The notes beneath the pieces were generated by a model. The model was not told the DNA's origin. It worked only from the letters and a program-made list of their open reading frames with translations, and did not search any database. Shown here piece by piece: positions 1 to 64,000 of a stretch of DNA of 64,000 nt (positions are counted from its first letter, which is position 1; every line of letters begins with the position of its first letter). A program made the position numbers and the translations under genes. The DNA is from Nitrospirota bacterium (GTDB taxonomy: Bacteria; Nitrospirota; Thermodesulfovibrionia; Thermodesulfovibrionales; JdFR-88): assembly GCA_021789215.1 (NCBI GenBank), contig JAJYJS010000008.1, forward strand, positions 18,276 through 82,275. Direction: 5' to 3'.

Positions 1-2
1 CG

Positions 3-1283
3 CTGGAGGCGCTTGGCGAAGCGGAAAAGGCATACGCGATTTACTCGGGGCTTAAATCAGGCAACTACCTGAAGACCTCGCCGGAATCGGCTTACAGGAT
101 GGCCGGGGCATGCATTGCGCTCAGGAAATCCGGAGAGGCAAAGACGCTCCTCAATTCACTTAAAGGCGGGGCCTACCAGTACAAGGCATCCCTCTCTCTC
201 GGGCTTATGGCCCAGGACGAGGGCGACAGCGCCAATGCGGAAAGGTATTTTGATTTTGCGGCCAGGTCTCCGGAGGTCAGCGTAAAGAACGGCGGCCTCC
301 TGGGTCTTGCGGAGGTCTGCCTTAAACAGGGCAGGACTGACGAGGCAAGGGCCAGGCTCAACGGGTTGCTGGCAAGCGGCACGTACGGCAGGAATTATTA
401 CAGCGCAATGCTTTTGTATGCCGGCGTCTACAGCCAGAAGGGCGAGTATATGAAGGCCGCCTCTATCCTTAAAACGGCAATAATCGAGGGCCCTTTCAAG
501 GACGATGCGCGGGACAGGCTCATGGCGGTCCTGGCCAGGGTGCGGCAATCGGACCCGGCGCTTTTTGTGAAGATATGGAGTTCAACGGGCCGCCTGCTCA
601 TGCTCACGCTCCGTGCGCAATCGCTTGTGGAAACAGCCCAGGCATTGAGAGACCTGGACCCGAAACAGTTCCTGGTCCTGGCAGACTGGCTTTCCAGCCA
701 TCTCACAAGCGGCGACAGGGGGAAAATATGCATCGAGCTTGCGGAATATTACGCAAACGCGGGGGATTTGCAGAACGCGGAATTCTATCTCCGTCAGGCT
801 GGCCCGGCGAAGGGCGATGACGTGCTCCGGCTCAAAGCCAAAATTGCATATATGAATTCAAGGTATCAGGATGCCGCCAACATCCTTGCGCGCGTGAGAG
901 ACATATCGGAGAGCGACCTTGAGCTTTATGCTCAACTTATGGGAAAGGTGCGGGGCAGGGGTGCGGAGGTATTCCTCCTCAGGGCACTGAAAACAGTTAA
1001 AAAACCCTCGCCGGAGCTTTACGCCAGGCTTGCCGACGGCCTTTACAGAGAAGGCAGGAAGGCTGAAGCCCTCAGGTATTACAAGGCGAGCGTGGCCGCG
1101 GGCGGCGCTGGCAAGGCGCAGGCTTCGAAGGAGATGAACTGGGCGCTCTACAGGGTGCAGGCCGGGGAAAAAGACCCGAAAGACGTGCTCGGAAAACTCA
1201 GCAACGCCACAGGGCTCCTTGGGAGCTATGCCCAGGCCAGGCTCAAGGAACTCGCACTGGAGGACAAGCTGAATAAATTATGA
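3..1283 (+). CDS. TPR-repeat protein, 5' end truncated by window start
   Basis: Frame stays open upstream of the ATG at 99 to the window edge (LEALGEAEKAYAIYSGLKSGNYLKTSPESAYRMAG...); repeated TPR-like helices (A..Y...G....A). Stop overlaps next ATG (ATGA). Confidence 0.7.
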   Translation: MEALGEAEKAYAIYSGLKSGNYLKTSPESAYRMAGACIALRKSGEAKTLLNSLKGGAYQYKASLSLGLMAQDEGDSANAERYFDFAARSPEVSVKNGGLLGLAEVCLKQGRTDEARARLNGLLASGTYGRNYYSAMLLYAGVYSQKGEYMKAASILKTAIIEGPFKDDARDRLMAVLARVRQSDPALFVKIWSSTGRLLMLTLRAQSLVETAQALRDLDPKQFLVLADWLSSHLTSGDRGKICIELAEYYANAGDLQNAEFYLRQAGPAKGDDVLRLKAKIAYMNSRYQDAANILARVRDISESDLELYAQLMGKVRGRGAEVFLLRALKTVKKPSPELYARLADGLYREGRKAEALRYYKASVAAGGAGKAQASKEMNWALYRVQAGEKDPKDVLGKLSNATGLLGSYAQARLKELALEDKLNKL

Positions 1284-2434
1284 CCGACATGAACCTTATG
1301 AACACGGCTTTTGACACATTCACCAAGGCCTCGCGCAGCCTTGAGGCCTATTACGAGGCCCTTCAGCAGCAGATAGTCCGCTTGACGGTGGAACTCCAGA
1401 AAAAAAACCAGGAACTCAATGCGGCCCTTGCGGACGCGGAGAAGAACAAGGGATATCTGAACGCGATACTCTACAGCCTTGAAGAGGCGATAATAGTGGT
1501 TGACGGGGACGAACGCGTCACGATGATGAATAAATCGGCCGTCGAGCTTCTGGGGCTCGGTGAAAGCGCGGTTACCGGCAAAAAATACTCCGAATGCGGT
1601 TTGTTTTTCCAGCTCTCCACCAACGCCTCCGGGAGCACGCTCAAGGCAAACGGCAGGCAATATAACGTCATAGTTTCCCGCTCCCCGATAATGGATTCGA
1701 CGGGAGAGGCCAGGGGGCTGGTCATCCAGATAAAAGACATCACCCGGATGAGGGAAATGGAGACCCTGCACGAAAGGAACAAACGGCTCATTTCACTGGG
1801 GGAGATGGCGGCGAAGATAGTCCACGAGATAAGAAACCCGCTGTGCAGCATAGAGCTTTTTTCCTCGATGCTCGAAAACGACCTTGAGGACAAAAGACTC
1901 AAAGACCTCGCAAAAGGTATATCATCAGGCATTCACAGCCTGGACAACATAGTCACCAACATGCTCTTTTTCGCGAAGCCCCACAAGCCGGCCCTTGAAA
2001 AGCTTCGCCTGGACAACACGGTAAAAGACGCGCTCGGCGCCGTTGAGCCCTTCATAAAATCAAGAAACATCAGACTTGCGGGCAGGTTTTCAAGGTGTGT
2101 GGTGAGGGGGGATGCGGAGCTGCTCAAGCAGGTGATAATGAACATCGCTATCAATGCGGTGCAGGCGATGCCCGGAGGGGGGGAAATCGCCGTGGAGATG
2201 AGAAGGACTGAAGACGCCGCGACGGTCGATATCCGGGACAGCGGCGAGGGCATAGACCCCTCCAACCTCGAAAAGATATTCGACCCCTTCTTCAGCACCA
2301 AGGAAAAGGGAACGGGCCTCGGGCTTGCGATAACCTCAAAAATCATGCAGGCGCACGGCGGATACATAAAGGTGTCCAGCGAAAAGGGCAAGGGCAGCAC
2401 ATTCAGCCTGCATTTCCCGAAAACCGGAGGATAG
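1280..2434 (+). CDS. flrB: Cytoplasmic PAS histidine kinase, FlrB-like
   Basis: PAS-like region, H-box KIVHEIRNPLCSIELFSSML, N/G boxes (NAVQAMPGG, DSGEGID, KGTGLGLAI); next to sigma-54 activator and flgB. Confidence 0.8.
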   Translation: MTDMNLMNTAFDTFTKASRSLEAYYEALQQQIVRLTVELQKKNQELNAALADAEKNKGYLNAILYSLEEAIIVVDGDERVTMMNKSAVELLGLGESAVTGKKYSECGLFFQLSTNASGSTLKANGRQYNVIVSRSPIMDSTGEARGLVIQIKDITRMREMETLHERNKRLISLGEMAAKIVHEIRNPLCSIELFSSMLENDLEDKRLKDLAKGISSGIHSLDNIVTNMLFFAKPHKPALEKLRLDNTVKDALGAVEPFIKSRNIRLAGRFSRCVVRGDAELLKQVIMNIAINAVQAMPGGGEIAVEMRRTEDAATVDIRDSGEGIDPSNLEKIFDPFFSTKEKGTGLGLAITSKIMQAHGGYIKVSSEKGKGSTFSLHFPKTGG

Positions 2435-3757
2435 ATGGATCCGTCCCCAAAAAAAACCATACTGGTCGTGGATGACGACCCGCAGATGAGGCTGGCGCTT
2501 CAGGAGACCATCCAGAGGCTTGGCTACAGGGTCGTCCTCAGTGAAAACGGGCAGGAGGCGCTCTTGAGGCTCAGGCAGCAGGATTCCTCCTTTTCGATGG
2601 TCGTAACGGACGTAAACATGCCAAGGATGGACGGCGTTGCCCTGCTCAAGGAGGTAAGGCGCAACATCGGGGGGGGTACGCTTCCGGTGCTGGTCATAAC
2701 GGGGTTCGGGACGGTCGAGAACGCGGTGGAGATGATGAAGGAAGGCGCGACGGATTACCTCATGAAGCCCTTCTCGTTCGATACCCTGAAGAAGGCCGTT
2801 GAATCCATGGTATCCCTGAACAGGCCGGGTGAAGAGCTTATAACCGCGAACCCCAAAATGAGGGAAATTGTCGAGCTTGCGGGCAAGCTCGCCCCAGGCG
2901 GCATAACCGTGCTCATATACGGGGAGTCCGGCACGGGAAAGGAGCTCCTGGCCAGGCATATTCACAAGTCAAGCAGAAGGGCGGACAAGCCTTTTGTTGC
3001 CATAAACTGCGCCGCTATACCGGAGAACCTCCTTGAATCGGAACTTTTCGGGCACGAAAAAGGGGCGTTCACGGGCGCGGCCGAGAAAAAGAAAGGAAAG
3101 TTCGAGCTTGCAAACGGGGGGACGCTGCTGTTGGATGAAATAGGGGAGATGCCCCTGCTGCTTCAGGCAAAGCTTTTGAGAGTGCTCCAGGAACGGGAGA
3201 TAGACCGCATCGGCGGCAAAGAGCCCATTTCCGTTGACGTAAGGGTGATAGCCACCACCAACCGGGACCTTCAGAAGGAATGCGAGGAGGGGCGCTTCAG
3301 GGAGGACCTCTACTACAGGCTCAACGTCTTCCCGGTAAAGGTGCCGCCCCTGAGGGAAAGGCCCGAGGACATAAGCGCCCTTTCAAACCACCTGATTGAG
3401 AGATATTCCTCGATCGCCGGGAAGCGGATAACCGGGATTACCGGGGCCGCCATGGAGATGCTCAGGGGGGGGCGCTGGCGCGGCAACATCAGGGAATTCC
3501 AGAACGTGATCCAGAGGGCCGTATTTTTGTGCGCGGGGGACGTGATAGACACCTGCGACCTGATGATGGAAACGGATTCGCTGGCCCCGGCCCCAAAGGA
3601 AAACGGCGGGAAGATAAAGGACATGGAAAAAGACCTCATCTTCCAGACGCTGAGGGGCGTGAACGGCAACAAGACCCAGGCGGCCAGGATACTGGGCGTC
3701 AGCGTAAGGACGATAAGGAACAAGCTCAGGGAATACGGGGAAAATTTTTCCGGGTGA
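2435..3757 (+). CDS. flrC: Sigma-54-dependent response regulator (REC-AAA+-Fis HTH), FlrC-like
   Basis: REC domain (VVDDDPQMR), GESGTGKE Walker A, ELFGHEKGAFTGA, C-terminal Fis-like HTH (NKTQAARILGVSVRTIRNKL). Confidence 0.9.
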   Translation: MDPSPKKTILVVDDDPQMRLALQETIQRLGYRVVLSENGQEALLRLRQQDSSFSMVVTDVNMPRMDGVALLKEVRRNIGGGTLPVLVITGFGTVENAVEMMKEGATDYLMKPFSFDTLKKAVESMVSLNRPGEELITANPKMREIVELAGKLAPGGITVLIYGESGTGKELLARHIHKSSRRADKPFVAINCAAIPENLLESELFGHEKGAFTGAAEKKKGKFELANGGTLLLDEIGEMPLLLQAKLLRVLQEREIDRIGGKEPISVDVRVIATTNRDLQKECEEGRFREDLYYRLNVFPVKVPPLRERPEDISALSNHLIERYSSIAGKRITGITGAAMEMLRGGRWRGNIREFQNVIQRAVFLCAGDVIDTCDLMMETDSLAPAPKENGGKIKDMEKDLIFQTLRGVNGNKTQAARILGVSVRTIRNKLREYGENFSG

Positions 3758-3822
3758 GAAAAAATATCCGCGTGAATGAAGAAAAAATGCTCCGTTTTGC
3801 CATGAGGGAAAGACCATTGCAG

Positions 3823-3839
3823 CTGGCACACTTATTGAT
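3823..3839 (+). promoter_or_regulatory. Sigma-54-like promoter upstream of flgB (CTGGCACACTTATTGAT)
   Basis: Matches YTGGCACN5TTGCW with one -12 mismatch (GA for GC); directly after an NtrC-type activator gene. Confidence 0.5.
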
Positions 3840-3853
3840 ACAAAGAGGATGAT

Positions 3854-4222
3854 ATGAACGGCGGAATCGGATTGCTCGAAAAGCTGATTGACTATACGGT
3901 GAGGAGGCACGCGGTCCTGGCCTCCAATATAGCCAACGCGGAAACCCCCTCTTACAAGGCCAGGGACGTCAAATTCGAGGATTTTATGGAAGGCAGGAGT
4001 GTCAAGCTGTTGACGACTGACAGCAAACACATGACAGGCACCGGGGTTGACGGCGCGGGCGGCATAGAGGAGACGGAGACCACCAGCCCCTGGCTGGACA
4101 GGAACAACGTGGAGGTTGATGTGGAGGTCGCAAAGATGACGGAGAACGCCCTTGTTTTCCAGACCGCGATAAAGATGCTCTCGACCCGCATCAGCATGAT
4201 CAAGAACGCTTTGAATACATAA
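3854..4222 (+). CDS. flgB: Flagellar basal-body rod protein FlgB
   Basis: Rod signature RRHAVLASNIANAETPSYKARDVKFEDFM. Confidence 0.93.
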   Translation: MNGGIGLLEKLIDYTVRRHAVLASNIANAETPSYKARDVKFEDFMEGRSVKLLTTDSKHMTGTGVDGAGGIEETETTSPWLDRNNVEVDVEVAKMTENALVFQTAIKMLSTRISMIKNALNT

Positions 4223-4243
4223 AGCGGATACTGAGGAGGCAGC

Positions 4244-4654
4244 ATGGACTCGATGGGTGTTTTCAGCGTAAGCGCGTCGGCTTTGCAGGCGGAAAGGGAG
4301 AGGTTGAACGTCATAGCCTCCAACATGGCCAATGCCAATTCCACGAGGACGGAAGAGGGCGGGCCTTACAAGCGGCGGGATGTCGTGTTCTCCGCCGAGC
4401 CCGTCGGCGGCTCCGGGGACAGCACGCTTGAAGGGGTCAGGGTTGAAGAGATAGTAAAGGAGAATGCCTTCAGGAAATATTACGACCCCAGCCATCCGGA
4501 TGCGGACAAAAACGGGTATGTGACCGCTCCGGACATAAACGTTATAGAGGAAATGGTCAACATGATGACCGCTTACAGGGCCTATGAGGCCTCTGTTTCG
4601 ACCTTCAACACGACCAAATCCATGATTTTGAAGACGCTGGAACTGGGGAACTAG
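4244..4654 (+). CDS. flgC: Flagellar basal-body rod protein FlgC
   Basis: FSVSASALQAERERLNVIASNMANANSTRTEEGGPYKRRDVVF... and C-terminal EEMVNMMTAYRAYEASV. Confidence 0.95.
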   Translation: MDSMGVFSVSASALQAERERLNVIASNMANANSTRTEEGGPYKRRDVVFSAEPVGGSGDSTLEGVRVEEIVKENAFRKYYDPSHPDADKNGYVTAPDINVIEEMVNMMTAYRAYEASVSTFNTTKSMILKTLELGN

Positions 4655-4658
4655 GGCA

Positions 4659-4949
4659 ATGTCCGGCCTTAAGATAGATGGCAGCGGGATGGGCGGGCTC
4701 CTTCCCGCCAAAAGCGGCGAAAAGGGCCCCGGCCAAAAAGGCTTTGACGAGCTGATGCAGCACGCGATCAACGAGATCTCCCGCATCCAGACGGAAACGG
4801 AGAACGCAACAAAGGAACTCGCCAGCGGCGGAGACATAACCCACGCCGTGATCGCCATGGAAAAGGCGGACGTGAACTTCCAGGTGATGATACAGGTGCG
4901 CAACAAGCTGTTGAGCGCCTACGAAGAAATAATGCGGATGCAGATATAA
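4659..4949 (+). CDS. fliE: Flagellar hook-basal body protein FliE
   Basis: C-terminal DITHAVIAMEKADVNFQVMIQVRNKLLSAYEEIMRMQI. Confidence 0.93.
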   Translation: MSGLKIDGSGMGGLLPAKSGEKGPGQKGFDELMQHAINEISRIQTETENATKELASGGDITHAVIAMEKADVNFQVMIQVRNKLLSAYEEIMRMQI

Positions 4950-4953
4950 AATC

Positions 4954-6486
4954 ATGCCTGATTTCAGGAATTTGGCTGAAAAGTTTGCCGCAATGCCTTC
5001 AAAAAAGAAAGTGGCCCTGCTCTCGGCCGTTACGGCGGCCATAGCCGCCGTCATACTTTCCTTGGCGTGGATGCAGAGGGCGGACTACCAGCTCCTCTAT
5101 TCGAAGTTGAGCGATGAGGACGCAGGCCAGATAATCCAGAAACTGAACGAGATGAAGGTGCCGTACCGGGCCACGGCCGGAGGGATAATGGTGCCCTCGG
5201 ACAAGGTCTATGAGCTGAGGCTCCAGCTTGCCAGCCAGGGGCTTCCGCAGGGCGGCGGCGTTGGTTTCGAGCTGTTCGACAAGCCCAGTTTCACCACGAC
5301 TGATTTCGTGCAGAAGCTGAACTACAAAAGGGCGCTCCAGGGAGAACTGCAAAGGACAATAATGTCCATAGACAGCATAGAACAGTGCAGGGTCCACCTC
5401 GTCATTCCCGACGACAATGTGTTCATGAGCGGGGACGAAAACAAGCCCAGGGGGTCGGTGCTGATAAAGCTCAGGCCGGGCAGGAGGCTCGACCAGAACC
5501 AGATACAGGGGATTGTCCACCTGGTCTCAAGCAGCGTTGCGGACCTGAACCCCAAGGATGTCTCCGTTGTCAACAGCGATGGGGAGATGCTTACCTCGCC
5601 TGCCGGAGACGATATGATACTCACCGGCAACCAGCTTGAGTTCGAGCGCGGCGTGGAAAAGGAACTGGAAAACAGGGTCACGAGCATCCTGGAGCCTGTG
5701 GTCGGACCGGGGAAGGTCAGGGCAAAGGTTTCGGCCGACCTGGATTTCACGAAGATGGAAAAGACCGAGGAGAAATACGACCCCGATGGCCAGGTAGTGC
5801 GCAGCGAGCAGAAGGACGTGGAGAAATCGACCAGCGGGGGCAGCGGCGGGGTGCCGGGGGTGGCCTCCAATCTGCCGGGGAAACAGCAGGCGCCCGTCAC
5901 CTTCAGCCAGGGCAGCACGCAGAAGTCGAACGACACCGTGAACTACGAGATAAGCAAGACGACAAGCCATGTTGTTGCGCCCACCGGCGAGATAAAAAGA
6001 CTCTCCGTGGTGGCGCTTGTGGATGGCGATTATACTGTTTCCAAGGACGGCAAAAAACAATATGTGCCCCGTTCCGACGCGGACATAAAGAAGATCGAAG
6101 ACATAGTGAAGCAGACGGTCGGGTATTCGGCGGACAGGGGTGACGACGTGAAGGTCATCAACATGCCCTTTGAGACGGCGGCACAGGAAGACCTTTCTCC
6201 CGCTCCGAAGCACAATATCATGCCGGTTGTCGTCAGCTCCTCGAAATACGTCCTGCCGCTTGTGGTGGTGGTCCTTGTCTTCCTTTTCATAATAAGGCCC
6301 GTGATGAAGGCCGTGCTCGCAACGCCATTGGGCAGGGGGGCGCAGGTCGAGATATCGCCCCAGGCGCTTGAGATGCAAAAAAACCTGGAGATAGAGAAGG
6401 ACCCACGCAACAAGGTTATCGGCTGGGCCAAGGAAAACCCCAATGAGGCCGCCAGCCTCATAAGGAACTGGATAGAGGAAAAATAG
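4954..6486 (+). CDS. fliF: Flagellar MS-ring protein FliF
   Basis: YQLLYSKLSDEDAGQIIQKLNEMKVPYRA..., YKRALQGELQRTIMSIDSIEQCRVHLVIP; two TM segments. Confidence 0.95.
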   Translation: MPDFRNLAEKFAAMPSKKKVALLSAVTAAIAAVILSLAWMQRADYQLLYSKLSDEDAGQIIQKLNEMKVPYRATAGGIMVPSDKVYELRLQLASQGLPQGGGVGFELFDKPSFTTTDFVQKLNYKRALQGELQRTIMSIDSIEQCRVHLVIPDDNVFMSGDENKPRGSVLIKLRPGRRLDQNQIQGIVHLVSSSVADLNPKDVSVVNSDGEMLTSPAGDDMILTGNQLEFERGVEKELENRVTSILEPVVGPGKVRAKVSADLDFTKMEKTEEKYDPDGQVVRSEQKDVEKSTSGGSGGVPGVASNLPGKQQAPVTFSQGSTQKSNDTVNYEISKTTSHVVAPTGEIKRLSVVALVDGDYTVSKDGKKQYVPRSDADIKKIEDIVKQTVGYSADRGDDVKVINMPFETAAQEDLSPAPKHNIMPVVVSSSKYVLPLVVVVLVFLFIIRPVMKAVLATPLGRGAQVEISPQALEMQKNLEIEKDPRNKVIGWAKENPNEAASLIRNWIEEK

Positions 6487-6493
6487 AAAAGCC

Positions 6494-7474
6494 ATGATGA
6501 GCGGATATGAGAAGGCGGCCATCTTTCTTACATCGCTCGGCGAAGAGGCTGCGGCCCAGGTGCTTAAGGGGCTGGACATGGAGGACATAAAGCAGATAAC
6601 CATGCATATGGCAAAGCTTAAGAGCCTGAACCGCGGCTCGGTGCAGGAGGTAATAAACGAGGCCCAGGATTTCATCGCCAAAGGGGACATATACATAAAA
6701 GGGGACGAGTTCATGAAGCGTGCCCTCCTGAAGGGCCTTGGCGAGGCCAGTGCCGGGAAAGTGCTTGAAGACACCGCGAAGGATGAGCCGCTGGAGTCGC
6801 TCAAATGGGTGGATACCAAGACGCTGGTCAATTTCCTTGTCACGGAGCACCCGCAGACAATTGCCCTCATCATAAGCCTGCTTGAGCCGCAAAAGGCGGC
6901 GGAAGTGCTTTCCTCCCTTCCTGAAAGCCTGAAGAGCGATGTCTCCTACAGGATTGCCATGACGGAGCGGATACCGGAGAGCACGATAGAAGACCTCAAC
7001 GATGTGCTCAAGGGGCATCTGGACGTGAGCAGCAGCAAGGGTAAAAAGCTTGAGGGCACAAAGACCATTGCCGAGATACTGAACCATTGCGACAAGGCAA
7101 CGGAACAGAAGCTCCTGGAGCAGATAGAAGGCAAGAGCAGCTCCCTGGCGGATTCCATCAGGCAGCTCATGTTTGTATTCGACGACCTTGTCAGACTCGA
7201 TGACAAGGGCATTCAGGCGCTGCTCAAGGAAGTGGCTACCGAGGACCTTACGCTGGCCCTGAAGACGGCCTCCAAGGCGCTCAAGGACAAGATATTCAAG
7301 AACATGTCCCAGAGGGCCTCGGAACTGCTTAAGGAAGAGATGCAGACCAGGGGGCCCGCAAGGGTCTCAGATGTTGAAAAGGCCCAGCTGAAGATAGTGA
7401 AGGCGGCCAGGAAGATGGAGGCCGAAGGCAGGATAATCCTCGTAAGCAGCGGAGGGGAAGAACTTGTGGAATGA
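6494..7474 (+). CDS. fliG: Flagellar motor switch protein FliG
   Basis: GYEKAAIFLTSLGEEAAAQVLKGLD..., FVFDDLVRLDDKGIQALLKEV. Confidence 0.95.
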   Translation: MMSGYEKAAIFLTSLGEEAAAQVLKGLDMEDIKQITMHMAKLKSLNRGSVQEVINEAQDFIAKGDIYIKGDEFMKRALLKGLGEASAGKVLEDTAKDEPLESLKWVDTKTLVNFLVTEHPQTIALIISLLEPQKAAEVLSSLPESLKSDVSYRIAMTERIPESTIEDLNDVLKGHLDVSSSKGKKLEGTKTIAEILNHCDKATEQKLLEQIEGKSSSLADSIRQLMFVFDDLVRLDDKGIQALLKEVATEDLTLALKTASKALKDKIFKNMSQRASELLKEEMQTRGPARVSDVEKAQLKIVKAARKMEAEGRIILVSSGGEELVE

Positions 7475-8120
7475 CGGAGAGGTTTTTTCTTTTCAGCCAG
7501 GTGAAATAATCCCGTTCGAGATGCCCGTGCTGGAGGAAACAATATCCGTGCGGGCCGTGAATGCTCAGGGGCCGGACCCGGCAATTATGGATGCCGAGAT
7601 GGAGCGGGCGTCAAACCTGGAACTTATTGAAAGGCAGGCTTACGAAAAGGGCTTCCATTCCGGCGAGCAGGCAGGCTATGCGATGGGAGAGCAGAAGGCC
7701 CTCGTGCTCCTTGAAAAACTCGAAGGGCTGCTTGTAGAGCTGTCCGCGCTCAGGAAGAATATCATAAAGGAGACAGAGCCAAAGCTTGTTGAGCTTGCGC
7801 TGGGCATTGCAAGGAAGGTCGTGGCCGGAGAGCTCCAGGCCAGGCCGGAAGAGGTCCTTGAGATGGCGAAGGAGGGCCTGTCCAGGCTTGAGAAAAACGG
7901 GAAAATAACAATACATATAAACCCGTTCGTAAACGGCGTCTTCATGAAAAACAAGCAGGAGTTGTTGAACATCCATCCGGAGATAGTCTTCGAGGTCGAT
8001 TCCGCCGCTCCAAAAACGGGCGCTGTCATCATGAGCCAGGATGAGGAAATCGATACCGGCCTGGACGAACTGCTTAAGAACGTAATCAAGGAAATGAGCG
8101 AGAAGCTTGGCTCTTATTGA
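7464..8120 (+). CDS. fliH: Flagellar assembly protein FliH
   Basis: Position between fliG and fliI; FliH/HrpE-like YEKGFHSGEQAGYAMGEQ and C-terminal domain. Confidence 0.85.
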   Translation: MWNDGEVFSFQPGEIIPFEMPVLEETISVRAVNAQGPDPAIMDAEMERASNLELIERQAYEKGFHSGEQAGYAMGEQKALVLLEKLEGLLVELSALRKNIIKETEPKLVELALGIARKVVAGELQARPEEVLEMAKEGLSRLEKNGKITIHINPFVNGVFMKNKQELLNIHPEIVFEVDSAAPKTGAVIMSQDEEIDTGLDELLKNVIKEMSEKLGSY

Positions 8121-9435
8121 CCTTCAGCCATATATAGACGCCGTGCCGGAAACAGACCCGCTGAAGGTTTACGGCAGGGTCGTGGAGATAACCGGGATAA
8201 TCATCAGGGTCACGGGCATCAAGGCTGGCATCGGGGAGTCGTGCCTGATACTGACTGATGAAGGCCTCTCCCTGGATGCCGAGGTGGTGGGTTTCCGCAA
8301 CGGGGCTGTATTGCTCATGGCCCTTGGCGAGCTTTCAGGCATAAGGCCCGGCAACAAGGTGGTCTCCGTGGGGAGGAATGTATCGGTCAAGGTCTCCACG
8401 GAGCTGAAAGGCAGGGTCATAAACGACAGGGCGGAGCCCCTTGACGGCAGGGGCCCTGTTACAGGCACTGACTATCCGCTGGCTGCGTCAACTCCCAATC
8501 CGATGAAAAGGCGCAGGATATCGGAGCCGATAGACTTGGGCGTAAGGGCCATCAACGGGCTTCTCACCTGCGGCAAGGGACAGAGGATGGGCATAATGGC
8601 CGGCTCTGGAGTGGGCAAAAGCGTTCTGCTGGGAATGATCGCGAGGTATTCCGAGGCCTCGGTGAACGTGATAGCCCTGATAGGGGAGCGTGGAAGGGAA
8701 GTCCGCGAATTCATCGAAAAGGACCTGGGCGAAGAGGGCCTTAAGAAATCCGTCGTAATAATCTCCACGGCCGAGCAGCCGCCGCTTGCCAAGATAAGGG
8801 CCGCGCTTTCCGCCACCGCGATAGCCGAATATTTCAGGGGCCGGGGGGAGAATGTGCTCCTCCTGATGGACTCGCTTACGAGGGTGGCCCAGGCCCAGAG
8901 GGAGATAGGCCTTGCCATAGGGGAGCCGCCCACTACAAAAGGCTACACGCCTTCGGTCTTCACCCTCTTGCCCAAGGTGCTGGAAAAGGCCGGCACCGCG
9001 GACGGCGACGGCGTTATCACCGGCATCTATACGGTGCTTGTCGAGGGCGATGACATGAACGAGCCCATAGCGGATGCGGCAAGGGCCATCCTTGACGGGC
9101 ACATTGTGCTCTCAAGGGAGCTTGCGATGGAAAACCACTTCCCCTCCATAGATGTTTTGCAGAGCACCAGCAGGGTGATGAACGACATAGTTGACCAGCG
9201 CCACAAACAATACGCCTCCAGGTTTGTCGAGACGCTTGCCGTTTACAAGAAGTTCGAGGACATGATAAGCCTCGGGGCTTACAAGGAAGGGTCAAACCCC
9301 AAGGTGGACTTTTCACTCAAGCTGATAGACAGGCTCAGGGCGTACCTGAGGCAGGACATGAATGAAAGAAGGGACATGTCAGACAGCCTGCAGGGCCTGT
9401 ATTTCACCTTCGACAACAAGGGGCAGACCGAATGA
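8107..9435 (+). CDS. fliI: Flagellar protein export ATPase FliI (TTG start)
   Basis: Walker A GSGVGKSVLLGMIARY; GERGREVREFIEKDLG; LLMDSLTRVAQAQREIGLA. Confidence 0.96.
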   Translation: MALIDLQPYIDAVPETDPLKVYGRVVEITGIIIRVTGIKAGIGESCLILTDEGLSLDAEVVGFRNGAVLLMALGELSGIRPGNKVVSVGRNVSVKVSTELKGRVINDRAEPLDGRGPVTGTDYPLAASTPNPMKRRRISEPIDLGVRAINGLLTCGKGQRMGIMAGSGVGKSVLLGMIARYSEASVNVIALIGERGREVREFIEKDLGEEGLKKSVVIISTAEQPPLAKIRAALSATAIAEYFRGRGENVLLLMDSLTRVAQAQREIGLAIGEPPTTKGYTPSVFTLLPKVLEKAGTADGDGVITGIYTVLVEGDDMNEPIADAARAILDGHIVLSRELAMENHFPSIDVLQSTSRVMNDIVDQRHKQYASRFVETLAVYKKFEDMISLGAYKEGSNPKVDFSLKLIDRLRAYLRQDMNERRDMSDSLQGLYFTFDNKGQTE

Positions 9436-9872
9436 CAAGCCGCAGGATATTGAGACTTGTGGAATGGAAAGAGCTTACCAGGGAGCAGGCCGCGCTTGAG
9501 ATGAAAAAAAGCATGGACATGCTGGAGACCCAGGAACAGAAACTCGAGGAACTGAAAAAAAAGCTGTCAAAGGGCATCCAGGCGATGAACAGGATGAACT
9601 CATCCGGCCAGATAAATGCCCAGGAAGTCGAGCTTGCAAGCAACTACATGGTTTATCTGCAAAAAAGCATCAGGAAGCAGGAAAAAGCCGTTTCAGGTGC
9701 GGCAGCGGAGCTGGAAGAAAAAGAGGCGGCGTTCAAGGAGGCTTACAAGGAGGAGCGGGCCCTGGAGATGCTCCATGACAGGATAAGGGGCCGTGAAGTG
9801 AAACAGGCCATGGTTACGGAACAGAAGGACACGGACTTCCATTCCGTTATCAGGAAGGCGGGAAAGCATTGA
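9432..9872 (+). CDS. fliJ: Flagellar export chaperone FliJ
   Basis: Coiled-coil protein directly after fliI, ATGA overlap. Confidence 0.8.
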   Translation: MTSRRILRLVEWKELTREQAALEMKKSMDMLETQEQKLEELKKKLSKGIQAMNRMNSSGQINAQEVELASNYMVYLQKSIRKQEKAVSGAAAELEEKEAAFKEAYKEERALEMLHDRIRGREVKQAMVTEQKDTDFHSVIRKAGKH

Positions 9873-10348
9873 CCTGCGGCAGGCTGATAAAGGCGCTATG
9901 CCTTGCGGCCATGTTTATCATCATTTCAGGGCCGACCTTTGCAGGCGGCGACCCCTTACAGCTCTCGCTTGAAAAAAAACAGCAGGAGCTGAACGCCAAA
10001 GAGCAGTCTCTTGCAATGCGGGAAGAAAGGCTCAATGCGCTTAAAAAAGACGTGGAAGACAAGATTGCAAAATACAACGACCTCCTGGCAAAGGTCCAGG
10101 ATGCCGTAAACAGTTTCGAAAAACTCTCAGGCCAGAGGCTCGATAACCTGGTCAAGGTTTACGAGGCGATGCCCCCCGAAAACGCCGCAAGCGATATTGC
10201 CGCCCTGGATGAGCAGACCGCGCTGAAGCTGATAATGAAGATGAAGCCCAGAAAGGCTGCGGCCATCATGGCAAACCTTCCTCCCAAAAAGGCCGCATCG
10301 CTTACAACCGGACTGGCAAGGCTCGGGAAAAATATTCCCACCCGGTAA
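9869..10348 (+). CDS. MotE-like / MgtE-N-like periplasmic coiled-coil protein (TTG start)
   Basis: Signal-like N-terminus, coiled coil, MgtE-N-like tail YEAMPPENAASDIAALDEQTALKLIMKMKPRKAAAIMANLPPKKAA. Confidence 0.75.
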   Translation: MTCGRLIKALCLAAMFIIISGPTFAGGDPLQLSLEKKQQELNAKEQSLAMREERLNALKKDVEDKIAKYNDLLAKVQDAVNSFEKLSGQRLDNLVKVYEAMPPENAASDIAALDEQTALKLIMKMKPRKAAAIMANLPPKKAASLTTGLARLGKNIPTR

Positions 10349-10412
10349 AAATTTTCACCCCCGGAAATATATCTTTTAACCTGGCCTGAAGATTTCCCCC
10401 AAACATCAAATG

Positions 10413-10445
10413 CTGAAAAAAGCCGGATTTTCCGGCTTTTTTCAG
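10413..10445. terminator. Intrinsic terminator, 15-bp perfect inverted repeat
   Basis: CTGAAAAAAGCCGGA-TTT-TCCGGCTTTTTTCAG. Confidence 0.85.
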
Positions 10446-10478
10446 GGCTTTTTTTAAAAAAGAACAATTCCCCGGAGG

Positions 10479-10495
10479 CTGGCACGGTAATTGTA
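10479..10495 (+). promoter_or_regulatory. Sigma-54-like promoter upstream of fliK (CTGGCACGGTAATTGTA)
   Basis: Full -24 element CTGGCACG, -12 TTGTA, correct spacing, immediately after a terminator. Confidence 0.7.
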
Positions 10496-10506
10496 CTTTG
10501 TCCGGC

Positions 10507-12042
10507 ATGAATATTCTACTTGCCGCAGTAAGTGCAGGAAACGAAGTGGGCCAACTGGCCCAGGGGGCCGTAAAGGCGGACTCAAGTGCTGCCGCCGGGC
10601 AGGAGGACTTTGGCGCAGTGTTGAATGACTTGAAATCTCAATTGGAGACCGCCTCATCTGCTCTGGGGAAAAACAGCAGCATGACAGAAACGGGGGAAAC
10701 CGGCGCCCCGAAAGAGGGAAAGACCGGCCAGCCCGCAGACGGGGCCTTTTACTCCCTGCTGGCGGGATTGTTATCGGGGCTGAATTCCTTGCAGTCCGCG
10801 CAGGGTGACATCGCCTCAGGCGCTCTCACGGGTGGGCAGGCAATTGATATGCCTGCGCTGAAGAAGGCGCTCCAGGACTTGACTGTCGCTTTGAAAGACA
10901 TGCAGGACGGCATTGCTCTGCCGCAAAACGATTTGGCGCAGGTCAAGGCCGGTCTGGCTGAGCTTGCGAAGGAAATCCCCGGCTTGCAAAAGGAGATTCA
11001 GGCATTGGCTGATGTCTATTCCACGGGAAAAAATTCAGCTGCCGCTGACAGCAGTTTTCCCGGCATCACTCAAACCGCCTCTGGCGCCGGGGACAGGAGT
11101 GATATCCCGGCCGCCGTGGAAACGCCCCGGGGCGTGAAGGCTGCCGCACCGCAAACCGGCGGCTCAATCGCGTCTGCCAGCCGGCAGGGCCAACGGGGGG
11201 ACGTGACGGCAGCAGCGGCAACCGCGGGTGTGAAAGATAATGTTTCCCCGGCGAACGGGACAAAAACCCCCTCCGCGCAGGCAAGTCAGCAGGATGCCAG
11301 GCAGGCTGTCACCCCGGACCTGATAAACGCGGTGAAGGCAGGCGCACAGGTTTTTTCTGACACCCAGACGGCGTCACGTGCGCAAACACCGGGCACGCAG
11401 GTCTCGAATGTACAGACATCGGGCATACAGGAAGATATCCAGAATTTCGTCCAGGCGCAGGCCCAAAGCATTCAGCCGGGCGCTCAGATGTCCCAAACAG
11501 GCGATGCGAAAGCCGGGATGGGACAATCCGTCAAAGGGGACACAAGAAAGGATGCGGAAGCGGTCCCGGGCGATGCCCCGGTCAATGGCAATGCCATTTT
11601 CAGCGCAGGCAATAATGCCCCGGCGGGCTCCAGGGCTGATGAAGCAGCCATGCCTGTAAAAGTGGCGCAGGTAAATGACCATACCGTCCTCATTACAAAA
11701 CAGGATGGCAAGACCATCCAGGTCTCGCTGGAGCCTGCGGGGCTGGGGAAGCTTGAGATACAGGTAGTCCTGGACAAGGGCCACGTGAATGCGCAAATCC
11801 ACGCGTTCGAGCCTGCCGGAAGGGAAGTCATAGAGAGGAACGTCTCGAACATCATGAATTCCCTTGCGAGCGAGGGCATAAACATCGGGAGCTTTTCCGT
11901 CTCGCTTGGCAACCGTGGGCAGGATGGGCAGAAAGCCGGTTTCAGCACGGGAAGACAGGAAGACGTTCAGGAAATAAACGCGGGTGAAAAAATTTCCGCA
12001 GGGGCCGCCGCCGGTTCCGGCATATTGAGCATTTTCGCCTGA
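10507..12042 (+). CDS. fliK: Flagellar hook-length control protein FliK
   Basis: Low-complexity Ala/Gln/Ser-rich middle; C-terminal Flg_hook domain (LEPAGLGKLEIQVVLDKGHVNAQIHAFEPAGREVIERN). ORF list start 10498 is TTG; ATG at 10507 preferred. Confidence 0.88.
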   Translation: MNILLAAVSAGNEVGQLAQGAVKADSSAAAGQEDFGAVLNDLKSQLETASSALGKNSSMTETGETGAPKEGKTGQPADGAFYSLLAGLLSGLNSLQSAQGDIASGALTGGQAIDMPALKKALQDLTVALKDMQDGIALPQNDLAQVKAGLAELAKEIPGLQKEIQALADVYSTGKNSAAADSSFPGITQTASGAGDRSDIPAAVETPRGVKAAAPQTGGSIASASRQGQRGDVTAAAATAGVKDNVSPANGTKTPSAQASQQDARQAVTPDLINAVKAGAQVFSDTQTASRAQTPGTQVSNVQTSGIQEDIQNFVQAQAQSIQPGAQMSQTGDAKAGMGQSVKGDTRKDAEAVPGDAPVNGNAIFSAGNNAPAGSRADEAAMPVKVAQVNDHTVLITKQDGKTIQVSLEPAGLGKLEIQVVLDKGHVNAQIHAFEPAGREVIERNVSNIMNSLASEGINIGSFSVSLGNRGQDGQKAGFSTGRQEDVQEINAGEKISAGAAAGSGILSIFA

Positions 12043-12055
12043 AGGAGGAAGAAGA

Positions 12056-12463
12056 ATGGACGCGGCATCATCAGTAAATTCAGCGAATTCATCCGTAAAT
12101 TCGCAGACGGCTTCATCGGTGGTTTCATCAACGGATTCATTGGGTGAGAGCGATTTCCTCAGGCTCTTCACGACGCAGTTGCAATATCAGGACCCCATGC
12201 AGCCGATGGACGGGAGCGCATTTACTTCCCAGCTTGCACAGTTCAGCTCCCTTGAGCAGCTGACCAACTTAAACAGCGGGCTCACCAAGCTTTACAGCGA
12301 AACCACGGCCAACGGCCTGGTGGGAAGGTATGTCCAGACCACGGACGGCACGACCGGCCAGGTTATCGGCGTCGACTACAGCACCGGCGCGGCCAAACTG
12401 ATGCTGGACAACAATTCGACAATCGGCTTGAGTGATATCGTGGAAGTCAGGCAGAGCCTGTAA
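12056..12463 (+). CDS. flgD: Flagellar hook capping protein FlgD
   Basis: DFLRLFTTQLQYQDPMQPMDGSAFTSQLAQFSSLEQLTNLN. Confidence 0.94.
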   Translation: MDAASSVNSANSSVNSQTASSVVSSTDSLGESDFLRLFTTQLQYQDPMQPMDGSAFTSQLAQFSSLEQLTNLNSGLTKLYSETTANGLVGRYVQTTDGTTGQVIGVDYSTGAAKLMLDNNSTIGLSDIVEVRQSL

Positions 12464-12479
12464 AGGAGGAAGGAAGACA

Positions 12480-13763
12480 ATGTTATCTTCAATGAATGCA
12501 GCCGTAAGCGGCATGAATGCCAATGGCACAATGCTGTCGGTAATCAGTGACAACATAGCTAACCAGAACACTGTAGGATTCAAGAGCAGCAGCGTGAATT
12601 TCGAGGACGTGCTGAGCGGCATGACCGGCTCCGTCCAGGTGGGGCGCGGTGTGCTTGTCAGTTCCACGGCCCCTTCCTTTGCGCAGGGGTCTTTCGAGAG
12701 CACGACAAACGCCCTTGATATGGCCATCGACGGGAACGGGTTTTTCATCGTGCAGCCGGGCAGCGGCACGGCCTATACGCGGGCGGGGCAGTTCTCCACC
12801 GACAAGGGCGGAAACATTGTTAACCCCGACGGCGCTATCCTCCAGGGCTACCAGGCCGACTCTTCCGGCAACATCACGGGGGCAATGGGAAACCTGAAGA
12901 TAGCCACCTCGCAAGTGCCGGCAAACATAACGACAAAGGCCAACGTGGCCGTGAACCTTCAGTCGACTGCGGCGGCAGAGGCCAATCCGTTCACTCTGGA
13001 CTCCAACGGCGACGGGATTGCAAATGACCCGGGGAATTATAATTTCTCGACGACGATTTCCATATTCGATTCCCAGGGCGCCTCCCATCCGGTTACGGCT
13101 TATTTCGCCAAGACAGCGGACAACGCGTGGACCGTCCATTACGTGTACGAGGACCCTGCAAACCCGGGCAGCCTGCTCGAAGCCGGGACCCAAAACCTCA
13201 CGTTCAACACAAACGGCTCGCTCAACAACGACAACAGCGGCACGGCCATTCCCTTCAATTTCGGCCCTTCCGTGGCCGCCCAGTCCGTGACCTTCGATTA
13301 CGGCACGGGTACAGGCGAGACCCCCGCTGGCGATGGTTTTGACGGCACAACGCAGTTTGCCTCCGATTTCGCGACCATGGACCTGAACCAGAACGGGTAT
13401 GCCTCAGGTACGCTGAAGGATGTCACAGTCGGCAACTCCGGCATTATATCGGGAGTGTTCACGAATGGCCAGACAAGGAGCATCGGGCAGGTTGCCCTGG
13501 CCAAGTTCATAGCCCCCACGGAACTCAGCAAGATGGGAAAGAACCTCTACGGGGAGACTTACGGGTCCGGCCAGCCGATTGTAGGGGCTCCGAACACCTC
13601 GGGCCTTGGCAGCGTGCTTTCGAACACTCTGGAGCAGAGCAATGTGGACCTTGCCGACGAATTCGTCAAGATGATAGCCGCGCAGAGGGGCTTCGAAGCG
13701 GATTCGAAGATAATTACCACAACAGACCAGCTGATGCAGCAGCTCGTTAACTTGAAGCAATAA
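12480..13763 (+). CDS. flgE: Flagellar hook protein FlgE
   Basis: MLSSMNAAVSGMNANGTMLSVISDNIANQNTVGFKSSSVNFEDVL; C-terminal VDLADEFVKMIAAQRGFEADSKIITTTDQL. SD AAGGAGGAAGG before the ATG at 12480. Confidence 0.95.
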   Translation: MLSSMNAAVSGMNANGTMLSVISDNIANQNTVGFKSSSVNFEDVLSGMTGSVQVGRGVLVSSTAPSFAQGSFESTTNALDMAIDGNGFFIVQPGSGTAYTRAGQFSTDKGGNIVNPDGAILQGYQADSSGNITGAMGNLKIATSQVPANITTKANVAVNLQSTAAAEANPFTLDSNGDGIANDPGNYNFSTTISIFDSQGASHPVTAYFAKTADNAWTVHYVYEDPANPGSLLEAGTQNLTFNTNGSLNNDNSGTAIPFNFGPSVAAQSVTFDYGTGTGETPAGDGFDGTTQFASDFATMDLNQNGYASGTLKDVTVGNSGIISGVFTNGQTRSIGQVALAKFIAPTELSKMGKNLYGETYGSGQPIVGAPNTSGLGSVLSNTLEQSNVDLADEFVKMIAAQRGFEADSKIITTTDQLMQQLVNLKQ

Positions 13764-13788
13764 GAAAATAAAAAGCTGTCCCGTCCAG

Positions 13789-13818
13789 GCGGGCCTTTAA
13801 TCAAAGGCCCGCTTTTTT
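13789..13818 (+). terminator. Intrinsic terminator after flgE
   Basis: GCGGGCCTTT-AATC-AAAGGCCCGC followed by TTTTTT. Confidence 0.88.
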
Positions 13819-13903
13819 GTCCTGGTTGTTGTCATTTTTTTGACCAAGTTTGCCTCGCATAATCCTTTTTTTAAAAAAATCCTTTATTTTTAAAGTCTTT
13901 TTT

Positions 13904-13920
13904 TTGGCACGATATTTGTT
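13904..13920 (+). promoter_or_regulatory. Sigma-54-like promoter upstream of fliL (TTGGCACGATATTTGTT)
   Basis: -24 TTGGCACG and -12 TTGTT at sigma-54 spacing, in an AT-rich region after a terminator. Confidence 0.7.
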
Positions 13921-13977
13921 TGTTATAGAAAGGATTCCACAAAGCGGACCCAATTTTGACAGGAGGTTTTCATAAAT

Positions 13978-14457
13978 ATGGCAGAGAACACGGAGCAGGC
14001 CGCGGCGGCCCCTGAAGCGGCCGAGGCGCCAAAAAAGAAACCCAACAAACTGCTGATAATAATAATCGCCGTTGCGCTGGCGGGAGGGGGAGGTTTCTTT
14101 GCATACGGGAAATTCTTCAACAGCGCTTCCGGGGCGTCGGAAAAAAAGAAGGAAGAGAGCGCGAAAGTGCAGCTTGTGCCCCTTGACCCTTTCATCCTCA
14201 ACCTTTCCGACCAGAAATTCCTTAAGCTGACCTTGCAGTTTGAAATGGACGGCAGCGTCAAGCCCGAGGAAATCAAGGACAAGATTCCGGAACTGAGGGA
14301 CGCGATCATCACTCTTGTGAGCAGCAAGCCTGCGGACTCGGTCTCCACCCCCGACGGGAAGATGCAGTTGAAGGACGAAATCCTGCTCAGGGCAAACCAG
14401 GTGGCGGGCAAACCCATTTTCAAAAACATTTATTTCACCGAATTTGTAATGCAATGA
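13978..14457 (+). CDS. fliL: Flagellar basal body-associated protein FliL
   Basis: Single TM (LLIIIIAVALAGGGGFFAYG) and FliL domain (LDPFILNLSDQKFLKLTLQFEMD); SD AGGAGG upstream. Confidence 0.92.
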   Translation: MAENTEQAAAAPEAAEAPKKKPNKLLIIIIAVALAGGGGFFAYGKFFNSASGASEKKKEESAKVQLVPLDPFILNLSDQKFLKLTLQFEMDGSVKPEEIKDKIPELRDAIITLVSSKPADSVSTPDGKMQLKDEILLRANQVAGKPIFKNIYFTEFVMQ

Positions 14458-15446
14458 GCGACATACTTTCACAGGATGAAGTCGATGCCCTGCTAAAGGG
14501 CGTGGATTCGGGCGACATAGAGACCGAGTCCAAAAAACAGCCGGAATCCGGCGTGAAACCCTATGACCTGACCAGCCAGGAGCGCGTCATCCGTGGCAGG
14601 ATGCAGGGTCTTGACGTATCAAACGACAGGTTCTCAAAGACGTTCAGGAATTCAATCTCCGGCCTGCTGATGAGATTCGTGGATATCAGCGTTGCGGGCG
14701 TGGAGACGGTAAGGTTCGGGGATTTCATGAAGACCATACCGGTGCCCTCAAGCATAAACATATTCAAGATGAACCCCTTGAAGGGCTACTCGCTCCTGGT
14801 AGTGGAGGCGCCTCTCGTGTTTGGCCTTGTGGAGTTCTTCTTCGGAGGGGGAACCAATATCTACGTCAAATCCGAGGGCCGCTCTTTCACGCCCATCGAG
14901 AACATGGTAATCAAGAAGATAGTCAAGGCGGCCCTGGGGGACCTCGTCCCGGCCTGGGACAATATCCTCCAGGTCAGCCCGGAATACATAGGCTCCGAGA
15001 TGAACCCCCAGTTTGTGAACATAGTGGGGCCCAACGAGATAGTCGTAAAGATCGAAATGAGCATGGAGGTGGAGGACTTCAAGGGCAGGTTCTTCTTCTG
15101 CCTGCCGTATTCGATGCTTGAGCCCGTGAAGGAGAAGATTTATTTCGGCATCCAGAGGGAGAAGTTCGAGATAGACAAAAGATGGGTTAAAAGGATAAAG
15201 GAGATACTGCTTGACTCCAGGGTGGAGGTCGTGGCGGAGCTTGGCAGTACGATGCTTGCCTTCGAGGAGATAATGAGGCTTGAACCCGGCAGCGTTATAA
15301 AGCTGGGCAAATCAGTAACGGACGAGCTTGAAATCAGCGTTGAGGGCGTCCCCAAGTTCACCGGCAGCCCCGGGCACAGCAAGGGGAACCAGGCCGTCCG
15401 GATAGTCAGGATACTTGAAAACGAGCAAGGAGATGACGTCTTATGA
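14454..15446 (+). CDS. fliM: Flagellar motor switch protein FliM
   Basis: MSDILSQDEVDALLKGV (CheY-P binding N-terminus) plus the FliM core. Confidence 0.96.
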   Translation: MSDILSQDEVDALLKGVDSGDIETESKKQPESGVKPYDLTSQERVIRGRMQGLDVSNDRFSKTFRNSISGLLMRFVDISVAGVETVRFGDFMKTIPVPSSINIFKMNPLKGYSLLVVEAPLVFGLVEFFFGGGTNIYVKSEGRSFTPIENMVIKKIVKAALGDLVPAWDNILQVSPEYIGSEMNPQFVNIVGPNEIVVKIEMSMEVEDFKGRFFFCLPYSMLEPVKEKIYFGIQREKFEIDKRWVKRIKEILLDSRVEVVAELGSTMLAFEEIMRLEPGSVIKLGKSVTDELEISVEGVPKFTGSPGHSKGNQAVRIVRILENEQGDDVL

Positions 15447-15769
15447 GCGAAGAAAAGGAAAAAGCAGGCACGGCGGAGCTTAGTGCACAGGAGGGCCGCA
15501 AGGGCGACCCCAGGGACATAGACTTCCTCCTCGACATCCCGCTGGAGGTGACGGTGGAGCTTGGCAGGACAAGGATGTACATAAGGGACCTCCTTCAGCT
15601 TGCCCAGGGGTCCGTCCTTGAACTGGAGAAGCTGGCTGGCGAACAGATGGAGGTGCTCATCAACAACAAGCTGGTGGCCAGGGGAGAGGTTGTCGTTGTA
15701 AACGACAAATTCGGGGTGCGTCTTACCGACATCGTGAGTCCGAGCGAGAGGATAAACAAGCTTAAATGA
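15443..15769 (+). CDS. fliN: Flagellar motor switch protein FliN
   Basis: LLDIPLEVTVELGRTRMYIRDLLQLAQGSVLELEKLAGEQMEVLINNKLVARGEVVVVNDKFGVRLTDIV. Confidence 0.96.
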   Translation: MSEEKEKAGTAELSAQEGRKGDPRDIDFLLDIPLEVTVELGRTRMYIRDLLQLAQGSVLELEKLAGEQMEVLINNKLVARGEVVVVNDKFGVRLTDIVSPSERINKLK

Positions 15770-16086
15770 TACAGATGTATTTGCAGATGGCCGTATCGCT
15801 CATAGCCGTCGTGGGGCTCATATACCTGATAAGCAATTTCATGAAAAAAAGGCAGGGCAGGCCCGGCCTCTTCAAGATGCTTTCTTACCAGCCGCTTGGG
15901 CCTAAAAAAGGGGTGGCCGCACTGAAACTGGGCCGCGAGGTGCTGCTTTTCAGCATTACCGCAACCGACCTGAAACTGCTGCGGATCTATGATGAACATA
16001 AACTGGGGCTCGACAGCCTGACGGCGCCGGAGGCGTCCGGTGATGTCTCAGGCAAAAAAAGCATGAGCCATATGGAGAATATCTGA
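15766..16086 (+). CDS. fliO: Flagellar biosynthetic protein FliO
   Basis: Short N-terminal TM protein between fliN and fliP. Confidence 0.8.
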   Translation: MIQMYLQMAVSLIAVVGLIYLISNFMKKRQGRPGLFKMLSYQPLGPKKGVAALKLGREVLLFSITATDLKLLRIYDEHKLGLDSLTAPEASGDVSGKKSMSHMENI

Positions 16087-16096
16087 GGTTTCCTGA

Positions 16097-16729
16097 ATGA
16101 ATCTCCACGATCCCCTGATAAACATCTTTCTTGTAATAAGCTTTCTGTCGCTGCTGCCAGCGATACTTGTGATGTTCACCTCTTTCAGCAGAATAGTTAT
16201 AGTGCTCTCGTTCCTGAGGCAGGCGCTGGGCGGCCAGCAGATCCCGCCGAATACGGTCATAATAGGGCTTTCGCTTTTCCTGACGTTCTTTGTCATGTCC
16301 CCCACTATAGACGTAATCACCAAAGACGCCATAAACCCCTACATGGAAAAGCAGATAACGATGCAGGAGGCCTTCTCCAAGGCAGCCCCGCCGCTGAAAT
16401 CGTTCATGCTCAGGCAGACCAGGCAGAAGGACATCGCTCTCTTCCTGAAGATAGCCAGGCAGCCTGCGCCCGCAACCCCCCAGGACCTGCCGCTGAGGAT
16501 AGTCGTGCCCGCCTTTGCCATAAGCGAGCTGAAAACGGCTTTCGAGATAGGCTTTCTCATCTATCTGCCGTTCCTGGTCATAGACATGGTGGTTTCGAGC
16601 ATATTGCTTTCGATGGGCATGATGATGCTGCCGCCCGTGCTCATATCGCTTCCGTTCAAGCTGCTTCTGTTTGTGCTTGTTGACGGATGGAACCTGGTTG
16701 TAGGCACGCTGGTCAGGAGCTTCCATTGA
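16097..16729 (+). CDS. fliP: Flagellar export apparatus protein FliP
   Basis: [44 protein letters not shown]. Confidence 0.96.
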
Positions 16730-16995
16730 CAATCGATCTGGTAAGGGACATCTCCGCGCAGGTATTCAGGACGGTGCTCATGGTGTCGGGCCCCGCGCTT
16801 GCCGTGAGCCTTGTTGCCGGCCTGTTGATAGGCATATTCCAGACTGTTACACAGATACAGGAGTTCACGCTTTCGTTTGTCCCGAAGATAGTCGCGGTCT
16901 TCGTCAGTCTTTTTGTGCTTGCGCCCTGGCTTGCCAGGGTGATGGTGAGCTTCACTACCGGGCTGATAACAAGCATCCCGAATTATATCAAATAG
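16726..16995 (+). CDS. fliQ: Flagellar export apparatus protein FliQ (TTG start inferred)
   Basis: [57 protein letters not shown] at 16726 gives 89 aa and overlaps the fliP stop. Confidence 0.92.
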
Positions 16996-17008
16996 GGGGG
17001 AACAGGCA

Positions 17009-17779
17009 ATGGATACAGCAAACATAAACCTCTTTGCGGCCTATCTCCCCAATTTCCTTTTCATACTCCTCAGGGCCGGGATTGTCCTGGGGTTTCTCCC
17101 CTTTTTCAGCAGCAGCACCTTCCCGGCAAAATTCAAGATAGGCTTCGTTGTGGCGCTGTCGATAGTGCTTACCCCCGTAATACAGTTCAAGATACCGGAC
17201 AGGGGGACGATAGCCGGGGTCATTGTCCGGGAAATGATACTGGCCGTGGCGCTTGGCATGGCTGCCAGGGCCATTTTCTGGGCCATAGACATGTCCGGCC
17301 AGATAATGAGCACGGCCATGGGGCTCTCGATGGCCACCGTCTTCAATCCCGACATGGGGCAGTCCACCGAATTCGCGCAGCTCTACGGGACAATAGCCAT
17401 GCTGGTCTTTCTCGCGCTGAACATCCATCACGAGCTTATATACGCCTTCGTCAAGAGCTACGAATGGATTCCGCTTGGCAGCATAAACACGGGGAAGCTG
17501 ATGGCCGCCGTGGTCCCGCTTGGAGGAAAGATGATAGCCATCGCGCTCAAGATAAGCGCACCGGTCATAATAATCATGCTGATACTGAACCTGCTGCTGG
17601 GATTTCTGTATAAGGCGGCCCCCCAGATGAATATATTTTTCATCGGCTATCCGCTCTACATGATTGTGGGGTTTACCCTGATGATACTGGCATTGCCTGT
17701 CTTCATTTATGTGTTCCAGTGCTACTTCACCCAGATAAAGACGGAAATGCTTGGCATAATGGCGGCGGCAAAGGGATAA
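17009..17779 (+). CDS. fliR: Flagellar export apparatus protein FliR
   Basis: FliR membrane protein (FILLRAGIVLGFLPFFSSSTFPAKFKIGFVVALSIVL), between fliQ and flhB. Confidence 0.94.
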   Translation: MDTANINLFAAYLPNFLFILLRAGIVLGFLPFFSSSTFPAKFKIGFVVALSIVLTPVIQFKIPDRGTIAGVIVREMILAVALGMAARAIFWAIDMSGQIMSTAMGLSMATVFNPDMGQSTEFAQLYGTIAMLVFLALNIHHELIYAFVKSYEWIPLGSINTGKLMAAVVPLGGKMIAIALKISAPVIIIMLILNLLLGFLYKAAPQMNIFFIGYPLYMIVGFTLMILALPVFIYVFQCYFTQIKTEMLGIMAAAKG

Positions 17780-17782
17780 AAC

Positions 17783-18820
17783 ATGCCTGAATTCGGCGAA
17801 AAAACAGAGCAAGCGACCCCCAAACGAAAGCAAAAGGCACGGGAAAGCGGCCAGGTAGCACGGAGCCGCGAACTTATATCCATGACCTCGATGGCCGGGG
17901 TAATGCTCGTGTTCTATTTTGCCGGAGGGACGGTCATGAGGAACCTAGCCCTTTCGACCGGGAGATTCCTCAGCCTTGAATACGGCAGGGACCCTCTTAC
18001 GGTGATGAGGGCCGCCTCATACCAGATTTTTACTTTAATGGCGCCTTTTCTCGGAATATCCTTTGTTTTTGCCCTTGCGACGGGTTTCGCCCAGGGGGGG
18101 CTTGTTTTGAAACCTCTTAGCGTGAATGTTGACAAATTAAACCCCGTGAACGGATTTACGCGCATCTTTTCGAAAACGGGGCTTGTAGAGCTTGTGAAAA
18201 GCCTTTTCAAATTTTCGCTGGGGGGCGCGATATTCTACTTTATTATCAAAAAGGCCCTTGCGGTGCTGCCTTATACGGCGGCCCTGGACATAAGGGACAC
18301 GGAACGCATCGGCATCTCGCTCATATCCAAGTCCGTCCTCTACGCCTTCGGCGCCTTTTTTGTAATAGCCATTGCCGACTACATAGCCGAAAGATGGAAT
18401 TTCGGGCGCAGTATCCGCATGACGAAAGACGAGATAAAGGAGGAATACAAGGAGACCGAGGGAGACCCGGCCATAAAGGCAAGGATAAAGAGCCTGCAAA
18501 GGGAGATGGCCAGGAAGAGGATGATGCAGGATGTCCCCAAAGCCACGGTGGTCATAACTAACCCGACCCACCTTGCCGTGGCGCTCTTTTACAAGAACAA
18601 GGAAACTGCCGCGCCAAAGGTCATCGCCAAGGGGGCCGGGGTGATAGCTGAAAAAATAAAGGAAGTGGCCCGCGAGCACGGCATACCGGTCGTGGAGGAC
18701 AAGCCCGTGGCGCGTGCGTTATTCAAGCTGGAGATAGGCTCCTATATACCAGAGGAGCTTTACAAGGCCGTGGCAGGGATTCTGGCCTTCATATACAAAC
18801 TGAAAAGGGCTGGTTGCTGA
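17783..18820 (+). CDS. flhB: Flagellar export switch protein FlhB
   Basis: EKTEQATPKRKQKARESGQVARSREL; autocleavage motif NPTH (VVITNPTHLAVALFY). Confidence 0.96.
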   Translation: MPEFGEKTEQATPKRKQKARESGQVARSRELISMTSMAGVMLVFYFAGGTVMRNLALSTGRFLSLEYGRDPLTVMRAASYQIFTLMAPFLGISFVFALATGFAQGGLVLKPLSVNVDKLNPVNGFTRIFSKTGLVELVKSLFKFSLGGAIFYFIIKKALAVLPYTAALDIRDTERIGISLISKSVLYAFGAFFVIAIADYIAERWNFGRSIRMTKDEIKEEYKETEGDPAIKARIKSLQREMARKRMMQDVPKATVVITNPTHLAVALFYKNKETAAPKVIAKGAGVIAEKIKEVAREHGIPVVEDKPVARALFKLEIGSYIPEELYKAVAGILAFIYKLKRAGC

Positions 18821-18821
18821 G

Positions 18822-20855
18822 ATGAAATTCCTGGAACTCCTGCAAAAACGCGGGGACTTTGCAGTGGCCCTGGCCGTGCTGGCCATACTGGGCGTCATGG
18901 TCCTGCCGATACCGCCCTTTCTGCTGGACCTGCTCCTTTCGACTTCCATCTCGCTTTCGATAGTCATACTGGTGACGGGCATATACATAAAAAAGCCCCT
19001 GGACTTCTCGGTTTTCCCCTCCGTGCTGCTCATGGCGACCCTTTACAGGCTTTCTCTTAACGTCGCCACAACAAGACTCATCCTGCTCAGGGGAAGCGAA
19101 GGGGTCGATGCCGCCGGGCACGTGATAAAGTCCTTCGGCAATTTCATTGTGGGCGGCAACCCTGCCGTGGGCTTCATAATGTTCCTCATCCTCATCGTTA
19201 TCAATTTTGTTGTCATAACGAAGGGTTCGGGCAGGATTGCGGAGGTCGCCGCCAGGTTCACTCTCGACGCCATGCCTGGCAAGCAGATGGCCATAGACGC
19301 AGACCTCAACGCCGGGCTGATAGATGACAAGGAGGCCAGGAGGCGCCGCTCACAGATAGCCCAGGAGGCGGACTTCTACGGCGCGATGGACGGCTCCAGC
19401 AAGTTCATAAGGGGGGACGCGATTGCCGGTCTCATTATAACAGGCATAAACATAGTCGCCGGACTGCTGATAGGAATAATCCAGAAGGGCATGCCCATTG
19501 CCGAGGCCGCGAAGACCTACACGATATTGACCATAGGCGACGGGCTTGTCTCCCAGATACCGGCCCTGCTTGTGTCAACGGCCGCGGGCATAATAGTCAC
19601 CAGGGCCGGGACTGAAAAGGACCTGGGCGGAGAGATAACCCGCCAGCTGGTGCTCAATCCCAAGGCGCTGGCGACGGCGGCCGGCATAATGGTAGTGCTC
19701 GGCCTTGTCCCGGGGCTCCCTCATATTCCTTTCTTCCTGCTTTCGGCCTCCTCCGGCGCTCTCGCCTATACCATCAATAAATCCGCCGAGGAGGAAAAAG
19801 AGGCGCCAAAGCCTGAGCCCGCCCAGCAGGAAACGCCGCTCGACTCCTACATCGAGATAGAGCCGCTCACATTCGAGCTTGGTTACGGCCTCATCCCGCT
19901 TGTGGATTCCGACAAGGCTGAACTCCTTGCAAAAATAAAGGCGTTAAGGAAGCAGCTTGCCACCGAGCTTGGTTTCATAGTGCCTTCCATACACATCAAG
20001 GACAACCTGCAACTGAGGCCGCATGAATACAGCTTCCTCATCAGGGGCATAGAAGTGGGCAAGGGAGAGATAATGACCGGCCATCTGCTTGCCGTCTCCA
20101 ACGGGCAGGCCGGGCCGATAGACGGCATCCCCACAAAGGAGCCGTCCTTTGGGCTGCCGGCCATATGGATAAACGAAAAAGACAAGGAGACGGCCCAGCT
20201 CAAGGGCTACATGGTGGTAGACCCGCCGACGGTCATAGCCACCCACATCACGGAGATGGTCAGGGCCCATGCCTCCGAGCTGCTCACAAGGACAGAGGTG
20301 CAGGGGCTCTTGAACAAGGTCTCCAGGAACAACCCAAAGATAGTGGAGGAACTGATACCTGCAAATATGTCGCTTGGCGGGGTCCAGCGCGTCCTCCAGA
20401 ACCTCATAAAGGAGAAGGTGCCGATAAACGACCTCGTGGTCATAATAGAGACGCTGCTGGATTATTCACCGGGCATAAAGGACACCGACCTGCTTACGGA
20501 GTACGTAAGGCAGTCCCTAGCGCGGTTCATAAGCAGGCAGTATCTCTCTCCCGACGGCGATATAAAGGTGATGGCGCTTGATGCAAGGTTCGAGAAGGAC
20601 TTCGCCCAGTCGATGGAGGCTGGCGGGGCATTGAACCCTGTTGTCCTGAGCAGGCTTATAAAGTCCATCGAGAGCGCCGTGATGGAGGACAGGTTCAAGG
20701 GCGGCCAGCCCGTTATACTCTGCTCCTCCAATATAAGGAGATTCCTGCGCAGGATGCTGGAAAAGTTCGTGCCCTCGGTGGTCGTGCTGTCCAATGCCGA
20801 GATATCCCCTGCAACGAAAATCCATTCAATAGGAGTTTTGAAGTATGAAGATTAA
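18822..20855 (+). CDS. flhA: Flagellar export gate protein FlhA
   Basis: Multi-TM N-terminus with FHIPEP-type segment RFTLDAMPGKQMAIDADLNAGLIDDKEARRRR. Confidence 0.97.
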   Translation: MKFLELLQKRGDFAVALAVLAILGVMVLPIPPFLLDLLLSTSISLSIVILVTGIYIKKPLDFSVFPSVLLMATLYRLSLNVATTRLILLRGSEGVDAAGHVIKSFGNFIVGGNPAVGFIMFLILIVINFVVITKGSGRIAEVAARFTLDAMPGKQMAIDADLNAGLIDDKEARRRRSQIAQEADFYGAMDGSSKFIRGDAIAGLIITGINIVAGLLIGIIQKGMPIAEAAKTYTILTIGDGLVSQIPALLVSTAAGIIVTRAGTEKDLGGEITRQLVLNPKALATAAGIMVVLGLVPGLPHIPFFLLSASSGALAYTINKSAEEEKEAPKPEPAQQETPLDSYIEIEPLTFELGYGLIPLVDSDKAELLAKIKALRKQLATELGFIVPSIHIKDNLQLRPHEYSFLIRGIEVGKGEIMTGHLLAVSNGQAGPIDGIPTKEPSFGLPAIWINEKDKETAQLKGYMVVDPPTVIATHITEMVRAHASELLTRTEVQGLLNKVSRNNPKIVEELIPANMSLGGVQRVLQNLIKEKVPINDLVVIIETLLDYSPGIKDTDLLTEYVRQSLARFISRQYLSPDGDIKVMALDARFEKDFAQSMEAGGALNPVVLSRLIKSIESAVMEDRFKGGQPVILCSSNIRRFLRRMLEKFVPSVVVLSNAEISPATKIHSIGVLKYED

Positions 20856-21930
20856 AAAATTCAAGGCCAGAAATTTTGCCGAAGCCCTGGAAATGGTCAG
20901 GAAGGAACTGAGCGAGGACGCGGTCATCCTTTCCTCGGAGGAGAAAAAGGGGCCTAAAAAACCCTTCGTTGAGGTGACTGCGGCGGTCGACTACGACTCT
21001 GACGTACAGGAGCACGCGCAAACCGAATCCGCCTGCGTCCACGCGGGGGCCGCCGCCGGGGGCATCACCTCCGAGGGGCTAAGGAGGTTCAGGGAAGAGA
21101 TAAAGAACGAGGTTAAATCGGAGATAGAGGGCCTGAGGATGGCCATAGAGGGCATGAAAAGGGGCGGGTTTGAGTTTTCCATGCCCAAGCAGAAAAGGCT
21201 CATGTTCAATTACCTGAGGGAAAGACGCATAAAGGAAGAGTTTGCCATGAGGCTTTGCGAAAAGGCCGGGGACTTTAACGACCTGCCGTCGCTCATCACG
21301 CGGGACGTGAAGACCAAAAGCGGCGAGGGCGAAAAGATCGTGATGCTTACGGGCCCCACCGGCGTGGGAAAGACGACCACTATCGCCAAGCTCAGCGCCC
21401 GCGCGATGAGGGAGGGCAGAAAGGTGGGGATCATAAACCTGGACACCTACCGGATAGGCGCGGTCGAGCAGGTGAGGATTTATTCAAGGATAATGGGCAT
21501 ACCTCTTGCCGTGGCCTCAACCCCCGGACAGCTGAGGACCCATCTGGCCAATTTCTCCAAAAGCAGGGACCTCATCTTCATAGACACCACGGGAAGGAAC
21601 CCCCGCGACGAGTCCTACATAGAAGACATGAGGCAGATGTGCGACACCGGCTTTCCGATGGAGCTTCACCTGCTGATTAGCGCGGGCGCCGACGACGAGG
21701 CCATGACGGAGGCCTACAGGAGCTACAGCCGGCTGCCCGTCGATTACATAGCCTTTACAAAGCTGGACGAGGCCGTAAAGTTCGGCCCTCTTTACAACAT
21801 CCAGATGGTCTATCAGAAACCCGTGGCCTATGTGACCACGGGCCAGCAAGTGCCTGACGACATGGAATTTGCGACGGCCGATATGCTCGGGGACCTGATA
21901 CTTTCGAAAGGGTGTTACAAAAAATGCTGA
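20845..21930 (+). CDS. flhF: Flagellar SRP-like GTPase FlhF
   Basis: MKIKKFKARNFAEALEMVRKELSEDAVILSS; GPTGVGKTTTIAKLSA; DTTGRNPRD. Confidence 0.95.
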   Translation: MKIKKFKARNFAEALEMVRKELSEDAVILSSEEKKGPKKPFVEVTAAVDYDSDVQEHAQTESACVHAGAAAGGITSEGLRRFREEIKNEVKSEIEGLRMAIEGMKRGGFEFSMPKQKRLMFNYLRERRIKEEFAMRLCEKAGDFNDLPSLITRDVKTKSGEGEKIVMLTGPTGVGKTTTIAKLSARAMREGRKVGIINLDTYRIGAVEQVRIYSRIMGIPLAVASTPGQLRTHLANFSKSRDLIFIDTTGRNPRDESYIEDMRQMCDTGFPMELHLLISAGADDEAMTEAYRSYSRLPVDYIAFTKLDEAVKFGPLYNIQMVYQKPVAYVTTGQQVPDDMEFATADMLGDLILSKGCYKKC

Positions 21931-22760
21931 AAGATTTCCAGAGCGGGAAAAAGAGCGTGAAGACGATAGCCGTGGCCAGCGGCAAGGGCGGGGTCGGCAA
22001 GACAAACGTGGTGGCCAGCCTGGCGTTTGCCGCGAGGAAGGCGGGCAAGAACGTGATGGTGCTGGATGCGGACCTGGGCCTGAGCAACATAGACGTCCTT
22101 TTGCAGCTTGCCCCAAGGTACAACATCCAGCATGTTTTGAGCGGGGAAAAATCGATAAAGGACGTGCTGGTGGAAGGGCCGGGCGGGATGAAGATACTGC
22201 CATCGAGTTCCGGGGTGCAGGAACTGACCTCTCTGGATGAATTCCAGAGGCTCAGGATAATGGAAGAGTTCGACACCTTCGAAGGCGATATAGATTTGCT
22301 GATAATAGACACGGCTGCGGGCATCTCCGAAAATGTCGCCTTTTTCTGCGTGGCCGCCGAGGAGGTCATAATAGTGACCTCGCCGGAGCCCACGGCCCTT
22401 ACGGATGCCTATGCCCTCATAAAAGTGCTCTGTACAAGATACCAGGAGCGCGAATTCGATGTGCTTGTCAATTCGGCAAAGAACTCTGATGAGGCGCTCG
22501 CCATTTACAAGAGGCTGCTTGTGGTGACGGAGCGGTTTCTGAACGTCTCGCTGAACTACATAGGCTATATCCCGTTTGACAACCATGTGAGCCGTGCGGT
22601 AAGGGCGCAAAGGGCGTTTGCCGAGCTGTATCCGGACAGCCCGGCTTCAAGGCAGATAACCGAGATAGCGGGCAGGATCATGGAGCCAGGGGGCAAGATA
22701 AAGGGGACGCTCCAGTTCTTCATAGGGAACCTGCTGTCAGGCCAGGAGAGATTCAAATGA
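21912..22760 (+). CDS. flhG: FlhG (FleN/MinD-like) flagellar number regulator ATPase
   Basis: Deviant Walker A ASGKGGVGKTNVVASLAFAARKAGKNVMVLDADLGLSNIDVLL. Confidence 0.95.
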   Translation: MLQKMLKDFQSGKKSVKTIAVASGKGGVGKTNVVASLAFAARKAGKNVMVLDADLGLSNIDVLLQLAPRYNIQHVLSGEKSIKDVLVEGPGGMKILPSSSGVQELTSLDEFQRLRIMEEFDTFEGDIDLLIIDTAAGISENVAFFCVAAEEVIIVTSPEPTALTDAYALIKVLCTRYQEREFDVLVNSAKNSDEALAIYKRLLVVTERFLNVSLNYIGYIPFDNHVSRAVRAQRAFAELYPDSPASRQITEIAGRIMEPGGKIKGTLQFFIGNLLSGQERFK

Positions 22761-23506
22761 GAGCTGAAACTTTTTACAAGCAGAAAAAAATGTCCGAGCA
22801 GGAAAAGGAGCAGCTTGTCAGGGAGTTCCTTCCCTTTATCAAATACACGGCCTACAGGCTCGCCTGGAGGCTCCCCAACCACCTGACCGTGGACGACCTC
22901 ATAAGCGTGGGGGCGATGGGCCTGCTGGACGCGCTCCAGAGATACGAGCAGGGCAGGGTGAAACTGAAGACGTTCGTCGAGTTCAGGATAAAGGGGGCAA
23001 TGCTTGACGAGATAAGGGCCTATGACTGGATGCCCAAATCGGTGAAGAAAAAGATAGACCTCGTAAAAAAATCCCATTCGAAACTCGAAAAGGAGCTTGG
23101 GCGCGTGCCGGAGGAGTCCGAGATAGCCGGGGACCTGGGGATATCGCTCGATGAATATTACGAAATCCTTCAGAACTCGAACAACTCCTCCATACTGAGG
23201 CTTGAGGACTTCAGGGGCGGCGAGGATGCCAGCATGGATGCATTGGAATGCATACGGGACCCCAATGCAAAAAACCCGCTTGAGTGCCTGATCGACTCCA
23301 GCCAGAAGCAGATGCTGGCTGATGCCATAAACAGGATTCCGGAGAAGGAAAAGATGGTGCTTTCCCTTTATTACTGGGAGGAGCTTACGATGAAAGAGAT
23401 TTCACAGGTGCTGGACCTGACAGAGGGCAGGGTCTCCCAGTTGCACAAACAGGCCCTCCTGAGGCTCAAATCCGAGCTTCAGTCCGGAGTTTCCCCTAAA
23501 GATTAA
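22757..23506 (+). CDS. fliA: RNA polymerase sigma-28 factor FliA
   Basis: Sigma70 region 2 (HLTVDDLISVGAMGLLDALQRY...FRIKGAMLDEIRAYDWMPKSV) and region 4 (LTMKEISQVLDLTEGRVSQLHKQALLRLK). Confidence 0.95.
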   Translation: MRAETFYKQKKMSEQEKEQLVREFLPFIKYTAYRLAWRLPNHLTVDDLISVGAMGLLDALQRYEQGRVKLKTFVEFRIKGAMLDEIRAYDWMPKSVKKKIDLVKKSHSKLEKELGRVPEESEIAGDLGISLDEYYEILQNSNNSSILRLEDFRGGEDASMDALECIRDPNAKNPLECLIDSSQKQMLADAINRIPEKEKMVLSLYYWEELTMKEISQVLDLTEGRVSQLHKQALLRLKSELQSGVSPKD

Positions 23507-23510
23507 GCAC

Positions 23511-25457
23511 TTGGGGGTCGATAAGTATTTATGTAACATGACAAAATCAATTGGCGTCAGGCAAATCAGGAAATTGATAAATGAGCTGGGCTCGCCAGAC
23601 CCCTCAAGGAGGCGGGCCTCGGCCGAAGGCCTGTCCTCATCTGATGAAAGGGCGCTTTTCCCGCTCATAAAGGCCCTCAAGGACGGGAATGCGGGCGTTC
23701 AGGACGCCGCCATGCACTCGATCGTCTCCATAGGCGGCGAGGCTGCGGCATACATGATAATCCCCATGCTGAGGGAAGAGGCATATGTCAGGAACATGGC
23801 CCTCATAATACTTGGGGAACTGGGCGGCACAGCGCTCCCTTATCTTTATCCGCTTTTAAACGACAAGGACGACGATGTGCGGAAGTTCGCCGTGGACCTC
23901 ATTGCCGGTATCGGGCACTGCGGCTGTCCGGAAAAACTGAGAGAACTGCTGAGGGAAGACCCTAACCCCAATGTGAGGGTTTCGGCGGCCAAGGCAATAG
24001 GGCTCCTCGGCTGCAAGGAGGCCATTGCCGACCTGACGGAGGCCCTGAAGGACTCCGAATGGGTGTGTTTCGCGGCCATAGAGGCATTGGTGTCCCTGAA
24101 CGGCGCCGGTTCGGTTGAACCCATGGTGTCCCTTCTTGAAAGCGGGTCGGAGCCGGTCAGGTTCGAGGCCATACAGGCGCTTTCAGGGATGGGTACGGCC
24201 CGCTCGATGGAGGTGCTGCTGAAGCATCTTTCAAATACTGAAATCGGCGAATTCGAAAAATCCATGACGGTGAGGGCGCTGCTGAACGCGGGGATAGTGC
24301 CTGAAATCGGCGGGGTTTACGAACTGCTCATGGACATGCTTCAAAACGGGGAGTGGGACGACAAAATCCTGGCCCTTGCGGGGCTTTCAAGGCTCGGAGA
24401 TGAAAGGGCGCTTTACAAAATAGTGGATATGGCCGGTTCACTCGACCCGTCGGAGCCCGATGCGGAAGACAAGTTCCATGCGTTCCGGGATGCCGTTATG
24501 CACTTCGGGTGCTCTGAACAGCTCCTGAATCTTTTGAACGGCGGAAGATTGAGGTACAGGGGGCTTGCGTTCCTGATAGGGCTCTTTGGCGACATGAAAT
24601 GCCTTCAGGCGGTCCCCCGGCTCGTTGAACTCCTTAAGACCGACCTCCGGGACGTAAAAAGGGCCAGCATGAACGCCCTCAAGGACATGGATGACGAATC
24701 GGTGGCTTGGGCGGCAATGGAAGCCGTGGAAGAGGACGACGCCCAGGTGAGGAAAGCGGCGGTCTCCGCCCTGGGGAAAATAGGCGACAGTTCCTCATCC
24801 CCGGCCATCTTCAGGCTGCTTGAGCAGGAGACCGAAGGGGGAGTGCTGGAAGAGGCCGTTAAGGCCATCCTGAAGATTGATCCGGCAACGTTTTATTCGA
24901 GGCTTAAATCCTTTGGCGAGCTGGTGCGGATACTGGCTGGCAAGTTCTCCGATGATGGGACCGTATTGCTTGGGCTGGCAGACGGCGAAAGCGTGCCTGT
25001 CAGGTGTTCGGCCCTGAAGCGGCTCGGGCAGCTTGGAGGCGAACAGGCCGGGCAAAAACTCATCCAGGCCGCTTCGGATGCCGAGCCGGAGATAAGAAAA
25101 TCAGCGGTCATGGCCATGGGCGACGGGGCCGCCTTCCGTAAACAGCTGCTTGAGGCGATAAAGGACGAAGATATGTGGGTCAGGCTTTACGCGGTCAAAT
25201 CGCTGGGCGGGTCGCCTGATGCCGAGTCGTTGGAAGCTATAAAAACGGCTTTGACCGACGAGGGCGTCCCGGTTGTCCTTTCCGCCATCGATGTGCTGGC
25301 GCGGCATGACTTTGCCGATGAGGCGGCTGCACGGACAATCTTTGAAACTCTTCTCACCCATCCCGAAGAGGCCGTGAGGGCCAGGGCCGGTCTGGAGCTT
25401 GCGACGGATGAAGGGTCCTGCCCGGCGGGGGACAAAGAATGCGGCACCGGGGCCTGA
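23511..25457 (+). CDS. HEAT-repeat (PBS lyase-like) protein
   Basis: Many ~30-aa repeats of the form D..VR..A..AL..LG....I..L...L.D. Confidence 0.85.
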   Translation: MGVDKYLCNMTKSIGVRQIRKLINELGSPDPSRRRASAEGLSSSDERALFPLIKALKDGNAGVQDAAMHSIVSIGGEAAAYMIIPMLREEAYVRNMALIILGELGGTALPYLYPLLNDKDDDVRKFAVDLIAGIGHCGCPEKLRELLREDPNPNVRVSAAKAIGLLGCKEAIADLTEALKDSEWVCFAAIEALVSLNGAGSVEPMVSLLESGSEPVRFEAIQALSGMGTARSMEVLLKHLSNTEIGEFEKSMTVRALLNAGIVPEIGGVYELLMDMLQNGEWDDKILALAGLSRLGDERALYKIVDMAGSLDPSEPDAEDKFHAFRDAVMHFGCSEQLLNLLNGGRLRYRGLAFLIGLFGDMKCLQAVPRLVELLKTDLRDVKRASMNALKDMDDESVAWAAMEAVEEDDAQVRKAAVSALGKIGDSSSSPAIFRLLEQETEGGVLEEAVKAILKIDPATFYSRLKSFGELVRILAGKFSDDGTVLLGLADGESVPVRCSALKRLGQLGGEQAGQKLIQAASDAEPEIRKSAVMAMGDGAAFRKQLLEAIKDEDMWVRLYAVKSLGGSPDAESLEAIKTALTDEGVPVVLSAIDVLARHDFADEAAARTIFETLLTHPEEAVRARAGLELATDEGSCPAGDKECGTGA

Positions 25458-25458
25458 A

Positions 25459-26277
25459 ATGGACATTGTCCTTCAAGAAACCACTTTCAGGCAGCTAAGG
25501 GACTTTATTTATGAGAAGTGCGGGATTTTCATCCCCGACATGAAGAAGTACATTGTGGAAAAAAAGCTCGCAGGCAGACTGCAGGCTAAAAACCTGAGGA
25601 GCTTCGAGGACTATTTCTATCTGCTCCAGTACGGCGGCAACGGCGACGAGATCGCGGGCCTTTATGACGCCATAACCACCAACGAGACATCTTTTTTCAG
25701 GGAGCCCAACCAGTTCAGCGTGCTCGCGGAGCATGTCATCCCGGAACTGCTGAAATCGAAGAAAACCGGAGACCTGCGCTTCTGGTCCGGCGCCTGCTCA
25801 ACCGGCGAAGAGCCCTATACGCTGGCCATCCTGCTAATGGAAAAAAAACTGCTGGCCCGGGCAAGCGTCATGGGGTCGGACATAAGCAACGAGGTCCTGA
25901 CCGCGGCCCAGCGGGGCATTTACGGGCCGTATTCCCTCAGGAACATGCCTGAACAGTATCTGAAAAAATATTTCAAGCCCAACAGCGGCCAGGTGTTCGA
26001 GATAGACGATTCCATCCGGAAGTCCGTCAGGTTCATGAACGTGAACCTGATGGACAGCAGAAAGACCAGGCTCGTTTCCTCTGCGGACGTGATTTTCTGC
26101 CGTAACGTGCTCATCTATTTCGACAACAAGGCCAAGCAGAAGGCAATTTCCAACCTGTATGATTCGCTCAGGCCGGGCGGTTTTTTGTTTATCGGCACCT
26201 CCGAGAGCCTTCATGACGTTACCAGGGCTTTCAAGCCTGTAATCATAAACAAGACCATCGTGTACCAGAGGGTATAG
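25459..26277 (+). CDS. cheR: Chemotaxis protein methyltransferase CheR
   Basis: TTNETSFFREPNQFSVLAEHVIPELL, FWSGACSTGEEPYTLAILL, DVIFCRNVLIYFD; ATG at 25459 after the HEAT gene stop. Confidence 0.95.
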   Translation: MDIVLQETTFRQLRDFIYEKCGIFIPDMKKYIVEKKLAGRLQAKNLRSFEDYFYLLQYGGNGDEIAGLYDAITTNETSFFREPNQFSVLAEHVIPELLKSKKTGDLRFWSGACSTGEEPYTLAILLMEKKLLARASVMGSDISNEVLTAAQRGIYGPYSLRNMPEQYLKKYFKPNSGQVFEIDDSIRKSVRFMNVNLMDSRKTRLVSSADVIFCRNVLIYFDNKAKQKAISNLYDSLRPGGFLFIGTSESLHDVTRAFKPVIINKTIVYQRV

Positions 26278-26280
26278 GAA

Positions 26281-26673
26281 ATGAAGATACTTGTTGTGGA
26301 CGATTGCCAGACTACGAGAAGGCTCCTCGGGTTCTATCTGAAGTCGAAGGGGTTCGAGGTGGCCACCGCCATAAACGGCCTTGACGCGATGGAGAAGATG
26401 GCCCGGGAAAACGTGAACCTTGTAATGACCGATCTGAATATGCCCTTCATGGACGGCATAGAGTTCATCAAGGCGCTCAGGGCAGACTCTTCATTCGCCG
26501 GCATACCCGTCCTCATGGTGACGACGGAGAAGGACGCCGAAGAGGAGAGGAGGGCCATTGACGCCGGGGCTGACGGCTTTTTGACAAAGCCGGTTACCTC
26601 CGAGGTGCTGGTCCGGAAAATAAAGGCGCTGATGAAATCCATATTCAGCAGAGGAGGCGATAATGACGATTGA
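26281..26673 (+). CDS. Single-domain response regulator (CheY-like)
   Basis: [15 protein letters not shown] ... [16 protein letters not shown] ... TKPVT. Confidence 0.9.
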
Positions 26674-27055
26674 CCCCAAAATGAAGATACTGGTCACGGA
26701 CGATTTTTCGACCATGAGGCGGATAGTCAAGAATGTGCTAAAGCAGCTGGGCTTCGAAAACATAGAGGAAGCCGAGGACGGGGCGCAGGCATATGCCAGG
26801 CTTACCCAGGAAAAATTCGATTTTGTGGTCAGCGACTGGAACATGCCCAACATGGACGGGCTGGAATTCCTCAAAAAGGTGCGTGCAAATCCCGAACTTA
26901 AGGAATTGCCCTTCCTGATGGTGACGGCCGAGGCCGAGAAGCCCAAGGTCATCGAGGCAATAAAGGCGGGCGTCAGCAACTACGTGGTAAAGCCTTTTAC
27001 CGCCGAGGTCCTGAAGGAAAAAATAGACAGGATATTCGAGAAGATGGGGAAATGA
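26663..27055 (+). CDS. cheY: Chemotaxis response regulator CheY
   Basis: [23 protein letters not shown] ... [20 protein letters not shown] ... NYVVKPFT. Confidence 0.93.
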
Positions 27056-27064
27056 GGTACAGCC

Positions 27065-28828
27065 ATGCCTGATGAAATGGATGAGATAATAGCCGACTTC
27101 ATTACCGAGGCCGAAGAGTCTCTGGACAGGATAGACCCGCTCTTTATCGAGCTCGATTCGAAGGGCTTTGACAGGGAGATAATAAACGAGATATTCAGGA
27201 GCATGCACACGATAAAGGGCGCGGCGGGTTTTTTGGGTTTCCAGCAGATAGTGGACGTCGCCCATGGCTCGGAGACAATCCTTAAAAAGCTCAGGGAAGG
27301 CGAGATGGAGGTGTCGGAAAGCCTTACCGCCGTCATCCTGAAGAGCTTTGACATGGTAAGGCTCCAGTTGAGGCATCTGAAGCTCAAGGACGGGGTGAAC
27401 GAGGGAACCGGCCCTCTGCTGAGAGAGCTTGAGGATGCGCTGAACAGTGCCCAGGGCGGCGGAAAGGTCCCCCCGCAGGCTGCGGAAGCGGCCCGCCCGG
27501 CTGAAAAAACTCCGGCTGTCCAGGGACCTGATAAAACAGCGTCCGGTAATCAGTGCGGGGCCGGAAAGGCCTTTGCTTCATCTCCCGAGAAGGCAGGCGG
27601 TGAAAAACCGGGGGCCGATAAGGGCGAGTCCATGCAGACGTTGAGGATAGGGATAGACAAGGTAGACCAGGTGATGAACCTGACAGGCGAGGTGGTGCTT
27701 ATCAGGAACAGGCTCCTGAACCTTATGGGGGAACTGGATAAAAAATATTCGGACGACCCCCACATAGAGAGTCTTATGGAGACCGTGTCTTTCCTGGATA
27801 TTTTGACGTCGGACATGCAGCTGGCCGTTATGAAAATGAGGATGCAGCCGCTCAAGAAGGTGTTCAACAAGTTCCCGCGCCTGGTGAAGGAGATATCCTC
27901 ATCGCTGGGCAAGTGTGTCGAGCTCAAGATATCGGGCGAGAACACCGAGGTGGACAAGTCCATCATCGAGCAGATAGGCGACCCGATGGTGCATATCATA
28001 AGGAACGCCATAGACCACGGGGTGGAAAGTGGAAAAGACAGGCTCGCCGGAGGGAAACCCGCGCAGGGCACCATCTCGATCAATGCCTACCAGAAGGGCA
28101 ACCAGATTGTAATAGAGGTCTCGGACGACGGCAAGGGCATAGACGTCGGGAAGGTCAAGAGGAAGGCGCTCGAAAAAGGGCTGATAAGCCCGGAGGAGGC
28201 GCAGAGGCTGGATGGCGACTCGGCTGTCAATTTGATATTCCTGCCGGGGCTGTCCACCAATGATGTCGCCACCGAGCTGAGCGGCAGGGGAGTGGGCATG
28301 GACGTTGTGAAGACCAACGTCTCCAAGCTCAGCGGGTTTATCGAGGTCATGACCAAGAAGGGTTCGGGCACAACGCTGAGGATGAGCCTTCCGCTCACGC
28401 TCGGCATCATCCATGCCCTGATGGTCGGCATAAACGGCTCCACATACGCCATACCGCTTGCGCTCGTGGATGAGACCCTGAAGATTTCCAGGGAGGAAGT
28501 CCATGAGATAGTGGACAAGAAGGTGCTCAACGTAAGGGGGAAGGTGTACCCCTTTTTCGAACTTTCGGAGCTGCTTGGAAACGGGGAGCCCTCCGGGACG
28601 GGCCACCGGTTTGTAATAATGGTGGCAATCGCGGACAGCCGTTTCTGCATAGGTGTGGACAGGCTGCTGGGGCTTCAGGAAGTGGTTATAAAATCCATAA
28701 CCGGAACGGAAACCACCTCACCCTGCATCCTTGGCGCGACCATATCGGGGGACGGCAAGGTGATACTCATAATCGATCTCGGGTACATATCCCGGAGCGC
28801 TTTCGACACTTTGCGGCATGAAAAATAG
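27065..28828 (+). CDS. cheA: Chemotaxis histidine kinase CheA
   Basis: HPt (IFRSMHTIKGAAGFLGF), P3/P4 (HIIRNAIDHGVES, GRGVGMDVVKTNV), C-terminal CheW-like domain. Confidence 0.96.
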   Translation: MPDEMDEIIADFITEAEESLDRIDPLFIELDSKGFDREIINEIFRSMHTIKGAAGFLGFQQIVDVAHGSETILKKLREGEMEVSESLTAVILKSFDMVRLQLRHLKLKDGVNEGTGPLLRELEDALNSAQGGGKVPPQAAEAARPAEKTPAVQGPDKTASGNQCGAGKAFASSPEKAGGEKPGADKGESMQTLRIGIDKVDQVMNLTGEVVLIRNRLLNLMGELDKKYSDDPHIESLMETVSFLDILTSDMQLAVMKMRMQPLKKVFNKFPRLVKEISSSLGKCVELKISGENTEVDKSIIEQIGDPMVHIIRNAIDHGVESGKDRLAGGKPAQGTISINAYQKGNQIVIEVSDDGKGIDVGKVKRKALEKGLISPEEAQRLDGDSAVNLIFLPGLSTNDVATELSGRGVGMDVVKTNVSKLSGFIEVMTKKGSGTTLRMSLPLTLGIIHALMVGINGSTYAIPLALVDETLKISREEVHEIVDKKVLNVRGKVYPFFELSELLGNGEPSGTGHRFVIMVAIADSRFCIGVDRLLGLQEVVIKSITGTETTSPCILGATISGDGKVILIIDLGYISRSAFDTLRHEK

Positions 28829-28860
28829 GGGAAAATAAAAATTCCAGGGAGGAAGAAGCA

Positions 28861-30042
28861 ATGCAATACATAGGGTTCAAGCTTGATTCGATAGAGTACA
28901 CGATACCGATCCTGAAGGTGCGGGAGATAATAAACACGCCGCAGGTGACACAGGTGCCGCAGTCGCCCCCTTACATCGAGGGTGTGATGAACCTGAGGGG
29001 CAGCATCACGATGATTGTGAACCTCAGAAAGCTGCTCAACATCCCCCAGAACGGCAATATCGGGACGAAGATAATCATCATATCCAGCGGCAAGATAACC
29101 TTCGGGGTCCTGGTGGACGGGATAACGGGCGTGATAGACATAGACGAGGCCGCCGTGGAGCATCCGGAGCGCTTCTTCAACGAGAAGATGGAGCAGATAA
29201 AGGGCGTTGCCAAGATAAACGACAAGCTCCTTGTCCTGCTTGAGCCCAGGAAGCTCGTCCCGCTTGAGGACGTCAGCCTCTTCGAGGACAACATCGTGGA
29301 CATGAAGCAGGGCGCTGACGGGAAAATGGAACTGGTCAGGAGTGTCCAGACCATGGCTGGAGAGGTGAAGGTCAAGGAGCTTGTCGACGCGAAAGAATTC
29401 TTCGAAAAGAAGAAAGACGGCAGTCCCGACGGCGCGGTCGCCGACATCGTTTCGTTTCTTGACCACATATCCAACCACGAATATGAAAAGGCGGACGAAC
29501 TGATACAGAAAATCATGAAAAAGGGCCAGGGGCAGCTCTATAACGAGCTTGGAAAGGTCACAAGAAAGCTCCATGACTCGATAAAGACCTTTTCCGACGC
29601 CATAGACCCCAAACTGAAGGACATGGCGACACATGAAATGCCCAGCGCGGTTGAACGCATAAACTACGTCATAGAGAAGACCGAAGAGGCGGCCAACAAG
29701 ACGATGAGCATCGTTGAGAAGTACACGCTGAGCATGGATGAGTTCGCCGGCCATATAAGGACGCTCAAGGAGCCGGAAGGCACCGTCGAATACCTGAGGA
29801 AATTCAAGAACAGTCTTGAGGACGACCTCACTGAGGTGCTGACCACGCAGTCTTTTCAGGATTTGACGGGGCAGGCGCTGAAAAAGGTCATAGAACTTGT
29901 TAAAGATATCGAGGATGAGCTGGTGAGGCTGATTACCACGTTCGGCCTGAAGCTGGATACGGGAGGGGTTGCGGTCCGGCAGTCGGCCGAGAAAGTCTCC
30001 CAGGCAGGGGTGGATGACCTCCTGAAAGACCTGGGCTTCTGA
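28861..30042 (+). CDS. CheW-CheZ fusion protein
   Basis: N-terminal CheW (YIGFKLDSIEYTIPILKVREIINTPQVTQVPQSPPYIEGVMNLRGSITMIVNLRKLL); C-terminal CheZ with FQDLTGQALKKVIELVKDIEDEL and terminal VDDLLKDLGF. Confidence 0.9.
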   Translation: MQYIGFKLDSIEYTIPILKVREIINTPQVTQVPQSPPYIEGVMNLRGSITMIVNLRKLLNIPQNGNIGTKIIIISSGKITFGVLVDGITGVIDIDEAAVEHPERFFNEKMEQIKGVAKINDKLLVLLEPRKLVPLEDVSLFEDNIVDMKQGADGKMELVRSVQTMAGEVKVKELVDAKEFFEKKKDGSPDGAVADIVSFLDHISNHEYEKADELIQKIMKKGQGQLYNELGKVTRKLHDSIKTFSDAIDPKLKDMATHEMPSAVERINYVIEKTEEAANKTMSIVEKYTLSMDEFAGHIRTLKEPEGTVEYLRKFKNSLEDDLTEVLTTQSFQDLTGQALKKVIELVKDIEDELVRLITTFGLKLDTGGVAVRQSAEKVSQAGVDDLLKDLGF

Positions 30043-30111
30043 CAGGAATAAGTAAAAACCGGTTCGGGTTATGCAATCTTTTTGCGCGATGCTGAAGGGA
30101 CAGGGGGCAGA

Positions 30112-31152
30112 GTGATCAGGGTAATGGTCGTTGACGATTCGGCCTTCATGAGGAAGGCCCTTTCGTCCATGCTTGAGTCCGACCCGGGAATAAAGGTCGT
30201 GGACACCGCCAAAAACGGGGCTGAGGCCGTCGAGAAAGTCGCGTCAGTCTGTCCGGACATAGTCACGATGGACATAGAAATGCCGGTAATGGACGGCCTT
30301 GAGGCCCTGAACCACATAATGGCCAAAACACCTGTGCCGGTGGTAATGGTAAGCTCCCTGACAGTGGAGGGGGCGAAAGTGACCCTTCAGGCGCTGGAGC
30401 TGGGGGCCGTGGATTTCATCCCCAAGAACATCTCCGAGCTTTCCATTAATATCATGAACGTAAAAAACGTGCTTATCGAAAAAATAAAGCAGATAGGCGG
30501 CAGGCGGCTTGTGCGGCCAGCGCTTGTGAAAAACAGGGTGACCCATATGCCCGCACTCCCGATGGTCCCGGGCGGAGTGGATATCGTGGCAATCGGCACC
30601 TCGACCGGGGGGCCGAAGACCCTTCAGCAGATTATCCCCGCCCTGCCAAAAGACCTGCCAGTCCCCGTGCTCATAGCCCAGCACATGCCGGCCAACTTCA
30701 CGGGTCCCTTTGCGGAGAGGCTGAATCAGCTGAGCCTTATAACGGTGAAGGAGGCCGAAGATGGCGAGCCGGTGAGGCCCGGAGTGGCTTATGTCGCCCC
30801 CGGAGGGGGGCATATGAAGGTGGCAAAAAGGGCCGTTACGTCCATTATTTCCATCACGGATGCCACCCACCAGAACTTCATATACAAGCCTTCGGTGGAC
30901 GCGCTTATGTCCTCGGTCGCCCTGCTTTACAGCCGCAAGGCCCTCGGCATAATCCTTACCGGGATGGGCAACGACGGTCTTCAGGGGCTTGCCGAGCTTA
31001 AGAAGGCGGGGGGCAGGGTAATCGCGCAGAACGAGGAAACATGCGTCATATACGGGATGCCTAAAGCTGTTGTAACGGCTGGGATCGCGGACAAAATCCT
31101 GCCGGCGGAAGATATTCCCGGAGAAATAATTAATTCTGTCCGGGGAGGCTGA
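30112..31152 (+). CDS. cheB: Chemotaxis methylesterase CheB (GTG start likely)
   Basis: REC domain (VVDDSAFMRKAL) plus methylesterase (IGTSTGGPKTLQQIIPALP, IAQHMPANFTGPFAERL, LTGMGNDG). Confidence 0.95.
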   Translation: MIRVMVVDDSAFMRKALSSMLESDPGIKVVDTAKNGAEAVEKVASVCPDIVTMDIEMPVMDGLEALNHIMAKTPVPVVMVSSLTVEGAKVTLQALELGAVDFIPKNISELSINIMNVKNVLIEKIKQIGGRRLVRPALVKNRVTHMPALPMVPGGVDIVAIGTSTGGPKTLQQIIPALPKDLPVPVLIAQHMPANFTGPFAERLNQLSLITVKEAEDGEPVRPGVAYVAPGGGHMKVAKRAVTSIISITDATHQNFIYKPSVDALMSSVALLYSRKALGIILTGMGNDGLQGLAELKKAGGRVIAQNEETCVIYGMPKAVVTAGIADKILPAEDIPGEIINSVRGG

Positions 31153-31157
31153 TTTTT

Positions 31158-31185
31158 TAAAGTTTTTGTTTGTTTAAGACGAAAA
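31158..31185 (+). promoter_or_regulatory. Weak sigma-28-like promoter (TAAA-N16-GACGAAAA)
   Basis: TAAAGTTT followed at N16 by GACGAAAA (6/8 to GCCGATAA); same spacing as the fliC and flgM candidates. Confidence 0.35.
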
Positions 31186-31203
31186 TAATATCAGGAGGCG
31201 CTG

Positions 31204-31302
31204 ATGAAAGGCCATAAAAAACCGTGCTTGACCTTGGAAACGGCGAAGCAATATAATAGCTCATTAATTTGTGAACTTTTTTATTTAAAAATTATCCTAT
31301 GA
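31204..31302 (+). CDS. Candidate 32-aa small ORF, ATGA-coupled to the downstream response regulator
   Basis: AGGAGG SD, then ATG: MKGHKKPCLTLETAKQYNSSLICELFYLKIIL; stop TGA 31300-31302 overlaps the ATG at 31299. Not in the supplied ORF track. Confidence 0.35.
   Translation: MKGHKKPCLTLETAKQYNSSLICELFYLKIIL
31228..31257 (+). promoter_or_regulatory. Near-consensus sigma-70 promoter TTGACC-N18-TATAAT
   Basis: TTGACC at 31228-31233, TATAAT at 31252-31257, followed by an AT-rich leader to the ATG at 31299. Confidence 0.55.
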
Positions 31303-31673
31303 ATAAGCTCCTTATCATAGACGACGAGCCTGACATAACCGAAATTTTTGACCTCCTTGGGAATTATCTTGGCTATACCGCGGAAACCATCAATTCGGGG
31401 AAAAAGGCGCTGGAGAAGCTCGGAAAGATGGACAGGTCTTATAATGCGGTCTTCTGCGACCTCAAGATGCCGGGCATTGACGGGCTCCAGATTTATAATT
31501 TTGTCAGCGGTCTGGACCCCGAGTTTTCAAGGAGGTTTGTCCTGCTGACCGGGGCGATACTGGACCAGAACGTAGAGAAGGAAATAAACCTCAAGAACAT
31601 AATGGTGCTGAAAAAGCCGTTTGCCATTGATGAGATAAAAAAGGCGATAGAAATCATAGAGAGACGTCAATGA
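31299..31673 (+). CDS. Single-domain response regulator
   Basis: LLIIDDEPDITEIFDLLG ... VFCDLKMPGIDGLQIY ... LKKPFAI. Confidence 0.88.
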   Translation: MNKLLIIDDEPDITEIFDLLGNYLGYTAETINSGKKALEKLGKMDRSYNAVFCDLKMPGIDGLQIYNFVSGLDPEFSRRFVLLTGAILDQNVEKEINLKNIMVLKKPFAIDEIKKAIEIIERRQ

Positions 31674-32518
31674 AATCCAAAGACATCATATTGAAGACCG
31701 CCGATTTGCCGGCGGTGCCCCATGTGGCCACCAAGATACTCGACCTGATAGAAGACGAGAACGCGAGCCTTGAGGACCTCAAGAAGGCGATAATGGCGGA
31801 CCAGTCGCTTACCACAAGGATATTGAAAATAGCGAATTCGGCCTTCTATAATGTGCGTCAGAATGTTGACACAATTTCAGATGCCATCTCAATCGTCGGC
31901 CTGAACACGATAAAATCCATCACCCTTGCCGTTTCCACGCGGGAGATATACAAGAGCTACGGGATAATTGAACAGAAGCTCTGGGAGCACAGCATGGGAG
32001 TTTCCGTTGCGGCGGGCGTTATAGCCGGCGAGGTGCCGTTTATAAAAAAGGAGGAGGCCGTAGTGGCCGGCCTTCTGCACGATATAGGCAAGGTGGTGAT
32101 GAACAACAGCCAGCCGGAAAAATTCTCCATGCTTATAAACGCCGTCCACGAAGAGGGGGCGCCGTTTTCGAAGATTGAACTGGACTACTTTGAATACAGC
32201 CATGCCGAGGCGGGGTTTGTGCTCGCGGAAAAATGGGGTTTTACCGAGGTGCTTGCCAACACCATCCTTGGCCACCACTGCTGGAACGGCCCCGGCGCGG
32301 TCTCCGGAAAGGACCCTTATACCCGCAGCCTTTGCCTGATTATAGCGCTTGCCGATGCGCTCTGCGCAAAGCTTGGGCTTGGGTACAGGGGCCCCGTGGG
32401 CTTTGATTTGGGGGAGGAAACTCTCAGGGAGCAGCTCAAGATAAGCAGCGAGCAGCTTGAAGGCATCATCAGCATGTTCAAAAACGACTACATACACGAA
32501 AAAATGTTCTTTGTGTGA
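31670..32518 (+). CDS. HDOD domain protein
   Basis: LPAVPHVATKILDLIEDENASLEDLKKAIMADQSLTTRILKIANSAFYN; LLHDIGKVVMNN. Confidence 0.9.
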   Translation: MKSKDIILKTADLPAVPHVATKILDLIEDENASLEDLKKAIMADQSLTTRILKIANSAFYNVRQNVDTISDAISIVGLNTIKSITLAVSTREIYKSYGIIEQKLWEHSMGVSVAAGVIAGEVPFIKKEEAVVAGLLHDIGKVVMNNSQPEKFSMLINAVHEEGAPFSKIELDYFEYSHAEAGFVLAEKWGFTEVLANTILGHHCWNGPGAVSGKDPYTRSLCLIIALADALCAKLGLGYRGPVGFDLGEETLREQLKISSEQLEGIISMFKNDYIHEKMFFV

Positions 32519-32523
32519 CCGGA

Positions 32524-32670
32524 ATGTCAATCGATTCCATAAAAAACGTATATGAAAGTCCTGCTATAAACAGGTATGAAAACGGCAACCTGATGAAAAA
32601 GAAGAAGGAGCGCCAGAAGAAGGAAGACGAGAGCAAGAAGGGAAAAAACAAGATAGATATCAGGGTTTAA
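32524..32670 (+). CDS. Small Lys-rich protein (48 aa), unlisted in ORF track
   Basis: MSIDSIKNVYESPAINRYENGNLMKKKKERQKKEDESKKGKNKIDIRV; fills the gap between the HDOD gene and the next ATG at 32671. Confidence 0.55.
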   Translation: MSIDSIKNVYESPAINRYENGNLMKKKKERQKKEDESKKGKNKIDIRV

Positions 32671-33027
32671 ATGTTCTGGAAAAAAAGCAAAAAGGAAAAA
32701 GAAAAAAATACCATCAAGGCCCCCAGTCCCGGCCCGGCAGGGGGCAAGCCCGCATCCGACCTGCTCCTGAATGCGCTTGACGAGAGAATAAAACTGCTTT
32801 CAGGCCTTCTGACCGCCGCCGACCAGAAGATAGAGGCATTGGAGAAGCTCATCTATTCCGCCGAGCCGGCCGCAGGCAAAACTCTTTCCGGCAAAACCGG
32901 CCGCAAGCACGAAATCCTGGCCCTTGGGAAAAAGGGGCTGGCCGTGCCCGAAATAGCCAGGATACTGGACATGCCGGAAGGCGAAGTGGAGCTGGTCCTC
33001 AATCTGCACCCCCGCGGCAACGGATAA
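32671..33027 (+). CDS. SwrB/DUF2802-like protein with C-terminal HTH-like segment
   Basis: C-terminal HEILALGKKGLAVPEIARILDMPEGEVELVLNLH preceded by coiled coil and a Lys-rich N-terminus. Confidence 0.5.
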   Translation: MFWKKSKKEKEKNTIKAPSPGPAGGKPASDLLLNALDERIKLLSGLLTAADQKIEALEKLIYSAEPAAGKTLSGKTGRKHEILALGKKGLAVPEIARILDMPEGEVELVLNLHPRGNG

Positions 33028-33158
33028 GTTTTTTATCCCGGCAAATTTTTTCCTGCCTGGAAAAAAATTCCCATCGTTTTATTCGAGGTTTTGGGCTGCC
33101 CCCCATAAAACTGCCCTTTTTCTCTTTGGCCAGGCGCTGGCGGAGGCCCGGTCCATGT

Positions 33159-33175
33159 CTGGCATTGAAATTGCA
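33159..33175 (+). promoter_or_regulatory. Sigma-54-like promoter upstream of flgF (CTGGCATTGAAATTGCA)
   Basis: -24 CTGGCA and perfect -12 TTGCA at canonical spacing. Confidence 0.72.
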
Positions 33176-33186
33176 ACAGGCATGGC

Positions 33187-33894
33187 ATGTACAAAGGAAT
33201 TTACATAGCGTTATCGGGGGCGGTCCTCAAGCAGCTGCAGATGGACACCATCTCATCCAACCTTGCCAATGCCAGCACCATAGCTTTCAAGAAAGACACC
33301 TTATCATTCAAGGACTACCTTGTGAACCGGCTTAACGGGGCAACAGAGCCGGACGGCAGGGACATGAGCACCCTTTCCGGCGAGAAGACGGATTTCTCTG
33401 AAGGCGAGATGTTCAAGACCGGAAACCCCCTGGATGTGGCCCTGAGCGGCGACGGTTTTATCGCCCTTGAAGGCGGGTTCTATACGAGAAGGGGCGACCT
33501 TAAGTTGAATGGAGACGGTTTTTTGACAGCCTATAACGGGATGAAGGTCCTCGGCGCAAAAGGCCCCATACAGATTCAGGGCGGCACCGTGGACATCGGC
33601 TCGGGCGGAGAGGTCTCGGTTGACGGCAAGCAGATAGGCACCATAAAACTAGTGCAGTTCAATAACACATCTGCACTTAAACAGACTGGCCTCGGGCTGT
33701 ATACCTCAAGCGTGCCGGGGACGGCATCCAGCGCAAAGGTCAGGGAAGGGTTCCTGGAGTCTTCGAACGTGAACGTCATGGAAGAAGTGGTGAATCTCGT
33801 AGAGTCCGTCAGGCAGTACGAGACATTTCAGAAGGCCATTCAGACGTTTGATGACGCCGCTGGCAGGGTCATCGAAGACATGGCAAGGGTATGA
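33187..33894 (+). CDS. flgF: Flagellar rod protein FlgF
   Basis: MYKGIYIALSGAVLKQLQMDTISSNLANASTIAFKKD; C-terminal VMEEVVNLVESVRQYETFQKAIQTFDD. Confidence 0.93.
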   Translation: MYKGIYIALSGAVLKQLQMDTISSNLANASTIAFKKDTLSFKDYLVNRLNGATEPDGRDMSTLSGEKTDFSEGEMFKTGNPLDVALSGDGFIALEGGFYTRRGDLKLNGDGFLTAYNGMKVLGAKGPIQIQGGTVDIGSGGEVSVDGKQIGTIKLVQFNNTSALKQTGLGLYTSSVPGTASSAKVREGFLESSNVNVMEEVVNLVESVRQYETFQKAIQTFDDAAGRVIEDMARV

Positions 33895-33932
33895 AAAATG
33901 AAAACAGGAAGGCATAAAGCGAGGAGGCAGGG

Positions 33933-34721
33933 ATGATAAGGTCGATGCTCATATCGGCAACGGGTATGGAGGCTCAGAAGCTGAACATTGATGTGATTGC
34001 CAACAATCTGGCCAATGTGAACACGGTGGGGTTCAAGAAAAGCAGGGCCGATTTCCAGGAGCTGATGTATCAGGACCTGCGGACCCCCGGCGCCACGTCA
34101 GCCGAGGGCTCGATAATACCTTCGGGCATTCAGATCGGCCTTGGCGTAAAGCCCGTGGCGGTGGAAAAAATGTTTGACCAGGGGGATTTCGTCCACACCG
34201 GAAACAACCTGGACATGGCCATAGAGGGCGACGGGTTTTTCGAGGTGACAATGCCGGACGGGACGACATCCTATACAAGGGCGGGTTCGTTCAAGCTGGA
34301 CAACGAGGGGCGCATAGTCACTTCCGACGGCTACCCGATTGAGCCCGCGGTCACAATACCCTCTGATACCACCAGCATCACTGTCAGCACAGACGGAAAG
34401 ATAACCGTCCTGCAGGCGGGCAACACCACGCCGACGGAAGTCGGCCAACTGGAGATAGCCAGGTTTGTCAACCCAGGGGGGCTTCAGGCGCTTGGCAAAA
34501 GCCTCTTCAGCCCGACGGCGGCATCCGGGGACCCGATAACGGGAAACCCCGGCCAGCAGGGACTGGGCCAGATATCGCAGGGGTTCGTGGAGATGAGCAA
34601 TGTGAACGTGGTCGAAGAGATGGTGAACATGATAGCAAGCCAGAGGGCTTACGAGATAAATTCGAAATCGGTGCAGGCCGCGGACGAGATGCTTCAGACG
34701 GCCAACAACATCAAGCGGTAA
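33933..34721 (+). CDS. flgG: Flagellar distal rod protein FlgG
   Basis: MIRSMLISATGMEAQKLNIDVIANNLANVNTVGFKKSRADFQEL; C-terminal VNVVEEMVNMIASQRAYEINSKSVQAADEML. Confidence 0.96.
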   Translation: MIRSMLISATGMEAQKLNIDVIANNLANVNTVGFKKSRADFQELMYQDLRTPGATSAEGSIIPSGIQIGLGVKPVAVEKMFDQGDFVHTGNNLDMAIEGDGFFEVTMPDGTTSYTRAGSFKLDNEGRIVTSDGYPIEPAVTIPSDTTSITVSTDGKITVLQAGNTTPTEVGQLEIARFVNPGGLQALGKSLFSPTAASGDPITGNPGQQGLGQISQGFVEMSNVNVVEEMVNMIASQRAYEINSKSVQAADEMLQTANNIKR

Positions 34722-34735
34722 ACAGGGGCGGCGCC

Positions 34736-35419
34736 ATGCATAGATACGGAAAAAGAAAAAGCCTTGCACTGGTGACGGTCCTGGCCGCGGTCTTATGCCT
34801 GCTTCCGGCAGGCGCATGGGCCGCCCGCAGCGTGGAGGACGTGCTCAGGTCCTATATAGAGGCCCGGTATCCCTGGCCCCAGATAGATGTCAGAAATATC
34901 GTATTGAGTGAGGACATGAGCGGCAAGGGGCTTCCCGTGAGGATAATGGTCATAAAAAACCCGCCCGGAAGGGCAGTTTTCGAACTGCGGTATGAAAACG
35001 GCAAAAAGGTTGTAGCCTCGGCGGACGTCCAGGCCTTTGATATGGCCCAGATGAGCAGGTATGCGTTCAACAAGGGGCATGTGCTTACCGGAGACGACAT
35101 TTACAGCACGATGGTAAACATCTCGGACCTGCCGCGAGGCAGCATCAGGAGCGGGTCTGATATCATAGGCAAGACATTGACCAGGGCTATCAGCCCGAAC
35201 GTCCCGCTTGAAAAAAGCATGCTGAACGGCAGCCCGCTCGTCAAGCGGGGCCAGAAGGTCACAATACTGGTCGATGCCCCGGGGTTCAGGATTACCGGCA
35301 CGGGGCAGCTCCTGGACAACGCCTTTGTGGGGAAATACGTGAAGGTGATGAACCTCGCTTCAAAGAAGGTCATAAGCGGCCTCCTGGTTGATGAGGGCAC
35401 CGTGGAGGCGCAGTTCTGA
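34736..35419 (+). CDS. flgA: P-ring assembly chaperone FlgA
   Basis: Signal peptide; SAF-type region (GHVLTGDDIYSTMVNISDLPRGSI) and VKRGQKVTILVDAPGFRITGTGQLLDNAFVGKYVKVMN. Confidence 0.92.
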   Translation: MHRYGKRKSLALVTVLAAVLCLLPAGAWAARSVEDVLRSYIEARYPWPQIDVRNIVLSEDMSGKGLPVRIMVIKNPPGRAVFELRYENGKKVVASADVQAFDMAQMSRYAFNKGHVLTGDDIYSTMVNISDLPRGSIRSGSDIIGKTLTRAISPNVPLEKSMLNGSPLVKRGQKVTILVDAPGFRITGTGQLLDNAFVGKYVKVMNLASKKVISGLLVDEGTVEAQF

Positions 35420-36141
35420 TGCAAGGGGAAAAAAGACCCTTAAACCGCGCATGCGTGTTGGGCGCGGCCCTGCTTTCTTTTTCAGCGGCATCGTGCGCAA
35501 CCACGCCCAAACTGCCTCCGCCTCCGCCCAAGTACATATATCAGCAGTCCGCCCCGGAGCAGCAGAAACGCGTTTACGCGGACAACTCCCTGTGGACTGA
35601 CGGCGCCAGCCTTTACGAGGACGTCAAGGCCCGCAGGCTGAACGACCTGGTCACGATTAATGTTGTGGAGAACATATCAGGCTCCGGCAATGCCGATACC
35701 AATACGGGGCGGCAATCGACCCTTGATGCCGGGGTTGACAAGTTTTTCGGCTATCCGCTCAACGGCAACTTCAATAACCTCTTTGGCCACGGCAATTCGT
35801 TTTCACCCAGCGTGAGCGGCCACATGACGGACAGCTTCAAGGGGACGGGCTCAACTACCCGGTCCGGGAACCTTATTGGCACCATTACGGCAAAAGTCGT
35901 GGAGGTGCTTCCAAACGGCAACCTCGTCCTGGAGTCCAGGAAAGAGATCGAAATAAACAACGAAAAACAGATATTGATACTGCGCGGCATAGCCCGGCCC
36001 TACGACATAGCTTCGGACAACACCATCCCAAGCAGCAGGATAACCGACGCACAGGTATATTTTGTGGGCGAGGGCGTTATCCAGGAAAAACAGGCTCAGG
36101 GGTGGCTCGTAAGGTTTCTGGATAAGGTATGGCCGTTCTAA
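35419..36141 (+). CDS. flgH: Flagellar L-ring lipoprotein FlgH
   Basis: Lipobox LSFSAASC; SLWTDGASLYEDVKARRLNDLVTINVVENISGSGNADT. Confidence 0.94.
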   Translation: MQGEKRPLNRACVLGAALLSFSAASCATTPKLPPPPPKYIYQQSAPEQQKRVYADNSLWTDGASLYEDVKARRLNDLVTINVVENISGSGNADTNTGRQSTLDAGVDKFFGYPLNGNFNNLFGHGNSFSPSVSGHMTDSFKGTGSTTRSGNLIGTITAKVVEVLPNGNLVLESRKEIEINNEKQILILRGIARPYDIASDNTIPSSRITDAQVYFVGEGVIQEKQAQGWLVRFLDKVWPF

Positions 36142-36148
36142 AGAAGGC

Positions 36149-37249
36149 ATGAGAATGAAAAAAATGTTAATTATTTGTATGGCGTACCTGCTGGTTTTGT
36201 GCCTGCCGGGCGTTTCCCTGGCGGACAGGATCAAAGATATAGCCAGTTTCGAGGGCGTGAGGGAGAACCAGCTCATCGGCTACGGCGTGGTCGTGGGCCT
36301 GAACGGGAGCGGAGACAAGGGGCTTGCGACGATGGAGATAGTTACAAACATGCTGCGGCGGATGGGGATATCGGTCAACCCCAACGACATAAAATCGAAG
36401 AACACGGCATCGGTGATGGTCACGGCCACGCTGCCTCCGTTCCCAAAGTCCGGAATGAAGGTGGACGTGCTTGTCTCGGCCATGGGAGATGCTACGAGCC
36501 TTCAGGGCGGCACCCTTCTTTTGACCCAGCTCAATGGCCCGGACGGCAAGGTCTATGCCATCGCGCAGGGCCCCGTCTCCATCGGTGGGTTCGTGGGCGG
36601 CGGAGGCGGCACCCAGGTCCAGAAGAACCATCCTACCGCTGGCAAGGTGCCCGAAGGCGCGATAATAGAAGAAAACCTGCCGTTCACGCTTGGCTCAAAC
36701 GGCAGGATAAGGCTTTTCCTGGATAACCCGGACTTTACGACCGCGGAGTCGGTAACGCAAAAAATCAACAGCGCGTTCGATACCGCGGTGGCCAAGGCCG
36801 TGGACCCTTCAACGATTTCGCTCAGGATGCCCGAGGGTTTCAAGGGTGGGATGATAGAGTTTCTTACCAGGGTGGAGGACCTGGACGTGCCCGTGGACAG
36901 CCCGGCCCGCGTTGTCATAAACGAGAGGACAGGGACCGTGATCATAGGGGAGAATGTGAAACTTGCCCCCGTGGCCATAGCCCACGGCGGGCTGACCATA
37001 GAGATAAAGACCAATTACAACGTCTCGCAGCCCCAGCCGTTTGCGCCGGGCGGCCAGACGGTGGTCACGCCCCAGCAGAACGTGAACGTGACCGAGAAGA
37101 AGGCGAGCCTCATGGAGGCCTCAGGGGCGACGCTGGGTGATATAGTTCGGGCGTTGAATGCGCTAGGGGTGACCCCAAGGGACCTGATATCGATAATGCA
37201 GGCGCTCAAGGCTTCCGGGGCGCTCCATGCGGACCTGGAGATAATTTAA
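36149..37249 (+). CDS. flgI: Flagellar P-ring protein FlgI
   Basis: RIKDIASFEGVRENQLIGYGVVVGLNGSGDKG; ALNALGVTPRDLISIMQALKASGALHADLEII. Confidence 0.96.
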   Translation: MRMKKMLIICMAYLLVLCLPGVSLADRIKDIASFEGVRENQLIGYGVVVGLNGSGDKGLATMEIVTNMLRRMGISVNPNDIKSKNTASVMVTATLPPFPKSGMKVDVLVSAMGDATSLQGGTLLLTQLNGPDGKVYAIAQGPVSIGGFVGGGGGTQVQKNHPTAGKVPEGAIIEENLPFTLGSNGRIRLFLDNPDFTTAESVTQKINSAFDTAVAKAVDPSTISLRMPEGFKGGMIEFLTRVEDLDVPVDSPARVVINERTGTVIIGENVKLAPVAIAHGGLTIEIKTNYNVSQPQPFAPGGQTVVTPQQNVNVTEKKASLMEASGATLGDIVRALNALGVTPRDLISIMQALKASGALHADLEII

Positions 37250-38098
37250 ATGTACGTCGATTCGCTTGACCCCGCTTCGCTTGAAAAACTGAAGGGCCTC
37301 AAAGGCCCCAAGGCGATGAAGGCCGTCGCGGAGCAGATGGAGGCGCTTTTCGCCTATCAGCTGATAAAAGAGATGAGAAAAACCATCGATTCCGGAAAGG
37401 AGAGTTTTGACAAGGGCACGTACATGAGCCTGTTCGACATGCAATTATCCCAGCTTTTTGCCCAAAGAGGGCTTGGGATCAGGGACATGATAGTCAGGCA
37501 GCTGGAAAAGTACGGCACAGGGGAAACCGTTCCCAAACCCGGCCCGGCCGAAGAAAAAGCGGAGGTCGCAAACGCTCCGGCAGCGGTCCCGGCAAAAAAC
37601 ACCCTTCTGCCGGCGGCCCCTCCTGCAATAAATAATTCCCGGCAGCCGGAAGCGCCGGCCCCGAAAACCTCAAAACAGGCTGATGAAGTGGGGGGAGGGC
37701 CTGGCTTCATGGGCATGGGGCTTCCCGTGGCCGGGAGGATAAGCTCAGGCTACGGCTGGAGGATGCACCCCATTTACGGGGAGGAGATGTTCCATCACGG
37801 GATAGATATTGCCGCCCCTGAGGGCAGCCCCATACATGCGGTGAGAAAAGGCAAGGTGATATTCAGCGGCGTGGAGCGGGGCTACGGCAATATCGTGATT
37901 ATAGACCACGGGGACGGCTTCGAGACGAAATACGGCCATAATCTGGTCAATTTGGTAAAGGCCGGGGACGAGGTGGACGAGAACACCGTAATAGCCGAGG
38001 TGGGCGATACGGGGGTTTCAACAGGGCCCCATACCCATTTCGAGGTGCTTTACAGGGGGAAAAGCGTTAATCCGGTTACATATTTGAGCATGAAATAA
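37250..38098 (+). CDS. flgJ: FlgJ-type rod-binding domain fused to M23 (LytM) peptidase
   Basis: N-terminal rod-binding domain (AEQMEALFAYQLIKEMRKTI...YMSLFDMQLSQLFAQRGLGIRDMI); C-terminal M23 with HHGIDIAAP and GPHTHFEV zinc ligands. Confidence 0.9.
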   Translation: MYVDSLDPASLEKLKGLKGPKAMKAVAEQMEALFAYQLIKEMRKTIDSGKESFDKGTYMSLFDMQLSQLFAQRGLGIRDMIVRQLEKYGTGETVPKPGPAEEKAEVANAPAAVPAKNTLLPAAPPAINNSRQPEAPAPKTSKQADEVGGGPGFMGMGLPVAGRISSGYGWRMHPIYGEEMFHHGIDIAAPEGSPIHAVRKGKVIFSGVERGYGNIVIIDHGDGFETKYGHNLVNLVKAGDEVDENTVIAEVGDTGVSTGPHTHFEVLYRGKSVNPVTYLSMK

Positions 38099-38105
38099 TA
38101 AAAAT

Positions 38106-38133
38106 TAAAGGATTTCCGGGATTATTTCGATAA
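38106..38133 (+). promoter_or_regulatory. Sigma-28-like promoter upstream of flgM (TAAA-N16-TTCGATAA)
   Basis: Spacing identical to the fliC candidate; positioned before flgM. Confidence 0.6.
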
Positions 38134-38163
38134 AATATAAGAAATTTAACCCCGGAGGGAACG

Positions 38164-38445
38164 ATGAAGATTTATAACAACAAGCCGGCCTCGAACCAGG
38201 AAGTGGCAGGCATCGGGAAGACCGATAAGCCCGCGCCTCAGGAAAAAGCGTCCGCGGCACAGAGCGCGTCCGACAAGATAAAGATATCTTCCAGGGGGCG
38301 GGAGATATCCGAGATGATGGACGCCATAAGCAAGCTGCCCCCGACAAGGGACGACAGGGTGAACGCCCTCAAGGAGATGGTAAGCTCCGGCAAGTACAGC
38401 CCTGACTCGTTAAAAATAGCGGAGAAACTTATCGGCGAGCTATGA
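38164..38445 (+). CDS. flgM: Anti-sigma-28 factor FlgM
   Basis: DKIKISSRGREISEMMDAISKLPPTRDDRVNALKEMVSSGKYSPDSLKIAEKLIGEL. Confidence 0.9.
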   Translation: MKIYNNKPASNQEVAGIGKTDKPAPQEKASAAQSASDKIKISSRGREISEMMDAISKLPPTRDDRVNALKEMVSSGKYSPDSLKIAEKLIGEL

Positions 38446-38452
38446 GAGATTT

Positions 38453-38905
38453 ATGAGCAACCTGGAAAGGATCAAAAATATTCTGTCAGAGCAGATCAGG
38501 GAATGCCGCAAGCTCCTTGAAATCCTCCAAAAGGAGAGGCAGCGGCTCGTAAACCTGGAAAGCAGCGGGGTTGAGGCCCTTTCCAAGGAGAAGGACACCG
38601 TTGTGCTGAAACTGAGGCTCCTTGAGGAGGAGAGGGTGCGGCTCCTGAGCGCGTTTGCGGGCGGCAGCGGCATGGCCGCCGATATCAGCCTGAAAGGGCT
38701 GTACGAGAAGACCGGGGACGGCGCCTTCATGGACCTGCGCTGCCAGCTCATATCTCTTGTGCAGAGCATCACGGAACTGAACGAGTTCAACAGGATACTG
38801 ATAGAGCGCTCGCTGTCGGCGGTGAGCAGTTCAATAGGATTTTTTGATTCCTTCGGGTTGGACGTGCATAATGGCAAGGGAGCGGTCATCTCCAGGGAAA
38901 TCTGA
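38453..38905 (+). CDS. flgN: Flagellar chaperone FlgN
   Basis: Coiled-coil protein between flgM and flgK; FlgN-like LLEILQKERQRLVNLESSGVEALSKEKDTVVLKLRLLEEER. Confidence 0.85.
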   Translation: MSNLERIKNILSEQIRECRKLLEILQKERQRLVNLESSGVEALSKEKDTVVLKLRLLEEERVRLLSAFAGGSGMAADISLKGLYEKTGDGAFMDLRCQLISLVQSITELNEFNRILIERSLSAVSSSIGFFDSFGLDVHNGKGAVISREI

Positions 38906-40527
38906 TGTCGATATCCAACCTTTTCAACATAAGCACGTCCGCGCTGTTTGCCAGCCAGATGGCGCTCAATGTCACAAGCAACAACATCGCCAACGCGAAT
39001 ACGCCGGGGTTCACCAGGCAGGAGGCCGTGCTGGAACCGGCCGGGGCGGCCAAGGTGGGTGGCGGATATGTTGGAAGAGGGGTAAACGTTACCGCTATAA
39101 AGAGGGATTACGACAGTTTCATCCAGTCCCAGATATTCACTCAGCAGCAGAATTATTCGGGTTCGTCCGCGGCCAGCACGGTCATGTCGCAGTTGGAGCA
39201 GGTATTCAATGATGCAAACGGCACGGGGCTTTCTTCTTATCTCACCGATTTTACAAACGCCTGGAACACGGTATCGCAGGACCCGTCCAACCAGTCCAGC
39301 AGGAATGTGCTGATGCAGAAGGCGGACGCCCTCGTTTCACAGGTCCAGAACAAACAGAATACCATAATACAGATACTGAACAATACGGACGAGAACATCA
39401 ACGGCCTGGTCGGCGAGGCCAACTCGATAGCATCGAAAATCGCCGGCCTCAACCAGCAGATATCCAGCCTTGAAAGCGGCAGCCAGACGGGGCAGGCAAA
39501 CGATTTGCTCGACCAGCGCGACCAGCTGATGTCTCAGCTTTCCCAATACATCGGCTATAATTACTATGAAGACAGCACCGGGCAGGTAAACATAATTTCC
39601 GGGATGAGGAACCTTGTTTCCGGTTCCACTGCGAATCAGCTCACCGCGGAAAAGGACCAGAACGGTTTATTTCAGCTGCATCTTGACGGCATAAACGTTA
39701 CATCCAATATAAAAGGCGGCCAGCTGGGCGGGCTGATAGCGGCCAGGAGCGATGTCCAGAACCAGACCCTTACGCCGCTGAGAAAGCTGACTGCATCCAT
39801 AACAAAGGAAGTCAACCTTCTGCACGAGTCGGGATATGGCCTTGACGGCAGCACGGGCAATGACTTCTTCAACCCGCTGACCCTGACGGTCAACAATTAT
39901 TCCGCCGGGGCCTCCGCCACGGCCTCGGTTTCCAATCTCGCGGCCCTCAACCTCGACGAATACAACATAACGTTCGATGCTTCAAACAATTATTACGTCT
40001 ATGATACCCGGACCAACTCGCTTGTGACTTCCGGGGCCTATACGTCCGGCAACCCTATAAGCTTCGACGGGATACAGATGACAATAACCGGGCCGGTGAC
40101 AAAGGCCGATAGTTTTACCGTGAGTCCGCTGACCGATGCGATAGACAACTTCGGCGTGGCCGTGACTGACCCAGACAAGATAGCGGCGGCGTCTTCGGGT
40201 TCATCCCTGCCGGGGGACAATTCAAATGCCGTAAATATCAGCAACCTGCTTTCGAGCGGTGCTGTTTCCGGCCTGGGGGGAGCTACACTCCCGGACTTTT
40301 ACAATGGCATCGTATCTGCCGCGGGCACCTTGAGCAAGTCTGCCCAGGACAACGAGACCTTTAACGACTCCCTGCTGAACCAGCTCAACCAGCAGAGGGA
40401 CTCCGTTTCAGGGGTCTCCATCGATGAGGAAGCGGCCAATCTCATCATGTACCAGCGGGCGTACCAGGCGGGCGCGAAAATGATACAAGTCACCGACGAA
40501 CTAATGCAAACGCTATTGCAGATGTGA
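38905..40527 (+). CDS. flgK: Hook-associated protein FlgK (HAP1)
   Basis: NISTSALFASQMALNVTSNNIANANTPGFTRQEAV; C-terminal SGVSIDEEAANLIMYQRAYQAGAKMIQVTDELMQTLLQM. Confidence 0.96.
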   Translation: MSISNLFNISTSALFASQMALNVTSNNIANANTPGFTRQEAVLEPAGAAKVGGGYVGRGVNVTAIKRDYDSFIQSQIFTQQQNYSGSSAASTVMSQLEQVFNDANGTGLSSYLTDFTNAWNTVSQDPSNQSSRNVLMQKADALVSQVQNKQNTIIQILNNTDENINGLVGEANSIASKIAGLNQQISSLESGSQTGQANDLLDQRDQLMSQLSQYIGYNYYEDSTGQVNIISGMRNLVSGSTANQLTAEKDQNGLFQLHLDGINVTSNIKGGQLGGLIAARSDVQNQTLTPLRKLTASITKEVNLLHESGYGLDGSTGNDFFNPLTLTVNNYSAGASATASVSNLAALNLDEYNITFDASNNYYVYDTRTNSLVTSGAYTSGNPISFDGIQMTITGPVTKADSFTVSPLTDAIDNFGVAVTDPDKIAAASSGSSLPGDNSNAVNISNLLSSGAVSGLGGATLPDFYNGIVSAAGTLSKSAQDNETFNDSLLNQLNQQRDSVSGVSIDEEAANLIMYQRAYQAGAKMIQVTDELMQTLLQM

Positions 40528-40537
40528 GGAACTGAAA

Positions 40538-41548
40538 ATGAGAATAAGCCCTTTCATGATTTATGACCAGATCACCAGGTCTTTTCAGAAAAACCTCTCG
40601 GACATGTTCACATATCAGCAGCAGTTGTCGACGGGGCAGAGGATAAACCAGCCTTCGGACGATGTGCTTGGGCTGATGCAGTCGATGGGCTATAAGCTGA
40701 GCATGAGCGCAAACAGCAGGTACCAGTCCAATATCAACGCCGCGAACAATCTCCTGAACATCTCGTCGTCTGCAATGAGTTCCGCCCAAAACGACCTCAT
40801 GAGGTTGAAGGAGCTCGCCATAACCGCCGCTTCCGCGGACCAGACCGCCGAATCGAGGGCTTCGTCGGGGATGGAGGCCAACCAGCTGAGAGACGACCTC
40901 CTGGACCTCGCCAACACCCGGTCATCCCAGGGGGAATACATCTTTTCAGGTCTCAAGACTGACACCCAGGCCTTTGACGAGACTACATTCAATTACCAGG
41001 GCGACACCGGGGTGAACAAGCTGGCGACGTCGAGTTCTTCGTCCGTTCAGGTAAACGACCCCGGCAGCACGGCTTTCGCCCATGCGACAAACTCCACCAC
41101 TTCCACCCAGATGCCGGACGGCACCTATGTTTATTATTCTTCCGGGGGCGGGACGACCACAAATGTTGAGATAAGGGCCTCGGACAACGTGACCGTCCTG
41201 GACAGTTTCAGCTTCTCCAACTTCATCCAGCTGGCCGATGTGCTGGGTTCCGCAATGGCCAACGATAACGTCCGGCGGATCAGCGCACTTATGAAGCCGC
41301 TTGACGATGCCCTGGGACAGGCCACAAACATGATGTCAGCAATAGGCGCCCGGCAGAACCAGCTCGACAACCAGCAGAGCCAGATAAGCAGCAGTAACCT
41401 GCAATTGCAGCAGCTTGAGTCCAGCGTTATGGACACGGACATTACCCAGTCCACCAGCGACCTGTCAAAGACGGAGACGGCGCTGCAGGCGCTGAGGCAG
41501 TCTACAAGCCAGGTCCTTTCGGAGTCTCTGCTTGATTTTCTGAAATAA
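40538..41548 (+). CDS. flgL: Hook-associated protein FlgL (HAP3)
   Basis: Flagellin-like N-terminus (LSTGQRINQPSDDVLGLMQSMGYKLSM) and C-terminus (MDTDITQSTSDLSKTETALQAL). Confidence 0.93.
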   Translation: MRISPFMIYDQITRSFQKNLSDMFTYQQQLSTGQRINQPSDDVLGLMQSMGYKLSMSANSRYQSNINAANNLLNISSSAMSSAQNDLMRLKELAITAASADQTAESRASSGMEANQLRDDLLDLANTRSSQGEYIFSGLKTDTQAFDETTFNYQGDTGVNKLATSSSSSVQVNDPGSTAFAHATNSTTSTQMPDGTYVYYSSGGGTTTNVEIRASDNVTVLDSFSFSNFIQLADVLGSAMANDNVRRISALMKPLDDALGQATNMMSAIGARQNQLDNQQSQISSSNLQLQQLESSVMDTDITQSTSDLSKTETALQALRQSTSQVLSESLLDFLK

Positions 41549-41574
41549 GCCCGCTTTAAACGGCAGGAGGCAGG

Positions 41575-41799
41575 ATGCTCGTACTGACAAGGAAGTCTAA
41601 AGAGGCCGTCAAGATCGGCAACGATATCATCATAACCGTGATCGAGGTGAAGCGCAATCAGGTGAGGCTTGGGATAGAGGCCCCGGCCGGGGTAAGGGTT
41701 TACAGAAAGGAACTGTACGAAAAGATAATGAAGGAGAATATAATCTCCTCAGGCATATCCGTCGAGGAATTCAAGAAACTGAAAGAGGCGATCAAGTGA
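41575..41799 (+). CDS. csrA: Carbon storage regulator CsrA
   Basis: MLVLTRKSKEAVKIGNDIIITVIEVKRNQVRLGIEAPAGVRVYRKELYEKI. Confidence 0.97.
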   Translation: MLVLTRKSKEAVKIGNDIIITVIEVKRNQVRLGIEAPAGVRVYRKELYEKIMKENIISSGISVEEFKKLKEAIK

Positions 41800-42188
41800 A
41801 AATAAAATTCGGGACTTCGCGGTTCGGGAACATCGAGGTTGAGGAGGACAGGATAATAAACTTCCCCGAAGGCCTGCTGGGCTTTTCCAGCCTGAAGAGG
41901 TATATTCTCATGGACTACAAGGACACTCCGCTTAAATGGCTCCAGGCCGTGGACGATCCGGATGTCGCCTTTATCGTGACCGGGCCTTCCGTGATTTCAC
42001 CGGGTTTTTCTTTCAGGCCGGATGAGAGCACCAGGCAGATGCTCGAAATAGAGAGGGACGAGGATGTGGCGATACTGGTCATAGTCAGGGTGGACTCCGG
42101 CAAGGTAATCGCCAATTTCAACGGGCCTCTTATCCTGAACGCCGGGAACATGAAGGGCGTCCAGGTAGTGCTTGAAAAGGTTTTTTAA
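41796..42188 (+). CDS. fliW: Flagellar assembly factor / CsrA antagonist FliW (GTG start)
   Basis: IKFGTSRFGNIEVEEDRIINFPEGLLGFSSLKRYILMD. Confidence 0.95.
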   Translation: MKIKFGTSRFGNIEVEEDRIINFPEGLLGFSSLKRYILMDYKDTPLKWLQAVDDPDVAFIVTGPSVISPGFSFRPDESTRQMLEIERDEDVAILVIVRVDSGKVIANFNGPLILNAGNMKGVQVVLEKVF

Positions 42189-42258
42189 CAGTTTTCTTTA
42201 TTTTTTCCCTTCCCGTTCAACCATTCCAATAATTCAGCAGTACCGGATATTCGAAAAT

Positions 42259-42286
42259 TAAAGTTTTTCCATCATTTTCCCGATAA
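42259..42286 (+). promoter_or_regulatory. Sigma-28-like promoter upstream of fliC (TAAAGTTT-N12-CCCGATAA)
   Basis: Perfect TAAAGTTT -35 and CCCGATAA -10 (7/8). Confidence 0.82.
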
Positions 42287-42434
42287 AGAACCAAGGATTA
42301 AAGAGGCATCGGAAGGGGGTGAATGAAACAGCTTTAGATGCCTTCCCGCGGAAAAGAAGGGGGATTCCGGACCGCGGGGGTCCAGAAAAGGCATGGACGC
42401 CTTTTAAACACAAAAAAATTCACGGAGGAAAAAG
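42287..42434 (+). promoter_or_regulatory. fliC 5' leader with putative CsrA-binding hairpins
   Basis: Eight GGA motifs, two hairpins (CCTTC-CCGCGGAAAA-GAAGG; TTC.GGACC-GCGGG-GGTCC.GAA), and RBS GGAGGA containing GGA. Confidence 0.5.
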
Positions 42435-43532
42435 ATGTTAACTGTCAATACCAATATGTTGTCTCTCACCGCCCAGACCAACCTGGACAAGACGCAGGGC
42501 CTTCTTCAGACCTCGATGCAGAGGCTTTCTTCGGGCCTCAGGATCAACTCGGCAAAGGACGACGCGGCGGGCATAGCCATTGCGAGCCGTATGGAGTCGC
42601 AGATAAACGGCTTGGGACAGGCTGTGAGGAACGCAAATAACGCGGTGTCTCTCGTCCAGACCATCGGCGGCGCCATGAGCGAAGTCCACGATGCCCTCCA
42701 GAGGATGAGGGAACTCGCGCTTCAGGCTGCCGACGGCAGCAACGCGAGCTCGGACAGGCAGTCCCTGGACGCGGAGTTCCAGGCGCTGAAGGCGGAAATA
42801 GGCGACATAGCCAGCAGGACGCAGTTCAACGGCGCAAACGTGCTTGACGGCAGCTTCGGCGCGAGCCTGTCGAACGTGGGCACCAATCTCAGCACAGCCA
42901 ACGGTATCGTCTCCATCGACAACACCGGCGGCTCCGTCACGAACTATACCCTCTCGGTGAGCGGCACTGTCCTCACGCTGTCGGACGCGGTTAATACGGA
43001 ATCTGTCGACATAAGCAGCTTGCCCAGCGGCTTCAACACCAAGGAAGTGGCGTTCTCGTCCCTTGGCATAACGGTCACCGTAAACAGCGCTCTGACCAAT
43101 GTGTCGTCAAACAACACATTCGATCTGGCCGCGAGCACAAACGGGGCCGCCTTCCAGGTGGGCGCCAACGCAGGCGAGACGCTGAGCATAAGCTCCGTTG
43201 ACGTAAGGACTAACACGCTCGGCATAAACAGCGCGGATATCCTGACGGTTTCAGACGCCAGTTCCGCCATCGACACCGTTACAACGGCCCTTAACACTGT
43301 CCTCAGCGACATGGGCCAGATGGGCGCAGTCAACAACCGCCTCGACTCCAAGATATCGAACCTCAACAACATCATCGACAACACCACGGCGGCCCAGTCC
43401 AGGATCATGGACGCGGACTTCGCCTCGGAGACGGCGAACATGACCAAGGCCCAGATATTGCAGCAGGCCGGCATCTCCGTGCTTGCGCAGGCGAACCAGC
43501 AGCCTCAGATGGTCTTAAAGCTTCTCCAGTAA
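42435..43532 (+). CDS. fliC: Flagellin FliC
   Basis: MLTVNTNMLSLTAQTNLDKTQGLLQTSMQRLSSGLRINSAKDDAAGIAIASRM; conserved C-terminal D0/D1. Confidence 0.97.
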   Translation: MLTVNTNMLSLTAQTNLDKTQGLLQTSMQRLSSGLRINSAKDDAAGIAIASRMESQINGLGQAVRNANNAVSLVQTIGGAMSEVHDALQRMRELALQAADGSNASSDRQSLDAEFQALKAEIGDIASRTQFNGANVLDGSFGASLSNVGTNLSTANGIVSIDNTGGSVTNYTLSVSGTVLTLSDAVNTESVDISSLPSGFNTKEVAFSSLGITVTVNSALTNVSSNNTFDLAASTNGAAFQVGANAGETLSISSVDVRTNTLGINSADILTVSDASSAIDTVTTALNTVLSDMGQMGAVNNRLDSKISNLNNIIDNTTAAQSRIMDADFASETANMTKAQILQQAGISVLAQANQQPQMVLKLLQ

Positions 43533-43543
43533 CGCGTTTAACG

Positions 43544-43589
43544 GGAAGGGGCCTTTTTTCCGGCCCCTTCCTTAAAACAAATTTTTTTT
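43544..43589 (+). terminator. Intrinsic terminator after fliC
   Basis: GGAAGGGGCC-TTTTTTCC-GGCCCCTTCC then an AT tract ending in T8. Confidence 0.8.
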
Positions 43590-43614
43590 CGCTGACGCAA
43601 AGGGGGTTTAGAGA

Positions 43615-43944
43615 ATGAACGTGAGGACGGTTGACATAAGCGGGTTGACAACGGGGCAGTTCCAGAAAAAGACTGGTCCGGCAACGGCCCAGGCCGCCAC
43701 CGGCAGGCCTGCTGACCCGGCGGTGAAAACCGGACCGGAAGGCAAAGAGAGCGCAAAGACCCCCGAGACAGAAAACATAATAGAGAACAGGGCCGTTTTC
43801 GCGGTTGAAAAAAACAGATATGTAGTTATCCAGATATTGGACAAGAACGGGAAGGTCATAACCCAGATGCCTCCTGAAGAATATATAGAATCGAGAGAGC
43901 AGTTAAGGACGCAACCCAAGAACCTTTTCAAAAAAGAGGTATAG
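43615..43944 (+). CDS. flaG: FlaG family protein
   Basis: ENRAVFAVEKNRYVVIQILDKNGKVITQMPPEEYIESREQL; between fliC and fliD. Confidence 0.88.
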   Translation: MNVRTVDISGLTTGQFQKKTGPATAQAATGRPADPAVKTGPEGKESAKTPETENIIENRAVFAVEKNRYVVIQILDKNGKVITQMPPEEYIESREQLRTQPKNLFKKEV

Positions 43945-43945
43945 C

Positions 43946-45388
43946 ATGGATATATTTGGTTCCACAGGAACTTTGGCTTCATCGACCGGGTTGGCATCGG
44001 GTCTCGATACCGCTGGCATAATCAGCAAGCTGATGGCTGTTGAAAGCCAGCCCCTTACGGCTATAAGCAACAAGCTGAGCGCTTATCAGAACAAGGTGAG
44101 CGCGTACGGGACGCTTATAAGCTCGCTTTCCTCCCTGAGGGACCAGTCGACTGCCCTGGCGGCCACTGACATATACGGGATGACGGCATCCTCTTCCGAC
44201 ACAGCGACCATATCGGTCTCGGCAACGTCATCCGCTTCCGCCGGGACGTACGGCATAACAGTCAACCAGATGGCAAAGGCGCAAAGCATATATTCCGCCG
44301 ATTTCGCGTCCACGACTTCCGCGGTGGCCGACCTGTCGGTGAACCCTATCCAGCAGCTCCAGATACAGGTGGGCAGCGCCGCCCCGGTGACCATAACCAT
44401 TGATTCCACGAACAACACGCTCCAGGGGATAAGTGACGCCATCAATGCCGCGGGCGCCGGGGTCAGCTCCTCGATAGTGAACGACGGGACCGGCTACAGG
44501 CTTGTGCTGACGTCCAGTTCGACCGGAGCGGCCAATAAGATCACCGTAAAGGTGGATGAAAACAATAACGGCGTATTCGAGGAGGCCCCGGCCGAGACCG
44601 ATACCGCCGGACTGTCGGCGCTTGCCTTTGATGCCACTTATGACGCCAGCGGGAATGTTACGGGCGGCATAGCCAGCATGACCCAGGCGCAGGCCGCCGC
44701 TGACGCCAATCTTGCAATTAACGGGCTGCCGGTAACAAGGACCACAAACACAATATCCGACCTTGTTAGCGGGGTGACCCTGACCCTGAACAAAGAGGGA
44801 AGTTCCGCAACGGTAAGTGTTACCAAAGATACGGCAGGTCTTGAGGCTCAGATCAACGGTTTCATCAACCAGTATAACAGCGTGATGAACGGGCTCAGGA
44901 ACCAGATCGGCACCAAGGACAACCAGGGCGTCCTGTACGGAGATACCACTTCCACGGACATGCTGAATAACCTGTTCGACCTGACCGGCCAGACGTTTGC
45001 CGGGAAGACACTTGCCGAACTTGGCATAACGCACGACCAGAACGGCAAGCTTGTCTTTGACACCACGACTTTCGAGAATGCCCTCTCCTCGGACCAGCAG
45101 GGCACGGTCAGTGCCATAAACTCGATGGGCTCGTCGCTGGAGAGCACGCTCACCGATTACATAAACACCACCTTGCCTGACATTGAGAACGTGGACAACG
45201 AGACCATAGCGACGCTTCAGCAGGAGCAGACTGATGAACAGGCGAGACTCGACAAGATACAGGCGAGCTATCAGGCTAAATTCACGGCCATGGAGCAGAC
45301 GATAGCGCAGCTCCAGAACCAGAGCCTGTACATGAGCATACAGCTTGGCAAAACATCATCAAACGGCTCAAGCAGTACGAGCGGTTAA
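43946..45388 (+). CDS. fliD: Flagellar filament cap protein FliD (HAP2)
   Basis: GLASGLDTAGIISKLMAVESQPLTAISNKLSAYQNKVSAYGTLISSLSSL; C-terminal coiled coil. Confidence 0.95.
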   Translation: MDIFGSTGTLASSTGLASGLDTAGIISKLMAVESQPLTAISNKLSAYQNKVSAYGTLISSLSSLRDQSTALAATDIYGMTASSSDTATISVSATSSASAGTYGITVNQMAKAQSIYSADFASTTSAVADLSVNPIQQLQIQVGSAAPVTITIDSTNNTLQGISDAINAAGAGVSSSIVNDGTGYRLVLTSSSTGAANKITVKVDENNNGVFEEAPAETDTAGLSALAFDATYDASGNVTGGIASMTQAQAAADANLAINGLPVTRTTNTISDLVSGVTLTLNKEGSSATVSVTKDTAGLEAQINGFINQYNSVMNGLRNQIGTKDNQGVLYGDTTSTDMLNNLFDLTGQTFAGKTLAELGITHDQNGKLVFDTTTFENALSSDQQGTVSAINSMGSSLESTLTDYINTTLPDIENVDNETIATLQQEQTDEQARLDKIQASYQAKFTAMEQTIAQLQNQSLYMSIQLGKTSSNGSSSTSG

Positions 45389-45400
45389 GGCCAGGGGAAA

Positions 45401-45769
45401 ATGAACGTCCAATACGCGAATAAAGCATACACGAAAGCGATGGTGAGCACGTCGGCGCGGCCGCTGGACCTCGTAATTCTGCTCTATGACGGCGGCATAG
45501 AGTTCCTGCACAAGAGCATCTTTTACATGAACCAGAACAAGCTGCAGGAAAAGCTGCATTATATGGGAAAGGCGATGGCAATAATCGAGTACCTGCTTGC
45601 CACACTTGACAAGCAGGCCGGCGGTGAAGTGGCCCGGAACCTCGAGCGGCTGTATGTGTACATGCTCACGGAACTGACGCATGCCAATCTCAAGAACAAT
45701 ATCGAGAAAGTCAGCCATATCGAGGGGCTTTTAAAGGAATTGCGGTCTGCCTGGAGAGATATCAGATGA
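45401..45769 (+). CDS. fliS: Flagellin export chaperone FliS
   Basis: YANKAYTKAMVSTSARPLDLVILLYDGGIEFLHKSI. Confidence 0.94.
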   Translation: MNVQYANKAYTKAMVSTSARPLDLVILLYDGGIEFLHKSIFYMNQNKLQEKLHYMGKAMAIIEYLLATLDKQAGGEVARNLERLYVYMLTELTHANLKNNIEKVSHIEGLLKELRSAWRDIR

Positions 45770-45963
45770 CGATATTTCCGTTCCAGATAAACGAGATGAT
45801 GCACCTTTACAACCGTGCCCTGAAGGTGAAGCCTTCCGCTCTCTTTGAGAAGGACCAGGCCGAACCTCAGGACATAGTCATAATTTCGTCCGAGGCCAAG
45901 AAAAGGCAGATCCTCGAGGAGACCAGGGGGGCGGTCCTGGAGAGGATCAGGGAAACCAAATAA
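45766..45963 (+). CDS. Small FlgM-like (DVU0524-type) protein downstream of fliS
   Basis: 65 aa; DIVIISSEAKKRQILEETRGAVLERIRE resembles the FlgM ISSRGREI segment. Confidence 0.45.
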   Translation: MTIFPFQINEMMHLYNRALKVKPSALFEKDQAEPQDIVIISSEAKKRQILEETRGAVLERIRETK

Positions 45964-45984
45964 AAAAAACCCCTTTTTCCCGGT

Positions 45985-46581
45985 GTGAACAAAAGAGATT
46001 TCAGGATACTCGTTGTCGATGATGACGACATCGTGCGGGAGGTCATAAGCTCAATCCTCTCCAAGGAGGGTTATGCCGTGATACCGGCGAAGGACGGGCT
46101 TGAGGCCATAAAAAACCTCATGTCCGACGACATAAGCATGGTCATTACGGACTTCAAGATGCCCAGGGCGGACGGGCTTGACGTGCTGAAAAACGCGATG
46201 AGGATAAACCGCAACATAGCTGTCGTCATACTCACGGCATACGGGACGCTGGACGGGGCGCTTGAGGCGATAGCGGCGGGCGCATACGATTACCTGACAA
46301 AGCCGTTCAAGGTGCAGGAAGTGATAATAGTGGTCGAGAAGGCGTTTCAGAGGATGTCGATGATAAAGGAAAACCAGGAGCTTGTAGAACAACTGAGGGA
46401 TACGTACAGGGACATCAAGCTGCTGAAAACCGTGGCTGACAGCAGGAACCCCGAAATTACCACAAGGTGGCTGGAGAGAGTTGAAAGGCTCAAGACCATG
46501 GACGTGCTCACGGTCCAGGAAGCCGGCATTCTCAAAGAAAGGCTGATAAATGGAAATGGGCGGGAAAATTCTGATAGTTGA
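45985..46581 (+). CDS. Response regulator with helical C-terminal extension (GTG start)
   Basis: ILVVDDDDIVREVISSIL ... VITDFKMPRADGLDVL ... YLTKPFKVQEV; no DNA-binding domain visible. Confidence 0.85.
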   Translation: MNKRDFRILVVDDDDIVREVISSILSKEGYAVIPAKDGLEAIKNLMSDDISMVITDFKMPRADGLDVLKNAMRINRNIAVVILTAYGTLDGALEAIAAGAYDYLTKPFKVQEVIIVVEKAFQRMSMIKENQELVEQLRDTYRDIKLLKTVADSRNPEITTRWLERVERLKTMDVLTVQEAGILKERLINGNGRENSDS

Positions 46582-48028
46582 CGACGACCCGCTTGTGCGC
46601 GAGGTCCTGCAGAGCATAATTTCCTCAATTGACGGCTTGAGGCCCGACCTGGCGCGCGACGGCTCCGAAGGGCTTGAGAAGGCCAGGAACAACCTTTACG
46701 AGATAATCTTCACCGACCTGAAGATGCCGGGCCTCAATGGCATGGATTTCCTCCGGGAGGTGAAAAAATCCAGCCCTGACACCTCGATAGTGGTCATTAC
46801 GGGGTTCCCGACGATAGAGACGGCTGTAAAGGCGATGAAGGAAGGGGCGGATGACTTCCTGACAAAACCTTTCAATTTTGATTCTGTTACGACCCTGGTC
46901 AACAGGATAACAAACGTAAGGGGCATGCTCAGGAGCAGGGACGACTCGGAGGAGTCCATAAGGCGGCTGAATTCCGACCTGTTCAGCAAGGTCCAGAAGA
47001 TAAACCTGCTCAAGTCCATAAGCACGGAACTCGATTATCTCTATAACAACAAGGAACTGTACGAAAAAATAGTCGAGATGGCCTCGAAGCTGATGCTTTC
47101 CAGGGAGGTCTCCTTCGGGATAGTCGAGAACGGTTTTCTGAAAATCAAGAAGGCCGAGGGCGTAAGGGAGCAGGAAATCCCGATAGGCGGCAGCATATTC
47201 GAGCAGGTGTTGAACACCAGGAATTTTTACCTTGCGCTTCCGGGTGAAATAAATCCGCACACGGGGGGTATTCTTGAAAGCCCTTTCCTTTCCATCCCCT
47301 TTGCCATCAATAACGAGGTGTTCGGGATATTGAATGTTTCCGACAAGGTGGACGGCACCAGGTACAGCGAGGACGAGATATGCCTCGGGCTTACATTTTC
47401 AAAAAAGGTCGCCCTGCGGATAGAGAACAACGCGCTTTATGAGGTCTTCTACAATAATCTTGTCAGCGCGCTGAAGTCCCTTGTCAACAGCATAGAGGCA
47501 AGGGACTCCTATACCAAGCAGCATTCCGAAAGGGTAACGGCATACGCCCTCCAGATAGCGGAAACCATGGGCCTGGACGACAACGAAAAAAACGCCATTA
47601 ATTTTGGAGGATACCTGCACGACATAGGCAAGATAGGGGTAAGGGACACTGTCCTGCTAAAGCCCGGCCGGCTTACCGACGACGAAATGCGGGAAATAAG
47701 GCTCCACCCTGTAATAGGGCATAACATAATAGAGCCGCTAAGGTTTTTCCCGAACGAGAAGGAGCTGATCCGCTATCATCACGAGAGGTTTGACGGCAGC
47801 GGCTATCCCGACGGCATCGCCGGCAGCAAGATACCGCTCCTTGTGCGCATCCTCTCGGTCGCCGACACCTATGACGCCATGACCTCCACGAGGCCTTACA
47901 GGGCGGCAAAGTCTCACCAGGACGCGGTCAATGAGCTGCTCAGGTGTTCCAACTCCCAATTCGATGGCGAGGTGGTAAAGGCCTTCCTGCAGACAAGGGC
48001 CGGAATGGGAGGGGGGCTTGAACTCTGA
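46550..48028 (+). CDS. REC-GAF-like-HD-GYP protein (c-di-GMP phosphodiesterase, RpfG-like)
   Basis: REC (LIVDDDPLVREVLQ), GAF-like middle region, HD-GYP motifs YLHDIGKIGV and HHERFDGSGYPDGIAG. Confidence 0.9.
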   Translation: MEMGGKILIVDDDPLVREVLQSIISSIDGLRPDLARDGSEGLEKARNNLYEIIFTDLKMPGLNGMDFLREVKKSSPDTSIVVITGFPTIETAVKAMKEGADDFLTKPFNFDSVTTLVNRITNVRGMLRSRDDSEESIRRLNSDLFSKVQKINLLKSISTELDYLYNNKELYEKIVEMASKLMLSREVSFGIVENGFLKIKKAEGVREQEIPIGGSIFEQVLNTRNFYLALPGEINPHTGGILESPFLSIPFAINNEVFGILNVSDKVDGTRYSEDEICLGLTFSKKVALRIENNALYEVFYNNLVSALKSLVNSIEARDSYTKQHSERVTAYALQIAETMGLDDNEKNAINFGGYLHDIGKIGVRDTVLLKPGRLTDDEMREIRLHPVIGHNIIEPLRFFPNEKELIRYHHERFDGSGYPDGIAGSKIPLLVRILSVADTYDAMTSTRPYRAAKSHQDAVNELLRCSNSQFDGEVVKAFLQTRAGMGGGLEL

Positions 48029-48130
48029 TCGCGGCACCTCCCAAAACTGGATTTTTATACGGGGAACTAAACATAATAGAACCTGTAAGCGGGGTTTTTT
48101 GGGCAGGTTCGGAGCCCTTTTGGAGGAGCC

Positions 48131-49624
48131 ATGAGCCAGAAGAAAAACAGAAAGCTGGTATTCGCAGGCTGCCCCGTAAAGCTGGAACTGCTTAAAAATG
48201 CCTTTGCCGCCCGGGGCTACGGATTCGAGATCTATTGCGTGGAAACCGGCGCGGAAGGCATGAAGCTTCTGATGGAAGGCGATGCGGCAGCGGCAGTCGT
48301 AAACTGCTGTCTGCCGGACATGGAGTCTCTTGATTTTGTGAGGGAGTCGAGGCCCTTGTATAATCATGTGCCCCTGATCATCGTTTTCGGGAAAGCAGAC
48401 AAGGAGGCGATGCTCGATTTCCTTAATGAAGGGGCAAGCGACTGCATGGCCATGGATGAAGGGGATTTTTATGAGAGTATTGTCCGCGTTTTCGAGAGGG
48501 GCGCTGCTCGCTCCGCATACAACAAACAGACGGAGTTGGCCGTGATGAACGCATATTCAAAGTGGCTGGCTTTTTTTGATGATATTACCGATTACATCTT
48601 CATGCTTGACCCCGGCGGCAGGATAGTGCGCAGCAATCTTGCCTTTGCCCGGGCCCACGGCAAACACCCGAAAGAGATCATCGGCATGGACTGCTCCACG
48701 CTGATGGGAGAGGAGCTTGCCGGGGAATTGAGGAAATTCAGGCGCAACGGCACCCATACCGAGGAGCTGAGGATAGGGGAAGAGACTTATCAGGTGAGCG
48801 TGTTTCCCCACCAGCGGGAGGGCGAGGAGCTCGTCATCTATTCCATGAAGAACATAACGGAGATGAAGAGGCTCAAGGACCAGCTCAGCCATTCGGACAA
48901 GCTGGCCTCCATCGGCCTCCTGGTCTCCGGTGTGGCGCACGAAATAAACAACCCCCTTACAGGCATCATCACTTATACGGAACTGCTCCGCATGAAGGCG
49001 GCTGACGAGACGACCAAGACGATACTGTCAAAGGTAATGGAGAGCGCCGAGAGGTGCAGGAAAATAATCGAGAACCTGATGACCTTTTCAAGGCAGAGGG
49101 CGTTGAGCAAGAGCTTCGAATCCATAAACAGCATCATAGACCGGACAATAGAACTGCGGAGCTACTGGATAAGGAACGGGGGCATCGAGATAGTGCGCGA
49201 ATACGCCGAAGTCCCTACCGTGCTGGTGGATTCGCAGCAGATACAGCAGGTCATCCTGAACGTGCTGCTAAACGCTGAACAGGCCATAGCCGAAGCCGGA
49301 AGGAAGGACGGGAGAATTGTTTTTTCAACGGGTTACGACAACGCCGGGGCAACCGTGACCATAAGGATTTCCGACAACGGAGGCGGTATCTCGCCGCACA
49401 GCATGGGGAAGATATTCGACCCGTTCTTCACCACCAAGCCCGTCGGGGTCGGCACCGGGCTGGGGCTTTCGATGTCTCACGGGATAATCAGCGAGCACGG
49501 CGGGACCATATCAGTGGAGAGCGCTGAAAACAAAGGCACGGCAGTCGTCATCGAAATACCGAGGAAACAGAGCGCCGACATATTGAAAGAGCAGAAGTCC
49601 ATGCTGGACAACCTGGGGTCATGA
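48131..49624 (+). CDS. Pseudo-receiver-PAS histidine kinase
   Basis: N-terminal REC-like fold with N in place of phospho-Asp (AAAVVNCCLPDMES); PAS; H-box VSGVAHEINNPLTGIITYTELL; HATPase boxes. Confidence 0.85.
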   Translation: MSQKKNRKLVFAGCPVKLELLKNAFAARGYGFEIYCVETGAEGMKLLMEGDAAAAVVNCCLPDMESLDFVRESRPLYNHVPLIIVFGKADKEAMLDFLNEGASDCMAMDEGDFYESIVRVFERGAARSAYNKQTELAVMNAYSKWLAFFDDITDYIFMLDPGGRIVRSNLAFARAHGKHPKEIIGMDCSTLMGEELAGELRKFRRNGTHTEELRIGEETYQVSVFPHQREGEELVIYSMKNITEMKRLKDQLSHSDKLASIGLLVSGVAHEINNPLTGIITYTELLRMKAADETTKTILSKVMESAERCRKIIENLMTFSRQRALSKSFESINSIIDRTIELRSYWIRNGGIEIVREYAEVPTVLVDSQQIQQVILNVLLNAEQAIAEAGRKDGRIVFSTGYDNAGATVTIRISDNGGGISPHSMGKIFDPFFTTKPVGVGTGLGLSMSHGIISEHGGTISVESAENKGTAVVIEIPRKQSADILKEQKSMLDNLGS

Positions 49625-49637
49625 TGAAGGGTGAGAA

Positions 49638-50489
49638 ATGCTTTATATCATAGGGGCTGGTGTTGTAGTAATATCCGTGCTCGGGGGCTTCCTCATGGAG
49701 GAGGGCAACCTGAGCGTCCTGTTCCAGCCGGCCGAGTTCGTAATCATAGGCGGGGCGCTAATCGGCTCGTTCCTCATTGCCTCCCCCATGAAGGTGGTGC
49801 GCCTGGTGGTAAAGGACCTGAGCGGGGTACTGAAGACAAAGAGCCAGACCAAGCAGGGGTATCTGGGCCTTCTCCATCTGCTTTACAAGCTTTTTTCAAA
49901 GATAAGAAAAGAGGGGCTTGTCTCCGTGGAGGCGGACATAGAAAACCCCGCGTCCAGCCCCGTTTTCAAGCAGTACGGCATAGGTCCGCACAATAAAGAG
50001 ATTGTGGACTTCATCTGCGACAACATGAAGGTGATAATAACCACCAATGTCCCCGCCCATGAGCTTGACAGCCTGATGGACCTGGAGATAGAGACCAGGC
50101 AGGACGAGTCCCTGATCCCGTCAAAAAGCGTAGCCAAACTGGCCGATGCGCTTCCGGGCCTGGGCATTGTGGCGGCCGTTATCGGTGTGGTCCTTACGAT
50201 GGGCAAGATAGACCAGCCCCCGTCGGTGCTTGGCCACAGCATCGGGGCCGCCCTCGTCGGCACCTTCATGGGCGTCCTTTTAAGCTACGGTTTCATGGCC
50301 CCGCTTGCCTCCAATCTTGAGCACAGGGCCAAGGAAGGGGAAATAGAGTTCCAGGTGGTCAAGGTTGCGATAGTTTCCTTCGTGGGCGGGGCTGCCCCCC
50401 AGATAGCCGTTGAGTTCGGCAGGAGGGCAATTCCCGGCAAGGAGTGCCCGACTTTTTCTGAACTGGAGAGGCAGGTGAAGATGAAATAG
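49638..50489 (+). CDS. motA: Flagellar motor stator protein MotA
   Basis: GFLMEEGNLSVLFQPAEFVIIGGALIGSFLIAS; ALPGLGIVAAVIGVVLTMGKI. Confidence 0.95.
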   Translation: MLYIIGAGVVVISVLGGFLMEEGNLSVLFQPAEFVIIGGALIGSFLIASPMKVVRLVVKDLSGVLKTKSQTKQGYLGLLHLLYKLFSKIRKEGLVSVEADIENPASSPVFKQYGIGPHNKEIVDFICDNMKVIITTNVPAHELDSLMDLEIETRQDESLIPSKSVAKLADALPGLGIVAAVIGVVLTMGKIDQPPSVLGHSIGAALVGTFMGVLLSYGFMAPLASNLEHRAKEGEIEFQVVKVAIVSFVGGAAPQIAVEFGRRAIPGKECPTFSELERQVKMK

Positions 50490-51260
50490 ATGAAAGATGA
50501 AAAGGTAATCATAAAAAAGATCAAAAAGGGACACCACGACGAGTTCCATGGCGGCTCGTGGAAGGTCGCGTATGCGGACTTTGTGACGGCAATGATGGCC
50601 TTCTTCCTGCTGCTTTGGCTGATAACGATGATTTCGCCCGAGAAAAGGGCCAGGGTTGCGGATTATTTCAAGAACTTCAGCATATTCCAGCAGAGCGGGT
50701 CGTCTTTCATGGATAAGTCCACACAGATGTTCGACGAGTCCGGCGCGAGCGCGTCGAAGGTGGACTACGAGCTTACAAAAAATTTCGGCCAGAGCCCGGA
50801 AGTCTTCAAGGCCGTGATGAAGAAAGCAATCGAGGAAAAGCTCAATGACGTGAAGGACCAGATAATGGTGGATGTGTTCGAAGGGGGCGTGCGCATCCAG
50901 TTGATGGATAAAGAGGGCAGGCCCATGTTCGAGGTGGGTTCGGCCAACCCCACGCCGCTTGCCCTGAGGATATTGCAGGTGATAACCGACACCATAAAAG
51001 ATATGCCCAATCCGGTTGCGATCGAGGGGCATACGGACGCCCTTGCCTACAAGACGGTCAATTACTCAAACTGGGAGCTTTCAACAGAAAGGGCCCTGGC
51101 GGCCAGGAAAGTGCTTGAAAAAGACGGCCTGGGCCATTCACGGATTTCGAGGATAGCCGGATATGCCGACACCGTTCCGCTTATAAAAAATGACAAGTTC
51201 GACCCCAGAAACAGAAGGATAAGCATAATTCTCATGTACGGCCCTAAATCGAGGGGCTGA
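50490..51260 (+). CDS. motB: Flagellar motor stator protein MotB
   Basis: GSWKVAYADFVTAMMAFFLLLWLI plug/TM with Asp; OmpA-like C-terminus (IEGHTDALAYK...NWELSTERALAARKVL). Confidence 0.95.
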   Translation: MKDEKVIIKKIKKGHHDEFHGGSWKVAYADFVTAMMAFFLLLWLITMISPEKRARVADYFKNFSIFQQSGSSFMDKSTQMFDESGASASKVDYELTKNFGQSPEVFKAVMKKAIEEKLNDVKDQIMVDVFEGGVRIQLMDKEGRPMFEVGSANPTPLALRILQVITDTIKDMPNPVAIEGHTDALAYKTVNYSNWELSTERALAARKVLEKDGLGHSRISRIAGYADTVPLIKNDKFDPRNRRISIILMYGPKSRG

Positions 51261-51308
51261 TACGCCGGGGGGCATAATGGCCAGGCTGAAACAGGCGAAG
51301 ATATAGCA

Positions 51309-52169
51309 ATGGCCGCTGCGGACAACAAGAGGAGAAACTACCTGAGGGTGACGCCCTCACCCGGTGAGCCCGTAAAGATATATTTCCAGAAGCCCCCGGA
51401 ATTCCGGATACTCTCAAAATACGCAAACGTCAGGGACATAAGCGCCGGGGGCATCGGGGTCGTATTTGAGGGGTGCGGCGAGATATTTTCAAAGGAGATG
51501 ACGCTTGATTTCAAGCTTCTGGTGCCTGAAGAAGGCGGGTGCAGCCTGACGGGCATCGTGAAGTACGCCTCGGGAAACGTCTGCGGCATAGAATTTGCCA
51601 GCAGCGAATACGAGATCAGGAAAATTGCCAGGTATATTTACAGGCGGGAGCTTGAAATGCTGGGGCTCGATGAGTATAAATGGCAGGCGAAGGCGCCCGA
51701 TTACCGGATGGAAATAGAAAAAGAAGAAAAAAAATTGCCTGCTGGACCAGTAAAAACCGATACCGCCGGCCTGGGGAAAAAGAAAAAAGTCCTGATAATC
51801 GAACGGAGCCAGGATACGGCAAACGACTTCAGTGATTTTTTTTCCTGCCAGGAGTTTGACACGGAAGTGGCCGGCACCATTCTGGAAGGAATTCAAAAGG
51901 CGGCCGAGAGCAGGCCCGACCTCATCCTCATCGATTCCCATTGCGCTTACTCTGACGGGCAGCACGCCGTAAGATACCTGAAGGGCCATCCGGCCGTATG
52001 CAGCATACCCGTTTTCATGCTTGCCCCCGATAAGGGAGAGGAAGGCATCCTGCTGGCCATGAAGGCCGGGGCTGAGGCCTACATAGTCAAGGAGATGGAA
52101 AGGGATTTTATTATCAAAAGGATAAGGGATTTTCTCCTCTCTTCCAGGCCTGACAGCCTGGAGGACTGA
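51309..52169 (+). CDS. PilZ domain fused to a partly degenerate receiver domain
   Basis: RRNYLRV (RxxxR) and DISAGGIG (DxSxxG) PilZ motifs; C-terminal REC-like KKVLIIERSQDTAND...LILIDSHCAYSDG. Confidence 0.82.
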   Translation: MAAADNKRRNYLRVTPSPGEPVKIYFQKPPEFRILSKYANVRDISAGGIGVVFEGCGEIFSKEMTLDFKLLVPEEGGCSLTGIVKYASGNVCGIEFASSEYEIRKIARYIYRRELEMLGLDEYKWQAKAPDYRMEIEKEEKKLPAGPVKTDTAGLGKKKKVLIIERSQDTANDFSDFFSCQEFDTEVAGTILEGIQKAAESRPDLILIDSHCAYSDGQHAVRYLKGHPAVCSIPVFMLAPDKGEEGILLAMKAGAEAYIVKEMERDFIIKRIRDFLLSSRPDSLED

Positions 52170-52175
52170 CCTGGT

Positions 52176-53453
52176 TTGGACATCATAATAGGAAGCACGG
52201 GAAACAGTGCCTCGGCAGGGTTTTTATCGGCAGGCAGAGGGACTTTTTCCTCTCCCTCACTGAGGGTGGGGCAGGTCCTGAGGGCGGAAATAGCCAGCGT
52301 GCTTTCGCAGGATGATGTCATCCTGAACATGAACGGAAACCTCGTGGAGGCTAAAACCGGAACACCCCTTCATGAGGGCGAATCTGTTTTCCTCAAGGTA
52401 ATGCAGTACGACCCCGGCTCCGGTGAATTCCGGTTGCAGCTTGTTAGCGGGGACCCCGATGCCGCCTCCAATTCAAGCGGGCCTGCCGGGAATGCTTCAA
52501 TAGGCAAGGCATTGCAGGGCCTGGCCGGGCTTGTTTCAAAAGGCGGGGATGAGGCGCTGCAAAAGACGGGGGAATTCATTGCCGCTTATGGATCAGGCCC
52601 TATGCCTGAGCAAGCCGGGACGCTGGTACATGAGCTTATATCGATGCTCAGGGATAACGGGACGGAGGCCGGCACAAAGAAGCTCGAAGCGCTGAAAAGC
52701 CTGTTTTCCGCCAGCGAGACATTGGACAATGATAAAGCGGACCTGGCTGCCATTTTTGAAAAACTGATGCCCGAAATAGAAGGGTTGGCCGGGGATTCCA
52801 TAAAAGACGCCATTCTCGGCAGCGGGGTAGCCTTTGAGACAAAGGCAGGCGAATTGGCGAGTCTTTTCCCGGGAGCGCCAGGGCAAAAGACCTCTGCGAG
52901 CGCGTCTGAACTCAAGCTCGACCTGAAGGCGCTCCTGCTCCTGCTCCGCCAGGCTGGCGAAACAGAAGACGGTAAGGCCGCGGCCCTGTCCGGCCTGAAA
53001 ACTGCCTCTTCAGGGCAGCAGGTGAAGGCGGCTGAGGGGCTTTTGAGGGACATAAAGCTCTTTCAGTTCATATCGAAACTGACAGGCTCCTTCTATACAT
53101 TCCTCCCCGTCTCATGGGGCGAACTGAAAGAGGGCGAGATAGTGTTCAAAAAAGGCGAGGGGCAAGCAAGCGGACAGGCGCCCCTGTACGGGTGCTCCAT
53201 CATGCTGGATATCGACGGCACCGGCAGGATTTTAATAAACATCCTGCTTTACGGCAGGGACTTTCATGTGTCCTTCAGGGTTGAAAACCAGGCGTTCAGG
53301 ACGGCGCTCCACTTGCAGGCCGGGGCGCTGAAGGAAGGTTTTTCGGGCAGTGGGATGAGCCTCAAGTCCATAAATGTGATGGATTATCCCGGCCCGGAAG
53401 ACGAGATGTTCAAAGCGCCTGTATTGTCCGAAAACATAGGGCGCAGGGTGTAG
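52176..53453 (+). CDS. Second FliK-like (Flg_hook C-terminal) protein
   Basis: C-terminal LPVSWGELKEGEIVFKKGEG...CSIMLDIDGTGRILINILLYGRDFHVSFRVENQAFRTALHLQAGALKEGF; adjacent to an FlhB C-terminal homolog. Confidence 0.65.
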   Translation: MDIIIGSTGNSASAGFLSAGRGTFSSPSLRVGQVLRAEIASVLSQDDVILNMNGNLVEAKTGTPLHEGESVFLKVMQYDPGSGEFRLQLVSGDPDAASNSSGPAGNASIGKALQGLAGLVSKGGDEALQKTGEFIAAYGSGPMPEQAGTLVHELISMLRDNGTEAGTKKLEALKSLFSASETLDNDKADLAAIFEKLMPEIEGLAGDSIKDAILGSGVAFETKAGELASLFPGAPGQKTSASASELKLDLKALLLLLRQAGETEDGKAAALSGLKTASSGQQVKAAEGLLRDIKLFQFISKLTGSFYTFLPVSWGELKEGEIVFKKGEGQASGQAPLYGCSIMLDIDGTGRILINILLYGRDFHVSFRVENQAFRTALHLQAGALKEGFSGSGMSLKSINVMDYPGPEDEMFKAPVLSENIGRRV

Positions 53454-53455
53454 CG

Positions 53456-53740
53456 GTGAGCGGAAACGCGAAGAAAGGCCCGAAGGCGGCCGCCCTAAGG
53501 TACAAGGCCGGAAAGGACATGGCTCCCGTTGTTGTGGCCAAGGGGCGCGGCCTTGTGGCGGAAAAAATCATACAGACTGCAAGAGAGCACGGGATATCCC
53601 TGAAGGAAGACCCCGGACTGGTAGAGGTGCTCTCCACGCTGGAGCTGTACCAGGAGATACCCCCCGAGCTGTACAAGGCGGTTGCGGAGATACTCGTCTT
53701 TATTTACGGCATGTCAAAAACAAAAAACAAAAAGGCCTGA
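53456..53740 (+). CDS. FlhB C-terminal-like protein (FlhX), GTG start
   Basis: AAALRYKAGKDMAPVVVAKGRGLVAEKIIQTAREHGISLKEDPGLVEVLSTLELYQEIPPELYKAVAEILVFIYGM; lacks NPTH. Confidence 0.88.
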   Translation: MSGNAKKGPKAAALRYKAGKDMAPVVVAKGRGLVAEKIIQTAREHGISLKEDPGLVEVLSTLELYQEIPPELYKAVAEILVFIYGMSKTKNKKA

Positions 53741-53745
53741 ACCCA

Positions 53746-56700
53746 TTACCTGCGTGCGAGCGCGATATAGCAGTCGGCCAGCAGCAGGGGGATCCCCTTG
53801 CCCATAATCCCCGCCTCGACAACGGCCTCAAGGAGTCTGGTCGCGTATTCTGTATTGCCGGCGTCCAGCAGTTTTCTGCCGAATATCTCCAGGAACTCAT
53901 CCAGGTTGGTCCAGAGCGTCCTCAGTTTGTCCAGGTGTTCAAGGCCCTTCTCCTTCCGGCCCGTGCACAGGCAGGCGACCATCAGCACACCCTGGGCCAT
54001 GGGGTAATGGGTTTCCTTTTTCAGCAACTGCTCAAGGAGCGGGATTGCCGCATCGGCCTCTTTTTTGAATATCTTGCAGGAGGCGTACAACTGGATGGTG
54101 TCCCTTGAGGGGGAGAGTTTCATTGCCCTTTCAAGAGAAAGGGCCGACTCATCATACCTGCCAAGCTGGTAATAGGCGTTGCCCAGGCAATGAAAGCCCA
54201 GCGGGGCGTCGGGCCTCATTTCAGTGACCCGCTTCCAGAGGCCTGTGCCTTCCTCATATTTCCTGAGTTCGTCAGACTGCACAGCCAGTTCCAGGAGGGC
54301 CTTATAGTCTTTTTCGCCTTTTTCCTCTATCTTCTTGATGCCCAGCTTGAAATAGTTCTCGCCTTTGGCGACGGTCTTTTCCATATCCAGCTTGCCATAG
54401 TGGTGAATGGGGACATCGATGGGCTTAATGGTCATCCGTATCCTTGCAAGCGACTGTTCGATGAATTCGTGGACCGGGTTTTCGAACCGGATGCGTTTGT
54501 CGTTGGGGAAGAGCCTCACCTTCTTGCTCGGTATCCAGCCGCTGCCGCCTTCCTCCGCGTATTTCCAGTCGTTTGCGGTCCAGCCGGTTATGTTCGAGTA
54601 CTGGACGTAATTTCTTGTCATGAAGGAGTACGCGGCGGGCCTTTCATTTACGGCTTTCCTCAGGGCTCCGTAATCGAGAGACGATATAACCTCGTCGCCA
54701 TCCAGGACGAATATCCATTTGCCCTGCGCCTTCGAGAGCGAGAAGTTGCGCGCATCGGAGAAGCTGTCCGTCCAGGCGAACTCATATACCTGTGCGCCAA
54801 GGTACCTGGCTACCTCCTTTGTGCGGTCTGTAGAGCCCGTATCCACTACTATCATTTCATCAACCGCGGGCCTGGCGCTCATCAGGCACCGGGCAAGGTG
54901 TCTTTCCTCGTCCTTTACAATCATGCAGAGCGAAACCGTATTGGTTTTCCCTGATTTTCCGTCTATCCTCATCGGGCCGATGAGTTCCCTTAATGATAGG
55001 GCTGTTGACAGGGCGTCCCCGTCCAGGCCGAAGGACGCGATGGCGTCCTCCACGGTGCTCATTGCTTCCTCATTGCGGCCAAGCGCCTGGAGCAGGCCGG
55101 CAAGCATATACCTGAGCCGTTTGGCCAGGGGGTAAAGACCGGAGGCCTCTTTAACGGCCGTTACGCCTTTTTCCAGCTCTGAAAGAGCGATGATAGCGTT
55201 CAGGTAATTGGCCTGTGCGTCGGCCGAGACCGGATTAAGGACGAATGCCTTTTCAAAAAGCTCCAGCGCGGCCCGTTTGTCTTCCGCAAACCACTTTACG
55301 GCCCCAAGGTTGCCATATGCCTCGGCAAAACCATTATCCAGTTCAATGGCCTTTTTAAAGAAGGTTCCGGCTTCGGATGGCACTCCTTTTTTAAACGCGA
55401 TTACGCCTTTCAAGTTCCAGGCCCTTGCGGACGAGCCGTCAATCTCCAGCGCCTTATCGGCCAGACTTGCCGCTTCCTCATAAAGCCCCAACCCCTCCTT
55501 GCAATACGCGGCAAGTTCCGTTTTCACCGGGTCTCCATTAAAAGAAATGTCCTGCGGCATGCTGTCAAGCACCTTGAGCGCATTGGCGAACTCCTTGCCG
55601 CCCATGAGCACATCCGCGAGCTGATAATATGCGCGCTTGTCCATCGGCTGAATTTTTGCCGCCTCGACAAGCGCCGTAACGGCTTTTTCAATATCGCCCA
55701 GGTGTGAAAGCCTCTCGCCCTCTGTCCGGAGCCGCGCGGCGGAAAACATTCCGGATGCGGGGCTTGCCGGGTCGAGAGTGTTCCATTTCCCGGCAAAGGC
55801 GCTCCTGCCAGAGGCTGTGGCCGTGTTCTTTTCTGTTATATCTTCCCTGGCCAGATCGGTGTCCATATAAAGGAACACGTCCGCGGCTATGAAATTCCTG
55901 AAGCCCTCAAGCGATGCCCGGAGGCTGTAATCCGCATCAGCAAACGGCATCGCCTTGAAAGTTTTCTCGTCGAGAGGGCCGATTTTTTCCAAAAGGCTGC
56001 GCCTGAAGAGCATGCAGAAGCCTTCGATGGTGTCCGCCTGAGCGCGGCGATGGCCGTTTCTCTCGGTGAAGGCCTTTGCAAATTCGTCCGGATTTGCCGA
56101 AATACCCGCCCCGTCCGCGCCTGCTTTTTGCCTTCCGGCGGCCCCGTTTGAGACAGGGCCGACGATGCCGGAGTCCGAGGAGCGGCTTAAACACGCGAGC
56201 ATGCCGGAGAGCCAATTATCGGTTATCTGGACGGCGCTGTCCAGCAGCACTATATATTCCCCGCCTGCCGCCTGCATCCCCAGGTTGAAGGCATTGACAG
56301 CGCCTGAGGCGTTTTCGATCAGACTGAAGCCGGTGTTTGACTGCGCAGCTTCGCCCAGGCATTCTCTCAGCTCTTCATTTGCCTGGGCATTGGCCGTCAG
56401 AATTATTTCATGTGCGTGAGGCGTATGCCGTTTTATGCTCTGAATGCACCTGCGCGCATTCCCGGGAGTGCCGGATGCCGCTATTATTATTGAAACGAGT
56501 CCTTTTTTTACGGGTTTTGCGGCGCAGACGTGCACGGTTTTTTGCTCAGGCTCTATGGAGACCGGCCGGGGCCGCGTTTCGCAAAGCGCTGATTCCGCAT
56601 GGATGTTAAGCGGCGGGTAATTGGTGTCGGCATAAAGGTCGAAACCCAGCGAGGCCGCCCTGATGCTGAAATGCAGGTCTTCATCGGCCATGTCAACGGA

Positions 56701-57342
56701 TTCAATCCTGCTGAACGAGACCCCGGCATGGCAGGCCTTTCTGCTTATGAGGGTGCAGCCGCCAAGTCCTCCCACCTTGTGCAAGCCGGGTGTCTGAAGC
56801 ACCCGGATGAAATCGCGGGCCAGTTTTTGTTTTTCCTCCCCCGATAATCTTTTCTCTTGACCTGCATGGAAGAGGCCGTACTGCCCCTCAAGCCATACCT
56901 GCGGGAGCGGTATCGATCTTTGCTGCGGCTTCGTCCAGAAGACCTCCGAGACTATGTCTTTGCCGAGCCTGGCCAGGTGGACAAGGGTGGCCGGATGGTG
57001 AAGGAGATAAGAGTCCGCTAAAAACAGGAAGTCGGAATTCTTTTCGAGCGCCAGCCGGATAAGGCTGTCCTTGCATTCAGCGGCCCTCCATATCAGGTCT
57101 TCGCGCCAGGGAAGGGCGTTTTTCACGGGCCTTCCGGCCTCCCCGGGCCGGATTATCTCCGTGCCGGGATGTGCGGATGCAAACTGTCTGAGGGGGATGC
57201 TTTCTTCAACGTGGCCGTCCACAAAAACATATTCAATCAGAAGCCCGTCTCTGGCGAGACCTGCGATGGATTGCAGGAATTTCTCCAGGACAGCGGGTTT
57301 CTGCATGACGTAACTTCCGATGAGAACCTTTTTTTCAGCCAT
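53746..57342 (-). CDS. Giant multi-domain glycosyltransferase (GT-like N-term, GT2, TPR, GT2, TPR)
   Basis: GT2 signatures (GLVSIIIAASGTPGNARRCIQSI...; TNTVSLCMIVKDEERHLARCLMSARPAVDEMIVVDTGSTDRTKE...) with two TPR blocks; 1198 aa. Confidence 0.88.
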   Translation of the reverse strand: MAEKKVLIGSYVMQKPAVLEKFLQSIAGLARDGLLIEYVFVDGHVEESIPLRQFASAHPGTEIIRPGEAGRPVKNALPWREDLIWRAAECKDSLIRLALEKNSDFLFLADSYLLHHPATLVHLARLGKDIVSEVFWTKPQQRSIPLPQVWLEGQYGLFHAGQEKRLSGEEKQKLARDFIRVLQTPGLHKVGGLGGCTLISRKACHAGVSFSRIESVDMADEDLHFSIRAASLGFDLYADTNYPPLNIHAESALCETRPRPVSIEPEQKTVHVCAAKPVKKGLVSIIIAASGTPGNARRCIQSIKRHTPHAHEIILTANAQANEELRECLGEAAQSNTGFSLIENASGAVNAFNLGMQAAGGEYIVLLDSAVQITDNWLSGMLACLSRSSDSGIVGPVSNGAAGRQKAGADGAGISANPDEFAKAFTERNGHRRAQADTIEGFCMLFRRSLLEKIGPLDEKTFKAMPFADADYSLRASLEGFRNFIAADVFLYMDTDLAREDITEKNTATASGRSAFAGKWNTLDPASPASGMFSAARLRTEGERLSHLGDIEKAVTALVEAAKIQPMDKRAYYQLADVLMGGKEFANALKVLDSMPQDISFNGDPVKTELAAYCKEGLGLYEEAASLADKALEIDGSSARAWNLKGVIAFKKGVPSEAGTFFKKAIELDNGFAEAYGNLGAVKWFAEDKRAALELFEKAFVLNPVSADAQANYLNAIIALSELEKGVTAVKEASGLYPLAKRLRYMLAGLLQALGRNEEAMSTVEDAIASFGLDGDALSTALSLRELIGPMRIDGKSGKTNTVSLCMIVKDEERHLARCLMSARPAVDEMIVVDTGSTDRTKEVARYLGAQVYEFAWTDSFSDARNFSLSKAQGKWIFVLDGDEVISSLDYGALRKAVNERPAAYSFMTRNYVQYSNITGWTANDWKYAEEGGSGWIPSKKVRLFPNDKRIRFENPVHEFIEQSLARIRMTIKPIDVPIHHYGKLDMEKTVAKGENYFKLGIKKIEEKGEKDYKALLELAVQSDELRKYEEGTGLWKRVTEMRPDAPLGFHCLGNAYYQLGRYDESALSLERAMKLSPSRDTIQLYASCKIFKKEADAAIPLLEQLLKKETHYPMAQGVLMVACLCTGRKEKGLEHLDKLRTLWTNLDEFLEIFGRKLLDAGNTEYATRLLEAVVEAGIMGKGIPLLLADCYIALARR

Positions 57343-57464
57343 TGCTTTACATCCCCTTTTTCATGTATTCAGCCTCAGACGTCCTCTTTTTAAACGGCCC
57401 CCTGCCTGAATATCAATTTTTTTTGCAATCGAAGTCAAAAAACTGACGGCCCTTTCCGTACCAT

Positions 57465-58223
57465 TTACCCCCGTGTCTTCTGCCAGTATGCACCGATGCC
57501 GTCGATGTTGTAAATCGGGTCGAATATGTCCCGTTGTTCCCTGAAATCGAGAATTGCCTTCTTGCACCCCTGCACAGCCCCGAAGTCGTCGACTATCACG
57601 AAACCGCCCTCGTTGAGCTTGTCATACAAACATTCAAGGGCCTGTATCGTTGATTCATACATGTCCCCGTCCAGGCGCAATATCGCCAGGCTTTTTATCG
57701 GCGCGCCGGGCAGGGTGTCCTTGAAAAACCCTTTCAGGAAGCGAACCTGGTCGTCGAGGAGGTCATATTTCCGGAAGTTCTCCTGGACATCTTCCATTGA
57801 AACGGCCAGCTCCGCAAAGGTATGGTGCCTGTCACCGGCGTCATCCGGGTATTTTTCCGGGTCCGGTTCGGGCAGGCCCTCGAATGAGTCCGCCACCCAG
57901 ACATTGCGGTCTCGGACGCCATAGGACTTCAAAACGCCCCGCATCATTATGCAGCCGCCGCCCCGCCAGACCCCCGTTTCGATGAAATCACCGGGGACAT
58001 TGTTCTGGATGACAAGCTCGCATAACTGCCGCAGGTTCGACATCCTCATCATGCCTATCATGGAATGCGCCCTCGAAGGCCAGTCCAGGCCGTTCAGCCT
58101 TTTGTTGATGTCGAATTGCTTTGATGACCACGGGTCCATTGACGGGTCTTCATAGATTATGTTCAGGATGCACTTTTGAAGGAGGTCAAGATAAAGCGCC
58201 CTGTTTTCTTTCAGCTGGTCCAT
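57465..58223 (-). CDS. TylF/macrocin O-methyltransferase-like protein
   Basis: GDFIETGVWRGGGCIMMRGVLKSYGV...VWVADSFEGLPEPDPEKYPDDAGD; LRLDGDMYESTIQALECLYDKLNEGGFVIVDDFG. Confidence 0.88.
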   Translation of the reverse strand: MDQLKENRALYLDLLQKCILNIIYEDPSMDPWSSKQFDINKRLNGLDWPSRAHSMIGMMRMSNLRQLCELVIQNNVPGDFIETGVWRGGGCIMMRGVLKSYGVRDRNVWVADSFEGLPEPDPEKYPDDAGDRHHTFAELAVSMEDVQENFRKYDLLDDQVRFLKGFFKDTLPGAPIKSLAILRLDGDMYESTIQALECLYDKLNEGGFVIVDDFGAVQGCKKAILDFREQRDIFDPIYNIDGIGAYWQKTRG

Positions 58224-59730
58224 ACGGCTTTCCTCCCGAATTCATTTTTTTTACCAAATCGTGTTCCTGCCGGTTCAGCGCGCGCTTGCGCAATACAACG
58301 TGCATCTCGTCAACCGCTCTGGGCTGCCGGAGCAGCATCTCGTCCGCCATTGTGCCCTTCAGGCTTTTCCCGTAATCGCTGAGATTGAAATTGAGGGAAG
58401 CCAGGTCGAACCGGGCTTCTGTCCAGCCCAGATACCAGAACCAGTCTGTGTAATACAGCCAGCTCCGCTCATTGAATGCCCGCACGTGGGTGGGGTCCTG
58501 CCATGCGCCATAGCTCAGGTCGTATGGCACCTTGATTTTCAGTTCGCCCCCCTCCTTGAGCAGTTTAAGGCATGATGTCATCAGGACCTGGAGATTGCGT
58601 ATATGCTCAAGAAGGTCGTTTGCGATAATCTCGTCAAAACCGCCCTCCAGCAGGGCCAGTTCGCCAAACCGGCCGGAAGGGAGCTTTTTGCCTAGTGGAA
58701 CGGGCTCGTTGAGGTCGAGGACTACATCGGGGCCCCAGTAGTCATTCCAGTCCACGTTCAGGAATTCGGGACGGAAATCCTTGCCGCTGCCCATGTTCAG
58801 GCGTCCAGGCATGTTTTTGGCGGAAGGTTTCTTCCCGGGTGCCGGCCGGCTTTCCCCGTTTCCACCCCAGAAAGGGCCTGCCCATGCAAGCCCCGCATTC
58901 AGATAAGCGGCCTCGTCCCGTCCGGAAAATTTTTCAAACGCCGTGCCTTCAAGCGCCTTTCTTTTTTCGCTGTCATTGACCAGCGCCTTGCATTCCCGGA
59001 CGAGCCCGCCGTAGCGGGCTGCGGCGAATGCGCCTTCAAGGTCCGGGTCTGTCTCCGTATTCTCATGGCACTCGGCAACCACCGCCTTCCGGTTGGCAAG
59101 AAGGTACGAGACCCTTACCAGCTCGAATATGCTCGATTCGTAATAATGGAGGTTCAGGACCACCTTTGCCCTGGCAATGTATGTGTCGCGCACGGCCCCG
59201 TAAACTCCAAACAGCGCCTCAACCTTAAGGCCTTCTTTTACGAGCGCATCGAGGACCGCCTTGCGCCGTTCGTTTACCGACCCGTAAAAAAGGACGTCTA
59301 TGTCCTCCTCGGAGGCAGTGGCAATTCGCGTCATTTCCGGGACATACCCGACAGGCACATGGAAAACCCCGTCCCCGTATCCCATTTCGGTGAGCATTTT
59401 GATGTTTCGCAGACTATAGTCCCAGACGGGATGCCGCCCCAGAAGTGATTTGATGCCTGACCACTGTGAAGACGGGTCAATCTGTTCCAGGTTGTATATG
59501 ATAGATTTTTGCGGGAGCTTTGCGGCCTGGGCAGGCGTGAGCAGATGTGCGCCGAAGACGATATTCAACCCGTCATCAATGAATTCGTTTGCCCTTATCG
59601 TTGCCTTGTGGCCCAGCATCTTCAGCCCGTAAAAGGCGGTCTCCGCTATCTCTGAAAAAGCGGCGCTGTGCGGATAGTTTTTCGGCTGCACAATCACCAC
59701 CGCAATCTTCCTGTCGATTAAATAGTCCAT
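58186..59730 (-). CDS. CgeB-like glycosyltransferase fused to SAM methyltransferase
   Basis: N-terminal GT-like (FYGSVNERRKAVLDAL...VVLNLHYYESSIFELVRVSYLLANRKAVVAE); C-terminal RLNMGSGKDFRPEFLNVDWNDYWGPDVVLDLN...FDEIIANDLLEHI. Confidence 0.75.
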   Translation of the reverse strand: MDYLIDRKIAVVIVQPKNYPHSAAFSEIAETAFYGLKMLGHKATIRANEFIDDGLNIVFGAHLLTPAQAAKLPQKSIIYNLEQIDPSSQWSGIKSLLGRHPVWDYSLRNIKMLTEMGYGDGVFHVPVGYVPEMTRIATASEEDIDVLFYGSVNERRKAVLDALVKEGLKVEALFGVYGAVRDTYIARAKVVLNLHYYESSIFELVRVSYLLANRKAVVAECHENTETDPDLEGAFAAARYGGLVRECKALVNDSEKRKALEGTAFEKFSGRDEAAYLNAGLAWAGPFWGGNGESRPAPGKKPSAKNMPGRLNMGSGKDFRPEFLNVDWNDYWGPDVVLDLNEPVPLGKKLPSGRFGELALLEGGFDEIIANDLLEHIRNLQVLMTSCLKLLKEGGELKIKVPYDLSYGAWQDPTHVRAFNERSWLYYTDWFWYLGWTEARFDLASLNFNLSDYGKSLKGTMADEMLLRQPRAVDEMHVVLRKRALNRQEHDLVKKMNSGGKPYGPAERKQGALS

Positions 59731-59879
59731 GCGATAATGTCCTCCTCAACGGCTTTCATCTATTCAATTTCCGTGCCTGGCAGGAAAGTCGCTGTTTTTA
59801 AAGCATTTTCATTTCTCCGAGTCAAAATTATGACATTCCGGTTTGAATTTGCCCGGCCCTTTTGAATTAAAATAAAACC

Positions 59880-61298
59880 GTGCATAGAAAAACGGGAAGA
59901 CCGCTAAGGAAATGGCTGGTTGCGCTGCTCATATTCGCTGGCGTTCTGGCCACTTTGCCTGCTTTTTTGAACCTGAACAGGTACAGGGGGCGGATAGAGG
60001 AAGCGGCATCGAAGGCCCTGAATATGACAGTGCGCATCCGCGGCGGGATAGGTTTTTCCGTGCTGCCTTTTTTGAAAATCAATATGAATGACGTCCACAT
60101 CGCCAACCGGGGAAGAGAGCTTTTTTCCGCGGCGGGCATTTCAATAGCCCCGGACCTGAGGGCCCTTGTTTTAAATAAAAACTTTCAGGTCAGGGGCATC
60201 GCTTTGAACAAGCCGGTCATCTTCATAGAGAAGGACAGGGACGGCATCTATAATTTTGAAACAGGCAGCGAGGCCGGCAGCGGGCAAAGTCTTCCGCTTT
60301 CGTCCTTTTCTGTAAAAAACGGAGAAGCGGTCTATCTGGACGCGATGACCGGCGAGAGGGACTTTGTGAAGGGACTCGATGCCCGGATTAAAATCCAGCC
60401 CGGCGGGACAGGGCAGAAGGGGTTTTTTTTTACTGGCTCCCTCCGCGCCAGCGGTTCCGTGCGCTTGAAAAGCTTGCAGATAGATAATGTCTATGCTTAT
60501 GACCTGAACTCCGGCATCAGGTGTGAAAAAGGCGTGATCGATTTCAGTCAGATCAGGGCTGGCTTTTACGGCGGAAAGGCCGAGGGCAGTCTGAGGATCG
60601 AGACCGCCGGAGACGATACGCGATTCAAGCTCGAACAGAAGCTTTCCGGAGTCGATCTGGAACAGCTCCTGCCGGAGCATGAAAGGCGTCTCCGCGGCAA
60701 ACTGGATGCCGGTGTCGATTTGGCGGCTGAGGAGAGGGACGGACAGGGGCTGAGCAGGAACCTGCGGGGTGAAATTTCGGCCAAGGGGAAAGATATCACC
60801 ATAAAAACGGTTGACATCGACAAGGTCATAGAAAAATATGAAAGGAGCCAGAATTTCAATCTCCTGGATATCGGCTCCGTTTTTGTGGCCGGGCCTTTCG
60901 GCCCGCTGCTCACAAAGGGTTATGCTTATGCGGATCTTTACAGACAGGTGGGCCGTGGGGAGAGCCGCATACGGGAATTTGTCTCCGCCTGGAGGATTGA
61001 AAAGGGGATTGCCGAGGCCAGGGATGTGGCGTTTTCAACCCGGAAGAACCGGGTGGCGTTCCGGGGCGGCCTCGATCTGGTCAACGAACGCTATCAGGAT
61101 TTTACCGTTGCCGTACTCGATAAAAAAGGGTGCGCCAGGATAAAGCAGGAGATAACGGGGCCTTTCAATAATCCCAAACCCGCGGGCATAGGCGCAAAAG
61201 CGGTAATAGCACCGCTGGAATCGATCTTCAGCAAGGTGAAAAATCTGGTTGCACCCTCTTGCAAGCCCTTTTATACGGGCTCTGTCCGCCAGCCGTAA
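59880..61298 (+). CDS. AsmA family protein
   Basis: N-terminal TM; LNMTVRIRGGIGFSVLPFLKINMNDVHIANRGRELFSAAGISIAPDLRALVLNKNFQVRGIALNKPVIFIEKDRDGIYNF. Confidence 0.85.
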   Translation: MHRKTGRPLRKWLVALLIFAGVLATLPAFLNLNRYRGRIEEAASKALNMTVRIRGGIGFSVLPFLKINMNDVHIANRGRELFSAAGISIAPDLRALVLNKNFQVRGIALNKPVIFIEKDRDGIYNFETGSEAGSGQSLPLSSFSVKNGEAVYLDAMTGERDFVKGLDARIKIQPGGTGQKGFFFTGSLRASGSVRLKSLQIDNVYAYDLNSGIRCEKGVIDFSQIRAGFYGGKAEGSLRIETAGDDTRFKLEQKLSGVDLEQLLPEHERRLRGKLDAGVDLAAEERDGQGLSRNLRGEISAKGKDITIKTVDIDKVIEKYERSQNFNLLDIGSVFVAGPFGPLLTKGYAYADLYRQVGRGESRIREFVSAWRIEKGIAEARDVAFSTRKNRVAFRGGLDLVNERYQDFTVAVLDKKGCARIKQEITGPFNNPKPAGIGAKAVIAPLESIFSKVKNLVAPSCKPFYTGSVRQP

Positions 61299-61553
61299 GG
61301 CGAAGTTTTTATTTAAAAACGCTCTATTGGCAAAAAAAAGCGTCCCTGGGGGGGGCGCTTAGCCGGAGGGGAAAAGGACAAAGCCAAAAATTTTTTTGCT
61401 ATGTTTTCACAAGTATATAAGCCACTATATAAAAGAAAATGAACAAATCAGCCAAATCGAGCAAATACAAGATAAAACTCCCATTAAGCTATTCTAATAA
61501 TCCGCAACGAGTTAATTCAGTGACCAGGGTCACAAGAAAAGGAGGTCTTTTTT

Positions 61554-62144
61554 ATGAAAGGTTTTATAACCGGAGCGGTCCTGACATTTGGCAGCGTGCT
61601 GGTTTTATTTGCGGGTACCGGATTTGGAGACGGCGCCTCAGCCAGGCAGGAGCAGGCGGCAAAGACGGCAATGGGCTTCATGCAGGAGCTTGGCGCGGCG
61701 TTCAGGAAGGAAATGGCCGCTGGCGGCCCGGCCGGGGCTGTAAACGTGTGCAGCGAGGTTGCCCCGCAGATTGCGGGGCGGATATCCCGCGAGACCGGCT
61801 GGAAGGTAACACGGGTTGGCACAAGAGTGCGCAACCCCCTCCTGGGTATGCCCGATGCGTGGGAGCAGAAAGTCCTGCGAGAGTTCGAAAAGAGGGCCGC
61901 ACGGGGCGAAAACATAGACAAGATGAGCTATTCACAGGTGGTTTCCGAGCCGGATGGCAAGTTCTTCCGTTATATGAAGGCCATCGGCATGAAGCCGCCC
62001 TGCCTTGCATGCCACGGCCCTGAAGAGCAGATAGCCCCTTCCGTCCGGGCCATCCTGAAGGAGCGCTATCCGCACGACAAGGCGACAGGATACAAGGCAG
62101 GCGACCTGCGCGGCGCGATAAGCATCAAGGAACCCCTGCAATAA
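61554..62144 (+). CDS. DUF3365 (Tll0287-like) protein with heme-binding CxxCH
   Basis: Signal peptide; [46 protein letters not shown]. Confidence 0.8.
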
Positions 62145-62203
62145 AAGGGCTTACTGGCGGCGTGAGATCAGGCCTCCGGCTCGACCGGGGGCCGTGATTT
62201 CTG

Positions 62204-62413
62204 TCATTTAAGGAAAAGCAATGAAATGGCAACAATCGCGCCGATTGCCAGCGCTGGATACGGGCTCATCCTGAACAGGACCAAGACGATGCTGACGAGT
62301 GCGGTTACGGCCAGGGCAATGGCGATTAAGAGTTTTTTGGCTAATTCCCGTCTCAGGCGTTCTTCTTCGGGGGCCAGTTCCCTTTCCCCGTTCAAAGCCC
62401 GTATTCCTTCCAC
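62204..62413 (-). CDS. Small membrane protein (69 aa), overlaps ubiD 3' end
   Basis: Charged N-terminus then two hydrophobic segments (LLIAIALAVTALVSIVLVLF; PALAIGAIVAISLLFL). Confidence 0.55.
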   Translation of the reverse strand: MEGIRALNGERELAPEEERLRRELAKKLLIAIALAVTALVSIVLVLFRMSPYPALAIGAIVAISLLFLK

Positions 62414-63834
62414 CTGGAATCGACCAGTTTCCTGGTCTCATCTGACATCTCGATATCCGGCGGCCACTCTCTCGCAAAGCCTTCGGAGGGTATTTTTTTG
62501 GTGGCGTCTATGCCCATCTTGCCGCCGTATGCGGGGATGGCCGAGGCGTGCTCCAGCACATCCAGCGGCCCTTCCAGGATGACCACGTCCCGCTTGGGGT
62601 CCACATTGTTGCCGATGCGCCAGAGGACTTCCGAGAGGTCCTGCACATTCACCCATTTGTCTACTATCACTATCATCTTTACGAAGCTCATCTGCCCCAT
62701 GCCCCAGAGGGCGTACATTATCTTCCTTGCGTGGCCCGGATAGCGCTTGTCTATCGAGACCATGGCAAGGTTGTGGAACACACCCTCAAGGGGCAGGTTT
62801 ATGTCCACTATCTCGGGGAGCTGCTTCTTCATGAGAGGCAGGAAGATGCGCTCCGTGGCCTTTGCGATATAGCAGTCCTCCATCGGGGGCTTGCCGACGA
62901 TCGTTGCCGGATAGATGGCGTCTTTGCGCATGGTGATGCAGGTTATATGGAAGACAGGGAACATGTCCTGAAGGCTGTAATAGCCCGTGTGGTCCCCAAA
63001 GGGGCCTTCAAGCCTCCGCTCCTGCGGGTCCACATAGCCCTCCAGCACTATCTCCGCGTTCGCCGGGACCTCTATATCGGCAGTCTCGCATTTTACAAGC
63101 TCGACCGGCGCCCCGCGCAGGAAACCCGAAAAAAGCATCTCGTCTATGCCCTCTGGCAGCGGAGCGGTTGCCGAATACATCGTGGCCGGGTCTGAGCCTA
63201 TCACCACCGCCACGTCGAGCCTTTTGCCCAGCGCCTCCGCCTTCCTGTAGTGGCGGGCCCCGTCCTTGTGCATGTGCCAGTGCATGCCCGTCGTGCGCCC
63301 GTCATAGACCTGCATCCGGTACATGCCGCAGTTGCGGGAGCCGGTTTCGGGGTCCTTCGTGAAGACAAGGGGCAGGGTGATGAATTTGCCTCCGTCCAGC
63401 GGCCATGTCTTCAGAATGGGCAGTATGTCCAGAGAGGGATTTTCCCTTATTATGACTTCCTTGCACGGGCCGCTCTTTACGTATTTTGGTATGAAATCGG
63501 AGAGTTTTTTTAGCTTGGGGAGGGCCTTCAGCTTTTCAATAAGGTTTGTGGGTATCTCCGGCTCCAGGAACTCAAGCATCTTGCCGCCTATCTCGTCCAG
63601 GCTTTCCACTTCGAGGGCGAGCTTCATCCGCTCGTAGGAGCCAAAGAGGTTGACCACGCACGGGACTTTCGAGCCCTTTGGGTTTTCGAAAAGCAGGGCG
63701 GGGCCCTCCGCCTTCACGACGCGGTTGTTTATCCCGGCTATCTCCAGCACGGGGTCTGCCTGGGCTGAAACACGCTTCAGCAGGCCGCGCCTCTCCAGCG
63801 CGGAGATGAATTCCCTCAAGTCCCTGTAGGCCAT
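62392..63834 (-). CDS. ubiD: UbiD family decarboxylase
   Basis: YRDLREFISALERRGLLKRV...; GMYRMQVYDGRTTGMHWHMHKDGARHYRKAE; EGPFGDHTGYYSLQDMFPVFHITCITMRKDAIYPATIVG. Confidence 0.95.
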   Translation of the reverse strand: MAYRDLREFISALERRGLLKRVSAQADPVLEIAGINNRVVKAEGPALLFENPKGSKVPCVVNLFGSYERMKLALEVESLDEIGGKMLEFLEPEIPTNLIEKLKALPKLKKLSDFIPKYVKSGPCKEVIIRENPSLDILPILKTWPLDGGKFITLPLVFTKDPETGSRNCGMYRMQVYDGRTTGMHWHMHKDGARHYRKAEALGKRLDVAVVIGSDPATMYSATAPLPEGIDEMLFSGFLRGAPVELVKCETADIEVPANAEIVLEGYVDPQERRLEGPFGDHTGYYSLQDMFPVFHITCITMRKDAIYPATIVGKPPMEDCYIAKATERIFLPLMKKQLPEIVDINLPLEGVFHNLAMVSIDKRYPGHARKIMYALWGMGQMSFVKMIVIVDKWVNVQDLSEVLWRIGNNVDPKRDVVILEGPLDVLEHASAIPAYGGKMGIDATKKIPSEGFAREWPPDIEMSDETRKLVDSRWKEYGL

Positions 63835-63878
63835 CTCCGATTATAAAGTGCGGCGCGGATTAATGTAAAGGTGCCGAC

Positions 63879-63939
63879 TTGCCTCATCAGAAATCTAAAC
63901 GAAACCGATTCGTTGCCTCATTTAAGAATCTAAACGAAA
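63879..63939 (+). repeat. Two imperfect ~26-bp direct repeats
   Basis: TTGCCTCATCAGAAATCTAAACGAAA (63879-63904) and TTGCCTCATTTAAGAATCTAAACGAAA (63913-63939). Confidence 0.8.
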
Positions 63940-64000
63940 ATAGCCTCTTGGATTTCGATTCAGGAGGCGGGAATGGGGCTGACGATGGACGAGAAGAGGT
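63879..64000 (+). mobile_element. Possible left end of an insertion sequence with start of transposase ORF (MGLTMDEKR...), truncated by window
   Basis: Terminal-type direct repeats, then SD AGGAGG and ATG at 63973 encoding MGLTMDEKR, similar to starts of integrase-type transposases. Confidence 0.45.

Follow-up and report, generated by a model that had tools for sequence, protein, structure and literature searches.

The question raised by this locus is whether the adaptor CheW and the CheY-P phosphatase CheZ are made here as one protein, and what such a protein would do in a flagellar chemotaxis pathway. The gene (P0001) lies at 28861..30042 on the + strand of the 64,000-nucleotide stretch of DNA that was analysed (the window). 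It is a single ORF with an ATG start, a TGA stop and no internal stops, encoding 393 aa with Pfam matches to both CheW and CheZ. The CheW domain (PF01584, E 5.1e-31) was located at residues 2-133 (28864..29259, +) with 107.6 bits against a curated cut-off of 23.5, and the PDB match of the N-terminal half (6e-19) was a CheW chain with the same sequence as that of E. coli. The CheZ domain (PF04344, E 5.5e-34, 118.3 bits against a curated cut-off of 30.7) covered residues 225-393 (29533..30039, +), comprising the hairpin of the four-helix bundle and the C-terminal tail, and the PDB match of the C-terminal half was E. coli CheZ (1kmi). These Pfam scores rule out a chance match as the source of the domain calls. 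An earlier note on this DNA, made from the letters alone, had read one polypeptide with CheW at residues ~1-140 and CheZ in the C-terminal ~200 aa, and had proposed a search of the translation with PF01584 and PF04344; the uninterrupted frame and the two matches far above their cut-offs bear out this reading. The NCBIfam model for the enteric CheZ equivalog (PRK11166) scored 72.2 bits, below its cut-off of 257. No receiver domain was found in the protein with Pfam, which sets it apart from the CheV architecture of CheW followed by a receiver. Finally, the AlphaFold model from the single sequence had a mean pLDDT of 43, too poor to use.

The CheZ match was split into two blocks, residues 225-304 and approximately residues 310-393 (29788-30039), which correspond to profile positions 2-78 and 105-203. 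Alignment with E. coli CheZ (1kmi) placed the active-site motif FQDLTGQ at 29854..29874 (+), with D334 and Q338 equivalent to D143 and Q147 of E. coli. The earlier note was right about the motif and about the intact catalytic pair, while the start that it gave for the motif, 29857, falls on the Q and is corrected here to 29854. The Asp and Gln (DxxxQ) were kept in 32/32 fused rows of the CheZ alignment. The CheY-binding tail VDDLLKDLGF at the C-terminal end (30010..30039, +), which had also been described as intact, aligned with VDDLLDSLGF of E. coli; among the fused rows, the penultimate G and the final F were each present in 31/32. Between the two blocks, a shortened hairpin tip of ~5 residues (305-309; 29773..29787, +) replaces Pfam profile positions 79-104. 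The hairpin in the window's subclade is ~21 residues shorter, with 60 residues between fixed anchors vs 81 in E. coli CheZ. The tip motif D(D/E)WF was not found in the window protein, and E. coli alone has it among the 56 aligned rows. Free CheZ proteins from the phylum were likewise without it in the CheZ alignment, and the lack of the motif thus does not single out the fusions. Free CheZ at L045-L050, L076-L078 and other loci of families f29 and f32 had FQDLVAQ, FQDLLAQ or FQDLAGQ at the active site with the Asp and Gln kept. In addition, a second CheZ-like ORF of 248 aa (E 2e-24) without the canonical active-site motif was observed just downstream of a free CheZ at L085:8462-9205 (G281).

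In the CheW half, positions E38, G57, R62, D103 and V108 (E. coli numbering) were invariant in 30/30 fused CheW domains, and position V36 was V or I in all 30 rows. We take V36, E38, R62 and V108 to be functionally weighty positions of CheW; the equivalent of R62 in the window protein is R46. The two domains are joined by a long and variable linker of ~90 residues (134-224; 29260..29532, +). Inside the linker is a semi-conserved peptide (residues 157-174, 29329-29382) with a consensus of about VTKxVxTMGGExxVKEV; residues 159-174 of the window protein read VRSVQTMAGEVKVKEL. Alignment of 31 fusions showed G167 in 30/31 and E173 in 28/31. The peptide is common to most fusions of the class and degenerate in L017, L018, L024 and L037.

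The fusion belongs to a flagellar chemotaxis cluster, as flagellar genes flank the che genes and the whole neighbourhood is on the + strand. Upstream genes included flhA-flhF-flhG-fliA (18822..23506; Pfam FHIPEP, SRP54-type GTPase (FlhF-like), ParA-type ATPase (FlhG-like) and sigma-70 regions 2-4), cheR (25399..26277; Pfam CheR, 3.4e-57), a second single-domain receiver (CheY-like) whose slot is kept in relatives (26281..26673; receiver domain, 3e-29), cheY (26663..27055; receiver domain, 1.3e-30), which adjoins cheA or the fusion in relatives, and cheA (27065..28828; 587 aa with Hpt, dimerisation, HATPase and CheW/P5 domains in Pfam). Downstream of the fusion, cheB (30082..31152; Pfam CheB methylesterase, 2.5e-67, plus receiver) is followed by a receiver gene, an HDOD gene and flagellar genes. 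The order fliA-HEAT-cheR-rec-cheY-cheA-cheWZ-cheB recurs in relatives. The HEAT-repeat protein between fliA and cheR (648 aa, 23511-25457) is the same neighbour in most che clusters of the relatives, and another HEAT protein adjoins cheR and cheW on contig C41 of the host genome (G000). A CheY-docking P2 domain between Hpt and dimerisation was not detected with Pfam in the window CheA, nor was P2 detected in ten further CheAs of the phylum. Absence of P2 was ruled out as a mark of fusion genomes, since the CheAs of free-CheZ genomes were also without a P2 match.

The host genome assembly is 2.2 Mb and 89% complete. A genome-wide domain search agreed with the earlier note that no separate cheW or cheZ lies in the window, where the only other CheW-domain match was the P5 domain of CheA itself. 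Elsewhere in the genome, a free cheW (175-aa frame) and a 314-aa CheW-domain protein were found on contig C41, a second CheA on contig C20, and seven receptor matches were above cut-off. The free CheW on C41 rules out the fused CheW as the sole CheW of the host genome. The same genome-wide search found CheZ once, within the fusion, and no match to CheC or CheX was found in the assembly; within the available assembly, no CheY-P phosphatase other than the fused CheZ is therefore recognised.

The set of relatives comprised 101 genomes, namely that of the host and 100 others, and CheZ was above cut-off in 53/101. CheW and CheZ were in one open frame in 30/30 loci retrieved from these CheZ-bearing genomes. 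The survey of fusion frequency suggested in the earlier note showed the fusion in one frame in 44/44 class genomes read out, host's included, and in seven genomes outside the class (f22 3/4, f25 1/1 and f28 3/3). In a phylum sample of 396 genomes, the CheZ matches of the class sat in frames of ~390-485 aa except for a few shorter ones, which may be truncated at contig ends. Free CheZ was found in families f26, f29, f32, f33, f34, f35 and f38, of which the large family f29 has a stand-alone CheZ of 198-275 aa. The CheZ proteins of family f30 (L096, L103, L108, L113 and L114) carry an N-terminal extension of 145-215 residues. This region gave a marginal CheW match in 2/4 f30 proteins scanned and none in the other two, and it is possible that the adaptor function was lost there after fusion. 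Most relatives checked also keep free CheW genes, and a free cheW lies beside the fusion in families f3, f4, f8 and f15. In one genome (G068, 96% complete), no CheW domains were found besides CheA-P5 and the fusion. A frame of 502 aa with three tandem CheW domains was observed at G031:C1:107012-108439. When contigs were scanned with the fusion protein, the sole match was to a distant CheW-domain locus of a Lachnospiraceae MAG; in a plasmid collection, 29 records matched, all with less than 80% coverage of the query.

The history of the fusion was read from domain trees. In the CheZ-domain tree, f22, f28 and f30 alternated with free CheZ in a second clade, separate from the class fusions. In the CheW-domain tree, a group with 93/76 support comprised most class fusions together with a single free CheW, and the fused CheW domains of f14, f22 and f28 fell outside this group. 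A constraint of all fusions to a single clade, and with it a single origin, was disfavoured for the CheW domains at AU p = 0.02, a weak result owing to long branches. Based on these trees, CheW and CheZ were probably joined more than once, or joined and later split. Gene orders were cheY-cheZ-cheA-cheV in f29, cheY-cheWZ-cheA in f3 and cheY-cheA-cheWZ-cheB in the window; comparison of the first two indicates that the fusion takes the cheZ slot in f3.

We consider it likely that a bifunctional CheW-CheZ of the flagellar pathway, an array-docked adaptor and CheY-P phosphatase in one, is what this gene encodes. We infer array binding, dimerisation, phosphatase activity and localisation of this protein (CheWZ) as follows. 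As is usual for CheW, the CheW domain would contact the receptor tip and CheA P5 and in this way dock into the receptor-CheA lattice, and the CheZ half would dimerise as a four-helix bundle. The C-terminal tail of the CheZ half would capture CheY-P, which the Asp/Gln pair would dephosphorylate. With the CheZ half held in the array, CheY-P would be removed beside the kinase that makes it, and the covalent fusion would play the part that CheA-short binding plays for E. coli CheZ. As the fusion is common to the whole class, cells probably pin CheZ to the sensor array by this covalent link. An array-tethered CheZ is the natural reading, with good support from sequence, given that the CheW positions are kept in the fusions and the E. 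coli docking tip is missing from CheZ; read in the same way, CheW would stand in for the missing tip in docking. The genome without another CheW suggests that the fused CheW can act as an adaptor. Given the free CheW in most relatives checked and in the host genome, the main adaptor may be another CheW than the fused one.

Other readings of the locus were weighed against this evidence. An artefact in which two adjacent genes were joined by frameshift, read-through or misassembly, which the earlier note had named as a refutation, is rejected: nothing in its favour was found, and the same fusion was seen with no internal stops in 43 further class genomes, making 44 with the host's, among them the single-contig assemblies G022, G025, G067 and G327. 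The retention across the class, the domain scores and the intact catalytic and CheY-binding motifs thus indicate neither frameshift nor misassembly. Alternatively, the protein could be essentially a CheZ, with free CheWs building the array and its CheW domain lying outside the lattice or only weakly bound, surviving for a part in dimerisation, stability or receptor sensing. The free cheW genes that adjoin the fusion in f3, f4, f8 and f15, and are found elsewhere in most genomes including the host's, would fit such a protein, as would the decayed N-terminal domain of f30 (marginal CheW match in 2/4 scanned, none in 2/4). However, none of the 30 other fusions departs from the key CheW residues and the G068 assembly has no further CheW apart from CheA-P5, so that this reading is considered unlikely.

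It is also quite improbable that the gene yields free CheZ as well, by internal initiation or linker proteolysis, with only part of the phosphatase pool being tethered. Inspection by eye showed no obvious internal ribosome-binding site paired with a start codon, and the linker is conserved in part, although the linker (134-224) is long and variable with several internal Met codons, and E. coli cheA, which has two annotated starts and yields CheA-short, offers a precedent. The array-docked, bifunctional CheWZ is preferred. As CheZ forms dimers, each CheWZ dimer would carry two CheW domains, and we tentatively raise the idea, with rather low confidence, that the dimer bridges neighbouring lattice positions and serves as an array cross-link as well as a tethered phosphatase. 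If true, cross-linking would fix the phosphatase-to-adaptor ratio, and CheY-P turnover would depend on array state. In addition, the CheZ tail could concentrate CheY beside a CheA in which no P2 was detected.

CheW and CheZ as parent families are classical. Searches of an open-access library turned up no description of CheW fused to CheZ, and an earlier notice elsewhere is possible. In E. coli, CheA-short brings CheZ to the receptor patches, delocalised CheZ gives a less sensitive response, and why it matters that kinase and phosphatase co-localise is still being addressed by modelling (PMC2673030). CheA-short is bound by the D(D/E)WF hairpin tip of CheZ, and lost localisation weakens the response (PMC7750401). 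The CheW-CheZ fusion would be a different route to the phosphatase-at-array layout, beside CheA-short, ChePep and the CheA-CheC/CheX fusions. The lineage offers a natural test, as deletion of domains could take away or bring back localisation with CheA untouched. Overall, the fusion is functionally plausible, widely conserved and handy for asking why kinase and phosphatase co-localise.

Compared with known systems, the window protein resembles E. coli CheZ (1kmi) in family membership, the DLTGQ motif, the SQxxVDDLLxxLGF tail and, as proposed here, a phosphatase brought to the receptor-kinase array. However, the E. coli CheZ (214 aa) is a protein of its own that attaches non-covalently via the D(D/E)WF tip, whereas the CheZ of the window has a shortened tip and is joined to CheW. 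CheV (CheW-receiver; PMC4742279), a gene of whose type adjoins cheA and cheZ in the free-CheZ family f29, is similar in that a CheW domain places a fused signalling domain in the array, but the partner is a receiver rather than a phosphatase and there is no CheZ part. The CheA-CheC/CheX fusions of Leptospirae (PMC10782961) likewise have a CheY-P phosphatase domain within a core array protein, although the phosphatase is of another family and is fused to the kinase rather than to the adaptor. Finally, Helicobacter CheZ with ChePep and Azorhizobium CheZ, the latter also with a shortened hairpin (PMC7750401), are polar without CheA-short; their localisation depends on separate partners or on an N-terminal helix, while in the window protein this role would fall to a CheW domain.
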